This document shows positions 1 through 41,478 of a DNA stretch of 41,478 nucleotides, in pieces. Positions within the stretch are counted from its first letter, which is position 1. Each line of letters begins with the position of its first letter. The DNA is from Prevotella sp. (GTDB lineage: Bacteria > Bacteroidota > Bacteroidia > Bacteroidales > Bacteroidaceae). The notes under the pieces were generated by a model. That model was not told where the DNA came from. It worked only from the letters and a program-made list of their open reading frames with translations, and ran no database searches. The translations under genes were made by a program, and so were the position numbers. The stretch lies in NCBI GenBank assembly GCA_017557185.1, contig JAFZAP010000022.1:1-41478 (forward strand), in the 5' to 3' direction.

Positions 1-58
1 TAAGCCCGCTTGCGCCGATGGTACTGCAATGCAATGTGGGAGAGTAGGTAGCCGCCTT
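1..58 (+). rRNA. rrf: 5S ribosomal RNA, 3' end (partial)
   Basis: The first bases match the conserved 3' half of bacterial 5S rRNA: AAGCCCGC, GCGCCGATGGTACTGC and GGGAGAGTAGG, then GCCGCC, which closes helix I. The 5' half lies before the window. The exact 3' end is uncertain by a few bases. An rRNA operon (16S-23S-5S) is therefore expected immediately upstream. Confidence 0.93.
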
Positions 59-67
59 CTTTGAGAT

Positions 68-105
68 GAGCCTCATGTATCCTGACGGATGCGTGAGGCT
101 CTTTT
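68..105 (+). terminator. Rho-independent terminator of the rRNA operon
   Basis: A perfect 8-bp stem, GAGCCTCA (68-75) with TGAGGCTC (94-101), encloses an 18-nt loop and is followed by TTTT. It begins about 10 bases after the 5S gene. Confidence 0.85.
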
Positions 106-110
106 GTTGA

Positions 111-270
111 AGCCCCACCCCTGCCCTCCCCAAAGGGGGAGGGAGAAGGAGCCTACCCCCAGCCCCTCTCTATAAGCGAGGGGAGTAGATGCTCTCTCAG
201 ATTGGGAATCGCCCAGCGTGGTCCCCTCTTTCTTTCTCCCTTCCCTTTAGGGAGGGGGAGGGGGTAGGCT
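111..270. repeat. Cluster of three GC-rich palindromic elements
   Basis: Three units occupy the gap after the rRNA operon. The first (111-149) has a CCCTCCCC/GGGGGAGGG hairpin at 124-143. The second (151-187) begins GCCTACCCCC and contains CCCCTC/GAGGGG. The third (about 233-270) is inverted and ends GGGGGTAGGC, so the outer ends of units two and three form an inverted repeat of about 12 bp. Reverse-complemented, the third unit closely matches the element after porP (22509-22554). The same family lies inside coding genes elsewhere in this window. No gene is supported in 106-347. Confidence 0.8.
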
Positions 271-297
271 CAAAAGCAAAAGTTTTGGCTTGGATGT

Positions 298-328
298 TTT
301 GCGGATTGCATGGTTTTTTGTACTTTTG
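298..328 (+). promoter_or_regulatory. Bacteroidetes-type promoter for the gene at 348
   Basis: -33 TTTG (298-301) and -7 TACTTTTG (321-328) are separated by 19 bp, fitting the phylum consensus. Transcription would start near 335, only about 13 bases before the ATG at 348. This argues against the longer reading frame that opens upstream. Confidence 0.75.
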
Positions 329-347
329 CCGAAGATATCGTGTTGTT

Positions 348-911
348 ATGGGTTTGGGATACTATATTAATCGGTGTTGGTGCAGGTTGTGCAGGATCGG
401 GCATAGCCGCGGTTTCGGCATCCAGTCGCCATTGGCCTATCAGCTGGTGACGGATGTGCTTTGCCAACGCAATCCCTATTACCTATACGATGACTTGAAG
501 TCGCTGTGCCCGCAGCTGCGAGGCACTCGCCTGCGGATTTGCCAGATGCTGCTGCGCCTGTCGAATGCCCAACAGTCGGCAACAACCTATGTCGATGACC
601 ACCTGCCAAAAGAATATATGGCCTTTGTGAAGGCTGGCAACCGTAAGAGCCGGTTTGTTGATTCGCCTGACGGCAGCTCTTTTATCTTGCTTTCAGCGGA
701 TCATCAAGGGGATAATGAGCGGATTCTTGAGTCGGCACACGAGGCTACGATACTTTTTCTTGACAAAATCTATGGTTGCAGAGATGCTGTAGAACGTTGG
801 AAAACGGTGGTCGGCCATCCCCGTGTCAGCATGTCTTTCGACCTCTTCGATTGCGGTGTTGCCGTGCTTGCCCATTCATTGCAAAAGGCGAATTACAAGT
901 TGAATCTATGA
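348..911 (+). CDS. Degenerate SAM-methyltransferase-like protein of Bacteroidetes
   Basis: 187 aa from the ATG placed just after the promoter; the frame is open upstream to 189, but that part runs through palindromic repeats. The N-terminus (HSRGFGIQSPLAYQLVTDVL, then NPYY) matches the opening of a Bacteroidetes family annotated as class I SAM-dependent methyltransferase, usually HGIHSPFAF...YYAY, about 230-260 aa. The C-terminus (MSFDLFDCGVAVL...QKANYKLNL) matches that family's closing strand. The middle, where the glycine-rich SAM-binding motif should lie, is short and lacks a recognisable motif, so catalytic activity is doubtful. I infer a decayed or repurposed paralogue. Family assignment rests on the two ends only. 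Confidence 0.6.
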   Translation: MGLGYYINRCWCRLCRIGHSRGFGIQSPLAYQLVTDVLCQRNPYYLYDDLKSLCPQLRGTRLRICQMLLRLSNAQQSATTYVDDHLPKEYMAFVKAGNRKSRFVDSPDGSSFILLSADHQGDNERILESAHEATILFLDKIYGCRDAVERWKTVVGHPRVSMSFDLFDCGVAVLAHSLQKANYKLNL

Positions 912-958
912 ATAAACATTTTTTAGCAGTTTTGGGGCAAATAAATATTGCTAAAATG

Positions 959-989
959 CTTGTAAATACAAAATAATTTACTACTTTTG
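959..989 (+). promoter_or_regulatory. Bacteroidetes-type promoter for the DUF2795 gene
   Basis: -7 TACTTTTG at 982-989 with CTTG, a near match to TTTG, at 959-962, 19 bp upstream. The leader to the ATG at 1041 is about 45 nt and A-rich, typical of the phylum, which relies on A-rich ribosome binding regions rather than strong Shine-Dalgarno sites. Confidence 0.7.
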
Positions 990-1040
990 CGGTCAAATTT
1001 AAAAAAGAGGAAATTACTAACAACAAAAACAATAAGAACT

Positions 1041-1262
1041 ATGTATTGGACACTTGAACTGGCATCAAAACTTGAAGATGCACCTTGGCCTGCAACCAAG
1101 GACGAGTTGATTGACTATGCTATCCGCTCAGGCGCTCCTCTCGAAGTGCTTGAGAACCTGCAGGAAATAGAGGATGAAGGTGATGTTTACGATAGCATCG
1201 AGGACATCTGGCCTGATTATCCTACCAAAGAAGACTTCCTCTTCAACGAGGATGAGTATTGA
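1041..1262 (+). CDS. DUF2795 family small acidic protein
   Basis: 73 aa, very acidic C-terminal half (EIEDEGDVYDSIEDIW, ending FNEDEY). The block PWPATKDELIDYAIRSGAP is the hallmark of small DUF2795 proteins, which are highly conserved across Bacteroides and Prevotella. No enzymatic motif, signal peptide or membrane segment is seen. The family's function is unknown to me. The ATG at 1041 was chosen over an upstream in-frame start at 987 because the promoter -7 box ends at 989. It is monocistronic, with its own promoter and a strong terminator directly downstream. Confidence 0.88.
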   Translation: MYWTLELASKLEDAPWPATKDELIDYAIRSGAPLEVLENLQEIEDEGDVYDSIEDIWPDYPTKEDFLFNEDEY

Positions 1263-1291
1263 TTGGTTCTTTTGAACCTAAACAACACAAT

Positions 1292-1338
1292 ATCAGCGAG
1301 ATAAGCAATTTTTTATTTGTTTGTCTCGCTGGTGTTTT
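1292..1338 (+). terminator. Rho-independent terminator after the DUF2795 gene
   Basis: A 13-bp stem pairs 1292-1304 with 1321-1333 (core AGCGAGA/TCTCGCT, with G-T pairs), loop 16 nt, followed by GTTTTAA. It ends shortly before the convergent AraC-type gene. Confidence 0.75.
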
Positions 1339-1358
1339 AATGAATCAGGAACAGACTC

Positions 1359-2252
1359 TCACTTCGTCATTTTGAACTCTAAAGGAGTGAAGCCGGTAAG
1401 ACGCTTAAAGTATTTGCTGAAGAAAGATGGATTGGGGAAGTTGAGTTCTTCGGCGATGCGGGCTACAGATTTGTCAGTGTGCATGAGTTCCACTTTTATG
1501 CGGGTAATGAGAGCGCGGTCAATCCATTCTTTGGCGGTGACGCCGCTGGTTTGGCGGATGATCGTACTCAGGTAGCGCTCCGTGAGACACATACGCTCGG
1601 CATAATAACCTATCTGATGCTGTTCGGCACAGTGTTGGTTTACAAGTTGGATGAAGCGATCGAAGATGGTCTGCTCGCGCGACTGTGAGGCTTGCAACTT
1701 ATCGGTATGCCTTTGATAAACGCCATCGTAAAGTTGCATCATAGCAGCCACTAGGCAACTGACCGTCTGGCGATTATAATCCTTTTGGTGAACGACGTGC
1801 CAGATGGTATCAATGATATGTCGGGCCGTAGTGATGTCGGCATCGCTGGCTTCCACCTGGAAGTCGCGCAACTGTCCGTTAAAGGTCGATGGCATTTGTG
1901 GCATGGGGAAATCGTCGAAGAGTCCGATGCCGTAGATTTCCAAGTTGTCGGTATATGAGACGGGATGGAGGATTGTACCAGGACCAACGAAAAGCAACAT
2001 GCCAGGCTCTAACTGCTTTTCCACTAGATTCACCCTGACTACAGCATGTCCTTTTGCTATGAGCCCCATTCGGAAGTCATTGATAATGAATGGTGGCTTG
2101 TGCTGTTGGATAATCAGTTTAAACATACTGGGATCTCCGTAGAGCATTCCCAGTTCGCTATTCATAAAAGCAAATTTAAACATCTGCTCCATGTGGGCAT
2201 CAAAAACTCCCTTCATGCGAGCGTAATTCATCAGTTTGGGCTGTTTCTCCAT
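1359..2252 (-). CDS. AraC family transcriptional regulator
   Basis: 297 aa. Residues about 45-115 look like a cupin-type sensing domain (QLEPGMLLFVGPGTILHP is typical of the AraC ligand-binding barrel). The C-terminal 100 residues hold two helix-turn-helices, about 213-234 (QIGYYAERMCLTERYLSTII) and 262-283 (SVARIAEELNFPNPSFFSKY), ending in the family signature FKRLTGFTPLEF. It is transcribed divergently from the efflux operon at 2413, so it probably regulates that operon, its own gene, or both, in response to an unidentified small molecule. That role is inferred from position. Confidence 0.9.
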   Translation of the reverse strand: MEKQPKLMNYARMKGVFDAHMEQMFKFAFMNSELGMLYGDPSMFKLIIQQHKPPFIINDFRMGLIAKGHAVVRVNLVEKQLEPGMLLFVGPGTILHPVSYTDNLEIYGIGLFDDFPMPQMPSTFNGQLRDFQVEASDADITTARHIIDTIWHVVHQKDYNRQTVSCLVAAMMQLYDGVYQRHTDKLQASQSREQTIFDRFIQLVNQHCAEQHQIGYYAERMCLTERYLSTIIRQTSGVTAKEWIDRALITRIKVELMHTDKSVARIAEELNFPNPSFFSKYFKRLTGFTPLEFKMTK

Positions 2253-2277
2253 GTACTATTGTTCATTTAATCCGATG

Positions 2278-2285
2278 CAAAGATA
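2278..2285 (-). promoter_or_regulatory. -7 box of the AraC-type regulator gene
   Basis: On the minus strand this reads TATCTTTG, a perfect -7 consensus, about 26 bases before the start codon at 2252. No clear -33 TTTG is seen at the right distance, which would fit an activator-dependent promoter. Confidence 0.6.
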
Positions 2286-2382
2286 ATAAAAACGATTGAT
2301 ATTGCGCTCTTTTTACATATAAATCGAACAAAAAGAACATTTCTTTCGTTGTATGGGTAGCATATCTTTCGCAAAAAGCCCA

Positions 2383-2390
2383 TATCTTTG
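2383..2390 (+). promoter_or_regulatory. -7 box of the efflux operon
   Basis: TATCTTTG, perfect -7 consensus, 23 bases before the ATG at 2413. No good -33 box is visible. A second near match, TATCTTTC at 2363-2370, lies 20 bp upstream as a direct repeat of the same motif. The divergent gap between the two -7 boxes (2286-2382) is where an operator for the AraC-type protein would be expected. Confidence 0.65.
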
Positions 2391-2412
2391 CAAAAAAATA
2401 CAAGCAAATATT

Positions 2413-3681
2413 ATGAGACGAATCATTTTAGGACTTTTGATGCTGCCGATGATGGCACAGGGGCAATCGCTTGATGAGTGCCAGCAGGCGGCAGAGCGCA
2501 ACTATCCGTTGATACGGCAGTATGGGCTGATAGAGAAGAATACGGAGCTGACGGTGGCGAATATCCAGAAGGGTTGGCTGCCGCAGGTGTCGGCGTCGGC
2601 ACAGGCCACGCTGCAGAGTGACGTGACGGCGTTCCCCGACCAAATACAGAAAGTGTACCAACAGATGGGTATCGACATGGAGGGGTTGAGGAGAGACCAG
2701 TATCGTGTGGGGATTGATATTCAGCAGACGGTATATGACGGCGGAGCCATTCGCAGCCAGAAGGACATAGCACGCGAACAAGGAAAGGTGCAGGCAGCGC
2801 AGAATGAGGTGAATATGTACAATGTACGCAAGCGCGTGAATGAGATGTACTTCGGACTGCTGCTGATTGATGAACAGATACAGCTAAATAAAGACCTGCA
2901 GGAACTGTTGGGGCAGAACGAGAAGAAACTGGCTTCGATGGTGAAAAACGGTACGGCTGCGGAGAGCGATTATCAAAACGTAAAGGCAGAATGTCTGAAC
3001 GTGGCGCAGCAGATGACGGGATTGCAGGCGCAAAGGACTGCTATCGTCAGGTTGCTGAATGCGTTTTGCGGTATCGAGGTGAAGGAGGCAGTGAAGCCGG
3101 AAATCACACAAATAGAACCGTCCCATGTGAGTATGAGACCGGAAATGAAGGCGATTGATGCACAGCTGAGACTGGCAGATGCTCAGGAGAGAGCGCTCGA
3201 TGCAGCCCTGAAGCCAAAGTTTGGTGTGTTTGCACAAGGCTTCTATGGTTATCCTGGCTACAATATGTTTGAGGATATGATGGGCCACAAGTGGTCGCTC
3301 AACGGGATGATAGGCGCCCGTCTGTCGTGGAACATCGGGGCTCTGTATACCCGTAAAAACGACAAAGCCAAGATACAGCTGCAACGTGAGTCGGCAGAAG
3401 TCAGTCGTGACGTATTCCTCTTTAATAACAACCTTGAACAGATTCCGCAGAATGAAAACATTGAGCGTTATAAGAAGATGATGGCTGACGACGAGGAAAT
3501 CATCTCGCTGAGAAGCTCTATCCGAAAGGCTGCGGAGTCGAAGCTCTCGCACGGCATCATTGAGGTGAACGACCTTGTGAAGGAAATCAACTCTGAGAAT
3601 GCCGCCCGTGTGCAGCAGAGTGTGCATGAGATAGAGATGCTGAAGGAGATATATGATTTGAAATATACAACGAACAATTAA
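2413..3681 (+). CDS. TolC-family outer membrane efflux protein
   Basis: 422 aa from the ATG that follows the promoter; an upstream in-frame ATG at 2353 precedes the -7 box and is rejected. Signal peptide MRRIILGLLMLPMMAQG, then SLDECQQAAERNYPLI, the usual start of the mature outer membrane efflux protein domain. Long alternating helices follow (IQLNKDLQELLGQNEKKL; ESDYQNVKAECLNVAQQM) as in the periplasmic barrel of TolC/OprM proteins. It would form the outer membrane channel of a tripartite exporter with the adaptor 6 bp downstream and the ABC components after it. First gene of a five-gene operon. Substrate cannot be read from the sequence. Confidence 0.9.
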   Translation: MRRIILGLLMLPMMAQGQSLDECQQAAERNYPLIRQYGLIEKNTELTVANIQKGWLPQVSASAQATLQSDVTAFPDQIQKVYQQMGIDMEGLRRDQYRVGIDIQQTVYDGGAIRSQKDIAREQGKVQAAQNEVNMYNVRKRVNEMYFGLLLIDEQIQLNKDLQELLGQNEKKLASMVKNGTAAESDYQNVKAECLNVAQQMTGLQAQRTAIVRLLNAFCGIEVKEAVKPEITQIEPSHVSMRPEMKAIDAQLRLADAQERALDAALKPKFGVFAQGFYGYPGYNMFEDMMGHKWSLNGMIGARLSWNIGALYTRKNDKAKIQLQRESAEVSRDVFLFNNNLEQIPQNENIERYKKMMADDEEIISLRSSIRKAAESKLSHGIIEVNDLVKEINSENAARVQQSVHEIEMLKEIYDLKYTTNN

Positions 3682-3687
3682 TGCAAT

Positions 3688-4638
3688 ATGAAGAAGAATA
3701 TAATCATTGCAGTTGCAGCTCTGATGACTGTTGCCTGCGGAAACAAAGAAAAGGAGTATGATGCTACAGGCACGTTTGAGGCTACGGAGGTGACGGTGGC
3801 AGCGGAGCAGAATGGAATGCTGATGATGTTCGACGTCGATGAGGGCGACGAGATCGCTCTTGGCAAGGAAGTAGGACTTATCGACACCACGCAGATCTGG
3901 CTGAAGATAAAACAATTGGGGGCCACGAAGGAGGTCTATCAGAGTCAGAAGCCTGACATGGGGAAGCAAATTGCGGCAACTCGTCAGCAATTGATAAAGG
4001 CCCGTCAGGACCAGCAGCGCTACAAGGAATTGGTGGCTGACGGTGCTGCGCCCGGCAAGATGCTCGACGATGCCACGAATCAGGTTCAGGTGCTGCAGAA
4101 ACAGCTCGATGCACAGATTTCTTCGCTCAACACTCAACTTTCAACTCTCAACTCTCAACTTTCAACTGTCAATGTGCAGGTGAGTCAGCTAAGGGATCAA
4201 CTTCGGAAGTGTCATGTCATGACCCCTATCAAAGGCACGGTGCTTGAGAAATATGTAGAAAAGGGTGAGTTCGTAGCCGTCGGCAAGCCGCTGTTCAAAA
4301 TGGCCGATACGGAACAGATGTATATGCGCGCTTATGTTACTTCGTCACAGCTGAAGGACATCAAGGTAGGACAGAAGGCAAAGGTCTTTGCCGACTATGG
4401 CGACGGACAAAAGAAGGAGTACGAGGGTACGGTGACTTGGATTTCAAGCCGCTCGGAGTTTACACCGAAGACCATTCTCACAGATGACGAACGTGCAGAC
4501 TTGGTGTATGCGCTGAAGGTGGCCATCAAGAATGACGGATACGTGAAGATTGGAATGTACGGGGAAGTGAAATTCGGCCTCACCCCCGACCCCGGCCTCA
4601 CCCCTAACCTCTCTCCAAAGGACGAGGGGAGTAAATAG
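3688..4638 (+). CDS. HlyD-family periplasmic adaptor lipoprotein
   Basis: 316 aa. Signal peptide with lipobox (ALMTVAC), so probably lipidated on the cysteine near residue 17. Then a lipoyl-like half (GTFEATEVTVAAEQNGML... VDEGDEIALGKEVGLID), a coiled-coil hairpin (about 85-175), the second lipoyl half (TPIKGTVLEKYVEKGEFVAVGKPLFKM, quoted in pieces) and a beta-barrel domain. It resembles YbhG and would bridge the TolC channel and the ABC permeases. Two oddities: part of the coiled coil is coded by a 7-bp tandem repeat (4127-4175), and the last 20 residues are the translation of a palindromic GC-rich element (4577-4637), so the native C-terminus was probably near GEVKFGL. Confidence 0.9.
   Translation: MKKNIIIAVAALMTVACGNKEKEYDATGTFEATEVTVAAEQNGMLMMFDVDEGDEIALGKEVGLIDTTQIWLKIKQLGATKEVYQSQKPDMGKQIAATRQQLIKARQDQQRYKELVADGAAPGKMLDDATNQVQVLQKQLDAQISSLNTQLSTLNSQLSTVNVQVSQLRDQLRKCHVMTPIKGTVLEKYVEKGEFVAVGKPLFKMADTEQMYMRAYVTSSQLKDIKVGQKAKVFADYGDGQKKEYEGTVTWISSRSEFTPKTILTDDERADLVYALKVAIKNDGYVKIGMYGEVKFGLTPDPGLTPNLSPKDEGSK
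4127..4175 (+). repeat. 7-bp tandem repeat (TCAACTY) inside the adaptor gene
   Basis: Seven successive 7-mers: TCAACAC, TCAACTT, TCAACTC, TCAACTC, TCAACTT, TCAACTG, TCAATGT. Three units equal 21 bp, or seven residues, so the repeat encodes a regular heptad-like series (QLSTLNS) within the coiled coil. A shorter copy of the same repeat sits before the second permease gene at 7312-7332. Confidence 0.85.
4577..4637. repeat. GC-rich palindromic element forming the adaptor C-terminus
   Basis: GGCCTCACCCCCGACCCC, a second CCTCACCCC, then CTCTCC-AAAGGA-CGAGGGGAG. It belongs to the same family as 151-187, 6456-6540 and 6645-6687 (GCCTCACCCCC...CGAGGGGAGTA). It supplies the last 20 codons and sits next to the stop codon. 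Confidence 0.75.
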
Positions 4639-4647
4639 ACTAATCCC

Positions 4648-6150
4648 ATGAATGAAGCAATCATCGTAAGTCACGTCAGCAAAAGCTACGGCAGGGTGAA
4701 GGCACTCGATGATGTGTCGTTCTCCGTTGGTAAGGGTGAGGTGTTCGGACTCATCGGCCCTGACGGAGCAGGCAAGACATCGCTGTACCGCATTCTCTCT
4801 ACGTTGTTACTGGCCGATGAGGGTACTGCCACTGTTGACGGTTTCGATGTGGTGCGCCAGATGAAGAACATCCGTAAGCGCGTGGGATATATGCCTGGAC
4901 GGTTCTCACTCTATCAGGACTTGACAGTCAGGGAAAACCTTGAGTTTTTCGCAACCCTCTTTGGTACGACGGTCGATGAGGGGTACGACAGTATCAAGGC
5001 TATCTACTCGCAAATAGAACGCTTCTCAAATCGTAAGGCGGGTGCTCTTTCTGGCGGCATGAAGCAGAAACTGGCACTGAGTTGTGCGCTGGTGCATCAG
5101 CCCAGCGTGCTCTTCCTTGATGAGCCAACGACGGGTGTCGATCCTGTATCGCGCAAGGAGTTATGGGAAATGCTGACGATGTTGAAAGAACGTGAGATCA
5201 CGATTGTGGCTTCTACGCCCTATCTCGACGAGGTACGGCAGTGTGAGCGTGTGGCATTCCTGAGCGAAGGTCACGTGATGGGTATCGACACGCCAGAGGT
5301 GATACTCAATAGGTTCAAAGATGTGTTTAATCCAGCCCCCCTCAAATCCTCCCAACTGGGGGGAAGTACTGGCGGTTCTGAAAACCTCCCCCAGTCGGGG
5401 GAGGTTGGTGGGGGCTCTGTCATTGAGGTCTCTCATCTTGTCAAGGCATTTGGTGACTTTCATGCCGTCGATGACATCAGTTTCAATGTGAAGCGAGGCG
5501 AGATATTCGGCTTCCTCGGTGCAAATGGCGCAGGCAAAACCACCGCGATGCATATGCTGACAGGACTGAACCAGCCCACCAGCGGCATGGGGCGAGTAGC
5601 AGGCTTCGACATTCGCACGGAGCACGAACAGATCAAGAAGCACATCGGCTATATGAGTCAGAAGTTCTCCCTGTATGAGGATTTGACGGTAAGCGAGAAT
5701 ATACGCCTCTTTGCCGGCATCTACGGGATGGAAAGTGAAGAGATCAAAGTGAAAAGTGAAAAGTTGCTGCGCCAGTTGAAGTTCGAGGATCACAAGAACG
5801 ACCTCGTAGGTTCACTTCCATTGGGTTGGAAACAGAAACTCGCCTTCTCGGTGAGCATCTTTCACGAGCCATCAATAGTGTTTCTTGATGAGCCCACGGG
5901 TGGAGTAGATCCTGCTACCCGCCGACAGTTCTGGGAATTGATTTACGAGGCTGCCTCGCGAGGTATCACCGTCTTCGTGACGACTCACTATATGGACGAA
6001 GCAGAATATTGTGACCGCATCTCGATTATGGTGGATGGGAAGATCAGTGCGATAGGGACGCCTGAGGAACTTAAACGCAACTTCGGACAGCCTGACATGG
6101 ATCATGTGTTCACTTACTTAGCTCGGCAAGCCACACGTTCTTCGGATTAA
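4648..6150 (+). CDS. Double ABC transporter ATPase (YbhF-like)
   Basis: 500 aa with two complete nucleotide-binding domains in tandem. First: Walker A GPDGAGKTS (37-45), signature LSGGMKQKLAL (134-144), Walker B VLFLDEPTTGVDP (154-166). Second: Walker A GANGAGKTT (291-299), a variant signature LPLGWKQKLAF (390-400), Walker B VFLDEPTGGVDP (411-422), H-loop TTHYMDEAEYC. The LPLGWKQ signature is normal for the second half of YbhF-type proteins. It energises the two permeases downstream. The interdomain linker (about 229-257) is built from a pair of palindromic GC-rich repeats (5334-5416), and residues around 365-373 come from a short AAAGTGA repeat. Confidence 0.93.
   Translation: MNEAIIVSHVSKSYGRVKALDDVSFSVGKGEVFGLIGPDGAGKTSLYRILSTLLLADEGTATVDGFDVVRQMKNIRKRVGYMPGRFSLYQDLTVRENLEFFATLFGTTVDEGYDSIKAIYSQIERFSNRKAGALSGGMKQKLALSCALVHQPSVLFLDEPTTGVDPVSRKELWEMLTMLKEREITIVASTPYLDEVRQCERVAFLSEGHVMGIDTPEVILNRFKDVFNPAPLKSSQLGGSTGGSENLPQSGEVGGGSVIEVSHLVKAFGDFHAVDDISFNVKRGEIFGFLGANGAGKTTAMHMLTGLNQPTSGMGRVAGFDIRTEHEQIKKHIGYMSQKFSLYEDLTVSENIRLFAGIYGMESEEIKVKSEKLLRQLKFEDHKNDLVGSLPLGWKQKLAFSVSIFHEPSIVFLDEPTGGVDPATRRQFWELIYEAASRGITVFVTTHYMDEAEYCDRISIMVDGKISAIGTPEELKRNFGQPDMDHVFTYLARQATRSSD
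5334..5416. repeat. Miniature paired palindromic element in the ABC interdomain linker
   Basis: Left arm 5334-5365 (AGCCCCCCTC...CCTCCCAACTGGGGGG) and right arm 5383-5416 (AACCTCCCCCAGTCGGGGGA...GGTGGGGGCT) are inverted copies of each other, each with an internal hairpin, separated by about 17 bp. The arms resemble the terminal repeats of the DUF559 element in priA. It is in frame and encodes the ENLPQSGEVGGG linker. Confidence 0.8.
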
Positions 6151-6168
6151 TGCTCATTGTTCAATAAT

Positions 6169-7308
6169 ATGAAGCAGTTCATTAATTTTGTAATCAAGGA
6201 AGCCAAACACATCTTGCGCGACAAGCGTACGATGCTGATACTTTTCGGTATGCCAGTTGTGCTGATGCTGATTTTCGGCTTCGCTATTACCAACGATGTG
6301 AGGAATGTGCGTACGGTGGTGGTGACTTCGCAGATGGACCACTTGACGCAGCAGGCCATCGACCGCCTTGCAGCATCAGAATACTTTACGATTATCACGA
6401 CTGTCCCCACACCGAAAGACGCAGAATTAATGATACGCAGCCAGAAGGCCGATATGGGCCTCATCCCCGGCCCAGCCTCACCCTCTAACCCCCTCTCCAA
6501 GGGACGAGGGGGAACGCCTACGGCGGGCAAGGGGAGTAATCACACCTGGCAAATCATGGTTGACGGTGCTGACCCCAACATGGCCCAGCAATGGACAACA
6601 TACGCACAGGCAATTCTCTCTCAACCCATCGGAGGTAAGAACGATTTACTCTCCTCGCCCTTCGGAGAGGGGGCGGGGGTGAGGCTTCTCTATAATCCTC
6701 AGATGAAGTCGGCTTACAACTTCGTGCCTGCCATCATGGGTATGCTGCTGTTGCTGATTTGTGCCATGATGACATCCGTTAGTATTGTTCGTGAAAAGGA
6801 ACGCGGTACAATGGAGGTACTCTTGGTTTCGCCTGTCCGCCCTCTAATGATTATCGTGGCGAAGGTGGTGCCATATCTGTTGTTGGCACTGCTCATCCTT
6901 GCTATGATCCTACTGATATCGGCCACCGTGCTCGATGTACCGCTACAAGGTTCGTTAGGGTGGATACTTGTGGTTTCGCTTATCTACATACTGCTTGCAC
7001 TATCCTTAGGACTGCTCATCTCGAATATCGCGCAGACGCAGTTCGTGGCCCTGCTCGTATCGGCGATGGTGCTGCTGTTGCCTACCGTGATGCTTTCCGG
7101 CATGCTGTTCCCTGTAGAGTCGATGCCCGTCATCCTGCAATGGATTTCGGCGATCATTCCACCTCGCTACTACATTCAGGCTATGCGCAAGCTGATGATT
7201 ATGGGTGTGGGTATCCAGGAGGTATGGCACGAGGTGGCTGTCCTTATTGGTATGACAGCTTTTTTGCTCGTTGTTTCACTTAAGAAATTCAAGACGCGGT
7301 TGGAATAA
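6169..7308 (+). CDS. ABC-2 type permease, first of pair (YbhS/YbhR-like)
   Basis: 379 aa from the ATG at 6169, 18 bp after the ATPase stop; an in-frame TTG at 6157 is a weaker alternative. One membrane helix near the N-terminus (about 19-39, TMLILFGMPVVLMLIFGFAI), a periplasmic domain, then about five helices in the C-terminal half including the ABC-2 block VREKERGTMEVLLVSPVRP. The periplasmic domain carries two in-frame palindromic insertions (residues about 96-124 and 160-173) that make it longer than a plain family member. It would pair with the next gene's product to form the inner membrane channel of the exporter. Confidence 0.9.
   Translation: MKQFINFVIKEAKHILRDKRTMLILFGMPVVLMLIFGFAITNDVRNVRTVVVTSQMDHLTQQAIDRLAASEYFTIITTVPTPKDAELMIRSQKADMGLIPGPASPSNPLSKGRGGTPTAGKGSNHTWQIMVDGADPNMAQQWTTYAQAILSQPIGGKNDLLSSPFGEGAGVRLLYNPQMKSAYNFVPAIMGMLLLLICAMMTSVSIVREKERGTMEVLLVSPVRPLMIIVAKVVPYLLLALLILAMILLISATVLDVPLQGSLGWILVVSLIYILLALSLGLLISNIAQTQFVALLVSAMVLLLPTVMLSGMLFPVESMPVILQWISAIIPPRYYIQAMRKLMIMGVGIQEVWHEVAVLIGMTAFLLVVSLKKFKTRLE
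6456..6540. repeat. GC-rich palindromic insertion in the first permease gene
   Basis: GGCCTCATCCCCGGCCCAGC, CCTCACCCTCTAACCCCCTC, then TCCAAGGGACGAGGGGG, an internal AACGCCTACGGCGG and a closing AAGGGGAGTAAT. It is translated in frame as a Pro/Gly/Ser-rich stretch (GPASPSNPLSKGRGGTPTAG). Confidence 0.78.
6645..6687. repeat. Second GC-rich palindromic insertion in the first permease gene
   Basis: CTCTCCTCGCCCTTCGGAGA followed by GGGGGCGGGGGTGAGGC. Its reverse complement begins GCCTCACCCCCGCCCCCTCTC, up to one base, matching the family consensus. In-frame product: SSPFGEGAGV. Confidence 0.78.
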
Positions 7309-7331
7309 CTCTCAGCTCTCAACTTTCAAAT

Positions 7332-8417
7332 ATGATAAAGTATCTTATACAAAAGGAGTTCCTGCAGATTCGGCGTAACTCGTTCATGCCGAAGATTATC
7401 TTTATCTTCCCCATCATGGTGATGTGCATCATGCCGTGGGTGATGAATCAGGAGGTGAAGAATATCCGTGTGGATGTGGTGGATATGGACCGCACCACAC
7501 ACTCGCAGCAACTCGTCCACCAGATAGAAGCATCGAACTACTTTATCTTCAATGGTCAGAAAGCGACCTACCAGGAAGCCTTGAAAGACATTGAGACTTC
7601 GCAGGCTGATATCATCCTTGAAATCCGTGATGGCAAATACCTAATAGCGGCTAATGCGGTTAATGGAACCAAGGGTTCGATTGGCTCGGCATATCTTTCG
7701 CAGATATTAGTTGACAAGTTGACAAGTAAACAAGTTGACAAGTTAATACCTGAAACAAACAACTCGTCAACTCGTCAACTTGTCGACTCGTCAACTATAC
7801 TTTTATACAATCAGCACCAAGATTACAAAGTCTTTATGATTCCCGCCTTGATGGGTATTCTGATGATGATGCTCTGCGGTTTCCTGCCTGCGTTGAACAT
7901 CGTGGGTGAAAAGGAGAAGGGTACTATCGAACAAATCAACGTTACCCCTGTCTCGAAGTGGTCGTTCATCCTTGCCAAGCTCATTCCTTACTGGATTATC
8001 GGTCTGGTGGTGCTCTCCCTTTGTCTGGTGCTTTCATGGCTTATCTATGGCGTCACCTGTCAGGGACCGCTCTGGCTAGTCTATCTGCTAGCTATCCTCT
8101 TGGCACTCTTCTTCTCATCGTTCGGTCTCATCGTGTCAAACTACAGCGATACCATGCAGCAGGCCATGCTGGTCATGTGGTTCTTCGTGGTGTGCCTGTT
8201 GCTGCTCTCGGGGCTCTTCACCCCCGTGCGCTCCATGCCCGACTGGGCCTATCTGACTACCTACGTCAATCCCATGCACTATTTCGCCGATGCCATCCGC
8301 ACCGTCTTCGTGCGCGGCGGCACGTTCCAAAGCATCGCCCATCAAGTATTCGCACTCATGGGCATCTCCTCCTTCATGGGAATATGGGCAGTACGGAGTT
8401 ATAGGAAAAACTACTAA
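7332..8417 (+). CDS. ABC-2 type permease, second of pair (YbhS/YbhR-like)
   Basis: 361 aa, starting 23 bp after the first permease. N-terminal helix about 20-38 (KIIFIFPIMVMCIMPWV), periplasmic domain, five C-terminal helices and the ABC-2 segment VGEKEKGTIEQINVTPVSKW. The usual late motif PMHYFADAIRTVFVRG is present. Last gene of the exporter operon, followed by a terminator. The periplasmic part (residues about 127-155) is coded by an inverted repeat made of 8-bp units (7710-7795), a variable-looking loop. The operon architecture matches E. coli ybhGFSR plus a dedicated TolC; drug or lipid export is plausible but unproven. Confidence 0.9.
   Translation: MIKYLIQKEFLQIRRNSFMPKIIFIFPIMVMCIMPWVMNQEVKNIRVDVVDMDRTTHSQQLVHQIEASNYFIFNGQKATYQEALKDIETSQADIILEIRDGKYLIAANAVNGTKGSIGSAYLSQILVDKLTSKQVDKLIPETNNSSTRQLVDSSTILLYNQHQDYKVFMIPALMGILMMMLCGFLPALNIVGEKEKGTIEQINVTPVSKWSFILAKLIPYWIIGLVVLSLCLVLSWLIYGVTCQGPLWLVYLLAILLALFFSSFGLIVSNYSDTMQQAMLVMWFFVVCLLLLSGLFTPVRSMPDWAYLTTYVNPMHYFADAIRTVFVRGGTFQSIAHQVFALMGISSFMGIWAVRSYRKNY
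7710..7795. repeat. 35-bp inverted repeat made of 8-bp tandem units in the second permease gene
   Basis: Left arm 7710-7744 consists of GTTGACAA units; right arm 7761-7795 consists of AACTCGTC units. Reverse-complemented, the right arm matches the left in most positions over 35 bp, with a 16-bp loop. It is translated in frame (QVDKLIPE... TRQLVDSST). Confidence 0.8.
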
Positions 8418-8425
8418 CAAAATAT

Positions 8426-8458
8426 GCGATGAAGTTCACGGCTTCATCGCTTATTTGT
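8426..8458 (+). terminator. Terminator of the efflux operon
   Basis: Perfect 9-bp stem GCGATGAAG (8426-8434) with CTTCATCGC (8442-8450), 7-nt loop, then TTATTTGTT. It separates the plus-strand operon from the convergent gene at 8483. Confidence 0.8.
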
Positions 8459-8482
8459 TATGCGTGCCCCAAAGTGGCTGCG

Positions 8483-8770
8483 TTATTTGATGAGATAGCT
8501 CTTCAAGGCCTTGACGTAAGCCTCGAAAGCCTGTCGACCCTTGTCGGTGATGCGGCAGATGGTGCAAGGACGCTTCCCCTTGAAGGTCTTCTCTACCTCG
8601 ATATAGCCCGCCGCCGATAGCTTGTCGACCTGCACGCTCAAATTGCCCGCCGTAGCTCCCGTCTGCTCCTTGATGTAGGGGAACTCGGCCTCCTCGGCAC
8701 TGATGAGCAGCGACATGACGGCAAGTCGCAACTCGGCGTGCAACAGTGGGTCTAATGGTTGGAACGGCAT
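8483..8770 (-). CDS. Small winged-helix transcriptional regulator (HTH_34 type)
   Basis: 95 aa. It reads as a single winged-helix domain: PLLHAELRLAVMSLLI, then FPYIKEQTGATAGNLSVQVD (helix-turn-helix) and KTFKGKRPCTICRITDKGRQ (beta wing), closing with AFEAYVKALKSYL. This pattern is that of the small MarR-like regulators usually encoded next to a membrane protein. Here it follows a membrane protein gene (8774-9463) with only 3 bp between them, so the two are co-transcribed. It may repress the shared promoter at 9576-9607; that is inferred. Confidence 0.87.
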   Translation of the reverse strand: MPFQPLDPLLHAELRLAVMSLLISAEEAEFPYIKEQTGATAGNLSVQVDKLSAAGYIEVEKTFKGKRPCTICRITDKGRQAFEAYVKALKSYLIK

Positions 8771-8773
8771 AGG

Positions 8774-9463
8774 CTACTTCTGCTTTTTGAGCATCCAGCC
8801 TGGGAGCGTCAGGCCGACGAGGGCGAACAAGGCAACGATGAAGTTGGCGGCGATGGCGTTGAGAACGCAGTAGGAATTCCCTTGAAGATTACATCTGGCC
8901 AATAAGGTCTCTGTTACGCAGAAAGAATCCCAGAAGAATCCACCTATACCTCCAATGATGCCGCACCACACCAGCCAACGGGCCTTCAGTATGTAGCCAT
9001 TAATGGTGATGGCCATACCCATCATCAGCAGGATGATGCCAAGAGGACTGATACGGTTCTGGAAATAGACCTGTATATTATCGGCCACATGGGCATCGTA
9101 GAGCATCAGTCTGTTGAACAGGATTGAAAGCACGAAGAAGGAAAGTGCGAAGATGCCGAATGTCTGCCAGGTCTTGTCAACCATTGAGCCGACGAAGCTA
9201 GCAGGAGCCTTTGGCTTATTCCTTTTGAGATAATAGTCAATACCTATTACTAATACAGGTATCAAGGCATAGAGCAGATAATACGCCATGTCGTTAGTGA
9301 GCAGGTAGCAAATGCTGACAAGCAGGGCTATGCCGATGATGCAAAGACCAGCGATGAAGAGCGACTGTCCTGCATCCTTCGATGCCGACTTGCGGCTTTG
9401 TGCAATCTGCTCGGTGATGATTTCCAGACTGCGCTCGGCAGTCATGTTGTTGTTCTCTTCCAT
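8774..9463 (-). CDS. Polytopic membrane protein of unknown function
   Basis: 229 aa with about six predicted helices (roughly 34-57, 61-78, 100-120, 141-160, 166-182, 205-225) and a soluble N-terminus containing ERSLEIITEQIAQSRKSASK. That N-terminal pattern is common in uncharacterised Bacteroidetes membrane proteins paired with small winged-helix regulators. The tail ends in MLKKQK. First gene of a two-gene operon with the regulator. A sensing or transport role is possible, but nothing in the sequence decides it. Confidence 0.82.
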   Translation of the reverse strand: MEENNNMTAERSLEIITEQIAQSRKSASKDAGQSLFIAGLCIIGIALLVSICYLLTNDMAYYLLYALIPVLVIGIDYYLKRNKPKAPASFVGSMVDKTWQTFGIFALSFFVLSILFNRLMLYDAHVADNIQVYFQNRISPLGIILLMMGMAITINGYILKARWLVWCGIIGGIGGFFWDSFCVTETLLARCNLQGNSYCVLNAIAANFIVALFALVGLTLPGWMLKKQK

Positions 9464-9575
9464 TGTTGTTTTCTGTTTTGATGATTAAAGAAATCTGTTG
9501 TTTAACACTCTCTTGCGCCCCGTCCTTCCTCCTGCAGAAAGGTCGGACGAAGCACAATTCATCCGGATTGCACTG

Positions 9576-9607
9576 CAAAGATAAACAAGTTTATAACATA
9601 AACCAAA
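9576..9607 (-). promoter_or_regulatory. Promoter of the membrane protein/regulator operon
   Basis: On the minus strand: -33 TTTG (9604-9607), 20-bp spacer, -7 TATCTTTG (9576-9583). The leader is then about 105 nt to the start at 9463, long enough to hold regulation. Confidence 0.78.
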
Positions 9608-9735
9608 TTATATCGCAAATTCCGTTGTATAATTAAAGATTATTAACGTTTCAGGTGATTAACAAGGGCAATAACGCACTTTTTAATATGCTTAAAAGAA
9701 TTGTATTTCTTGCCGGTTTGTTATCGGTCATACAA

Positions 9736-9770
9736 GAAAAAGCAACGGGACGCATCACTGCGCCCCGTTG
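9736..9770 (-). terminator. Terminator of the sigma/anti-sigma operon
   Basis: Stem CAACGGG...CCCGTTG (outer 7 bp, then one mismatch and CGC/GCG; 9743-9770) followed on the minus strand by CTTTTTCTTG. It lies about 85 bases after the stop codon at 9854. Confidence 0.72.
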
Positions 9771-9853
9771 TGTTTCCCGGGTTAATTGAATAACTTACAA
9801 ACATGTTATTACATCCTTATTTTTCACCATAACATATAGCATATTTACTTCGT

Positions 9854-11254
9854 CTACATGATTTGCGTCATCTCTTCCATGTATTTTTCTATGAGCTTGT
9901 TGATGTACTTCTGAGTCGATCGGGCTTCTTTGGTAAGAACGCCCACTTCCTTGTATATCTCCATGAAACCTTTGTTCTGCTCAATGTAGAAATTAAGGAA
10001 TTCCTTGTACATGGAACTTAATGCTTTCAATCTGTCGGCTTGCATAGAGGGGTGTGAGTCCGTGCTATTGAATAATTTGATGAAGTCCTTCATCTTCGTG
10101 TCCAGTTCTTTGTTGAGCATTGAAATCTGGAGGAAGTATCTGTCTGTTCCTGTGAGTGACTTCATGTCTAGGAAGGGCTTAAGTGCTGCGTAGGTAGCTT
10201 GGATGGCCTCTACATTTGCATTGATGGCATTCTTCTTTGCCTCTAACTGCGCTAGCACCTGGGGCGAGGGAACCCAGTAAGGTGACAATTGTGATTGGAC
10301 TGCAGCGGGGAGACTGTCAATCTGTAGCGTTTCATCAGCCTCCACTACTCTGTCTGTATATATCAGACTTCTCCCAGATAGTCTTCCCACGCGTCGCTCG
10401 TAGTCCTTGTCGTCGTCATAGTAGCCGTTGTGGACGGTGATGTGGTAGGTCTCGCCGGGCACGAAGTCAAGGTCGATCCATGCGGAGCAGAGTTCGCCGT
10501 CAGGGAAGATGCAGCGCAGACGGCCTACCATCGGGCGGTCGAGCTCGGTCTGATATTCAAACCGTTTGTTCACAACGGGCACGCATGCCACGTAGTCGTC
10601 GTCGCCAACAGCATTCAGAGCAGCATAAGAGTCGGCGATGTAGATGTTGTAGAGTGAGTCCTTGATGTTGGCATCAACGCGGCCCTCAATCTTGAAGATC
10701 TTCTTCGAGGTCTCCATTTCCTTCTCGTAGATGTCGGGGCGCAGGGAGGTAATCATATAGATGGTGCCTACGATATCGACATCTTTCTCTTCCCACACGA
10801 TAGCATAGACATCGCGCAACTGAGGATTCTCCGGGTTCTTGCAAGCCATATACCACATTTCCTGCGTGTTCTTCGTGCGGATGGGCAAGTCCCTGCTCAT
10901 CCTCATATCGCTGGTGACAACAGGTATCGAGAACTTCTGGTTGTTGCCTGGCATGATGTGCAAGAACTGATAGGAGAAAGGTTCGTCCTTCATGAAGTCC
11001 TGAGGGAGCACTACCAGGGCTGCGTCGCCTGGAAAAGCGGTGAAGTGAACGATGCGCTCGCTCGACTCAATGAGATTGGTATTGGGGTTTTTGGTGACGG
11101 AATAAGTCTGCCCCTGCTGATTGCCATAAAGGTTAATAATAAGGTTCAGATTCCCGATGACGTTTTGTGGAGTGTTCGGATAGATTTTCTTCTGAGCACA
11201 GGCTGTTGTGATGGCGCTGCCGGCAATGAGCAGCATGATAAGGATTCGTTTCAT
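9854..11254 (-). CDS. Exported protein with a DUF4369-like domain
   Basis: 466 aa. The signal peptide (MKRILIMLLIAGSAITTACAQ) ends in either signal peptidase I or lipoprotein type; TTAC is only a loose lipobox. Residues about 185-275 (FKIEGRVDANIKDSLYNIYI, then FVPGETYHITVHNGYY) resemble DUF4369, the beta-rich N-terminal domain of Bacteroidetes thioredoxin-like lipoproteins, but no thioredoxin CxxC domain follows. The C-terminal 130 residues are predicted helical (SMLNKELDTKMKDFIKLF). It begins 7 bp after the anti-sigma-like gene, so it is the last gene of that operon and may act in its envelope-sensing role. Function unknown. Confidence 0.78.
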   Translation of the reverse strand: MKRILIMLLIAGSAITTACAQKKIYPNTPQNVIGNLNLIINLYGNQQGQTYSVTKNPNTNLIESSERIVHFTAFPGDAALVVLPQDFMKDEPFSYQFLHIMPGNNQKFSIPVVTSDMRMSRDLPIRTKNTQEMWYMACKNPENPQLRDVYAIVWEEKDVDIVGTIYMITSLRPDIYEKEMETSKKIFKIEGRVDANIKDSLYNIYIADSYAALNAVGDDDYVACVPVVNKRFEYQTELDRPMVGRLRCIFPDGELCSAWIDLDFVPGETYHITVHNGYYDDDKDYERRVGRLSGRSLIYTDRVVEADETLQIDSLPAAVQSQLSPYWVPSPQVLAQLEAKKNAINANVEAIQATYAALKPFLDMKSLTGTDRYFLQISMLNKELDTKMKDFIKLFNSTDSHPSMQADRLKALSSMYKEFLNFYIEQNKGFMEIYKEVGVLTKEARSTQKYINKLIEKYMEEMTQIM

Positions 11255-11261
11255 AGCGTTT

Positions 11262-11990
11262 TTATTGTTGAGCTGTTTGTTCCAAATGATACTTGGCGAT
11301 TTCGAGTTCCAATTCCGCCCATTTCAGGTAGGCTTCGTTGGCTTGTTTCCTCAGCAGTTCGAGTTCCTCAGGCGTATGCCTATAATTCTCCGGTCGGGTG
11401 ATGGGGATGTCGCGTTCGGTCAGCGTCTGCGACTGGGAGGCAGCGGGCAAGGCTTGAGCTACTGCTGTTGTGGAGTTCTCCGTTGCAGCGATGAGCTTTT
11501 CCGGCTGTGCCTCCTTGCTGATTTCGTCGGGAACGTCCACCTGTTTTTCGATGTGGGCGATGCGGCTGTTGAGTTGTGACGGAGTCGCAGCAGACGGAAC
11601 GGCGGTGGGGGAGGGAGTCTTAACCACGCGTTTGGTCTTCGTACCGCTATGTGGTAGTGGCTGTACCGCTATGTGGTAGTTGTCGTACCGCTGTGTGGTA
11701 GTGGCTGTACCAGCGTTTGGTACTGCTTCTGGTTGGTTTTGCTTGTTTTCGACTATCACAGTGTTGGTGTTGCTGTTGGTGGTTGGTTGCTGTTGTTTAG
11801 GCCAGAATGCGAAGGCAAGTAACACGGCCACCGATGCTGCTGCCGCCACGATGCTCCACTGGCGAGACTTTCCCTGACGGTCGTGAATGCGCTTCATCAC
11901 CCGCTGTTCCATATCGTCGGGCATGTTCATCCCTGCAGCTCGGTCGTTCTGTCGCTGCAAGGCCTGGCGGAAAAGATCGTCATTTTTCAT
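11262..11990 (-). CDS. Anti-sigma-factor-like single-pass membrane protein
   Basis: 242 aa. Cytoplasmic N-terminus of about 44 residues (DDLFRQALQRQND... PDDMEQRVMKRI), one membrane helix (about 45-63, WSIVAAAASVAVLLAFAFW) and a low-complexity Q/N/T-rich outer part ending in a helix (ELELLRKQANEAYLKWAELE). Its start codon overlaps the end of the sigma factor gene by 11 bp, the usual coupling of an ECF sigma factor and its membrane partner. No zinc-binding anti-sigma motif is visible, so the role is inferred from position and topology. Part of the outer domain (about residues 88-117) is coded by four 22-bp repeat units (11641-11728). Confidence 0.75.
   Translation of the reverse strand: MKNDDLFRQALQRQNDRAAGMNMPDDMEQRVMKRIHDRQGKSRQWSIVAAAASVAVLLAFAFWPKQQQPTTNSNTNTVIVENKQNQPEAVPNAGTATTTQRYDNYHIAVQPLPHSGTKTKRVVKTPSPTAVPSAATPSQLNSRIAHIEKQVDVPDEISKEAQPEKLIAATENSTTAVAQALPAASQSQTLTERDIPITRPENYRHTPEELELLRKQANEAYLKWAELELEIAKYHLEQTAQQ
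11641..11728. repeat. 22-bp tandem repeat, four units, inside the anti-sigma-like gene
   Basis: Units start at 11641, 11663, 11685 and 11707. Each carries a dyad, GTACC-7 bp-GGTAG, perfect in the fourth (GTACC...GGTAC). Because 22 is not a multiple of three, each unit is read in a different frame. Confidence 0.88.
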
Positions 11991-12519
11991 CGTTTATGCG
12001 TGTTAAGATGATTCTGAGTCGTTGGCGTATTCGGTGAAGTTGGCTGCTGAGCCGTGATACTTCACGATCGAGAGAGTTGTCGGCGTTGCCTGTGATGTAT
12101 GCTATTTCTTTCAGAGGTCGTTGGTCGAAGTAGTAGAGTTGCAGGAGCATCTGGTCTTCGGGCGTTAGTTTCAGGATGGCTTCGTCCAACTGTTCGACGG
12201 TCGTCGTGTCCGGTAACTCATCGGGGATTTCCTCATTCACTACAAGCGGTATCTCCACCAGACGTTTTCGTCGTCGCAAATGATGCAGCGCTTCGTGATA
12301 GGCCAAGCGGTGAAGCCACGTCTTCAGCGAAGCCCTAGCGGGGTTGTATTCATTCAGATGTTCGTAAGCAGCCACGAAAGTCTCCTGTACCACGTCCTCA
12401 GCATCTTCCTGACAGGTGACAATTCGTCCGACGAATGTCATGAGCGCAGGGCCATACTGATTCACTAATGCAGCTAAGTCCTCGACTCTCTTGCTATCAT
12501 GTATGTGGCGTATAAACAT
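11980..12519 (-). CDS. ECF-type RNA polymerase sigma factor
   Basis: 179 aa. Sigma region 2 lies at about 22-90 (QYGPALMTFVGRIVTCQEDA, EDVVQETFVAAYEHL, ARASLKTWLHRLAYHEALHH) and region 4 at about 118-172 (LDEAILKLTPEDQMLLQLYY, then the helix-turn-helix RPLKEIAYITGNADNSLDRE). The length and absence of regions 1 and 3 fit the ECF group. It is first in an operon with the anti-sigma-like protein and an exported protein, a plausible envelope-stress circuit. No perfect -7 box is seen upstream, so the operon may depend on an alternative sigma factor, possibly this one. Confidence 0.93.
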   Translation of the reverse strand: MFIRHIHDSKRVEDLAALVNQYGPALMTFVGRIVTCQEDAEDVVQETFVAAYEHLNEYNPARASLKTWLHRLAYHEALHHLRRRKRLVEIPLVVNEEIPDELPDTTTVEQLDEAILKLTPEDQMLLQLYYFDQRPLKEIAYITGNADNSLDREVSRLSSQLHRIRQRLRIILTRINDEK

Positions 12520-12559
12520 CTGTCAGTCGTTCGTCGTTCTATACTTATATATACTGTAG

Positions 12560-12582
12560 AGGGCGGAATGTCACGCCGCCCT
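12560..12582. terminator. Hairpin between the XRE operon and the sigma operon
   Basis: Perfect 7-bp GC-rich stem AGGGCGG (12560-12566) with CCGCCCT (12576-12582). No T-run follows on the minus strand, so it may be a weak terminator of the XRE operon or a leader element of the sigma operon. Confidence 0.45.
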
Positions 12583-12616
12583 TACAATAATTAATAAGAA
12601 TTAACACTTTCCCCGT

Positions 12617-12826
12617 TTATTCGTCTCTGTATTCGAGAATATCGCCAGGCTGACAACCCAACTCGCGGCAGATGGCTTCGAGAGTGGTGAAGCGCACGGC
12701 CTTGGCCTTACCTGTCTTCAGGATAGAGAGATTGGCCAGCGTGAGCCCCACGCGTTCAGCGAGTTCACTCAGCGACATTTTGCGCTTGGCCATCTCTACG
12801 TCTAAGTTTACCACAATCTTTCCCAT
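12617..12826 (-). CDS. Small XRE/Cro-type helix-turn-helix regulator
   Basis: 69 aa, a single HTH domain: KRKMSLSELAERVGLTLANL (recognition region about 15-34), LEAICRELGCQPGDILEY at the end. It matches the short YozG-like regulators commonly encoded beside DUF2975 membrane proteins. Last gene of a three-gene operon; the gap to the preceding DUF2975 gene is 6 bp. Its likely operator is the perfect palindrome at 13883-13908 upstream of the operon. Confidence 0.92.
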   Translation of the reverse strand: MGKIVVNLDVEMAKRKMSLSELAERVGLTLANLSILKTGKAKAVRFTTLEAICRELGCQPGDILEYRDE

Positions 12827-12832
12827 AGCCGC

Positions 12833-13300
12833 TTAAATGGTTAATTCCTGTTCTTCTTTCAGTTTCAGTCCGATGGCAAATACCTCGGCGACAATCAGAT
12901 TGAACACACTGAATATCAGTATGCCGAAATAATTATCGTAAACCTCTGTCAGGCTTGAACCAGTGAAGTATTCATCGGCAGAGGCTATGAGTGCCAGAAT
13001 GAGTAATCCCACTCCTGTCAGGCGGAGCAAGAGTACGTTTTTCCACTCAAATACCTTGTCGTGGTTTACATTGAGGATGAAACGCACAAAACTAAAAAAC
13101 GAGACAAGGGCTGCAACTACAGCGCACATTTCGGCGACGAATTCAAAAAACATCTTCCAGGAAAAAGGTATGTTGGCATCTTCGGTACCTCTGCGCCATC
13201 CTTCCTCAAAAGCATCAGCACCCGTTACAAACGTCATGATTACCTGTGTTGCCATCAGCAGCAACATCAGAACACAGAAAATATTCAGTTTCTTTTTCAT
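12833..13300 (-). CDS. DUF2975 family membrane protein (second copy)
   Basis: 155 aa with four predicted membrane helices: about 5-24, 48-70, 87-105 and 118-142. The tail, LKLKEEQELTI, is nearly identical to the tail of the neighbouring DUF2975 protein (KLKEEQELTV), so the two are probably tandem paralogues. DUF2975 proteins are membrane partners of small XRE regulators; one idea is that they hold the regulator at the membrane, but the mechanism is not established to my knowledge. The start ATG at 13300 is preceded by AAAAACGATAG, a half-site of the upstream palindrome. Confidence 0.85.
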   Translation of the reverse strand: MKKKLNIFCVLMLLLMATQVIMTFVTGADAFEEGWRRGTEDANIPFSWKMFFEFVAEMCAVVAALVSFFSFVRFILNVNHDKVFEWKNVLLLRLTGVGLLILALIASADEYFTGSSLTEVYDNYFGILIFSVFNLIVAEVFAIGLKLKEEQELTI

Positions 13301-13319
13301 ATCTATCGTTTTTTAATGA

Positions 13320-13808
13320 TTATACAGTGAGTTCTTGTTCTTCTTTGAGTTTACGGGCATCCTTCAGTATTTTGGGTACAAAGAACAGGCCGATGGTCAT
13401 CCAGTAAAGAGGGCCGGTATACAGAGTATGTGCCATTCTGGGGAACTTGTCGATGTAATCGCTCTCAACGATGTTGAAAACATACTTGCTGAATTGGCCG
13501 GCAAATGCAAAAAAGATGAAGATGGATATACCAACCAGATAAAACAGACGAACGCACCACTTGGAGTACTGCTTATTAATATAAGTAAGGTATATCATCA
13601 GCAAGAAGATGCAGAAGAAATAGGTTCTGGCGATGTTGTCTATCAGATAGATGAAGTTCTGATAATACTCATAGTTCGTGATTGCTGCTTGCATTCTGGT
13701 GATGTCGCCATACATCAACCAAGCCATCATGGCAGCTAATACAAGCAGAAAGAGAATTCCCGGCCAATTCTTAATGGCGTTGCGGAATAATGATTTAATT
13801 TTCATCAT
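13320..13808 (-). CDS. DUF2975 family membrane protein (first copy)
   Basis: 162 aa from the first ATG of an ATGATG pair (13808/13805); the frame is open to 13880 but that start lies upstream of the -7 box. Four predicted helices: about 14-32, 50-71, 83-104 and 131-149. The C-terminus ARKLKEEQELTV is shared with the next gene. It leads the operon DUF2975-DUF2975-XRE. Low similarity between the two copies outside the tail suggests old duplication or functional divergence. Confidence 0.82.
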   Translation of the reverse strand: MMKIKSLFRNAIKNWPGILFLLVLAAMMAWLMYGDITRMQAAITNYEYYQNFIYLIDNIARTYFFCIFLLMIYLTYINKQYSKWCVRLFYLVGISIFIFFAFAGQFSKYVFNIVESDYIDKFPRMAHTLYTGPLYWMTIGLFFVPKILKDARKLKEEQELTV

Positions 13809-13849
13809 TTTTATCGTTTTAATTTGCTTATTTATTGATTTTCGATATG

Positions 13850-13881
13850 CAAAGGTATATCTTTTCTCAATACCAACCAAA
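13850..13881 (-). promoter_or_regulatory. Promoter of the DUF2975/XRE operon
   Basis: On the minus strand: -33 TTTG (13878-13881), 20-bp spacer, -7 TACCTTTG (13850-13857). The leader to the ATG at 13808 is about 35 nt. Confidence 0.8.
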
Positions 13882-13882
13882 T

Positions 13883-13908
13883 AAAAACGATAAAAGTTTA
13901 TCGTTTTT
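13883..13908. promoter_or_regulatory. Palindromic operator candidate next to the -33 box
   Basis: Perfect 12-bp inverted repeat AAAAACGATAAA / TTTATCGTTTTT with a 2-bp centre, one base upstream of the -33 TTTG. Half-sites AAAACGATA recur directly before both DUF2975 start codons (about 13810-13820 and 13304-13315). The small XRE protein of the operon is the obvious candidate to bind it. Confidence 0.7.
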
Positions 13909-13959
13909 CGATATATTTAACAATTCGAGAGGAGGACTGAAGGAGTGAAGGAGTGTAGG

Positions 13960-14010
13960 AAAAAAGCGTGGAGGAGTGAAGTAATATCTACACTCCTTCA
14001 CTCCTCCCAC
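13960..14010 (-). terminator. Terminator after the DUF4380-like gene, built from 8-bp repeats
   Basis: On the minus strand GTGG(G)AGGAGTGAAG pairs with CTTCACTCCTCCAC (14 bp, one bulge), followed by GCTTTTTTCC. The arms consist of GGAGTGAA-type repeat units that continue to about 13930 and 14030. Confidence 0.78.
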
Positions 14011-14027
14011 TACTACACTCCTAATGT

Positions 14028-14903
14028 CTATTCTCCTTTGGTGACGATATTCTTAAGTGTTTTCTCCATACTCTCCTGCAGATCGTTGCCACCCTCGACA
14101 GGCCGCAGATACCAGCGCACGGTCCACGTGAGCTGTTCGCCCGGCTGGAGCAGCGTGTAGGGGCCTTGGCTCTCGAGTTCAATGTAAGTCTTGCCGCGAT
14201 TCACGTAGACTTGTACTTCGGCCTCGTCGGGAGCGGGCTCGTCGGCCTTCAGATCTTGGAACTTCTTCACTAACACCATGTTGTTAGCAAAGTAGCCCAG
14301 CCAGCCGCGGCCGTCGGCATTCACCTTGCGGTTTTGTGCAGCCTCGTCGGTCAGATACCACATCACACCGCTTGTGCTGTGGAAAGACATGAGTCCCTCG
14401 GGCCAGACCTTGTCGTCGACGGCCTCGAAGAAAATAATGCCTTCTCCGTTAGGAACGCGGGTGATCTCCCACGGTGCCACACTTCGTGTTTCGCTGCTCT
14501 CGTTCTTGATGGAATAGGTCACGACGAAGGCTCCATCGGCGGTGTCGGAGGAGAAGTCTTTGCCGATACTGAAGCCCAGACGCTCCGACTTCTGACTCCT
14601 GATGACTAGGCGTGCATCGTCGCGGCTTTCCACCGTATAAGGCATCTTGTCGAACTCGGGTACGGGCGGCCAGTTCCATTCCTTCTGCGGACTGGTCCAG
14701 AACGTGCTGCCGAACGACTCCGGCCAGCGCGACTGCGATAGTACTTCGTTGTCTTGATACTTCAGGGACATGATTTTTCCGCCTTTCGCGGTGTCGATGG
14801 TCATCGTTGCATTGCCGTTATGCAGCACAAACAGATCATCGTCGTTGGCGCTAGCCGACAAGAAAGCACCTGCCAGCAGAGCAACAGTAAGAATTCGTTT
14901 CAT
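14028..14903 (-). CDS. DUF4380-like exported protein (mutarotase-type fold)
   Basis: 291 aa from MKRILTVALLAGAFL (an ATG two codons upstream at 14909 is equally possible). Signal peptide cut near SASA-N. The body (GNATMTIDTAKGGKIMSLKY, SFGSTFWTSPQ, FVVTYSIKNESSE, PWEITRVPNGEGIIFF) has the look of DUF4380 proteins, beta-sandwich relatives of aldose 1-epimerases, periplasmic and probably binding carbohydrate. Catalytic residues cannot be assigned with confidence. It lies 32 bp after the oxidoreductase gene in the same direction, so the two probably form a sugar-related operon. Confidence 0.78.
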   Translation of the reverse strand: MKRILTVALLAGAFLSASANDDDLFVLHNGNATMTIDTAKGGKIMSLKYQDNEVLSQSRWPESFGSTFWTSPQKEWNWPPVPEFDKMPYTVESRDDARLVIRSQKSERLGFSIGKDFSSDTADGAFVVTYSIKNESSETRSVAPWEITRVPNGEGIIFFEAVDDKVWPEGLMSFHSTSGVMWYLTDEAAQNRKVNADGRGWLGYFANNMVLVKKFQDLKADEPAPDEAEVQVYVNRGKTYIELESQGPYTLLQPGEQLTWTVRWYLRPVEGGNDLQESMEKTLKNIVTKGE

Positions 14904-14935
14904 CGTCATGTGTTTCTATTGTGTTTATTGGGTTT

Positions 14936-15922
14936 CTAATCCATAGGATAGCGGACTCCCCACTTACGGCGCAGGCTGTCCATGAGTTGCATGATGTATA
15001 GTGTTTCGTCGAGCGGCATCTCGCGCGGCTCTAGCAAACCGTCGATGAGCGCCTGGCGACAGGCAGCAAACTGGTATTCGTAGCCCGTGATCTGCTGAGG
15101 CACATGGAGTGTCTCGACATACGTGCGGTCGGGTCCGTTCACGGTGATGCGTTGCGGATTGTTGATGTTGTCGATGATCAGATTACCCTCGGTGCCTGCG
15201 ATGACGCCGATATTGTCGCCCACGCAGGCGGCACTCGACTGCAGGTTGCAAAGCATGCCGTCGCTCAGCACGAGTGTAATGGCATTGGTGAGATCCATAC
15301 CCGTCGCCGACTTCACGCATTGGCTTTCCATGCTGACGATGTCGGCGGGGAAGAACATGCGCACGAAGTTCAGGGCATAGACGCCCAGGTCGAGCAAGGC
15401 TCCGCCGCAGAGATCGGGGCGCATGATGCGGGGCTTCTCGCCCATCGAGTAACCTAATGTGGCCGTCAGCAATCGCGGTGTGCCGATGCGACCGCTGCTG
15501 ATGAGCTCGCGAACCATCGTCACAGCGGGCTGATAACGTGTCCAGATGGCCTCTGCCAGGAATACCTTTCGCTCGCGGGCCAGTGCGACGATGTCGGCGG
15601 CCTGCCGATGGTTGGCCATGAAAGCCTTCTCCACCAGACACGGCTTGCCTGCCAGCAATGCAGCCCGCGTCACATCGTAGTGGTGGGAGTGGGGCGTGCC
15701 TACGTAGACGAGGTCTACGTCAGGATCATCGATGAGTTCCTGGTACGAGCCGTAAGCCTTGCTGATGCCCCACCGAGCAGCAAAGGCCGTTGCCTTCTCA
15801 GCCGTACGTGACCCCACGGCATAGGCTTCGCATGTGGGCAGTCCGTCAAGTGTGATGGCTGCCTTCTCGGCTATCCATCCCGTACCGATGATTCCGACAC
15901 GCATCGTTTGGTCTTTTTTCAT
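14936..15922 (-). CDS. Gfo/Idh/MocA family NAD(P)-dependent oxidoreductase
   Basis: 328 aa from MKKDQTMRVGIIGTG; ATGs at 15949 and 15904 are alternatives. Rossmann motif GIIGTGWIA at the N-terminus; the family EKP/EKA motif is present as LVEKAFMANH, and the C-terminal alpha/beta domain has GGALLDLGVYALNFVRMFF, where family members carry a catalytic His/Tyr position. EKA with LAEAIWTRYQP is the pattern of the dihydrodiol dehydrogenase-like branch. It would oxidise or reduce a sugar or related ring with NAD(P). Substrate unknown; pairing with the DUF4380-like protein hints at carbohydrate metabolism. A 22-bp repeat array (16037-16322) lies just upstream. Confidence 0.9.
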   Translation of the reverse strand: MKKDQTMRVGIIGTGWIAEKAAITLDGLPTCEAYAVGSRTAEKATAFAARWGISKAYGSYQELIDDPDVDLVYVGTPHSHHYDVTRAALLAGKPCLVEKAFMANHRQAADIVALARERKVFLAEAIWTRYQPAVTMVRELISSGRIGTPRLLTATLGYSMGEKPRIMRPDLCGGALLDLGVYALNFVRMFFPADIVSMESQCVKSATGMDLTNAITLVLSDGMLCNLQSSAACVGDNIGVIAGTEGNLIIDNINNPQRITVNGPDRTYVETLHVPQQITGYEYQFAACRQALIDGLLEPREMPLDETLYIMQLMDSLRRKWGVRYPMD

Positions 15923-16036
15923 CTTTTCATTTAGGTTTTGTGTTTTCATTTGACGTGCGCGTGCGAAATAAGTAAAGTGTCACCCCGCGATAATTATTAT
16001 CTATTAACGTTTTCAAGATATCGTCTATACCCGCTA

Positions 16037-16322
16037 CAGTAATCTTCCATGCTCCGAAAAATAATGCTTCAGTTTGTCTAAAGTATTGCTCCTGTGAGCC
16101 TTGAGCAATGCTCCAGTCTGTCTTAAGCAATGCTCCAGTGTATCTACAGTATTGCTCCTGTGAACCTAGAGTATTGACCCTATTCAGCAAATTAACTTGT
16201 TTTATTCAGTAAATTAACTTAATTTGTGCGGTAAATTAACTTATTTTACTCAGTAAATTAACTTATTTTACCTTGCAAATTAACTTATTTTACTGCACAA
16301 ATTAAGTTAATTTACTTCACCA
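16037..16322. repeat. 22-bp-period repeat array, 13 units in two sequence families
   Basis: Thirteen consecutive 22-bp units in one unbroken register. Units 1-7 (16037-16190) share GCAATGCTCCAGT or GTATTGCTCCTGTG; units 8-13 (16191-16322) share ATTAACTTATTTTAC. Dyads occur in both parts: GAGC-AAT-GCTC in the first, AGTAAA...TTTACT in the second. No spacers, so not CRISPR. The gap 15950-16497 holds no gene I can support. Confidence 0.9.
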
Positions 16323-16408
16323 GAGCATTACTCATGATAATCGGGATGATTGCCCTAGTTTCACGAAACGCCTGCTTTAGCCAGTCGGGATGGGTGCGGG
16401 AGTCACAC

Positions 16409-16446
16409 AAAAAAGGAGCAGCTGCACAACTGTGCGACTGCTCCTT
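16409..16446 (-). terminator. Terminator of the C10 protease gene
   Basis: Long stem: AAGGAGCAG with CTGCTCCTT outside (16413-16421/16438-16446) and TGCAC/GTGCG-type pairing inside, followed on the minus strand by TTTTTTG. Confidence 0.85.
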
Positions 16447-16497
16447 GCTATGTGTTCCTAGCCTCCCTTTCCTTATGGAAGGCTTTGTGAGTGGGCT

Positions 16498-19400
16498 CTA
16501 TTTGAGCTTAGGGAAGGTCGGATTGAAGTTTTTCACCATGAACTTCTTGCCCTTTGTAACGTAAGTGCCAACAGGCAGTTGCTTCACATCGCTGCCAACA
16601 GCCTTGCCGTCGAGCGTGTAGACTGCGGGTGCGGCTGCGGTGGGAGCATCGTTGTCAACCAGCGTTCCCTCAATACCGGTACTCTCGTTATCGCCGAGAC
16701 GCATCTTGATGGTAAGTGCCTCATTATTGAAGTAGCCCACGAAGTAGCAACGGAACGGATCAAGCTCAGCCCAAGCAGTGTGGGTGTTCTCGAAACGGTC
16801 GCCAGTCTCGTTGAGGTAGTACACTTGGTTGGTTTCGTAGGAGTAGGTGTGGCCGATAAAGTCATACTTTTTGTCAGCTCCCAGTGTGGTGACTGACTTA
16901 CCTGATGATTTCACCAATACGTTTTCACCCGAGAAGGTGAGTTCCTTTCCTGTAAGTACCCACTTGTTGCTCCACTTCGAACTCTCTGCGGGAACAGTGA
17001 TGAGGTAAGGAGTTAGTCCAGCGAGCATGGTTGCCGATTCGGGGCAGTTGAATACTACGGTGTGGTTATCGTCCTCCGATCCGAATGTGTAAATCCAGAA
17101 GTTCTTACCATGTTGTGACATATTGGTAAACCAGCTGAGGGGTGTACCGTTGTCCTTGGTTACGCGAGTGACGTCGAACGGTAGGACAAGCGTTTCCCAA
17201 TTGCCTGTCGTTCCGTCGTTACCGTTAACAAATGTACGTTTGTAGTTGGCGGTATTAGCAGTAAAGTCGATAGGCGTGTAGAACTCGTAGCCGTCTTCTA
17301 TGTTCAGTTCAGCACAAGTAGTGCCGATAACGACATTCCTGCCTTCCAGATTGGTAGGTACGGATGAACCCTCAGCGAGAATATAGACAGTGTTGGGATT
17401 ATTGCCCGGTACTAGGCTGGTTGCCTTGTCGGACAACGTGGCATCCACATAGTAAGCATCGTCGGGAATTGTTTCCCATTCCGAAACTTTATCGTCGAGC
17501 ATTAAGAATGAGGACTCGCTTCCATAGACGAGGACGCCCTTAACGGGATTGATACCATAGCCATAGAGGCTTAAGGTGTCACCAGTTTCCTCACCGAAAA
17601 AGTTGTAAAGAATCTCTACGTCATATTCATTACCGTAAGTGAGGTTGTTGAATTCAAACTCGGCTGACCCCAGTGAATAAGGATTAATGGTGAAACTCTT
17701 TGTCTGGCTGGTGCCGCTTGTTACCTTGCCTCCTTTGGGGAAGACAGTTACTTTCACATTCTGCGATGAGCTTTTATAGCCAAAGTTGGCCAATTCTACG
17801 CTGAATTTCACATTGTTACCCACATGACTTGTTCCTGTCCAAGGATTTTCCGTCCAGAAATTATAAAGTCCGACAAGGTCTGGGTAATTATCCCATAATC
17901 CATCAGTAAGAGTAAGGCTATTTAGAATCATAACTTCTAAGTTGTTGATAGAAGTCTTGCCTGTGGTAATACTTGTCGCTTGACCGCTACTATCGTAATT
18001 TATCGTTCCGATATAATTGGTAATTGTAAAATTTTTACTGGAACCGACAGGTAGTTCTTCTATGGCCTCTTCTCCTAAAATATAACCTTCGCACAAGATA
18101 TACAGTCCACCCGTATAAGGCTCAATGCCTGTATTAGTAACGGTCATGGTCTGTGCGTAAGTAATTCTGCTGCCACTACCAGAGGTTGTTTCATTGATGG
18201 TAACAGAAAGACCTCTTGACGGAGCAACGTTGATGGTTTCTCCATTTTCGGCCACTACAGCTTGGATGTATCGGCTGTCCACACCATTGATCTTGCGCCA
18301 ACGATTGGCAATAACATCACCCCAGACGGGATAGAATTTATAGGTACCATAAGGCATTTCGCTACCGAAACTCTCGAGGTCGTCAGAATAAGCTCCGCCA
18401 TCACTATCGAAGAGACGATAACGGGCACCGTAGACACCGATGAGGTTGTCGTATTCATCAAAACAACCCATTCCGGTGATGAGTGTGTCGACCTGATTTT
18501 CATCAGTGATATTGCTTTGTACAGGAATGTAAAAGCGTAGGTCGCTACTGACAGAGTTAGCACGGGCAGAGCGTGAGAGCGTTTGCGTTCCGGCATAGAG
18601 GCGGATGCCCTCAGCCGTTAGAGGAATACTGTCTTCGGGTAATGCAGGAATGACCTTGTTGGGATTGTGGATACGAGTCACGATAGAACGGTTGCTCGTG
18701 TAGCCACCGCTGCCTGATGCTCCACTTCCTGTTCCACCAGGTGCCAGCACTTCTAAATCGAAATAGGTATCGTAATATCCACTCCACCCCCAGTTAATAT
18801 GGTACTTTCCGTCTTGATAGCCGTCGCATATAAAGCAGTGTCCTCCACCTGAATTGGCACCACACATAATAACAGGGATTTCGTCTTCCAAGTTGGCATA
18901 GATGGTGTCTGCCCATTGTGTGGCAGTGAGTCCTGTACGATAGATGAGTTGTTCGTCCTTCGGATAGCCGAAGTAGTTGGTCATGGCATTGATGATATCC
19001 CTCTCATAGGCTCCAGAGCCAGAGGTGGAATACTGCATCTTCACTGCATGGCCGGCATATTGCATCAGTCTTGCCACAGCATGATCATCATTGTAATCAA
19101 AGCTGCTGTAGGTGAGTTTCATCTTCGACCACTCGAAAGTAGTGGGAGAGAGCGAACTGCCGGAAAGGCTATTGCCACTTACATAGTAAGAGGGTATAGT
19201 GGTGGTGGCATCCTGTGGCCATTGCCAATAGAACATAACCTGTGCCATAGCTGTAGCCACGCAGCCAGTGTAGCAACCGCTCAGATAGTAGTTGTATGGG
19301 CTGCCCTGGTCCCATTTGGTCTTGATGAGGTAGCCGATGTTGTTTTTCGGTGCTCTTGCAATGTCCTTGGCAGGCTGGATGTTGTTCTCCTGCATGTACT

Positions 19401-19761
19401 TGATTTGTTGCTCGTATTCCTCAAGGAAGTACTTCAAGCTTGGCGGTAGATTGTTCGGGTCAAACGAGCCTTCGTTACTGTAACCAAGAATGTCGTTGGT
19501 GCGCTCGTCACCGCTGACGACGACAAATCCCTGGTTGAATCCTTTGTTGAACACATAAAGGTAGGCATCATCCTTCGATGAGAATGGCGTAGCAGCCTTG
19601 TCGGCCTTATAGGCGAGTGTGAGCATCTGCTTCACTTGCGAGTTGTCCTTGTTGACAAATGCGGAGGCCTTTTGAGCTGCGACCTCACGACTGATTTGCT
19701 GTGCGCTGACGTTGAGGGCAGTCAGCAACATGGCGGTTACGATTATTATTAGTCGTTTCAT
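16498..19761 (-). CDS. C10 (streptopain-like) cysteine protease, probable T9SS cargo
   Basis: 1087 aa. Signal peptide cut near SA-20/Q-21, then a Spi-type propeptide (about 21-135, including YVFNKGFNQGFVVVSGDER). Catalytic domain about 140-375: nucleophile Cys167 in SGCYTGCVATAMAQV, catalytic His308 in GGGHCFICDGYQDG, and the YHINWGWSGYYD block that closes the active site, as in SpeB, PrtT and interpain. About 700 residues of beta-rich repeats follow. The end, VYTLDGKAVGSDVKQLPVGT then YVTKGKKFMVKN, is the Prevotella-style type IX sorting tail. The T9SS operon lies 1.8 kb away, so secretion by it is likely. It is last in an operon with the dockerin protein. Confidence 0.92.
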   Translation of the reverse strand: MKRLIIIVTAMLLTALNVSAQQISREVAAQKASAFVNKDNSQVKQMLTLAYKADKAATPFSSKDDAYLYVFNKGFNQGFVVVSGDERTNDILGYSNEGSFDPNNLPPSLKYFLEEYEQQIKYMQENNIQPAKDIARAPKNNIGYLIKTKWDQGSPYNYYLSGCYTGCVATAMAQVMFYWQWPQDATTTIPSYYVSGNSLSGSSLSPTTFEWSKMKLTYSSFDYNDDHAVARLMQYAGHAVKMQYSTSGSGAYERDIINAMTNYFGYPKDEQLIYRTGLTATQWADTIYANLEDEIPVIMCGANSGGGHCFICDGYQDGKYHINWGWSGYYDTYFDLEVLAPGGTGSGASGSGGYTSNRSIVTRIHNPNKVIPALPEDSIPLTAEGIRLYAGTQTLSRSARANSVSSDLRFYIPVQSNITDENQVDTLITGMGCFDEYDNLIGVYGARYRLFDSDGGAYSDDLESFGSEMPYGTYKFYPVWGDVIANRWRKINGVDSRYIQAVVAENGETINVAPSRGLSVTINETTSGSGSRITYAQTMTVTNTGIEPYTGGLYILCEGYILGEEAIEELPVGSSKNFTITNYIGTINYDSSGQATSITTGKTSINNLEVMILNSLTLTDGLWDNYPDLVGLYNFWTENPWTGTSHVGNNVKFSVELANFGYKSSSQNVKVTVFPKGGKVTSGTSQTKSFTINPYSLGSAEFEFNNLTYGNEYDVEILYNFFGEETGDTLSLYGYGINPVKGVLVYGSESSFLMLDDKVSEWETIPDDAYYVDATLSDKATSLVPGNNPNTVYILAEGSSVPTNLEGRNVVIGTTCAELNIEDGYEFYTPIDFTANTANYKRTFVNGNDGTTGNWETLVLPFDVTRVTKDNGTPLSWFTNMSQHGKNFWIYTFGSEDDNHTVVFNCPESATMLAGLTPYLITVPAESSKWSNKWVLTGKELTFSGENVLVKSSGKSVTTLGADKKYDFIGHTYSYETNQVYYLNETGDRFENTHTAWAELDPFRCYFVGYFNNEALTIKMRLGDNESTGIEGTLVDNDAPTAAAPAVYTLDGKAVGSDVKQLPVGTYVTKGKKFMVKNFNPTFPKLK

Positions 19762-19821
19762 ATCTGTTATATTTTTATGTTTCGAACACGAATATCTCTA
19801 ATTAAGTGAATATCTCGTTCT

Positions 19822-21333
19822 TTATTCCTGTGTAAGAATAATGTTTACCAGTGCAGGGATGTCATAGGCATCTACAGTGCCGCTGCCATCGGTGTCACAG
19901 GCATTCACATCGATGTTGTTGGTATTATTACCGAGTAGGTAGTTGACAAGTGCCGTCAAGTCGGCGATATCTGTATGCCCGTCCATGTTGATATCGGTAG
20001 ATGTCACCTCGTGGATGTTCTTGCTGTAGATTTGTACGGGGTAGTAGTCTTCGTCTTCATTGATTTCATTGATGAATGTGAAGCAGTCAACCTCACTGCC
20101 TGCCACGGGAGCCTTGCGGGGTGCACCAACGATTGGCGGGGTAGGGTCGTCGCCACCAGGACCGGCTGAATAGTATGCCAACAGATTATTGCTACCCTCT
20201 GCAGTAAAGGTGATGGTTGCATTGCCATTCTCGGCAATGGCGATGGAAGCCTTGGCATTGTCGCCGGCAACGCTCTGAGTGTTAAGGTAACCATTGGCAC
20301 CACTATTGTATAGGAATCCTTCAGTGTTATTAATGGCCTGGAAAGTACGTGCATTGCCACTACCACCAAGGATGAGGCGTGTAGCAGCAGTGTTTTCCTT
20401 CAGCATGACAATGCTATCGCCCGTAATGTTGAACTTAGTACAAGCGCGATTACCCTCACTGATCTGGTCGCCCATGACCTTTCCATTGGTTCCATAGACA
20501 ATGATAATCGTATCACCGGCAGCCAGTGTTGCTGCGTTTGTAACAAGGTGGAATGTTTCCTTCTCGGGAAGTTTGATAATATAAGTAGCCTCTGCCACTT
20601 CGCTGGTAACACCTCTATTTACGGCAATAGCCTTGATGGTAGTCGTGCCTTCGCCCACAAAAATGGCATTTGTATATTCAGTGCTGTTGGTGGTTGGCGT
20701 AGAACCGTCTGTGGTATAATAAATTTTGGCACCTAAAGTTGTTGTCAATAACATCACGTTTTGTTCGGTATCATAATTGCCACCTGCAGGATTGAAGGTA
20801 GGTGGATTTGCAACAATCTTCAGTTTGAAGATGCGGATGTTCGTGATTGAGCTGGTGGTTGTGGAGAATCGGCTGTTGTTGGTCGAATAGGTCAAATATC
20901 TTGAATTAGTAGTGCCAAATTTGAAACTGGTGGCACCCGAACTGCCGTAGCTCAGCGTGACGTTATTGGCTGTACCTATAGTTGTTGATGTTGTCAAGTA
21001 AGCACTTGAACCTTGCCCCAAATATCCCTTATCGCTTTCAGAATAGAATAACCAATAGTTGGAATTCTTGTCTAAAGTGAAACGGGTGACATCCGTGCTC
21101 GTACTTGGCAGTGAGATAGCATTGCTGCTCACCGTAACTTTCACACCACTGCGGTAATTGCCGGACTGGGCCCCCATGGCATAATAGTTGCTGCCGCTAA
21201 CGTAAACAATCAGCACTTCGTCGCCAGCAGCCAGAGTGCTTTCGCTAGTGACGAGTTCATAAGTGTCATTTTGTGCGAATGATAGCGTTGTGCCGACTAT
21301 CATCGCAGTCATCAATAGTAGAAGTTTTCTCAT
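19822..21333 (-). CDS. Exported repeat protein with CHB_HEX_C and dockerin-like domains
   Basis: 503 aa from MRKLLLLMTAMIVGTT; a longer frame to 21426 is rejected because the -7 box lies inside it. Signal peptide cut near SFA-Q. Layout: a beta-rich module (about 24-172, opening YELVTSESTLAAGDEVLIVY), a chitobiase C-terminal-like domain (177-254, GAKIYYTTDGSTPTTNSTEY), a second copy of the first module (260-395, FHLVTNAATLAAGDTIIIVY) and a C-terminal dockerin type I pair (443-503: DINMDGHTDIADLTALVNYL and DTDGSGTVDAYDIPALVNII) with calcium-loop Asp/Asn positions. No catalytic motif. It may bind a cohesin or the cell surface. The protease gene follows after 60 bp, probably co-transcribed. Confidence 0.85.
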   Translation of the reverse strand: MRKLLLLMTAMIVGTTLSFAQNDTYELVTSESTLAAGDEVLIVYVSGSNYYAMGAQSGNYRSGVKVTVSSNAISLPSTSTDVTRFTLDKNSNYWLFYSESDKGYLGQGSSAYLTTSTTIGTANNVTLSYGSSGATSFKFGTTNSRYLTYSTNNSRFSTTTSSITNIRIFKLKIVANPPTFNPAGGNYDTEQNVMLLTTTLGAKIYYTTDGSTPTTNSTEYTNAIFVGEGTTTIKAIAVNRGVTSEVAEATYIIKLPEKETFHLVTNAATLAAGDTIIIVYGTNGKVMGDQISEGNRACTKFNITGDSIVMLKENTAATRLILGGSGNARTFQAINNTEGFLYNSGANGYLNTQSVAGDNAKASIAIAENGNATITFTAEGSNNLLAYYSAGPGGDDPTPPIVGAPRKAPVAGSEVDCFTFINEINEDEDYYPVQIYSKNIHEVTSTDINMDGHTDIADLTALVNYLLGNNTNNIDVNACDTDGSGTVDAYDIPALVNIILTQE

Positions 21334-21406
21334 CTTGTTTTTAATTATTTGTAATGTTTTATCAATTCTGACATAAAAAAGTGCCTTCGAAATGACATTC
21401 AAGCTG

Positions 21407-21414
21407 CAAAAGTA
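21407..21414 (-). promoter_or_regulatory. -7 box of the dockerin protein/protease operon
   Basis: On the minus strand TACTTTTG, perfect -7 consensus, about 74 bases before the start at 21333. The divergent gap up to porP (21415-21571) is AT-rich; no clear -7 box was found for porP. Confidence 0.65.
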
Positions 21415-21571
21415 TACAATTCTCATGAAATATGAAAGAAAAACAAGAAAAAAATCAGCAAATAGTAATTAATTATCAAGGAAAAGAGCATTTGTTGTTC
21501 GTTTTTCCTGTTTTTGAATCGCATTTTTATGTGATTATACAATAAAATACTGAATAGGCCGTTATCATAGC

Positions 21572-22510
21572 GTGTTTAAACGCAAGATAGCGATATTAGT
21601 GATGTTGGTGATGGCCAGCACGGGGGTTCGTGCACAATACGATCCCCATTTCAGTCATTATTTCGACTTGGAGCCATCCTACAATCCTGCTGCCATCGGC
21701 AAGCAGGCGGTAATCAATGTAACTGCCGCCTATGCCTTGGAACTGGCGGGTTTCCGGAACAATCCGCAGACAGCCTTCTTCGCTGCCGACATGCCGTTCT
21801 ATGGTATGAAGATGTATCATGGCGCGGGCGTACAGCTGATGAGCGACAAGATCGGTCTGTTCTCCCATCAGCGTCTGCAGGGACAATATGCAGCTAAATT
21901 CAAGTTCTTTGGCGGTACCATGAGTGCGGGTGTGCAGGCGGGACTGCTGAGCGAATCGTTCGACGGATCGAAACTGGATTTGGAAGATTCCAACGACCCG
22001 GCATTTGCGTCATCTCAAGTGGAGGGCAGTGCCCTCGACCTGAGTTTTGGCCTGTATTACATGCATGGCCCGTGGTATGCTGGAGCGAGTGCCACCCACC
22101 TGACAGCCCCCCTTGTTCATTTGGGTGAACGGAACGAAATTCAGGTGGATCGCACATATTATTTAACGGGTGGATACAATATTCGGCTGAAAAATCCGTT
22201 TCTATCAGTGCAGCCCTCGTTTCTCGTGCGCACCGACTTGGTGGCGTGGCGTGCGGATATCACGGGCCGCCTGACCTACAAACACGAGGAGAAGCTGATG
22301 TATCTCGGTGTTACCTATAGCCCGCAGACATCGGTGACAGTCCTCGTCGGCGGTAAGTTCCAAGGCATTGTGGCAGGCTACAGCTACGAGTGCTACACAT
22401 CGTCCGTCAATCCTGCCAATGGTTCGCATGAGCTGTTCCTGGGCTATCAGGTCGATGTAAACCTGGTGAAGAAAGGAAAGAACCGGCACCAGAGTGTGAG
22501 AATCTTGTAG
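21572..22510 (+). CDS. porP: T9SS outer membrane protein PorP/SprF family
   Basis: 312 aa from a GTG start; no in-frame ATG is available upstream. Signal peptide cut near VRA-Q. The mature start QYDPHFSHYFDLEPSYNPAA is the PorP/SprF hallmark, and the end NGSHELFLGYQ is typical too. A beta-barrel in the outer membrane, required for T9SS in Porphyromonas and Flavobacterium, where PorP-type proteins link the PorK/PorN ring or cargo to the membrane. First gene of porP-gldK-gldL-gldM-gldN. Its TAG stop overlaps the first bases of a palindromic element. Confidence 0.93.
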   Translation: MFKRKIAILVMLVMASTGVRAQYDPHFSHYFDLEPSYNPAAIGKQAVINVTAAYALELAGFRNNPQTAFFAADMPFYGMKMYHGAGVQLMSDKIGLFSHQRLQGQYAAKFKFFGGTMSAGVQAGLLSESFDGSKLDLEDSNDPAFASSQVEGSALDLSFGLYYMHGPWYAGASATHLTAPLVHLGERNEIQVDRTYYLTGGYNIRLKNPFLSVQPSFLVRTDLVAWRADITGRLTYKHEEKLMYLGVTYSPQTSVTVLVGGKFQGIVAGYSYECYTSSVNPANGSHELFLGYQVDVNLVKKGKNRHQSVRIL

Positions 22511-22554
22511 CCTACCCCCATCCCCTCCCTAAAGGGAAGGGGGACAGAGAGGTG
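22509..22554. repeat. GC-rich palindromic element between porP and gldK
   Basis: AGCCTACCCCCATCCCCTCC, then CTAAAGGGAAGGGGGA and CAGAGAGG. The core hairpin is CCCTCCCTAAAGGGAAGGG. It closely matches the reverse complement of about 233-270. It lies inside the T9SS operon and could attenuate or stabilise the transcript between porP and gldK. Confidence 0.8.
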
Positions 22555-22593
22555 AAAAAGTTGAAAGTGAAATAACAGATGATAAAGAACAAT

Positions 22594-24108
22594 ATGAAAA
22601 GAAAGAACAACAGCAGAGTGAAAGGCAAAGCAACCGGGATTGTTTCCTTGTTACTTTGTTCCTTTGTCACTTTGGCAATGGTTGGTTGCATGAGCGCAAA
22701 GCATGCTTCGTCGTCGGGTAAGGGCGGCGAGGTCGTTGGCGTAAGCGGTCGCACATTCAGCGAGCCTACTCCTTACGGCATGTCGAAGATCGGTCGCGGC
22801 TGGCTGCGCATGGGTATTGATGAGCAAGACACGCTGTGGGGCAAGAAGACGCCAGTGAGAGATGTGTCGGTGGACGGATTCTGGATGGATGAGACCGAGG
22901 TGACAAACTCTCAGTACAAGCAGTTCGTCAACTGGGTGCGCGACTCCATCCTTCGTACACGTCTGGCCGATCCCAACTATGGCGGTGATGAGAGTTATAT
23001 GATTACCGAGGAGAAAGGCGAGGAGGTCACTCCACATCTGAACTGGAAGAAGCCGCTCCCTCGCAAGCCCAATGAGGACGAGCAGCGTGCCATTGAGAGC
23101 CTCTATGTGACGAATCCCGTGACGGGCGAGAAACTGTTGGACTATTCGCAGATGAACTATCGCTACGAAGTCTATGACTATACCACGGCCGCTTTGCGTC
23201 GTAATCGCCTGGTTGTCGAGGAGCGCAACCTGAATACCGACGTAGTAGTGAATCCCAATGACAGGGTGATGATTTCGAAGGATACTGCCTACATCGACGA
23301 CGAGGGACGCATCGTGCGACAGACCATCAACCGCGAACTCACGGGACCGTGGGACTTCCTGAACACATATATTGTGAACATCTATCCCGACACAACGTGT
23401 TGGGTGAACGACTTCCAAAACTCAGATAACGAAGTCTATCTGCGCAACTATTTCTCGAATCCCGCCTACAACGACTATCCCGTGGTGGGTGTGACGTGGG
23501 AGCAGGCCAATGCTTTCTGCGCCTGGCGCACGGAATATCTGCTGAAGGGCTTGGGCCCGGAGGCCCGCTATGTGCAGCGCTACCGCTTGCCGACAGAGGC
23601 AGAGTGGGAGTATGCCGCCCGTGGTAAGGATCAGACTGAGTTCCCCTGGGAAAACGAGCAGGTAAAGAGTGGCGAGGGTTGCTTTTTTGCAAACTTCAAG
23701 CCCGATCGTGGCAATTATACCAAGGATGGCAACCTGATTACATCGAAGGTAGGCATCTACGGCACGAACTCTAACGGTTTGTGCGATATGGCTGGAAACG
23801 TGGCAGAGTGGACGTCGACTATCTATACAGAGGCTGGCGTTGATGCCATGAACGACTTGAACCCGCAGCTGGAATACAAAGCCGCGAAGGAAGACCCCTA
23901 CAAGCTGAAGAAGAAGAGCGTGCGCGGTGGTTCGTGGAAGGATCCTGAGAGCTACATCCGCTCTGCTTGGCGTACGTGGGAGTATCAGAACCAGCCACGC
24001 TCCTATATCGGCTTCCGCTGTGTGCGCTCATTGGCTAATACTACCAGTGAGAAGGCTAAAGGCGGCAAAAGTGGCAAGAGTAAGGGAAAAGGTAAGAAAA
24101 AGAGATAG
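22594..24108 (+). CDS. gldK: T9SS lipoprotein GldK/PorK
   Basis: 504 aa from ATG 22594 (ATG 22579, five codons upstream, is an alternative). Lipobox AMVGC puts the lipidated Cys at about residue 32. The body is a formylglycine-generating-enzyme-like (FGE-sulfatase) fold, as in all GldK/PorK proteins: GFWMDETEVTNSQYKQFVNW, VVGVTWEQANAFCAWR, RLPTEAEWEYAARG, GLCDMAGNVAEWT, SVRGGSWKDPESYIRSAWRT, YIGFRCVR. It forms the periplasmic ring with GldN under the outer membrane. The C-terminus is a basic Lys/Gly tail (KGGKSGKSKGKGKKKR). The signal peptide core is coded by an 8-bp repeat. Confidence 0.95.
   Translation: MKRKNNSRVKGKATGIVSLLLCSFVTLAMVGCMSAKHASSSGKGGEVVGVSGRTFSEPTPYGMSKIGRGWLRMGIDEQDTLWGKKTPVRDVSVDGFWMDETEVTNSQYKQFVNWVRDSILRTRLADPNYGGDESYMITEEKGEEVTPHLNWKKPLPRKPNEDEQRAIESLYVTNPVTGEKLLDYSQMNYRYEVYDYTTAALRRNRLVVEERNLNTDVVVNPNDRVMISKDTAYIDDEGRIVRQTINRELTGPWDFLNTYIVNIYPDTTCWVNDFQNSDNEVYLRNYFSNPAYNDYPVVGVTWEQANAFCAWRTEYLLKGLGPEARYVQRYRLPTEAEWEYAARGKDQTEFPWENEQVKSGEGCFFANFKPDRGNYTKDGNLITSKVGIYGTNSNGLCDMAGNVAEWTSTIYTEAGVDAMNDLNPQLEYKAAKEDPYKLKKKSVRGGSWKDPESYIRSAWRTWEYQNQPRSYIGFRCVRSLANTTSEKAKGGKSGKSKGKGKKKR
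22646..22677 (+). repeat. 8-bp tandem repeat (CTTTGTTA type) coding the gldK signal peptide
   Basis: Four imperfect units: CCTTGTTA, CTTTGTTC, CTTTGTCA, CTTTGGCA. They encode the hydrophobic core SLLLCSFVTLAM. The gldN signal peptide uses the same repeat. Confidence 0.82.
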
Positions 24109-24167
24109 AAGCTAAGTCTCCAAGGAAGAAATAGAAAATCGTAAATCCGTAAATCGTAAATAAAAGG

Positions 24168-25127
24168 ATGACACAGTACAGCAAATATAATATCATCTAC
24201 CGCTTGCAGAAGTGGTTGGATAGTGTCCCCGGACAGACGTTCATGAACTACGCCTATAGCTGGGGTGCCTCAATCGTGATTCTGGGTGCCTTGTTCAAAC
24301 TGACCCACATGCCTGGAGCTAATTTCTGGCTGTTCCTCGGTATGGGTACTGAGGTGCTGGTGTTCTTCATCTCAGGTTTCGACCGCCCGTTCGACAAAAC
24401 TGCCGACGGCCGTGTTCTGCCTACCCATGTGGGCGCGGATACGGGTGTTTTGGTTAATGGCGAGGAAGGCTTCAGCGGTGATGCCCAGCCTCTCGACGGT
24501 GAGCATGCCGATGCAGGAACCGACATGGGCATGGCTGCTGCTTATGGTGGCGGTCACGGCGGTGGCGGCTACGCAGGTGGCGGTGGTGGTGGAACCATCA
24601 TCATCGGTGGCGGTGGTGCAGGAGGCACTGGCGTTGTTGGCGATGGAACAGTTGTTTCCGGTGAAAGCACTGCTGGTGAAGGCGGTGTGATTGTTACCGG
24701 TGGCGGTGGCGTTGCCGGTGGTGTTGTCGGTGGCGGCTCATGGATTGAGCAGCAGAAGGAAAGCACTCCCGATATGGCTGAGGCTCAGGGCAACTATGTT
24801 GAAGAACTCAACAAGCTGACCGAGATGCTTCAGAAGGTGAGCGAGCAGAGCCAGCGCCTGACCCGTGACTCCGAGGAAATGGAGAACCTCAACCGCACAC
24901 TTACGGGTATCTGTAAGGTCTATGAGATGCAACTCAAGGGTGCCAGCCAGCAGATTGGCACTATCGATGAGATCAATGAGCAGAGCCGCAAGATGGCACA
25001 GCAGATTGCCGAGCTGAACAAGATCTACACCCGTATGATCGAGGCCATGACGGTGAACATGCCACAAGGCGGCATGAGTTCTCTGAATACTCAGAATTCT
25101 CAGAGTACTCAGAATTCTCAGATTTAA
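24168..25127 (+). CDS. gldL: T9SS inner membrane motor protein GldL/PorL
   Basis: 319 aa. Two membrane helices, about 27-45 (NYAYSWGASIVILGALFKL) and 52-70 (NFWLFLGMGTEVLVFFISGF). The second carries Glu62, in the position of the GldL/PorL glutamate proposed to conduct protons. FDRPFDK after helix two is also conserved. With GldM it forms the proton-driven motor of T9SS. Between the membrane part and the C-terminal coiled coil (about 205-300) lies a glycine-rich stretch (about 127-190) with runs such as YAGGGGGGTIIIGGGG, probably a flexible linker. The last residues are coded by a 9-bp repeat. A short AAATCGT repeat (about 24135-24160) precedes the start. Confidence 0.95.
   Translation: MTQYSKYNIIYRLQKWLDSVPGQTFMNYAYSWGASIVILGALFKLTHMPGANFWLFLGMGTEVLVFFISGFDRPFDKTADGRVLPTHVGADTGVLVNGEEGFSGDAQPLDGEHADAGTDMGMAAAYGGGHGGGGYAGGGGGGTIIIGGGGAGGTGVVGDGTVVSGESTAGEGGVIVTGGGGVAGGVVGGGSWIEQQKESTPDMAEAQGNYVEELNKLTEMLQKVSEQSQRLTRDSEEMENLNRTLTGICKVYEMQLKGASQQIGTIDEINEQSRKMAQQIAELNKIYTRMIEAMTVNMPQGGMSSLNTQNSQSTQNSQI
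25082..25126 (+). repeat. 9-bp tandem repeat forming the GldL C-terminus
   Basis: Units TCTGAATAC, TCAGAATTC, TCAGAGTAC, TCAGAATTC, TCAGATTTA. The length is a multiple of three, so the frame is kept; product NTQNSQSTQNSQI. Confidence 0.8.
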
Positions 25128-25139
25128 TAGAATAGAATA

Positions 25140-26693
25140 ATGGCAATTAGAAGAAATTACGTATCGCCCCGCCAGAAGATGATCAACCTCATGTATGTGG
25201 TGTTGATGGCCATGCTGGCTCTGAACGTCTCGAATGAGGTGCTCAATGGCTTTACGGTTGTAGAGGAGAGCCTCGGTCGTACGACTAGCAACTCTGCCAA
25301 GGAGAATGAGGCCATCTACAACACGTTTGCCGCGCAGATGAAGCAGAACCCCGAGAAGGTCAGGCAGTGGTTTGAGAAGTCGCAGGCGGTGAAGCTGATG
25401 AGCGATTCGCTATATAACTTTGCCCAGCAGCTGAAAGAGGCAATCGTCGTTGAGGCTGATGGCAAGGATGCCGACATCGATAACATCAAGGCCAAGGACG
25501 ACCTGGAGGCCGCTAGTCAGATTATGCTCTCTCCCGGTACTGGCAAGGGCCGCCATCTGTTCGAGATGATTAACTCCTACCGTGAGCGCATCTTGAAGAT
25601 GGTGGGTGATCCGAAGCAGCAGGAAATCATTTCCAGCAACCTGACCACCGAAGTGCCGAAGTCGGCACGCGCACTGGGCAAGAACTGGCAGGAATACATG
25701 TTTGAGGACATGCCAGTGGCTGCTGCCATTACGCTGTTGTCTAAGCTGCAGAGCGACGTGCGCTATGCTGAGGGCGAGGTGCTTCACACGCTTGTGTCGA
25801 ACATCGACGTGAAGGATATCCGTGTGAATAGACTTGATGCCTTTGTCATTCCTGAGAAGACGACGCTCTATCCAGGTGAGGTGTTTAAGGCCGACATCGT
25901 CATGGCAGCCGTCGATACGACGATGCAGCCCGAAATCTACGTGAATGGCTCGAAAATCAATGCGAATGGTAAGTATTCCTTCACGGCCGGTGGCGTAGGA
26001 GAACACTCCTTCAGTGGCTATCTTATCACGCGCAATGCCGCTGGTGAGACCATGCGTCGCGACTTCCTGCAGAAGTATTCCGTTATCCCGGCACCCACAG
26101 GAGCCACTGTGGCTGCCGACCTGATGAACGTGCTCTATGCCGGATTCCAGAACCCGATGAGCGTCAGCGTGCCGGGTGTTCCAGCCAATGCTGTGTCGGT
26201 GTCGATGAGTGGCGGTTCGCTGGTGGCAAAAGGTGACGGCCATTATGTGGCAACACCGGCTGCCGTTGGCAAGGACGTGGTGTTCACGGTGTCGGCAAAC
26301 GACAAGGGAAAGACACGTCAGATGGCACAAGTCACGTTCAAGGTGCGCAAACTGCCCGATCCGACTCCGTATGTCGTGGTGGGTAGCGACCGCTTCAAGG
26401 GCGGAAATATGCCGAAGGCCTCGCTGGTGGCCATGGATCAGCTCCATGCGGCCATCGACGACGGACTCCTCGATATCCCCTTCAAGGTTTTGAGTTTCGA
26501 GACGGTGTTCTTCGACGACATGGGTAACTCTATTCCTATTGCTTCGGAAGGAGCCTCGTTCTCGGGTCGCCAGAAAGATACATTCCGCAAGCTCTCACGC
26601 AACAAGCGTTTCTACGTTCGTGGTGTGAAGGCCATTGGTCCCGACGGTATCCAGCGCACGCTGCCCGGTGCCATGGAGTTCATCGTGAGGTAA
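25140..26693 (+). CDS. gldM: T9SS inner membrane/periplasmic protein GldM/PorM
   Basis: 517 aa. Short cytoplasmic start RRNYVSPRQKM, one membrane helix (about 14-32, MINLMYVVLMAMLALNVSNE), then a long periplasmic part: helical domain to about 215, followed by Ig-like beta domains (VIPEKTTLYPGEVFKADIVM; VAADLMNVLYAGFQNPMSVS). The SPRQKMINLMYVVLMAMLAL opening is diagnostic. GldM spans the periplasm and transmits motor rotation from GldL to the GldK/GldN ring. It starts 12 bp after gldL. Confidence 0.96.
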   Translation: MAIRRNYVSPRQKMINLMYVVLMAMLALNVSNEVLNGFTVVEESLGRTTSNSAKENEAIYNTFAAQMKQNPEKVRQWFEKSQAVKLMSDSLYNFAQQLKEAIVVEADGKDADIDNIKAKDDLEAASQIMLSPGTGKGRHLFEMINSYRERILKMVGDPKQQEIISSNLTTEVPKSARALGKNWQEYMFEDMPVAAAITLLSKLQSDVRYAEGEVLHTLVSNIDVKDIRVNRLDAFVIPEKTTLYPGEVFKADIVMAAVDTTMQPEIYVNGSKINANGKYSFTAGGVGEHSFSGYLITRNAAGETMRRDFLQKYSVIPAPTGATVAADLMNVLYAGFQNPMSVSVPGVPANAVSVSMSGGSLVAKGDGHYVATPAAVGKDVVFTVSANDKGKTRQMAQVTFKVRKLPDPTPYVVVGSDRFKGGNMPKASLVAMDQLHAAIDDGLLDIPFKVLSFETVFFDDMGNSIPIASEGASFSGRQKDTFRKLSRNKRFYVRGVKAIGPDGIQRTLPGAMEFIVR

Positions 26694-26753
26694 AGGAAGC
26701 TTACCCTAAAGAAGGCAAGATGAAATAATATTGAAACGAAATAGTAAGATAAA

Positions 26754-27836
26754 ATGAAGAAGATAGAAGTAAATATGGTGGCAAGGCTTATCACTTTGGT
26801 CCTTTGTTACTTTGTTACTTTGGGCTTGTCAGCCCAGCCGCAGCAGCGTCGCAACCAACAGCAGCAACAGCAGCAGGCAGCCACTCAGAAATCGAATGCC
26901 AACACGATGACCACGCGTGCACAACTGTCGTTCCCCACGCAGGCCTCGATGTCGGAAGATGTGGTGTGGCGCCGTGACATCTATCGCGAGGTGGATTTGC
27001 ACGACGATGCAAATGCCGGCCTCTACTACCCGAAGGAACCTGTGGGTACGCAGATGAACCTGTTCACCTACATGTTCAAGTTGATGATGCGCGGTGCGAA
27101 AAATGGAGGAATCTCGGCCTATGAGTATCGCCTTGACGGCAACGAGCTCTTCACCGACTCGGCACGTATCAAACCCCTGCAGTTCTTGAAGGACCAGGGT
27201 ATCTTCTTCGAGCGTACCGATAAGGGCATTCGTCTTGAGGATAGCGACATCCCTTCGAAGGAGGTAACAGCCTATTACATCAAGGAGAGCGCCTACTACG
27301 ATCAGGCCACGTCAACTTTCCACACGAAGGTGTTGGCCCTTTGTCCCATTTGGGTAGAAGAGTGGGGCGGTGTCGATGAGAAGAAACCCCTTTTCTGGGT
27401 GAAGTACGATGACTTGGCTCCCTTCCTGGCTAAACAGACCATCATGACGAGCAATCTGAACAATGCTGCAACGATGAGCGTCGATGATTATTTCACGCTG
27501 AACATGTACAAGGGCACTATCTATAAGACCAACAACATGTTGGGAGAGTCGCTGGCTCGCATCTGTGGCAACGACTCGACGAAGATCAGTGCTGAGCAGA
27601 AACGCATTGAGGCCGAGCTGAAGGAATTCGAAACCCACATCTGGGGTAAGCCCGAAATGGGTGATTCTCTCGACAGCGTGGCTGTTGCCACTGCTGACGT
27701 GAAGCAGAAGAAGGTGAAGACGAAGGAGGCTAGTCCTGCTCGTACGAAGACCGTGAAATCGAGCAAGCCCAAGGAGCGTTCGTCATCCAGTTCATCGTCG
27801 GGAGCTCGTGTGTCGGTTCGCCGCCAGAGACATTGA
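26754..27836 (+). CDS. gldN: T9SS periplasmic ring protein GldN/PorN
   Basis: 360 aa. Signal peptide cut near LSA-Q (residue 27), then a Gln-rich stretch. Conserved body: DVVWRRDIYREVDLHDDANA, LYYPKEP, LFTYMFKLMMRG, YEYRLDGNELF, YYIKESAYYDQ, then KVLALCPIW and KKPLFWVKYDDL. The C-terminal 60 residues are a basic, Ser-rich low-complexity tail. It binds GldK to form the ring that contacts the outer membrane translocon. The signal peptide core is coded by an 8-bp tandem repeat like that in gldK. ATG 26775 is an alternative start, but it would shorten the n-region only. Confidence 0.95.
   Translation: MKKIEVNMVARLITLVLCYFVTLGLSAQPQQRRNQQQQQQQAATQKSNANTMTTRAQLSFPTQASMSEDVVWRRDIYREVDLHDDANAGLYYPKEPVGTQMNLFTYMFKLMMRGAKNGGISAYEYRLDGNELFTDSARIKPLQFLKDQGIFFERTDKGIRLEDSDIPSKEVTAYYIKESAYYDQATSTFHTKVLALCPIWVEEWGGVDEKKPLFWVKYDDLAPFLAKQTIMTSNLNNAATMSVDDYFTLNMYKGTIYKTNNMLGESLARICGNDSTKISAEQKRIEAELKEFETHIWGKPEMGDSLDSVAVATADVKQKKVKTKEASPARTKTVKSSKPKERSSSSSSSGARVSVRRQRH
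26794..26825 (+). repeat. 8-bp tandem repeat (CTTTGTTA) coding the gldN signal peptide
   Basis: Units CTTTGGTC, CTTTGTTA, CTTTGTTA, CTTTGGGC, encoding TLVLCYFVTLGL. Same unit as in gldK (22646-22677), same reading of CxFVTL. Confidence 0.85.
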
Positions 27837-27855
27837 CCGTTGACAATTGATAGTC

Positions 27856-28548
27856 ATGAAATCCCTTCTCCGCCCTGTGATTAAGGCAAGGCTCGTTGCG
27901 TTGTCGTTTTGCTTGATTTTAACCTTGACCGTTGGTGCACAGGTGAAATTCGGCATCAAGGGCGGTCTCGACGTTACGGACCTGAAGTTCAAAAGCGAAG
28001 TGTTTAATGCCGAGAACCGTAAAGGATGGTTCTTTGGTCCCACGCTTAAGTTTACGATACCAATCGTGGGACTAGGCATGGACATTTCTGCACTCTACAA
28101 CCACCGTGAGACCACGCTTACCGACGTCTATGCAGACGTGGACGATAGCGAGCAGTCTCCATTCCCAATGAGGAGAGAATTTGGTGTGAAACACCTGAAG
28201 ACCCGACAGGTCATGGTGCCACTGAACGCCCGCTATACTCTTGGCTTGGCTGACACCTTCAATCTTTTCGCTTATGCCGGGCCACAGGTTGCTTTCCGTT
28301 TAGGCGATGAGTCAGAAACTCTGAGTGAATATGAAGACGATGTGCTGGTGTGGCGGATGAGAGATTCTAATTTCAGTGTAAACGTAGGTGCGGGCGTTAC
28401 GGTATTCAACTTGCAGCTTACGGCAAATTACAACGTTGCCCTTGGCCGCACAGGCGATGTGACGCTCCGTGATGCTACAGACGCTGTTGTAGATGGTTTC
28501 AGGGGCAATTATAACTCATGGCAACTCAGTGCCACGTGGTTCTTCTAA
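27856..28548 (+). CDS. Small outer membrane beta-barrel protein (PorT-like family)
   Basis: 230 aa from ATG 27856; a TTG at 27847 extends it by three codons. Signal peptide cut near VGA-Q, then VKFGIKGGLDVTDLKFKSEV, and alternating strands ending in the aromatic NSWQLSATWFF, the outer membrane insertion signal. It belongs to the broad Bacteroidetes porin/PorT-type barrel family. It sits 19 bp after gldN and before a terminator, so it belongs to the T9SS operon here. Whether it is the functional PorT of this organism cannot be told from the sequence. Confidence 0.82.
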   Translation: MKSLLRPVIKARLVALSFCLILTLTVGAQVKFGIKGGLDVTDLKFKSEVFNAENRKGWFFGPTLKFTIPIVGLGMDISALYNHRETTLTDVYADVDDSEQSPFPMRREFGVKHLKTRQVMVPLNARYTLGLADTFNLFAYAGPQVAFRLGDESETLSEYEDDVLVWRMRDSNFSVNVGAGVTVFNLQLTANYNVALGRTGDVTLRDATDAVVDGFRGNYNSWQLSATWFF

Positions 28549-28589
28549 ACCACTCAGATTATTCCTGAATCTTTTTCTTATAAAAAAAT

Positions 28590-28622
28590 CAGACCTCCTG
28601 CAGTGGAAGTCTGTTTTTTTTT
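28590..28622 (+). terminator. Terminator of the T9SS operon
   Basis: Stem CAGACCTCC (28590-28598) with GGAAGTCTG (28605-28613), one mismatch, then a run of about nine T. Confidence 0.9.
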
Positions 28623-28623
28623 G

Positions 28624-28631
28624 TATCTTTG
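28624..28631 (+). promoter_or_regulatory. -7 box of priA, abutting the start codon
   Basis: TATCTTTG ends only six bases before the ATG at 28638. With the usual -7 to start-point distance, transcription would begin at or next to the A of the ATG, so this transcript would be leaderless or nearly so. The T-run of the T9SS terminator overlaps the upstream region. Confidence 0.65.
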
Positions 28632-28637
28632 CAGCCT

Positions 28638-31370
28638 ATGCGATATGTCGACGTGATATTGCCATTGCCTCTCGACGGGGTGTTTACCTATGCCATCAGC
28701 GACGAGCTAGCGGCACGGGCAAAGGCTGGCATGCGCGTCGTAGTACCGTTCAACAAGTCGAAGCGCTATACAGCCATCATTGTCAGTCTGCACGACCGCA
28801 AGCCAGAATTCGAGGTGAAGCCTGTCATAGAACTCCTTGACGCGAAGCCCATCTTGCTGCCTGCACAACTGCAGCTGTGGCAGTGGATTAGTCAATATTA
28901 TATGGCACCGCTGGGGGAAGTGATGAATGCCGCCCTGCCCGCCGGACTGAAGAACGAGGAAGGCTATCGTCCGAAGACCGAGACCTATATCGGCCTATGC
29001 GAGCCTTTCCGCAATGAACAAGCCCTCCACATCGCCCTCGATATGCTGCAACGTGCCGAGAAGCAGCAGAAGGTATTGGTTGACTTCCTGTCGATGAGCG
29101 GTTATGCTGATACCCTTGGGCAAACGACTGGCGAGGCAGCCCGCATCGCTGAGGTCACTCGCGATGAACTGATGAATGAAAGCCACTGTACAGCAGCGGT
29201 GCTGAAATCGCTCATCGATCGAAAAATTCTATATACCTATGAACGCGAGGTCGGTCGTCTGAATCATGGCGGTGAGCCGCATCCCGAGTGTATCAAGAAA
29301 CTCAATGCTGCCCAGCAGGATGCCTATAATCAGTTGCTGTTCCAGTTCTTGCGCAAGAAGGTTGTACTGTTGCATGGCGTGACATCGAGCGGCAAGACGG
29401 AAATCTATATCCACCTCATCCAGAAGACACTCGATGAAGGCAAGCAGGTGCTCTACTTGCTGCCTGAGATTGCACTCACTGTGCAGATGATGGACCGCCT
29501 ACGCGCTGTTTTTGGCAATCGTCTGGGCATATACCATTCTCGTTATAGTGATGCTGAGCGTGTGGAGATTTGGCAGAAGCAACTCTCCCGCAATCCCTAT
29601 GATGTCATTCTCGGTGCTCGCTCGGCAGTGTTCCTACCGTTCCAGCGGTTAGGATTGGTCATCATCGATGAAGAACATGAGACATCTTTCAAGCAGCAGG
29701 ACCCTGCCCCGCGCTATCATGCAAGAAGTGTGGCGGTGATGTTGGGGGCCCCCTCCAACCTCCCCCAACTGGGGGAGGCTACTGCAGCGAAAGAAAAAAT
29801 GCAGAAGATAATTGATCACTATAAAACTGCTCATCCTGCAAGCTATGCAATGTTAAAGCAATATTCGATAGAACAAAGAAATTGTCCTACCGAGGCAGAA
29901 AAGGCCATGTGGGAAATGTTAAGGGGCAAGAATCTTCATGCAAAGTTTCGCAGACAGCATGTTATTTGTGATTTCATCGTTGATTTTGTCTGTTTAAAAA
30001 GTAACCTGATTATAGAAATTGATGGTGGATACCATCTTTCGCAGGAGCAAAAAGAAGCCGATCAATTAAGAACCTCAATGCTCCGTGATATGGGTTTTGT
30101 AGAGTTGAGATTCACAAACGATCAGGTGTTACATCAACCAGACGAAGTTTTGCAAACTATTAGTAAGTTTCTTGCCAGTTTGAAAGCCTCCCCTAGTTGG
30201 GGGAGGTTGGAGGGGGCTAAGATCCTTCTTGGCACCGCAACACCCTCGATGGAAACTTATTATAATGCGCAGGTAGGAAAATACGGACTTGTGACACTTG
30301 GGACGCGCTATCAGGGTATTGAACTGCCAGAGATAGAGGTGGTCGATGTGAAAGATCTGCGGCGGCGAAAGATGATGTCGGGTCCGTTCTCGCCACAACT
30401 GCTTGCAGCCGTGCGCGAGGCCCTTGGCAATCAGGAGCAGGTTATCCTATTCCAGAACCGTCGAGGTTTTGCACCGATGGTGGAGTGCAACACCTGCGGC
30501 TGGGTGCCGCGCTGCAAGAATTGCGATGTCTCGCTGACGCTGCACAAGAATACCAACACCCTGACCTGCCATTATTGCGGCTATACCTATACGGTGCCCA
30601 CTCAATGTCCTTCCTGCGAGGGCAACGACTTGCGCGGCCGCGGCTATGGCACGGAGAAAATCGAAGATCAACTGCGCGACCTGTTCCCTGAAGCCCGCAT
30701 AGCCCGCATGGACCTCGACACCACCCGTTCACGCAACGCCTATGAGCGGCTCATCAGCGACTTCGCTTCGGGGCGAACGAATGTGCTCATCGGCACGCAG
30801 ATGATTTCCAAGGGTCTCGACTTCGACCACGTGTCAGTGGTAGGCATCCTCGATGCCGATACCATGTTGAACTATCCGGATTTCCGCGCCTACGAGCATG
30901 CTTTTATGATGATGGCTCAGGTGAGCGGGCGTGCCGGCCGCAAGGGCAAGCGTGGACATGTGTTGCTTCAGACCAAAAACAAGGAACTGTCAGTCATCAA
31001 ACAAGTGGTGCAGAACGACTATGCAGCTTTCTATCAGGAGTTGCTTGAAGAGCGACGCCAGTTCCGCTATCCGCCGTTCTACCACCTCGTGTATGTATAT
31101 TTGCGCCACAAGACCGAAAGCACTGTTGAATCGGCATCAATCTATATGGGCAGTTTGTTGCGCCAGTGGTTTGGCGAGCGTGTGCTGGGTCCCGACAAAC
31201 CTGGCATTTCGAAAGTGAAGACACTCCACATTCGTAAGATAGTTTTGAAGTTGGAGAACGGAATTGACTTGAATCTTGTACGTGATTATTTGCTGTATGC
31301 ACAAAAGCAAATCATGCAGGACAAACAATATGCCTCGCTGCAAATATTCTTCGACGTTGACCCATTATAG
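28638..31370 (+). CDS. priA: Primosomal replication protein N' (PriA helicase) interrupted in frame by a DUF559 domain
   Basis: 910 aa, about 155 more than expected without the insert. N-terminal PriA domain (RYVDVILPLPLDGVFTYAIS), helicase Walker A GVTSSGKTE (about 247-255), motif II DEEH (about 344-347), motif III GTATPS (about 532-537), zinc cysteines (CNTCGWVPRCKNC, CHYCGYTYTVPTQCPSC), motif V GTQMISKGLDF and motif VI QVSGRAGRKG. It restarts stalled replication forks and loads the replicative helicase. Between motifs II and III, residues about 371-526 are a foreign DUF559 domain flanked by palindromic repeats (29748-30215). Reading across the junction without it gives VMLGAKILLGTATPS, the normal order. 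All other PriA motifs are intact, so the protein is probably functional with the insert as a surface domain, but this is untested. Confidence 0.93.
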   Translation: MRYVDVILPLPLDGVFTYAISDELAARAKAGMRVVVPFNKSKRYTAIIVSLHDRKPEFEVKPVIELLDAKPILLPAQLQLWQWISQYYMAPLGEVMNAALPAGLKNEEGYRPKTETYIGLCEPFRNEQALHIALDMLQRAEKQQKVLVDFLSMSGYADTLGQTTGEAARIAEVTRDELMNESHCTAAVLKSLIDRKILYTYEREVGRLNHGGEPHPECIKKLNAAQQDAYNQLLFQFLRKKVVLLHGVTSSGKTEIYIHLIQKTLDEGKQVLYLLPEIALTVQMMDRLRAVFGNRLGIYHSRYSDAERVEIWQKQLSRNPYDVILGARSAVFLPFQRLGLVIIDEEHETSFKQQDPAPRYHARSVAVMLGAPSNLPQLGEATAAKEKMQKIIDHYKTAHPASYAMLKQYSIEQRNCPTEAEKAMWEMLRGKNLHAKFRRQHVICDFIVDFVCLKSNLIIEIDGGYHLSQEQKEADQLRTSMLRDMGFVELRFTNDQVLHQPDEVLQTISKFLASLKASPSWGRLEGAKILLGTATPSMETYYNAQVGKYGLVTLGTRYQGIELPEIEVVDVKDLRRRKMMSGPFSPQLLAAVREALGNQEQVILFQNRRGFAPMVECNTCGWVPRCKNCDVSLTLHKNTNTLTCHYCGYTYTVPTQCPSCEGNDLRGRGYGTEKIEDQLRDLFPEARIARMDLDTTRSRNAYERLISDFASGRTNVLIGTQMISKGLDFDHVSVVGILDADTMLNYPDFRAYEHAFMMMAQVSGRAGRKGKRGHVLLQTKNKELSVIKQVVQNDYAAFYQELLEERRQFRYPPFYHLVYVYLRHKTESTVESASIYMGSLLRQWFGERVLGPDKPGISKVKTLHIRKIVLKLENGIDLNLVRDYLLYAQKQIMQDKQYASLQIFFDVDPL
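29748..30215 (+). mobile_element. DUF559 nuclease-domain element with palindromic terminal inverted repeats, in frame in priA
   Basis: 468 bp, exactly 156 codons, no stop. Left end 29748-29779 (GCCCCCTCCAACCTCCCCCA then ACTGGGGGAGGC) and right end 30185-30216 are inverted copies with one mismatch over about 32 bp; each also folds on itself (CCTCCCCCAACTGGGGGAGG). Inside, residues such as TEAEKAMWEMLRGK, FRRQHVICDFIVDF and LIIEIDGGYH, then LRDMGFVELRFTNDQVL, match DUF559, a PD-(D/E)XK (Vsr/restriction-like) nuclease fold; D in IVDF and E-x-D in IEIDG fit the active site. The inner part is AT-richer than priA. A possible internal start with an A-rich leader (AAAGAAAAAATG) lies near 29800. Not an intein: no splice-junction residues. 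Confidence 0.82.
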
Positions 31371-31380
31371 TCTATCGATG

Positions 31381-31534
31381 ACGAAAACCATAGCTTTTCG
31401 CATTGGAAAGCATGCCTTTTCAAGTTGGAAAGCATAACTCCCCGCGTTGGAAAGTATAGCTCCCCGACTCGGAAAGTATAGCTCCCCGACTCGGAAAGGA
31501 TATCTTTTCGCGTTGGAAAGGATACCTTTCGGGT
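31381..31534. repeat. 22-bp-period repeat array, seven units, after priA
   Basis: Units start at 31381, 31403, 31425, 31447, 31469, 31491 and 31513. Consensus TTGGAAAGYATARCT followed by CCCCGAC or TTTCGCG. Several are imperfect dyads, for example GGAAAGGATATCTTTTC. Lies between the convergent priA and FadL-like genes. The gap 31371-31666 otherwise holds only the hairpin at 31551-31585. Confidence 0.9.
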
Positions 31535-31550
31535 TGCTAACCAATAAAGA

Positions 31551-31585
31551 ACGGGTTGCAAGAGCTTGATGCTTCTGCAACCCGT
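31551..31585 (-). terminator. Hairpin terminator of the FadL-like gene
   Basis: Perfect 10-bp stem ACGGGTTGCA (31551-31560) with TGCAACCCGT (31576-31585). On the minus strand it is followed by TCTTTATT; the T-run is weak. It may also stop transcription from priA. Confidence 0.65.
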
Positions 31586-31666
31586 AAGAGTTAGTTCGAA
31601 TAATAGACCTTCTCAGAAAAGTGTTATGACCTTTTTTCTTGAGAATTCCGTAGGTTGTTCTTTGGT

Positions 31667-33199
31667 TTAGAAGGTGAGATCCACACCTACTCCCAACACG
31701 CGGTTGGTGCGGGTGAAATCATTATGTGTGGTGGCATTGGTGGCCGTCGGGGTCACGTCTTGCTTGTAAGTGTCGTAGTTGGTTTGGAAATAGGCAACGT
31801 TCACTTTCACCATATCGCTGATCTTGTAACGGAATCCCAGTCCGTAGGTGTAGCTGCTCACCACGAATGACATATCGTTCATGTATTCGTCAGAAAGACC
31901 GTAGTTCGTCTTTTGGAAACCAGCACTCACCAGCAGTTTGTCGTTTACGTCCCATTCAGCACCGGCATTATACTCCCAGGTGTTACCATCGAGTTTCTGC
32001 TCGTCGTGGTTATACCAGTGGGCTGATTTGTCGAAGAACTGGTGATAACCGGCCATGAGGCGCACGTTGGGAGTCACCGACCACTGTCCACCAATGGTGA
32101 GGAGTGCGGGCTGGTCCTCTGGGATACTGCTACCGTCACGGTACTTGTTGATGGCTTCAATCTGATGGGCTTCCTTCACAGTGGAATTGTTCTTCATCCG
32201 CATGCGTGTCTTGAACTCGTACTTAGCTCCGAAGTTGAAAGCACCAACCTTGTAGTCAAGACCGATGATAGGAGCAATGCCCAAACCACTTTGGTCAGAC
32301 ATCATGCTCACACCCTCACGATAGGTTTCAAGGGTCTGCAGACTCTTCTGAGTACCTTCCAACTGTGCCTTGGCAGCTTGTGCAGTAGCCAACTTAGTGG
32401 TGAGTTCCTCTGGTACCGGTACACCTGCAGCCTTATACTGTGCGATACCTGCCTCCAACTGACTGATACCAGCGGCATATTGGGCAATACCGCCGGCAAT
32501 TCTTGTGTTGGCATTGTCGAGGAAGGTGCCGAAGGGAACGGCTCCAGCTTCTGTGTTCACGATGAGGTTATTCATACGGGCTTTATAAGAGGCTGAACCA
32601 TACAGCAAACGGGCTCCTCCATAGATAGAGAGGTTGTCGGTGAGTTTATAGGCTGCACCCAGTGTGAAGCCGATGTAGTACTGCTTGCCGCTCATGAAGC
32701 AATCCGCATCATATCCTGTGGTTCCCAGGGGCTGCAGCATGTGGGTAATGGCACCCATGGCACTCTCGAAGGAGCCTATGCCCTGGTCGAATTCACACTT
32801 TCCGCCACCACCAGTAATGGCGATGTTGGTTTGCAGACTCCAACGACCTGTGTTGTAAGCGGCCTGGAGAGAAGGGATGACGGGCACGTTGGCCACACCC
32901 TTGAACTTCTTGGTGGTGGCACCATCGTTGTTCATACCCAGGGCGAAATCAGGATTGGTGGTGAGGATGGTACGAGTCTGGAAAGCTGCCTGCCAGTTGA
33001 AGGACAGATGGAATCCGTTGTCCATGAAGACAACACCTGCGGGGTTGCTATAGACTCCGTCAATCCCAATAATACCATCGCGGGCCATATTGCGATTAAA
33101 TGCGATGTTTTGATTCGTATTAGTTAGAATTCCGCCAGCGAAAGCGGTGTTACCTGAAAGCATAATGGCTAATACAGCCATAATAAATTTTTTAATCAT
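31667..33199 (-). CDS. OmpP1/FadL-type outer membrane transporter
   Basis: 510 aa from MIKKFIMAVLAIMLSGNTAF (a frame open to 33301 includes the promoter and is rejected). Signal peptide cut near AFA-G. FadL features: the N-terminal hatch region NQNIAFNRNMARDG with YSNPAGVVFMDNG, and C-terminal strands ending in RVLGVGVDLTF. A helical insertion (about 265-325: AQYAAGISQLEAGIAQYKAA, AQAAKAQLEGTQKSL) is predicted coiled coil and may project into the periplasm. It probably imports hydrophobic compounds such as fatty acids or aromatics. Monocistronic, convergent with priA. Confidence 0.9.
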   Translation of the reverse strand: MIKKFIMAVLAIMLSGNTAFAGGILTNTNQNIAFNRNMARDGIIGIDGVYSNPAGVVFMDNGFHLSFNWQAAFQTRTILTTNPDFALGMNNDGATTKKFKGVANVPVIPSLQAAYNTGRWSLQTNIAITGGGGKCEFDQGIGSFESAMGAITHMLQPLGTTGYDADCFMSGKQYYIGFTLGAAYKLTDNLSIYGGARLLYGSASYKARMNNLIVNTEAGAVPFGTFLDNANTRIAGGIAQYAAGISQLEAGIAQYKAAGVPVPEELTTKLATAQAAKAQLEGTQKSLQTLETYREGVSMMSDQSGLGIAPIIGLDYKVGAFNFGAKYEFKTRMRMKNNSTVKEAHQIEAINKYRDGSSIPEDQPALLTIGGQWSVTPNVRLMAGYHQFFDKSAHWYNHDEQKLDGNTWEYNAGAEWDVNDKLLVSAGFQKTNYGLSDEYMNDMSFVVSSYTYGLGFRYKISDMVKVNVAYFQTNYDTYKQDVTPTATNATTHNDFTRTNRVLGVGVDLTF

Positions 33200-33237
33200 A
33201 ATACTTTGTTTCTTAAAATTTGTTTCAAAACTGGTTG

Positions 33238-33245
33238 CAAAATTA
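33238..33245 (-). promoter_or_regulatory. -7 box of the FadL-like gene
   Basis: On the minus strand TAATTTTG, matching TAnnTTTG, about 39 bases before the start at 33199. No -33 TTTG at the usual distance. Confidence 0.55.
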
Positions 33246-33299
33246 CCCAGATTGTTCAAAAATTCAATATTATTAGCCAACAAGTTAAGATATATTAAC

Positions 33300-33336
33300 A
33301 CAAAACTGCGCGCTTTTTGCTCAAAACGCGCAGTTT
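33300..33336 (-). terminator. Terminator of the HD hydrolase gene
   Basis: Perfect stem AACTGCGCG (33304-33312) with CGCGCAGTT (33327-33335), loop 14 nt; on the minus strand followed by TTGTGTT. About 80 bases after the stop codon at 33413. Confidence 0.7.
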
Positions 33337-33412
33337 GTGCAGTTTTTCAACACTAATCCAATAGGTTTTTTCAGTGTTGTTCTTGGGTGTATGTTAACGA
33401 TACTCGCAACCG

Positions 33413-35500
33413 TTATTCCTTCTCATTCTTGTCAGGTTCGGCAGTTTCCTCTTTCTTTAGTTTGGGATAGGAAATGCGGGTGTGGTAAATGCTCTTCAGT
33501 CGGTCGATGAGCACGATCTTTGCCAGGGCGATATCGCGGAATGTGATAGGGCATTCGCGGAAGTAGCCCTCGCTGACCTGTGAGTCGATGATGCGTCCCA
33601 CGAGGTTGGCGATATTTTCTTCGGTGTATTCGGTGAGCGAACGCGAGGCGGCTTCCACGGCGTCAGCCATCATCAGAATGGCTTGTTCACGGGTGAACGG
33701 GTTGGGACCTGGATAGGTGAACGGCTCGCGGTCGATTTCCTCGTCGGGGTGGTCGTTCTGCTGCTTGATGTAGAAATACTTTGTCATGCCACGACCGTGA
33801 TGGGTGAGGATGAAGTTCTTGATGATAGCGGGCAGACCGGCCTTCTCGGCCATCTTCATTCCCTCGGTGACGTGGCTGATGACGATGCGGGCGCTCTCGG
33901 TATAAGGCATGTTGTCGTGAGGGTTCACACCTGCCTGGTTTTCGGTGAAGAACACGGGGTTTGTCATCTTACCTATGTCATGATAAAGCGCGCCCGTACG
34001 CACAAGGAGACTGTTGGCTTCTATGCGATTAGCAATCTCGGCGGCAAGATTACCGACGGTGATGGCGTGCTGGAAGGTGCCGGGTGCAATCTCGCTCAGG
34101 TCGCGCAGGAGGCCTTTGTTGGTGTTCGAGAGTTCGAAGAGCGTGACGTTCGACGTGAAGTTGAAGGTTCGCTCGATGAGGTACATGAGCGGGTAGGCCA
34201 ACAGCAGGAAGATACCATTGATGATGAAATAGACGTACATATCGGTATCGATGCTGAGCACAACGTTATCTTGCATGAGCTGCAGGGCGAAGAACACCAC
34301 GGCACTGGCCAGCGTGACGAGGATGGCGGTCTTGAACAACTGTGCTCGGCGTGAGAGGTCGCGTAGCGAGTAGATGGCCACAAGGCCCGCTACGAGTTGC
34401 ACAATAATGAATTCATACTGGTATTTCACCGCTGCAGCGCAGATGAGAACCATGATGGCATGAGCGATAAAGGCCGTACGCGAGTCCATGAACACGCGAA
34501 TGAACATCGGTACCATGGCAAACGGCAGGATATAGATGCTCAGGAAATTGTGTTGAACCATGATTGAAACGACAATCGGGAAGATCGTGATGAGCGAGTA
34601 CAGCATCATGATGGATCGCGGCTTGTCGAAGTAGTCACGGCGGAACAGGGAGAGATAGAGTGTGAAGAGCAACATCATGATCGCCACGAAGATGATCTGG
34701 CCAATGGTGGTCGAGGTGATCTCGCTGGCCGTGGCACTGCGCCGCTTCATCTCGCGCTCAAATGACTCCAGCACTTGGAAGGTGTGTGCGTTGACGATGT
34801 CGCCGCGATCGATGATCTTCTGTCCTGTCAACACCATGCCACTGGCAATGGCGATGCCGCTAAGTACGTCGGTTCGCTCGGTCTCGCTACGTTCTTTGTC
34901 GTAGATGAGATTGGGTTCTATGTATTCGTTGAGGTTGCATCGCTGCAGTGCCTGACGCTGAGTCTCCAGACGCGGATCCTGGAAAAGTTGTTCATAGGCC
35001 GAGAGGGTGGAGTGGAACGACATGACCGGCATGCTCTGAGCCTGTTTGCCGGTGATGATTTTCACCATCGATGTTGTGTCCTTTGCCAGCCTGTTGAAGT
35101 CGGGGGTGTTCATAATACCAGCCTGGTAGAGATTGTGTAACTGGCTGAATATCAGATTCTTGTAGGACGACGGTAGCCCTGGAAGTCCGTTCTGGAAATC
35201 GGTGAGGAACTTCTCAATCATCTCCTTCTCGATGGTCTCATCGTATTTGTAGTAGGGTTGCAGGGTGTTCAGCAGCGAGTCCTGTTCGTGCTTGATCACC
35301 TCATCGGTCTTGTAGATGGGGAAGTCGAACTTCGCAATGACAGGACCGTATGTCCACGGCTTGTCAATGCCGTAACGGAACTGCTTTCCTTCCTCCCGAG
35401 GCATGAACCAAACGATGAGTGCCACGGTGACCACGATGATGGCGCTACGAGTGAGGATATTGCGCCAATAATGCATTTCGTTGCTATGTATTCTATCCAT
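33413..35500 (-). CDS. 7TM-HD family phosphohydrolase (PgpH-like, probable c-di-AMP phosphodiesterase)
   Basis: 695 aa. N-terminal helix (about 15-33), an extracytoplasmic domain of about 230 residues, about seven membrane helices (roughly 265-450), then a cytoplasmic HD domain: H507-D508 in [10 protein letters not shown], an upstream [14 protein letters not shown] histidine, and [14 protein letters not shown]. This order (7TM-7TMR-HDED, 7TM, HD) is that of PgpH, which degrades cyclic di-AMP to pApA in Firmicutes; a c-di-AMP role in this organism is inferred. Divergent from gltX across a 111-bp gap. Confidence 0.92.
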
Positions 35501-35529
35501 TTTTACGAGATGTTTGCGTATTTACCCTG

Positions 35530-35561
35530 CGAAAATACAAAAAAAATATTCAAAACTCAAA
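35530..35561 (-). promoter_or_regulatory. Promoter of the HD hydrolase gene
   Basis: On the minus strand: -33 TTTG (35558-35561), 20-bp spacer, -7 TATTTTCG (35530-35537, one mismatch to TAnnTTTG), 29 bases before the start at 35500. Confidence 0.6.
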
Positions 35562-35570
35562 AAAAAGTCG

Positions 35571-35578
35571 TAATTTTG
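35571..35578 (+). promoter_or_regulatory. -7 box of gltX
   Basis: TAATTTTG fits TAnnTTTG, 33 bases before the ATG at 35612. No clear -33 box. It nearly overlaps the divergent promoter of the HD gene, so the two genes may compete for polymerase. Confidence 0.6.
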
Positions 35579-35611
35579 CACAAAAATATTAGAATATCAT
35601 CATTTTTACCG

Positions 35612-37129
35612 ATGGAAGATAGAAGAGTAAGGGTGCGTTTTGCACCAAGTCCCACTGGACCATTGCACATTGGCGGCGTTCGTACCGCCCTTTTTAACTA
35701 CCTGTTTGCCCGCAAGCACAAGGGCGATCTTGTATTCCGTATTGAAGACACCGACTCCAATCGCTTCGTGCCTGGAGCCGAGGAATATATCATTGAGTCA
35801 TTCCAATGGCTGGGCATCAAATTCGACGAAGGCGTGTCCTTCGGCGGAAAGTACGGCCCCTATCGCCAGAGCGAACGTCGCGCCATCTACAAGAAGTATG
35901 TTGACCAGTTGCTCGAGGCCGGCAAGGCATATATCGCCTTTGATACGCCGGAGGAACTGGAACAGAAGCGCACGGAGATACAGAACTTCCAGTATGACGC
36001 CCGTACGCGTGGCATGATGCGCAACTCGCTCACCATGTCGGCCGACGAGGTCGCTGCACTCATCGATGACGGCAAACAGTATGTGGTGCGCTTCAAGATT
36101 GATCCGGGTCGCGAGATTCTGGTCAACGATATGATTCGCGGCGAGGTGCGCGTGAAGAGCGATATCCTTGACGATAAAGTGCTTTATAAGAGTGCCGACG
36201 AGTTGCCAACGTATCATCTGGCAAACATCGTCGACGATCATCTGATGGAAATCTCGCACGTCATCCGAGGTGAGGAATGGCTGCCTTCGGCACCGCTCCA
36301 CGTGTTGCTCTACGAGGCTTTCGGATGGCAGGATACCATGCCTCGCTTTGCCCATCTGCCGCTGTTGCTTAAGCCGGAAGGCAAGGGAAAGCTCTCGAAG
36401 CGCGATGGCGACCGCCTGGGCTTCCCTGTGTTCCCGCTGGAGTGGCATGACCCGAAGACGGGCGAAGTCAGCAGCGGCTATCGCGAGAGTGGCTACTTCC
36501 CCGAAGCCGTAGTGAACTTCCTTGCGCTGCTGGGATGGAATCCCGGCACCGAGCAGGAGATGTTCACGCTTGAGGAACTTGTTGAGGCGTTCGACATCTC
36601 GCGCTGTTCGAAGGCTGGTGCGAAGTTCGATTATCAGAAAGGCATTTGGTTCAACCACGAATATATCCTGAAGAAGTCGAACGAGGAAATAGCACAGTTG
36701 TTTGCACCCATCGTAGCCAACAACGGCATCGACGAATCGTTTGAGCGTGTCACCGAGGTGGTACGCATGATGAAGGACCGTGTGTCGTTCGTGAAGGAGT
36801 TGTGGCCGCTGTGTTCGTTCTTCTTCATTCCGCCTGTGCAGTACGACGAGAAGACTGTGAAGAAACGCTGGAAGGAAGACTCGGCGAAGGTGATGACCGA
36901 GCTGGCCAACCTGTTGGAAGGCCTCGATGACTTCTCGCTTGAGAACCAGGAGCGCATCGTTCACAAGTGGGTGGAAATGATGGAATACAAGCTCGGCAAT
37001 GTCATGAATGCCTGGCGACTCACGCTTGTCGGCGAGGGTAAAGGTCCTGGTATGTTCGACATCTCGGCATTCCTCGGCAAGGAGGAGACGCTACGTCGCA
37101 TGAGGAGGGCAATAGAGGTGTTAGGCTAG
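35612..37129 (+). CDS. gltX: Glutamyl-tRNA synthetase
   Basis: 505 aa from [20 protein letters not shown]; the frame is open far upstream through the divergent promoter region, which is not translated. Class I motifs: HIGH as HIGG (19-22) in [20 protein letters not shown], and KMSKS as KLSKR (260-264). Glu/tRNA-binding signatures [10 protein letters not shown] and [19 protein letters not shown] are present. The C-terminal anticodon-binding part ends [20 protein letters not shown]. It charges tRNA-Glu in the cytoplasm. The length is normal for Bacteroidetes GluRS. Confidence 0.97.
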
Positions 37130-37169
37130 GCACCTGTTCCTCCTTTCATAATAACGTTATATCGTTGGT

Positions 37170-38429
37170 ATGTACCAGATTGCTATTTACCTCTACCTCT
37201 GCGGCGTGGCCGTGGCAAGCCTTTTCAGCGAGAAGGTGCGCAAGATGTGGCGTGGTGAGCGCCAGGCCATTGGTGTGCTGAAAGAGAAAGTAGACCCCGA
37301 CGCACAGTATGTGTGGTTCCATGCGGCGTCGCTCGGCGAGTTCGAGCAGGGTCGGCCGCTCATGGAGCGCCTGCGCCGTGAGCATTCTGAATACAAGATC
37401 CTGCTTACGTTCTTCTCGCCCTCGGGCTATGAGGTTAGAAAGAACTATGAAGGTGCCGACATCATCTGCTATCTGCCTCTTGACACCATTCGCAACGCCC
37501 GCCGCTTCCTGCGTACGGTGCGCCCGTGCATGGCGTTCTTCATCAAGTATGAGTTCTGGTTCAACTATCTGCATATCCTGAAACATCGCAATGTGCCGGT
37601 GTATAGTGTCAGCAGCATTTTCCGTCCCGACCAGGTTTTCTTCCGCTGGTATGGCTACCAGTATGGTCGCGTGTTGAAGTGCTTCACCCATTTCTTCGTG
37701 CAGAACGAACAGAGTCGCGAACTGCTGAAGACGCTTGGCATCACCGATGTCGATGTGGTCGGCGACACCCGTTTCGACCGCGTGCTGCAAATCAAGGAGC
37801 AGGCGAAGGAACTGCCGGTGGTAGAAACCTTCATTGAGGAGGGTGGAGAGAGAAGAGAGGAGAGTGAGAACTCTGCTCCAAAAGTCTTTGTGGCAGGTTC
37901 TTCATGGCCGCCCGACGAGGAAATCTTCCTGCGCTACTTCCGCGAACACCCCGAGTGGAAGCTCATCATTGCCCCGCACGTCATCGGTGAAGACCATCTG
38001 CAACAGATCGAACAGCAATTGGAGGGTAGGGAAGTCGTGCGATATACAGTGGCAGAGAAATCTCTCTCCACAAATTCGGCTTCAGCCCTCATCATCGACT
38101 GCTTCGGCCTGCTTTCCAGTATCTATCGTTACGGGCAGGTGGCCTATGTCGGCGGAGGCTTCGGTGTGGGTATTCACAATGTCGTAGAGGCTGCCGTTTG
38201 GGGCATGCCCGTGTTCTTCGGACCGAATAATCAGCGTTTCCAGGAGGCGCAGGAGCTGAAGCGCAATGGCGGAGGCATCGAGATCAACAGCTACGACGAC
38301 TTTGCCGAATACATGGACAAACTGGCTGCTAGCCCTGATGCAATTAGTGAGTGCGGACATACTGCTGGCAACTATGTCACGAGTCGCGCAGGTGCCACCG
38401 AGAAGATCTTCCAACTGTTGCACCTCTAG
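37170..38429 (+). CDS. kdtA: 3-deoxy-D-manno-octulosonic acid (Kdo) transferase
   Basis: 419 aa. N-terminal membrane anchor (IAIYLYLCGVAVASLF), then HAASLGEFEQGRPLMERLR, where Glu57 corresponds to the catalytic glutamate of WaaA/KdtA. Further family blocks: FFSPSGYEVR, FFIKYEFWFNYL, DTRFDRVLQI, FVAGSSWPPDEE, VGGGFGVGIHNVVEAAVWGM and PVFFGPNNQRFQEA. It adds Kdo from CMP-Kdo to lipid A precursor at the inner membrane. An acidic/basic stretch (about 226-237, EGGERREESEN) between the two glycosyltransferase halves is coded by a 7-bp purine repeat (about 37846-37880). It follows gltX by 40 bp and is probably co-transcribed. Confidence 0.95.
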   Translation: MYQIAIYLYLCGVAVASLFSEKVRKMWRGERQAIGVLKEKVDPDAQYVWFHAASLGEFEQGRPLMERLRREHSEYKILLTFFSPSGYEVRKNYEGADIICYLPLDTIRNARRFLRTVRPCMAFFIKYEFWFNYLHILKHRNVPVYSVSSIFRPDQVFFRWYGYQYGRVLKCFTHFFVQNEQSRELLKTLGITDVDVVGDTRFDRVLQIKEQAKELPVVETFIEEGGERREESENSAPKVFVAGSSWPPDEEIFLRYFREHPEWKLIIAPHVIGEDHLQQIEQQLEGREVVRYTVAEKSLSTNSASALIIDCFGLLSSIYRYGQVAYVGGGFGVGIHNVVEAAVWGMPVFFGPNNQRFQEAQELKRNGGGIEINSYDDFAEYMDKLAASPDAISECGHTAGNYVTSRAGATEKIFQLLHL

Positions 38430-38475
38430 ACCATATAGCCCTTTAGAAAATAAACAAAACTCCAACCATACAATC

Positions 38476-40722
38476 ATGAAAAGAACGATTTCCCTCGTTA
38501 TCTTGCTGGCCTTCATCGCCATAAACGCTAGTGCCCAGCAAAAGCCGTCTTTCATTCCACAGCCTGACGACATCGCGTGGATGGAAGGCTCTTTCCTCAT
38601 TGATAAGAAGACATCGCTCAGCTGCGAAAGTGCTACTCTGCGCCCTGCAGCCGACTATCTGTTGGGAATCATCGCCAAGGCTACGGGTGTCACGCCCAGT
38701 CAGAAGAAGCGCGGCGGAACCATCCGTCTGGCGGTTGCCGATAATATCAAGGCGGGAGGCTACATGCTCAACATCTCGCAGAAGCTCGTCACCATCACCG
38801 GCGGCGACTATCAGGGCGTAGTGGCTGGCATCAGTACGCTTCGCCAAATGCTTCCATCCTCTTCAGACGTAGGCGGAGCTGTTACTCTTCCCTCCTGCAA
38901 GATCCTCGACACCCCGCGTTTTGCATGGCGAGGCATGGAGCTCGACTGCTCGCGCCATTTCTTCACCAAGGAAGAAGTGATGGAACTGCTCGACGTGCTG
39001 GCACTCTATAAGGTCAACAAGTTCCATTGGCACCTGACCGACGACCAAGGCTGGCGCATCGAAATCAAGAAATACCCGCTGCTCACCGAACGCGGCGCCT
39101 GGCGCACGCCCAACAATCAGGATTCCGTGTGCATGCGCAATGCTGTGACGCAGGACAATCCCGATTTGCAGTTGCCGACGAAGAATATCAATGCGAAGGG
39201 GGAATATGGCGGATTCTATACGCAGGACGACATTCGTGAGATAGTTGCCTTCGCCCGTCAGCGTGGCATAGATGTCGTGCCCGAAATCGACATTCCCGGC
39301 CACAGCCTCAGCGCTATCGACAACTACGACGGACTCTCCTGCAAGGAGCGCACCGGCTGGGGACAGTTCTTCACCACGCCGCTTTGTCCCGGCAAGGACC
39401 GCGTGTTGGAGTTCTGCAAGGATGTCTATCGCGAGGTGTTCGACTTGTTCCCCTATCACTATGTACACGTTGGTGGCGACGAAGTCGACATGAGCCACTG
39501 GAAGGAGTGTCCCGACTGCCAGCGCCGCATGCGCGAACACAAGCTGAAGACCGAAGCCGAGCTGCAGTCGTGGTTTCTGCACGAGATGGAGAAGTTCTTC
39601 AATGAGAACGGGCGCGACATGATCGGCTGGGATGAGATCATTGCCGGCGGACTCTCGGCAACGTCAACGGTTATGTGGTGGCGCTCATGGAATAAGTCAG
39701 CCCTTGAAGAATCCACCCGTCATGGCAACCACGTCATCTGCACGCCTAACTCGGTGTTCTACCTCGACTACGAGGAAGATGCAAAGATCATGGGCGACAT
39801 CTACCGTTTCAATCCTACACCCGCAACGCTCAACGACCAGCAGAAGAATCTCGTGCTCGGCGTGCAGGGAAACCTCTGGACGGAGTGGGTGCCCACGCGT
39901 GAACGGATGTTCTATATGGCTTTCCCACGCATGATGGCCATCGCCGAGCTGGGGTGGAGCGAGCCGCGCAACATGGACTTCGACGACTTCCAGCGCCGAA
40001 TGCTGCCTCACTACGAGCGGCTGCAACAGATGGGCGTCACCTATCGCCGTCCCTATCTGCAGGGATTCTTCGCAACGAATGTCTTCATCGACGAAGCCTT
40101 TGTTGACGTCACCTGCCACGACCCGTCGGCCATCATCCGCTATACGACCGATGGCACTATTCCGCAGCAGTCGTCGACGCGCTACATGGGGCCGTTCATC
40201 ATCAGCGACAACACGCATTTCATCTTCCGAACCTTCTCGCCCGACGGCCGCAAAGGACAGTTCATTGCTTGCGACTATCGCAAGGAGCCTATGGAAGCCC
40301 CGTCGGGGACTGTAGGGGAGACCCCCGGTCTCTGCTGCGAGTGGTACGACTATCGCGGTCCGAGCTGTGCCGATATCGACCAGGCACCGCTGCTCGCCAC
40401 GCTTACGGCACCAGAGGTATGCATTCCCGACTCATGTCATGGCAACATTGGACTCATTCTTTCGGGATTCATAGAAGTGCCTGCCGATGGCATCTATACC
40501 TTCGCCCTGCTCTCCGACGACGGCAGCTATCTGATGTTGGATGGAAAGATGGTCGTCGATAACGATGGCGAACACTCACCACGCGAGCAGATTGGCCAGC
40601 ATGCCATGCAGAAAGGCTTGCATCCGCTCTTGGTACGCTACTTCGACCATAATGGCGGAACATTGCAACTGCGCGTCATGGACCGGAAGGGAGAGCCCGT
40701 CAGTGTCAGCTATTGGCACTAA
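38476..40722 (+). CDS. GH20 beta-N-acetylhexosaminidase with PA14-type C-terminus
   Basis: 748 aa from MKRTISLVILLAFIAI; the longer frame overlaps kdtA and is rejected. Signal peptide cut near ASA-Q (20/21). GH20 N-terminal domain about 25-145; catalytic barrel about 147-500 with RGMELDCSRHFF, FHWHLTDDQGWRIEIKKYP and the catalytic pair Asp335-Glu336 in HVGGDEVDMSHW. Then a chitobiase C-terminal-like domain (YTTDGTIPQQSSTRYMGPF) and a PA14-like domain (FIEVPADGIYTFALLSDDGS). It removes terminal GlcNAc/GalNAc from glycans, probably periplasmic or surface exposed. No T9SS tail is evident. Transcribed with gltX-kdtA (46-bp gap) and followed by a strong terminator. Confidence 0.95.
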   Translation: MKRTISLVILLAFIAINASAQQKPSFIPQPDDIAWMEGSFLIDKKTSLSCESATLRPAADYLLGIIAKATGVTPSQKKRGGTIRLAVADNIKAGGYMLNISQKLVTITGGDYQGVVAGISTLRQMLPSSSDVGGAVTLPSCKILDTPRFAWRGMELDCSRHFFTKEEVMELLDVLALYKVNKFHWHLTDDQGWRIEIKKYPLLTERGAWRTPNNQDSVCMRNAVTQDNPDLQLPTKNINAKGEYGGFYTQDDIREIVAFARQRGIDVVPEIDIPGHSLSAIDNYDGLSCKERTGWGQFFTTPLCPGKDRVLEFCKDVYREVFDLFPYHYVHVGGDEVDMSHWKECPDCQRRMREHKLKTEAELQSWFLHEMEKFFNENGRDMIGWDEIIAGGLSATSTVMWWRSWNKSALEESTRHGNHVICTPNSVFYLDYEEDAKIMGDIYRFNPTPATLNDQQKNLVLGVQGNLWTEWVPTRERMFYMAFPRMMAIAELGWSEPRNMDFDDFQRRMLPHYERLQQMGVTYRRPYLQGFFATNVFIDEAFVDVTCHDPSAIIRYTTDGTIPQQSSTRYMGPFIISDNTHFIFRTFSPDGRKGQFIACDYRKEPMEAPSGTVGETPGLCCEWYDYRGPSCADIDQAPLLATLTAPEVCIPDSCHGNIGLILSGFIEVPADGIYTFALLSDDGSYLMLDGKMVVDNDGEHSPREQIGQHAMQKGLHPLLVRYFDHNGGTLQLRVMDRKGEPVSVSYWH

Positions 40723-40743
40723 AACATGGTATTCAAGCAGTAG

Positions 40744-40790
40744 AGCTGCGTGTTGTGCGCCTTGTGCGGATAACACGCAGCTTTTCTCTT
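40744..40790 (+). terminator. Terminator after the GH20 gene
   Basis: Perfect 11-bp stem AGCTGCGTGTT (40744-40754) with AACACGCAGCT (40772-40782), then TTTCTCTTT. Confidence 0.88.
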
Positions 40791-41048
40791 TCTCATAAAT
40801 AATCTAATCATCATTTCTACCTACTATTATAAATGTGAAAATAACTATACATTTTCTTTAGAAAGCCAAATATTGTTAATTATTTCTTATCCACATTTCC
40901 CTCCGTTTGATATCGATAGCCAGTGGTTTTTCTTTCTTTATGTGAGGAAAAACCAATGAATATATTTTACAACGGTTAAATAATCTTAAGGCTGTCGGGT
41001 TTTCGAGTTTTGTTCTTCGATTTGGTGTGATTTCTCACAAAATTTGAT
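40791..41048. other. AT-rich intergenic region, no gene seen
   Basis: About 260 bp between the GH20 terminator and the last promoter. Strongly AT-rich with no coding frame, hairpin or repeat that I would defend. Confidence 0.65.
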
Positions 41049-41056
41049 TATCTTTG
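41049..41056 (+). promoter_or_regulatory. -7 box of the gene at 41081
   Basis: TATCTTTG, perfect consensus, 24 bases before the ATG. The nearest TTTG upstream (41021-41024) is 24 bp away, slightly longer than the usual spacer. Confidence 0.65.
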
Positions 41057-41080
41057 TAGGTGAATTAACAATTTAAGCTT

Positions 41081-41410
41081 ATGGATGCAAGTGTAAAGAA
41101 AGAAATTGACGTTGCCTTCGCAGATCCGAATCTGCCAAAGCCAAAGGCAATCATGCTCTATGCTAGTCAGTGGGAAGTGTTGCAGGTGCTGTCTACCCAG
41201 GAACTGGGCTGGCTCTTCGAGGCTGTGTTCCGCACCCTCTCGGGTGAGGATCAGGAACAGGTTGAGAAGACACTGTCGCCAAAGGTGCTTATGGGTTTCC
41301 GGTTTATCATCATGCAGGTGAAAATTGATACTCAAAAATATCAACAAGCAGCACAGAGCAGAAAGGACCGCAATGCCCGTTATTATGAAAAAAAGAAAGG
41401 TAAGAAATAA
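41081..41410 (+). CDS. Conserved hypothetical protein, DUF6291-like
   Basis: 109 aa, no signal peptide or membrane helix, basic tail (RKDRNARYYEKKKGKK). The order of blocks, AIMLYASQWEVLQVLSTQEL, GWLFEAVFRTLSGED, LSPKVLMGFRFIIMQVKID and DTQKYQQ, resembles Bacteroidetes DUF6291 proteins, often found before replication-initiation genes of mobile elements (form: Y...L.d.q.G.L..AI...G......L.p...maF..i..qid.D). This copy is short and stands alone. Function unknown; a DNA-associated role is a guess from the basic tail and the family setting. Confidence 0.7.
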   Translation: MDASVKKEIDVAFADPNLPKPKAIMLYASQWEVLQVLSTQELGWLFEAVFRTLSGEDQEQVEKTLSPKVLMGFRFIIMQVKIDTQKYQQAAQSRKDRNARYYEKKKGKK

Positions 41411-41478
41411 GACGTCTTAAGACGCTTTGCCTTTCTATAAGAAAATTAAAATGAAAAGGAAAATGAAAATGAAAAGGA
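41411..41478. repeat. Small palindrome and AAAATG/AAAAGGA low-complexity repeat at the window end
   Basis: CGTCTTAAGACG (41412-41423) is a perfect 12-bp palindrome followed by CTTTGCCTTTCT, possibly a weak terminator. Then units of GAAAATGAAAA/GAAAAGGAAAA run to the end of the window. Confidence 0.5.

Follow-up and report, generated by a model that had tools for sequence, protein, structure and literature searches.

How did a nuclease domain come to lie in frame inside PriA, between two inverted hairpins, and is it a mobile unit or an old part of the protein? The DNA analysed here (the window) is a 41,478-nt stretch of Prevotella sp. GCA_017557185.1 (contig JAFZAP010000022.1, positions 1 to 41,478, forward strand). 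Its priA open frame (28629..31370, + strand, 913 aa) is interrupted in frame by an element, with PriA_3primeBD, DEAD, Zn_ribbon_PriA and PriA_C domains placed around a DUF559 domain. As a preliminary description of this DNA had proposed, the insert (29748-30215) comprises 468 nt, or 156 codons, and is open throughout the 913-aa frame, so that reading continues from host to nuclease and back to host. The cargo it had named was likewise recovered: the nuclease domain (29856..30173, + strand), of a Vsr/I-Bth0305I-like PD-(D/E)XK fold, keeps the E-x-D motif and matches PF04480 with an E-value of 8.3e-31 (106.5 bits against a cut-off of 20.6).

The insert is bounded by a left terminal inverted repeat with an internal hairpin (29748..29780, + strand), made of a tag, GCCCCCTCC, plus a palindrome, CCTCCCCCAACTGGGGGAGG, and by its counterpart on the right (30185..30217, - strand). 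Inverted ends of about 32 bp had been described; the arms are 33 nt long and 97% complementary, and the right arm runs 2 nt further than first given, to 30217 rather than 30215. Each end also folds as a hairpin, as had been claimed (left -9.2 and right -8.3 kcal/mol; z -2.5 and -2.4; 2/200 shuffles folding equally well in either case). When up to 3 mismatches are allowed, the left palindrome has six matches in the window (three places, both strands; the third at 5385-5404), compared to none in 100 shuffles. Shuffle and matched flank controls rule out a chance inverted repeat. Removal of the 156 codons leaves an unbroken frame, RYHARSVAVMLGAKILLGTATPS, but not quite the normal PriA that had been expected: it falls 4 residues short of the minimum among 29 relatives, which have at least 27 residues there, and a little sequence may therefore have been lost on insertion. 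No splicing domain turned up when three fusions, the priA copy included, were scanned with Pfam.

A structure prediction of PriA, whose alignment rows were PriA only, reached a mean pLDDT of 77 and modelled the insert part poorly, giving no information on its pose; a good prediction for DUF559 was obtained from DUF559 rows alone. The nearest structures to this predicted fold are 3hrl and 3r3p (TM 0.72-0.78), both of which were also matched by sequence profile (2e-30 and 1.2e-7, respectively). As judged from sequence and predicted fold, DUF559 is related to I-Bth0305I, a homing endonuclease. The sole NCBIfam match of the window's domain was PRK09767, at 54 bits, below that model's cut-off of 218. 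The E-x-D motif is kept in 194/199 DUF559 sequences and dN/dS was 0.05-0.17 in 7 pairs; the nuclease is under purifying selection.

We then asked whether the site is occupied in relatives, a check that the preliminary description had suggested. The priA site was uninterrupted in 29/29 other PriA loci, which rules out an old conserved domain in PriA. Moreover, a pair of close relatives (G003 and G026) with flanks 98% identical differs by the absence of the element at one locus. This is the sole clean pair; no clear target-site duplication was found at its site, where several bases of the left junction differ as well. The closest nuclease relatives of the priA insert sit in different genes. Together, these three observations support past movement of the priA insert as a unit, and for priA neither of the outcomes named beforehand as refuting the proposal was obtained.

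Conserved genes have been entered repeatedly. In-frame units were found inside LeuRS, RecG, ValRS (ValS), IleRS (IleS), MetRS (MetG), MetH, UvrA, ABC-F and other genes, and their presence in many housekeeping genes of other bacteria points to a family of mobile elements not yet described. Internal fusions made up 79/251 DUF559 matches analysed, an over-estimate because this set includes 20 loci picked for long frames and the best 80 of 564 confirmed candidates; by a count from the match table, 7/50 matches with E-values of 1e-12 or better are in open frames at least 400 aa long. Hairpins are also rarer inside open frames than random windows are (23/62 versus 1358/2000). For both of these reasons, in-frame entry, which had been presented as a property of the element, looks less like a rule built into it than like the outcome of harmless insertions surviving.

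Insert and host gene histories correlate for LeuRS (rho 0.59), RecG (0.50) and ValRS (0.76), and these insertions look mostly vertically inherited. Because they follow their host genes and many RecG copies have weak hairpins, the copies in these three genes appear to be old.

If the hairpins belong to the unit, they should flank DUF559 loci elsewhere more often than matched controls. A first flank test began with 54 hits, six of which were dropped as duplicates or partial copies (L036, L085, L029, L031, L017, L008); the weak partial loci L007 and L032-L034, missed by tblastn, lay outside it. Of the remaining 48 loci, 33 scored above all 1323 controls and 15 did not. Among loci of the genus, 26/29 exceeded all 1155 controls. 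For named Bacteroidota (3/80 hits dropped because the flank was too short), 47/77 were above the 99th percentile, 34 of them above the maximum, and 30/77 at or below that percentile; among 20 loci picked for long frames, the corresponding numbers were 13 and 10. Two phylum-wide sets were reached through L185 (titled Limnohabitans; phylum of G323) and L187 (titled Candidatus Aminicenantes; phylum of G324). The former gave 19/30 above the 99th percentile and may be Bacteroidota again, since the L185 contig looks like Bacteroidota; the latter gave 13/21 above the 99th percentile and 0/21 above the control maximum, an outlier of 45. Compared with matched controls, DUF559 flanks are thus clearly enriched in inverted C-rich hairpins, in Prevotella-type relatives as in named Bacteroidota and both phylum-wide sets, bearing out the association anticipated for Bacteroidota. 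Among named plasmid loci, 7/8 failed the test. Viral contigs spoke against a phage origin: 4/37 DUF559 loci (one of 38 hits dropped for a short flank) were above the 99th percentile and 1 above the maximum.

The window's own genome shows the same arrangement. Each of its six full DUF559 copies is flanked left and right by C-rich hairpins that are inverted relative to each other, and 5/6 reach the flank-test score. The hairpins also occur in many copies without the nuclease, some as inverted pairs and some as singles. In the window, a REPIN-like inverted pair without a nuclease (5334..5416) lies in frame within a gene (4639-6147) for an RbbA/DrrA-like tandem ABC ATPase; a hairpin-model search found only its right half (E 0.011). 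A second pair in inverted orientation (113..267; 113-146 on the + and 235-267 on the - strand) has no frame of 60 codons across it. Single C-rich hairpins lie directly upstream of the ABC ATPase start (4597..4634, +), in frame in an open frame at 6151-7305 that looks like a permease (6646..6683, -) and at 22512..22545 (+). The search model was built from DUF559 ends and is sequence-only, because RNAalifold found no base pairs in the first model of the ends. A 401-kb sample (18 of 20 genome stretches plus the window, leaving out L427 and L428, chosen for known hairpins), whose contigs include three known DUF559 copies, gave 62 matches, or ~155 per Mb. These are the matches with E-values up to 0.0084, of 76 with E-values up to 0.05; a match at E 0.0096 was left out as the opposite strand of a used match. 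Neighbouring hairpins within 700 nt were oriented +- in 9 cases, -+ in 2, ++ in 4 and -- in 4.

Hairpin number varies with the nuclease across the genus: genomes with DUF559 had a median of 66.5 hairpins (n=16) versus 2.5 in those without (n=20; one-sided p 1.6e-5, genomes taken as independent), counts that stop near 110 because no more than 110 candidates per genome were scored. One exception, G031, has a strong DUF559 match and a single hairpin hit. The sequences of the ends covary with that of the nuclease across different sites (rho 0.21, 0/2000 permutations), as expected of any linked unit, even one moved by another enzyme.

Any account has to accommodate the observed anatomy, its recurrence, the empty sites, the many host genes, the covarying ends and nuclease, and the selection on the nuclease. 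In our judgement, the priA insert and its like are probably selfish elements similar to REPINs or REPtrons, in which a Vsr-type DUF559 nuclease gene lies between two inverted C-rich hairpins and would be responsible for their mobilisation. The earlier proposal of a mobile element thus stands in part, as to a moved unit, to which the hairpin ends belong, with the nuclease as its presumed mover. On cleavage specificity, insertion route and the function of the fusion proteins, we infer the following. In a unit laid out with its REP-like hairpins inverted and their tags outward, the nuclease would most likely recognise and cut the hairpins at its own ends, in cruciform or single-stranded form, or target DNA, or both, and repair would copy the unit in. 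Because stop codons are rare in the G+C-rich ends and the frame of the nuclease can continue across both of them, insertions that fall in a permissive loop of a housekeeping protein and do not shift the frame would survive and be translated as a domain; after fixation, copies would be inherited with the gene while their hairpins decay. A wider reading, which we consider slightly less likely than not, is that of a third widespread superfamily of REP-like palindromes, in Bacteroidota and beyond, with a DUF559 Vsr/homing-type nuclease as dedicated mobiliser in place of a transposase, forming a distinct mobile class translated in frame in housekeeping proteins without splicing.

The kinship of DUF559 to the I-Bth0305I catalytic domain (3r3p), and its weak score (E 2.6e-5) against a homing endonuclease model of PADLOC, invite another explanation, namely that in each lineage DUF559 cuts alleles that are empty at a single site and is copied by recombination, the hairpins serving to link or to help folding and not as ends to be recognised. 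In agreement with this, nuclease clades track insertion sites (21 changes versus a shuffled mean of 58.7, 0/200 shuffles as low) in a tree of 199 rows and 106 columns from which viral loci L216-L294 were left out and in which 68/196 inner branches are drawn open; a LeuRS insert is present in 2/60 genomes of the order; and the IleRS insert has a history that does not track its host gene (rho 0.06, n=7). The ends, however, vary with the nuclease across different sites, which one-site homing does not need, and hairpin pairs exist without any nuclease; the three scanned fusions yielded no splicing domain, the copies in LeuRS, RecG and ValRS share the history of the host gene, and the units appear to leave little room for the extended DNA-binding region of I-Bth0305I, as that region is outlined in part of the review PMC3943268. 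We regard homing of this kind as unlikely. It would be quite unlikely, too, that DUF559 is cargo, such as a very-short-patch (VSP) repair nuclease useful to the host, while a RAYT/IS200-like enzyme or a host process moves the palindromes. Purifying selection on the nuclease fits such a role, as does the Caulobacter DUF559 protein VsrA, which a portion of PMC12907096 ties to the SOS response and proposes to act in VSP repair; moreover, G014, G022, G027 and G032 have 20 to 38 hairpin hits and no strong DUF559 match. Against it, the 33 units passing the first flank test are 437-713 nt long, leaving room for little beyond DUF559, and the presence of a Y1 transposase was unlinked to hairpin number in 22 genus genomes (medians 8.5 with and 12.5 without, p 1.0). 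A Y1_Tnp match was absent from 8/22, 5 of which have hairpin hits, and G003, G008, G012 and G019, all with hairpins and DUF559, yielded no Y1 match at E 0.001. Hairpin number thus tracks DUF559 presence and not Y1 (RAYT-type) transposases, leaving the latter unsupported as drivers of the hairpins. Finally, the fusions might be ordinary functional insertions kept for the host protein, with hairpins that are relics of one ancient spread. RecG and LeuRS inserts, common to many Flavobacteriia/Bacteroidia and following their host genes, suit this account, as do the weak RecG hairpins; yet the uninterrupted relatives refute it for the priA copy, whose hairpins are near-perfect, and the presence/absence difference at 98% identity also opposes it, so that it seems very improbable.

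Under the reading of these units as nuclease-bearing selfish elements, a C-rich class of REP-like repeats gains a candidate enzyme, DUF559 acquires a role that can be put to the test, and odd 'fusion proteins' in annotation are accounted for. This reading also means that nuclease domains enter conserved genes (those for tRNA synthetases, PriA, RecG and UvrA) without disturbing the frame and show no sign of being spliced out. Were the nuclease active, a compact insertion tool would be possible. A link of DUF559 with palindromic ends was not found by title and abstract in the open-access papers searched, a scope outside which most subscription papers and bioRxiv preprints fall.

Among known systems, the units resemble the 'REPtrons' formed by REP/REPIN sequences and RAYT (TnpA-REP), which, in the sections of PMC3733652 that describe them, also have short multi-copy palindromes, single or in inverted pairs, which flank the enzyme gene in opposite orientations and in some copies lie inside genes. 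They differ in their enzyme, a PD-(D/E)XK Vsr-type nuclease here and an HUH (Y1) tyrosine transposase in RAYT, and have no conserved GTAG or CGTC tag: of 75 ends, which are C-rich and start with GCC or ACC, 10 contained GTAG, 11 its complement CTAC, 1 CGTC and 3 its complement GACG, and they do not qualify as GTAG- or CGTC-type REPs. Like insertion sequences and MITEs, they have terminal inverted repeats. With the EDxHD (Vsr-like) homing endonuclease I-Bth0305I they share a catalytic domain that is homologous by sequence and predicted fold, and a location inside conserved genes; in contrast to it, no intron or intein was found around them (splicing domains were searched by Pfam), their product is read within the host frame, and they are palindrome-bounded at many unrelated sites. 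To our knowledge, no enzyme has been assigned to the Rickettsia palindromic elements (RPEs), whereas many of the units here carry a nuclease. RPEs likewise place palindromes in frame in genes, which, as presented in part of PMC3733652, encode likely functional proteins, and RPE-4 and RPE-6 carry the CGTC tag that the ends of DUF559 units do not. PRK09767 and Caulobacter VsrA belong to the same Pfam family, DUF559; VsrA is described as a stand-alone gene in the relevant portion of PMC12907096, whereas the DUF559 gene here lies in a palindrome-bounded unit and is often fused to host proteins.

The PriA open frame of the window (28629-31370; own assembly 3.35 Mb, 116 contigs, the window among them) encodes the PriA domains plus 156 additional codons, and is open throughout. 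The additional codons (29748-30215) lie between the DEEH and GTATPS motifs, which we take to be helicase motifs II and III. At the two termini lie the arms of a 33-nt inverted repeat (97% complementary; right arm to 30217), both of which contain a hairpin, and a single DUF559 domain (E 8.3e-31) occupies the space between them, in outline as the preliminary description had stated. A PriA query matched in 60 of 60 genomes (own included), weakly only in G018, G021, G052 and G055; among the 30 PriA loci fetched, the insert was absent from all 29 belonging to other genomes, which bears out the view of the relatives' priA genes as empty sites. The insertion point is a loop of variable length among relatives. 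The expectation that removal restores a normal PriA held for the reading frame, but at this loop the protein minus its insert is 4 residues below the shortest relative (29 other-genome loci), so entry may have cost the gene some bases. Immediately 3' of priA (31382-31549), GGAAAGTATAGCTCCCCG-type direct repeats recur every 22 nt, in six overlapping 58-nt copies.

In the own genome, DUF559 is present in six full copies, plus one weak match. C-rich hairpins in inverted orientation stand on both sides of every full copy; five copies passed an automatic score and one, L006, failed. This score is the best local match between the left flank and the reverse complement of the right flank, with random positions in the same loci as controls. 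It exceeded all 1323 controls in 33 of 48 loci, and all 1155 controls in 26 of 29 top-ranked genus loci. Among named Bacteroidota (2657 controls), 47 of 77 loci scored above the 99th percentile and 34 above the maximum; the corresponding figures were 13/20 and 10/20 for loci picked for long frames, 19/30 and 12/30 for the phylum of genome G323, and 13/21 and 0/21 for that of G324, where one control was an outlier at 45. On viral contigs they were 4/37 and 1/37, and one of eight named plasmid loci passed, from Pseudanabaena. These counts indicate that the association of DUF559 with palindromes is strong in Bacteroidota and present beyond them, but not universal. The Pseudanabaena plasmid ABRG53a (L371, 1417-1806) has a cyanobacterial DUF559 gene with long inverted CCCCCTAAATCCCCC-type palindromes on either side (score 63), and the link may extend to cyanobacterial palindromes.

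Hairpins also occur without the nuclease. A sequence model built from 75 ends was run against 401071 bases (18 own-genome stretches plus the window); of 76 matches with E up to 0.05, 62 were used. Neighbours within 700 nt were arranged +- in nine cases (as in DUF559 units), -+ in two, ++ in four and -- in four. Five of the +- pairs are spaced by <150 nt, which leaves no room for the nuclease; the remaining four are DUF559 units. One short pair (window 5334-5416) separates the two ATPase domains of an RbbA/DrrA-like tandem ABC ATPase gene and keeps the gene in frame; a nuclease-free hairpin (6646-6683) lies in frame in the next open frame, which resembles its permease. Putative frames that run open for 60 codons or more on either side contained 23 of the 62 hairpins (four being DUF559-unit ends) versus 1358 of 2000 random windows: hairpins avoid frames, yet in-frame copies are common. 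Elsewhere in the own genome, a single in-frame hairpin (L412, 4687-4719) sits in a gene that by eye resembles the lipid-A-disaccharide synthase LpxB.

Hairpin number was associated with DUF559. The 16 genus genomes with DUF559 (E up to 1e-12) had a median of 66.5 hairpin matches, compared to 2.5 in the 20 without (one-sided Mann-Whitney p 1.6e-5 over 36 genomes, own included, relatedness ignored); these counts are among best candidates, near 110 per genome at most, and the model derives from DUF559 ends themselves. Beyond the genus, hairpin matches occurred in 5 of 8 genomes with such a DUF559 match versus 1 of 16 others (Fisher p 0.007). As exceptions, 20-38 hairpin matches occur in four genomes that lack a strong DUF559 match, and G031 has a strong DUF559 match but a single hairpin match. 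Presence of a Y1 transposase showed no association with hairpin number in 22 genus genomes; of the two enzymes tested, DUF559 is therefore the better candidate partner.

One pair of genomes differs in presence of the element: a G026 copy outside long frames is missing in G003, where flanks 98% identical are separated by two bases. No target duplication was visible at this empty site, and some bases differ at the left junction. Across pairs at different sites (109 elements), similar nucleases carry similar ends (rho 0.21; 0/2000 permutations as high), as expected of a unit travelling together with its ends. The nearest tree relatives of the window nuclease carry MazG-like, CCA transferase or DegT labels, or are unlabelled. 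In genome G048, two DUF559 copies ~3.5 kb apart (L068, 2016-2324 and 5468-5776; dS 0.31) are perhaps a local duplication.

Open frames of at least 120 residues on both sides accompany 79 of 251 DUF559 matches (72/232 distinct domains), in a set enriched for long frames and close relatives; a fairer figure, by our own count among matches with E up to 1e-12, is 7/50 in frames of at least 400 aa and 11/50 in frames of 280-360 aa. Profiles identified LeuRS as host in two genomes of different families, and RecG, ValS, IleS, MetG, MetH, UvrA and an ABC-F ATPase, host models matching in at least two stretches. By motif or eye only, hosts include a Dna2-like helicase, a DegT-type aminotransferase, a CCA transferase and a CinA-like protein, and there are N-terminal fusions to guanylate kinase, RNase HI, IspF and ArgB (AA_kinase match). 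In RecG, the insert separates the DEQH motif from TATP, a position equivalent to that in PriA. At one place (L295/L187), DUF559 lies within a long frame resembling a restriction-modification methylase; a tandem array of four LTPALSKGEGE-type repeats flanks it on one side, representing hairpins amplified in frame.

On a tree of 199 domains, 19 insertion-site labels (79 rows) required 21 changes (minimum possible 18; shuffled mean 58.7; 0/200). Insert history tracks the host gene in LeuRS (12), RecG (14) and ValRS (5), but not in IleRS (7), and hairpin scores of many RecG copies are no better than controls. From the site-following tree, host-following inserts and weak RecG hairpins, two ages of unit seem to coexist: young ones whose ends are crisp, the priA insert being an example, and old ones turned into domains.

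A profile of 22 DUF559 copies matched the PDB entries 3hrl (endonuclease-like, 2e-30) and 3r3p (mobile intron protein, 1.2e-7). Foldseek with a predicted DUF559 model (pLDDT 86.6) ranked the same two highest, naming 3r3p as the I-Bth0305I catalytic domain, with Vsr lower (E 0.02). E-x-D is conserved in 194 of 199 domains and dN/dS is 0.05-0.17 (7 close pairs), indicating a nuclease under selection as a protein. A Thermosynechococcus DUF559 gene has been placed in the EDxHD homing family (PMC9403480), and VsrA, a Caulobacter DUF559 protein, has been put forward as a nuclease of VSP repair (PMC12907096).

We propose that the nuclease would cut its own hairpin ends or the target, and that the unit would enter through repair, which fits better than a DDE transposase given the absence of any visible target duplication and the small junction changes in our one example. 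The in-frame habit needs no special device, since stops are rare in G+C-rich ends and, within genes, survival would be limited to copies in loops that keep the frame. In-frame REPs, RPEs and the absent transposase of CGTC REPs are treated in PMC3733652, whose text does not contain 'DUF'; searches of open-access papers turned up none that, judged by title and abstract, links DUF559 with palindromes. Homing is the main rival to a REPtron-like reading, and the enzyme, of the Vsr/I-Bth0305I group, is where these units differ from REPtrons. The likeness lies in an enzyme gene between two inverted palindromes, together with many enzyme-free pairs and singles. We file DUF559-hairpin units with REPIN-like systems, as a new variant, with a fair chance that they are a class of their own.
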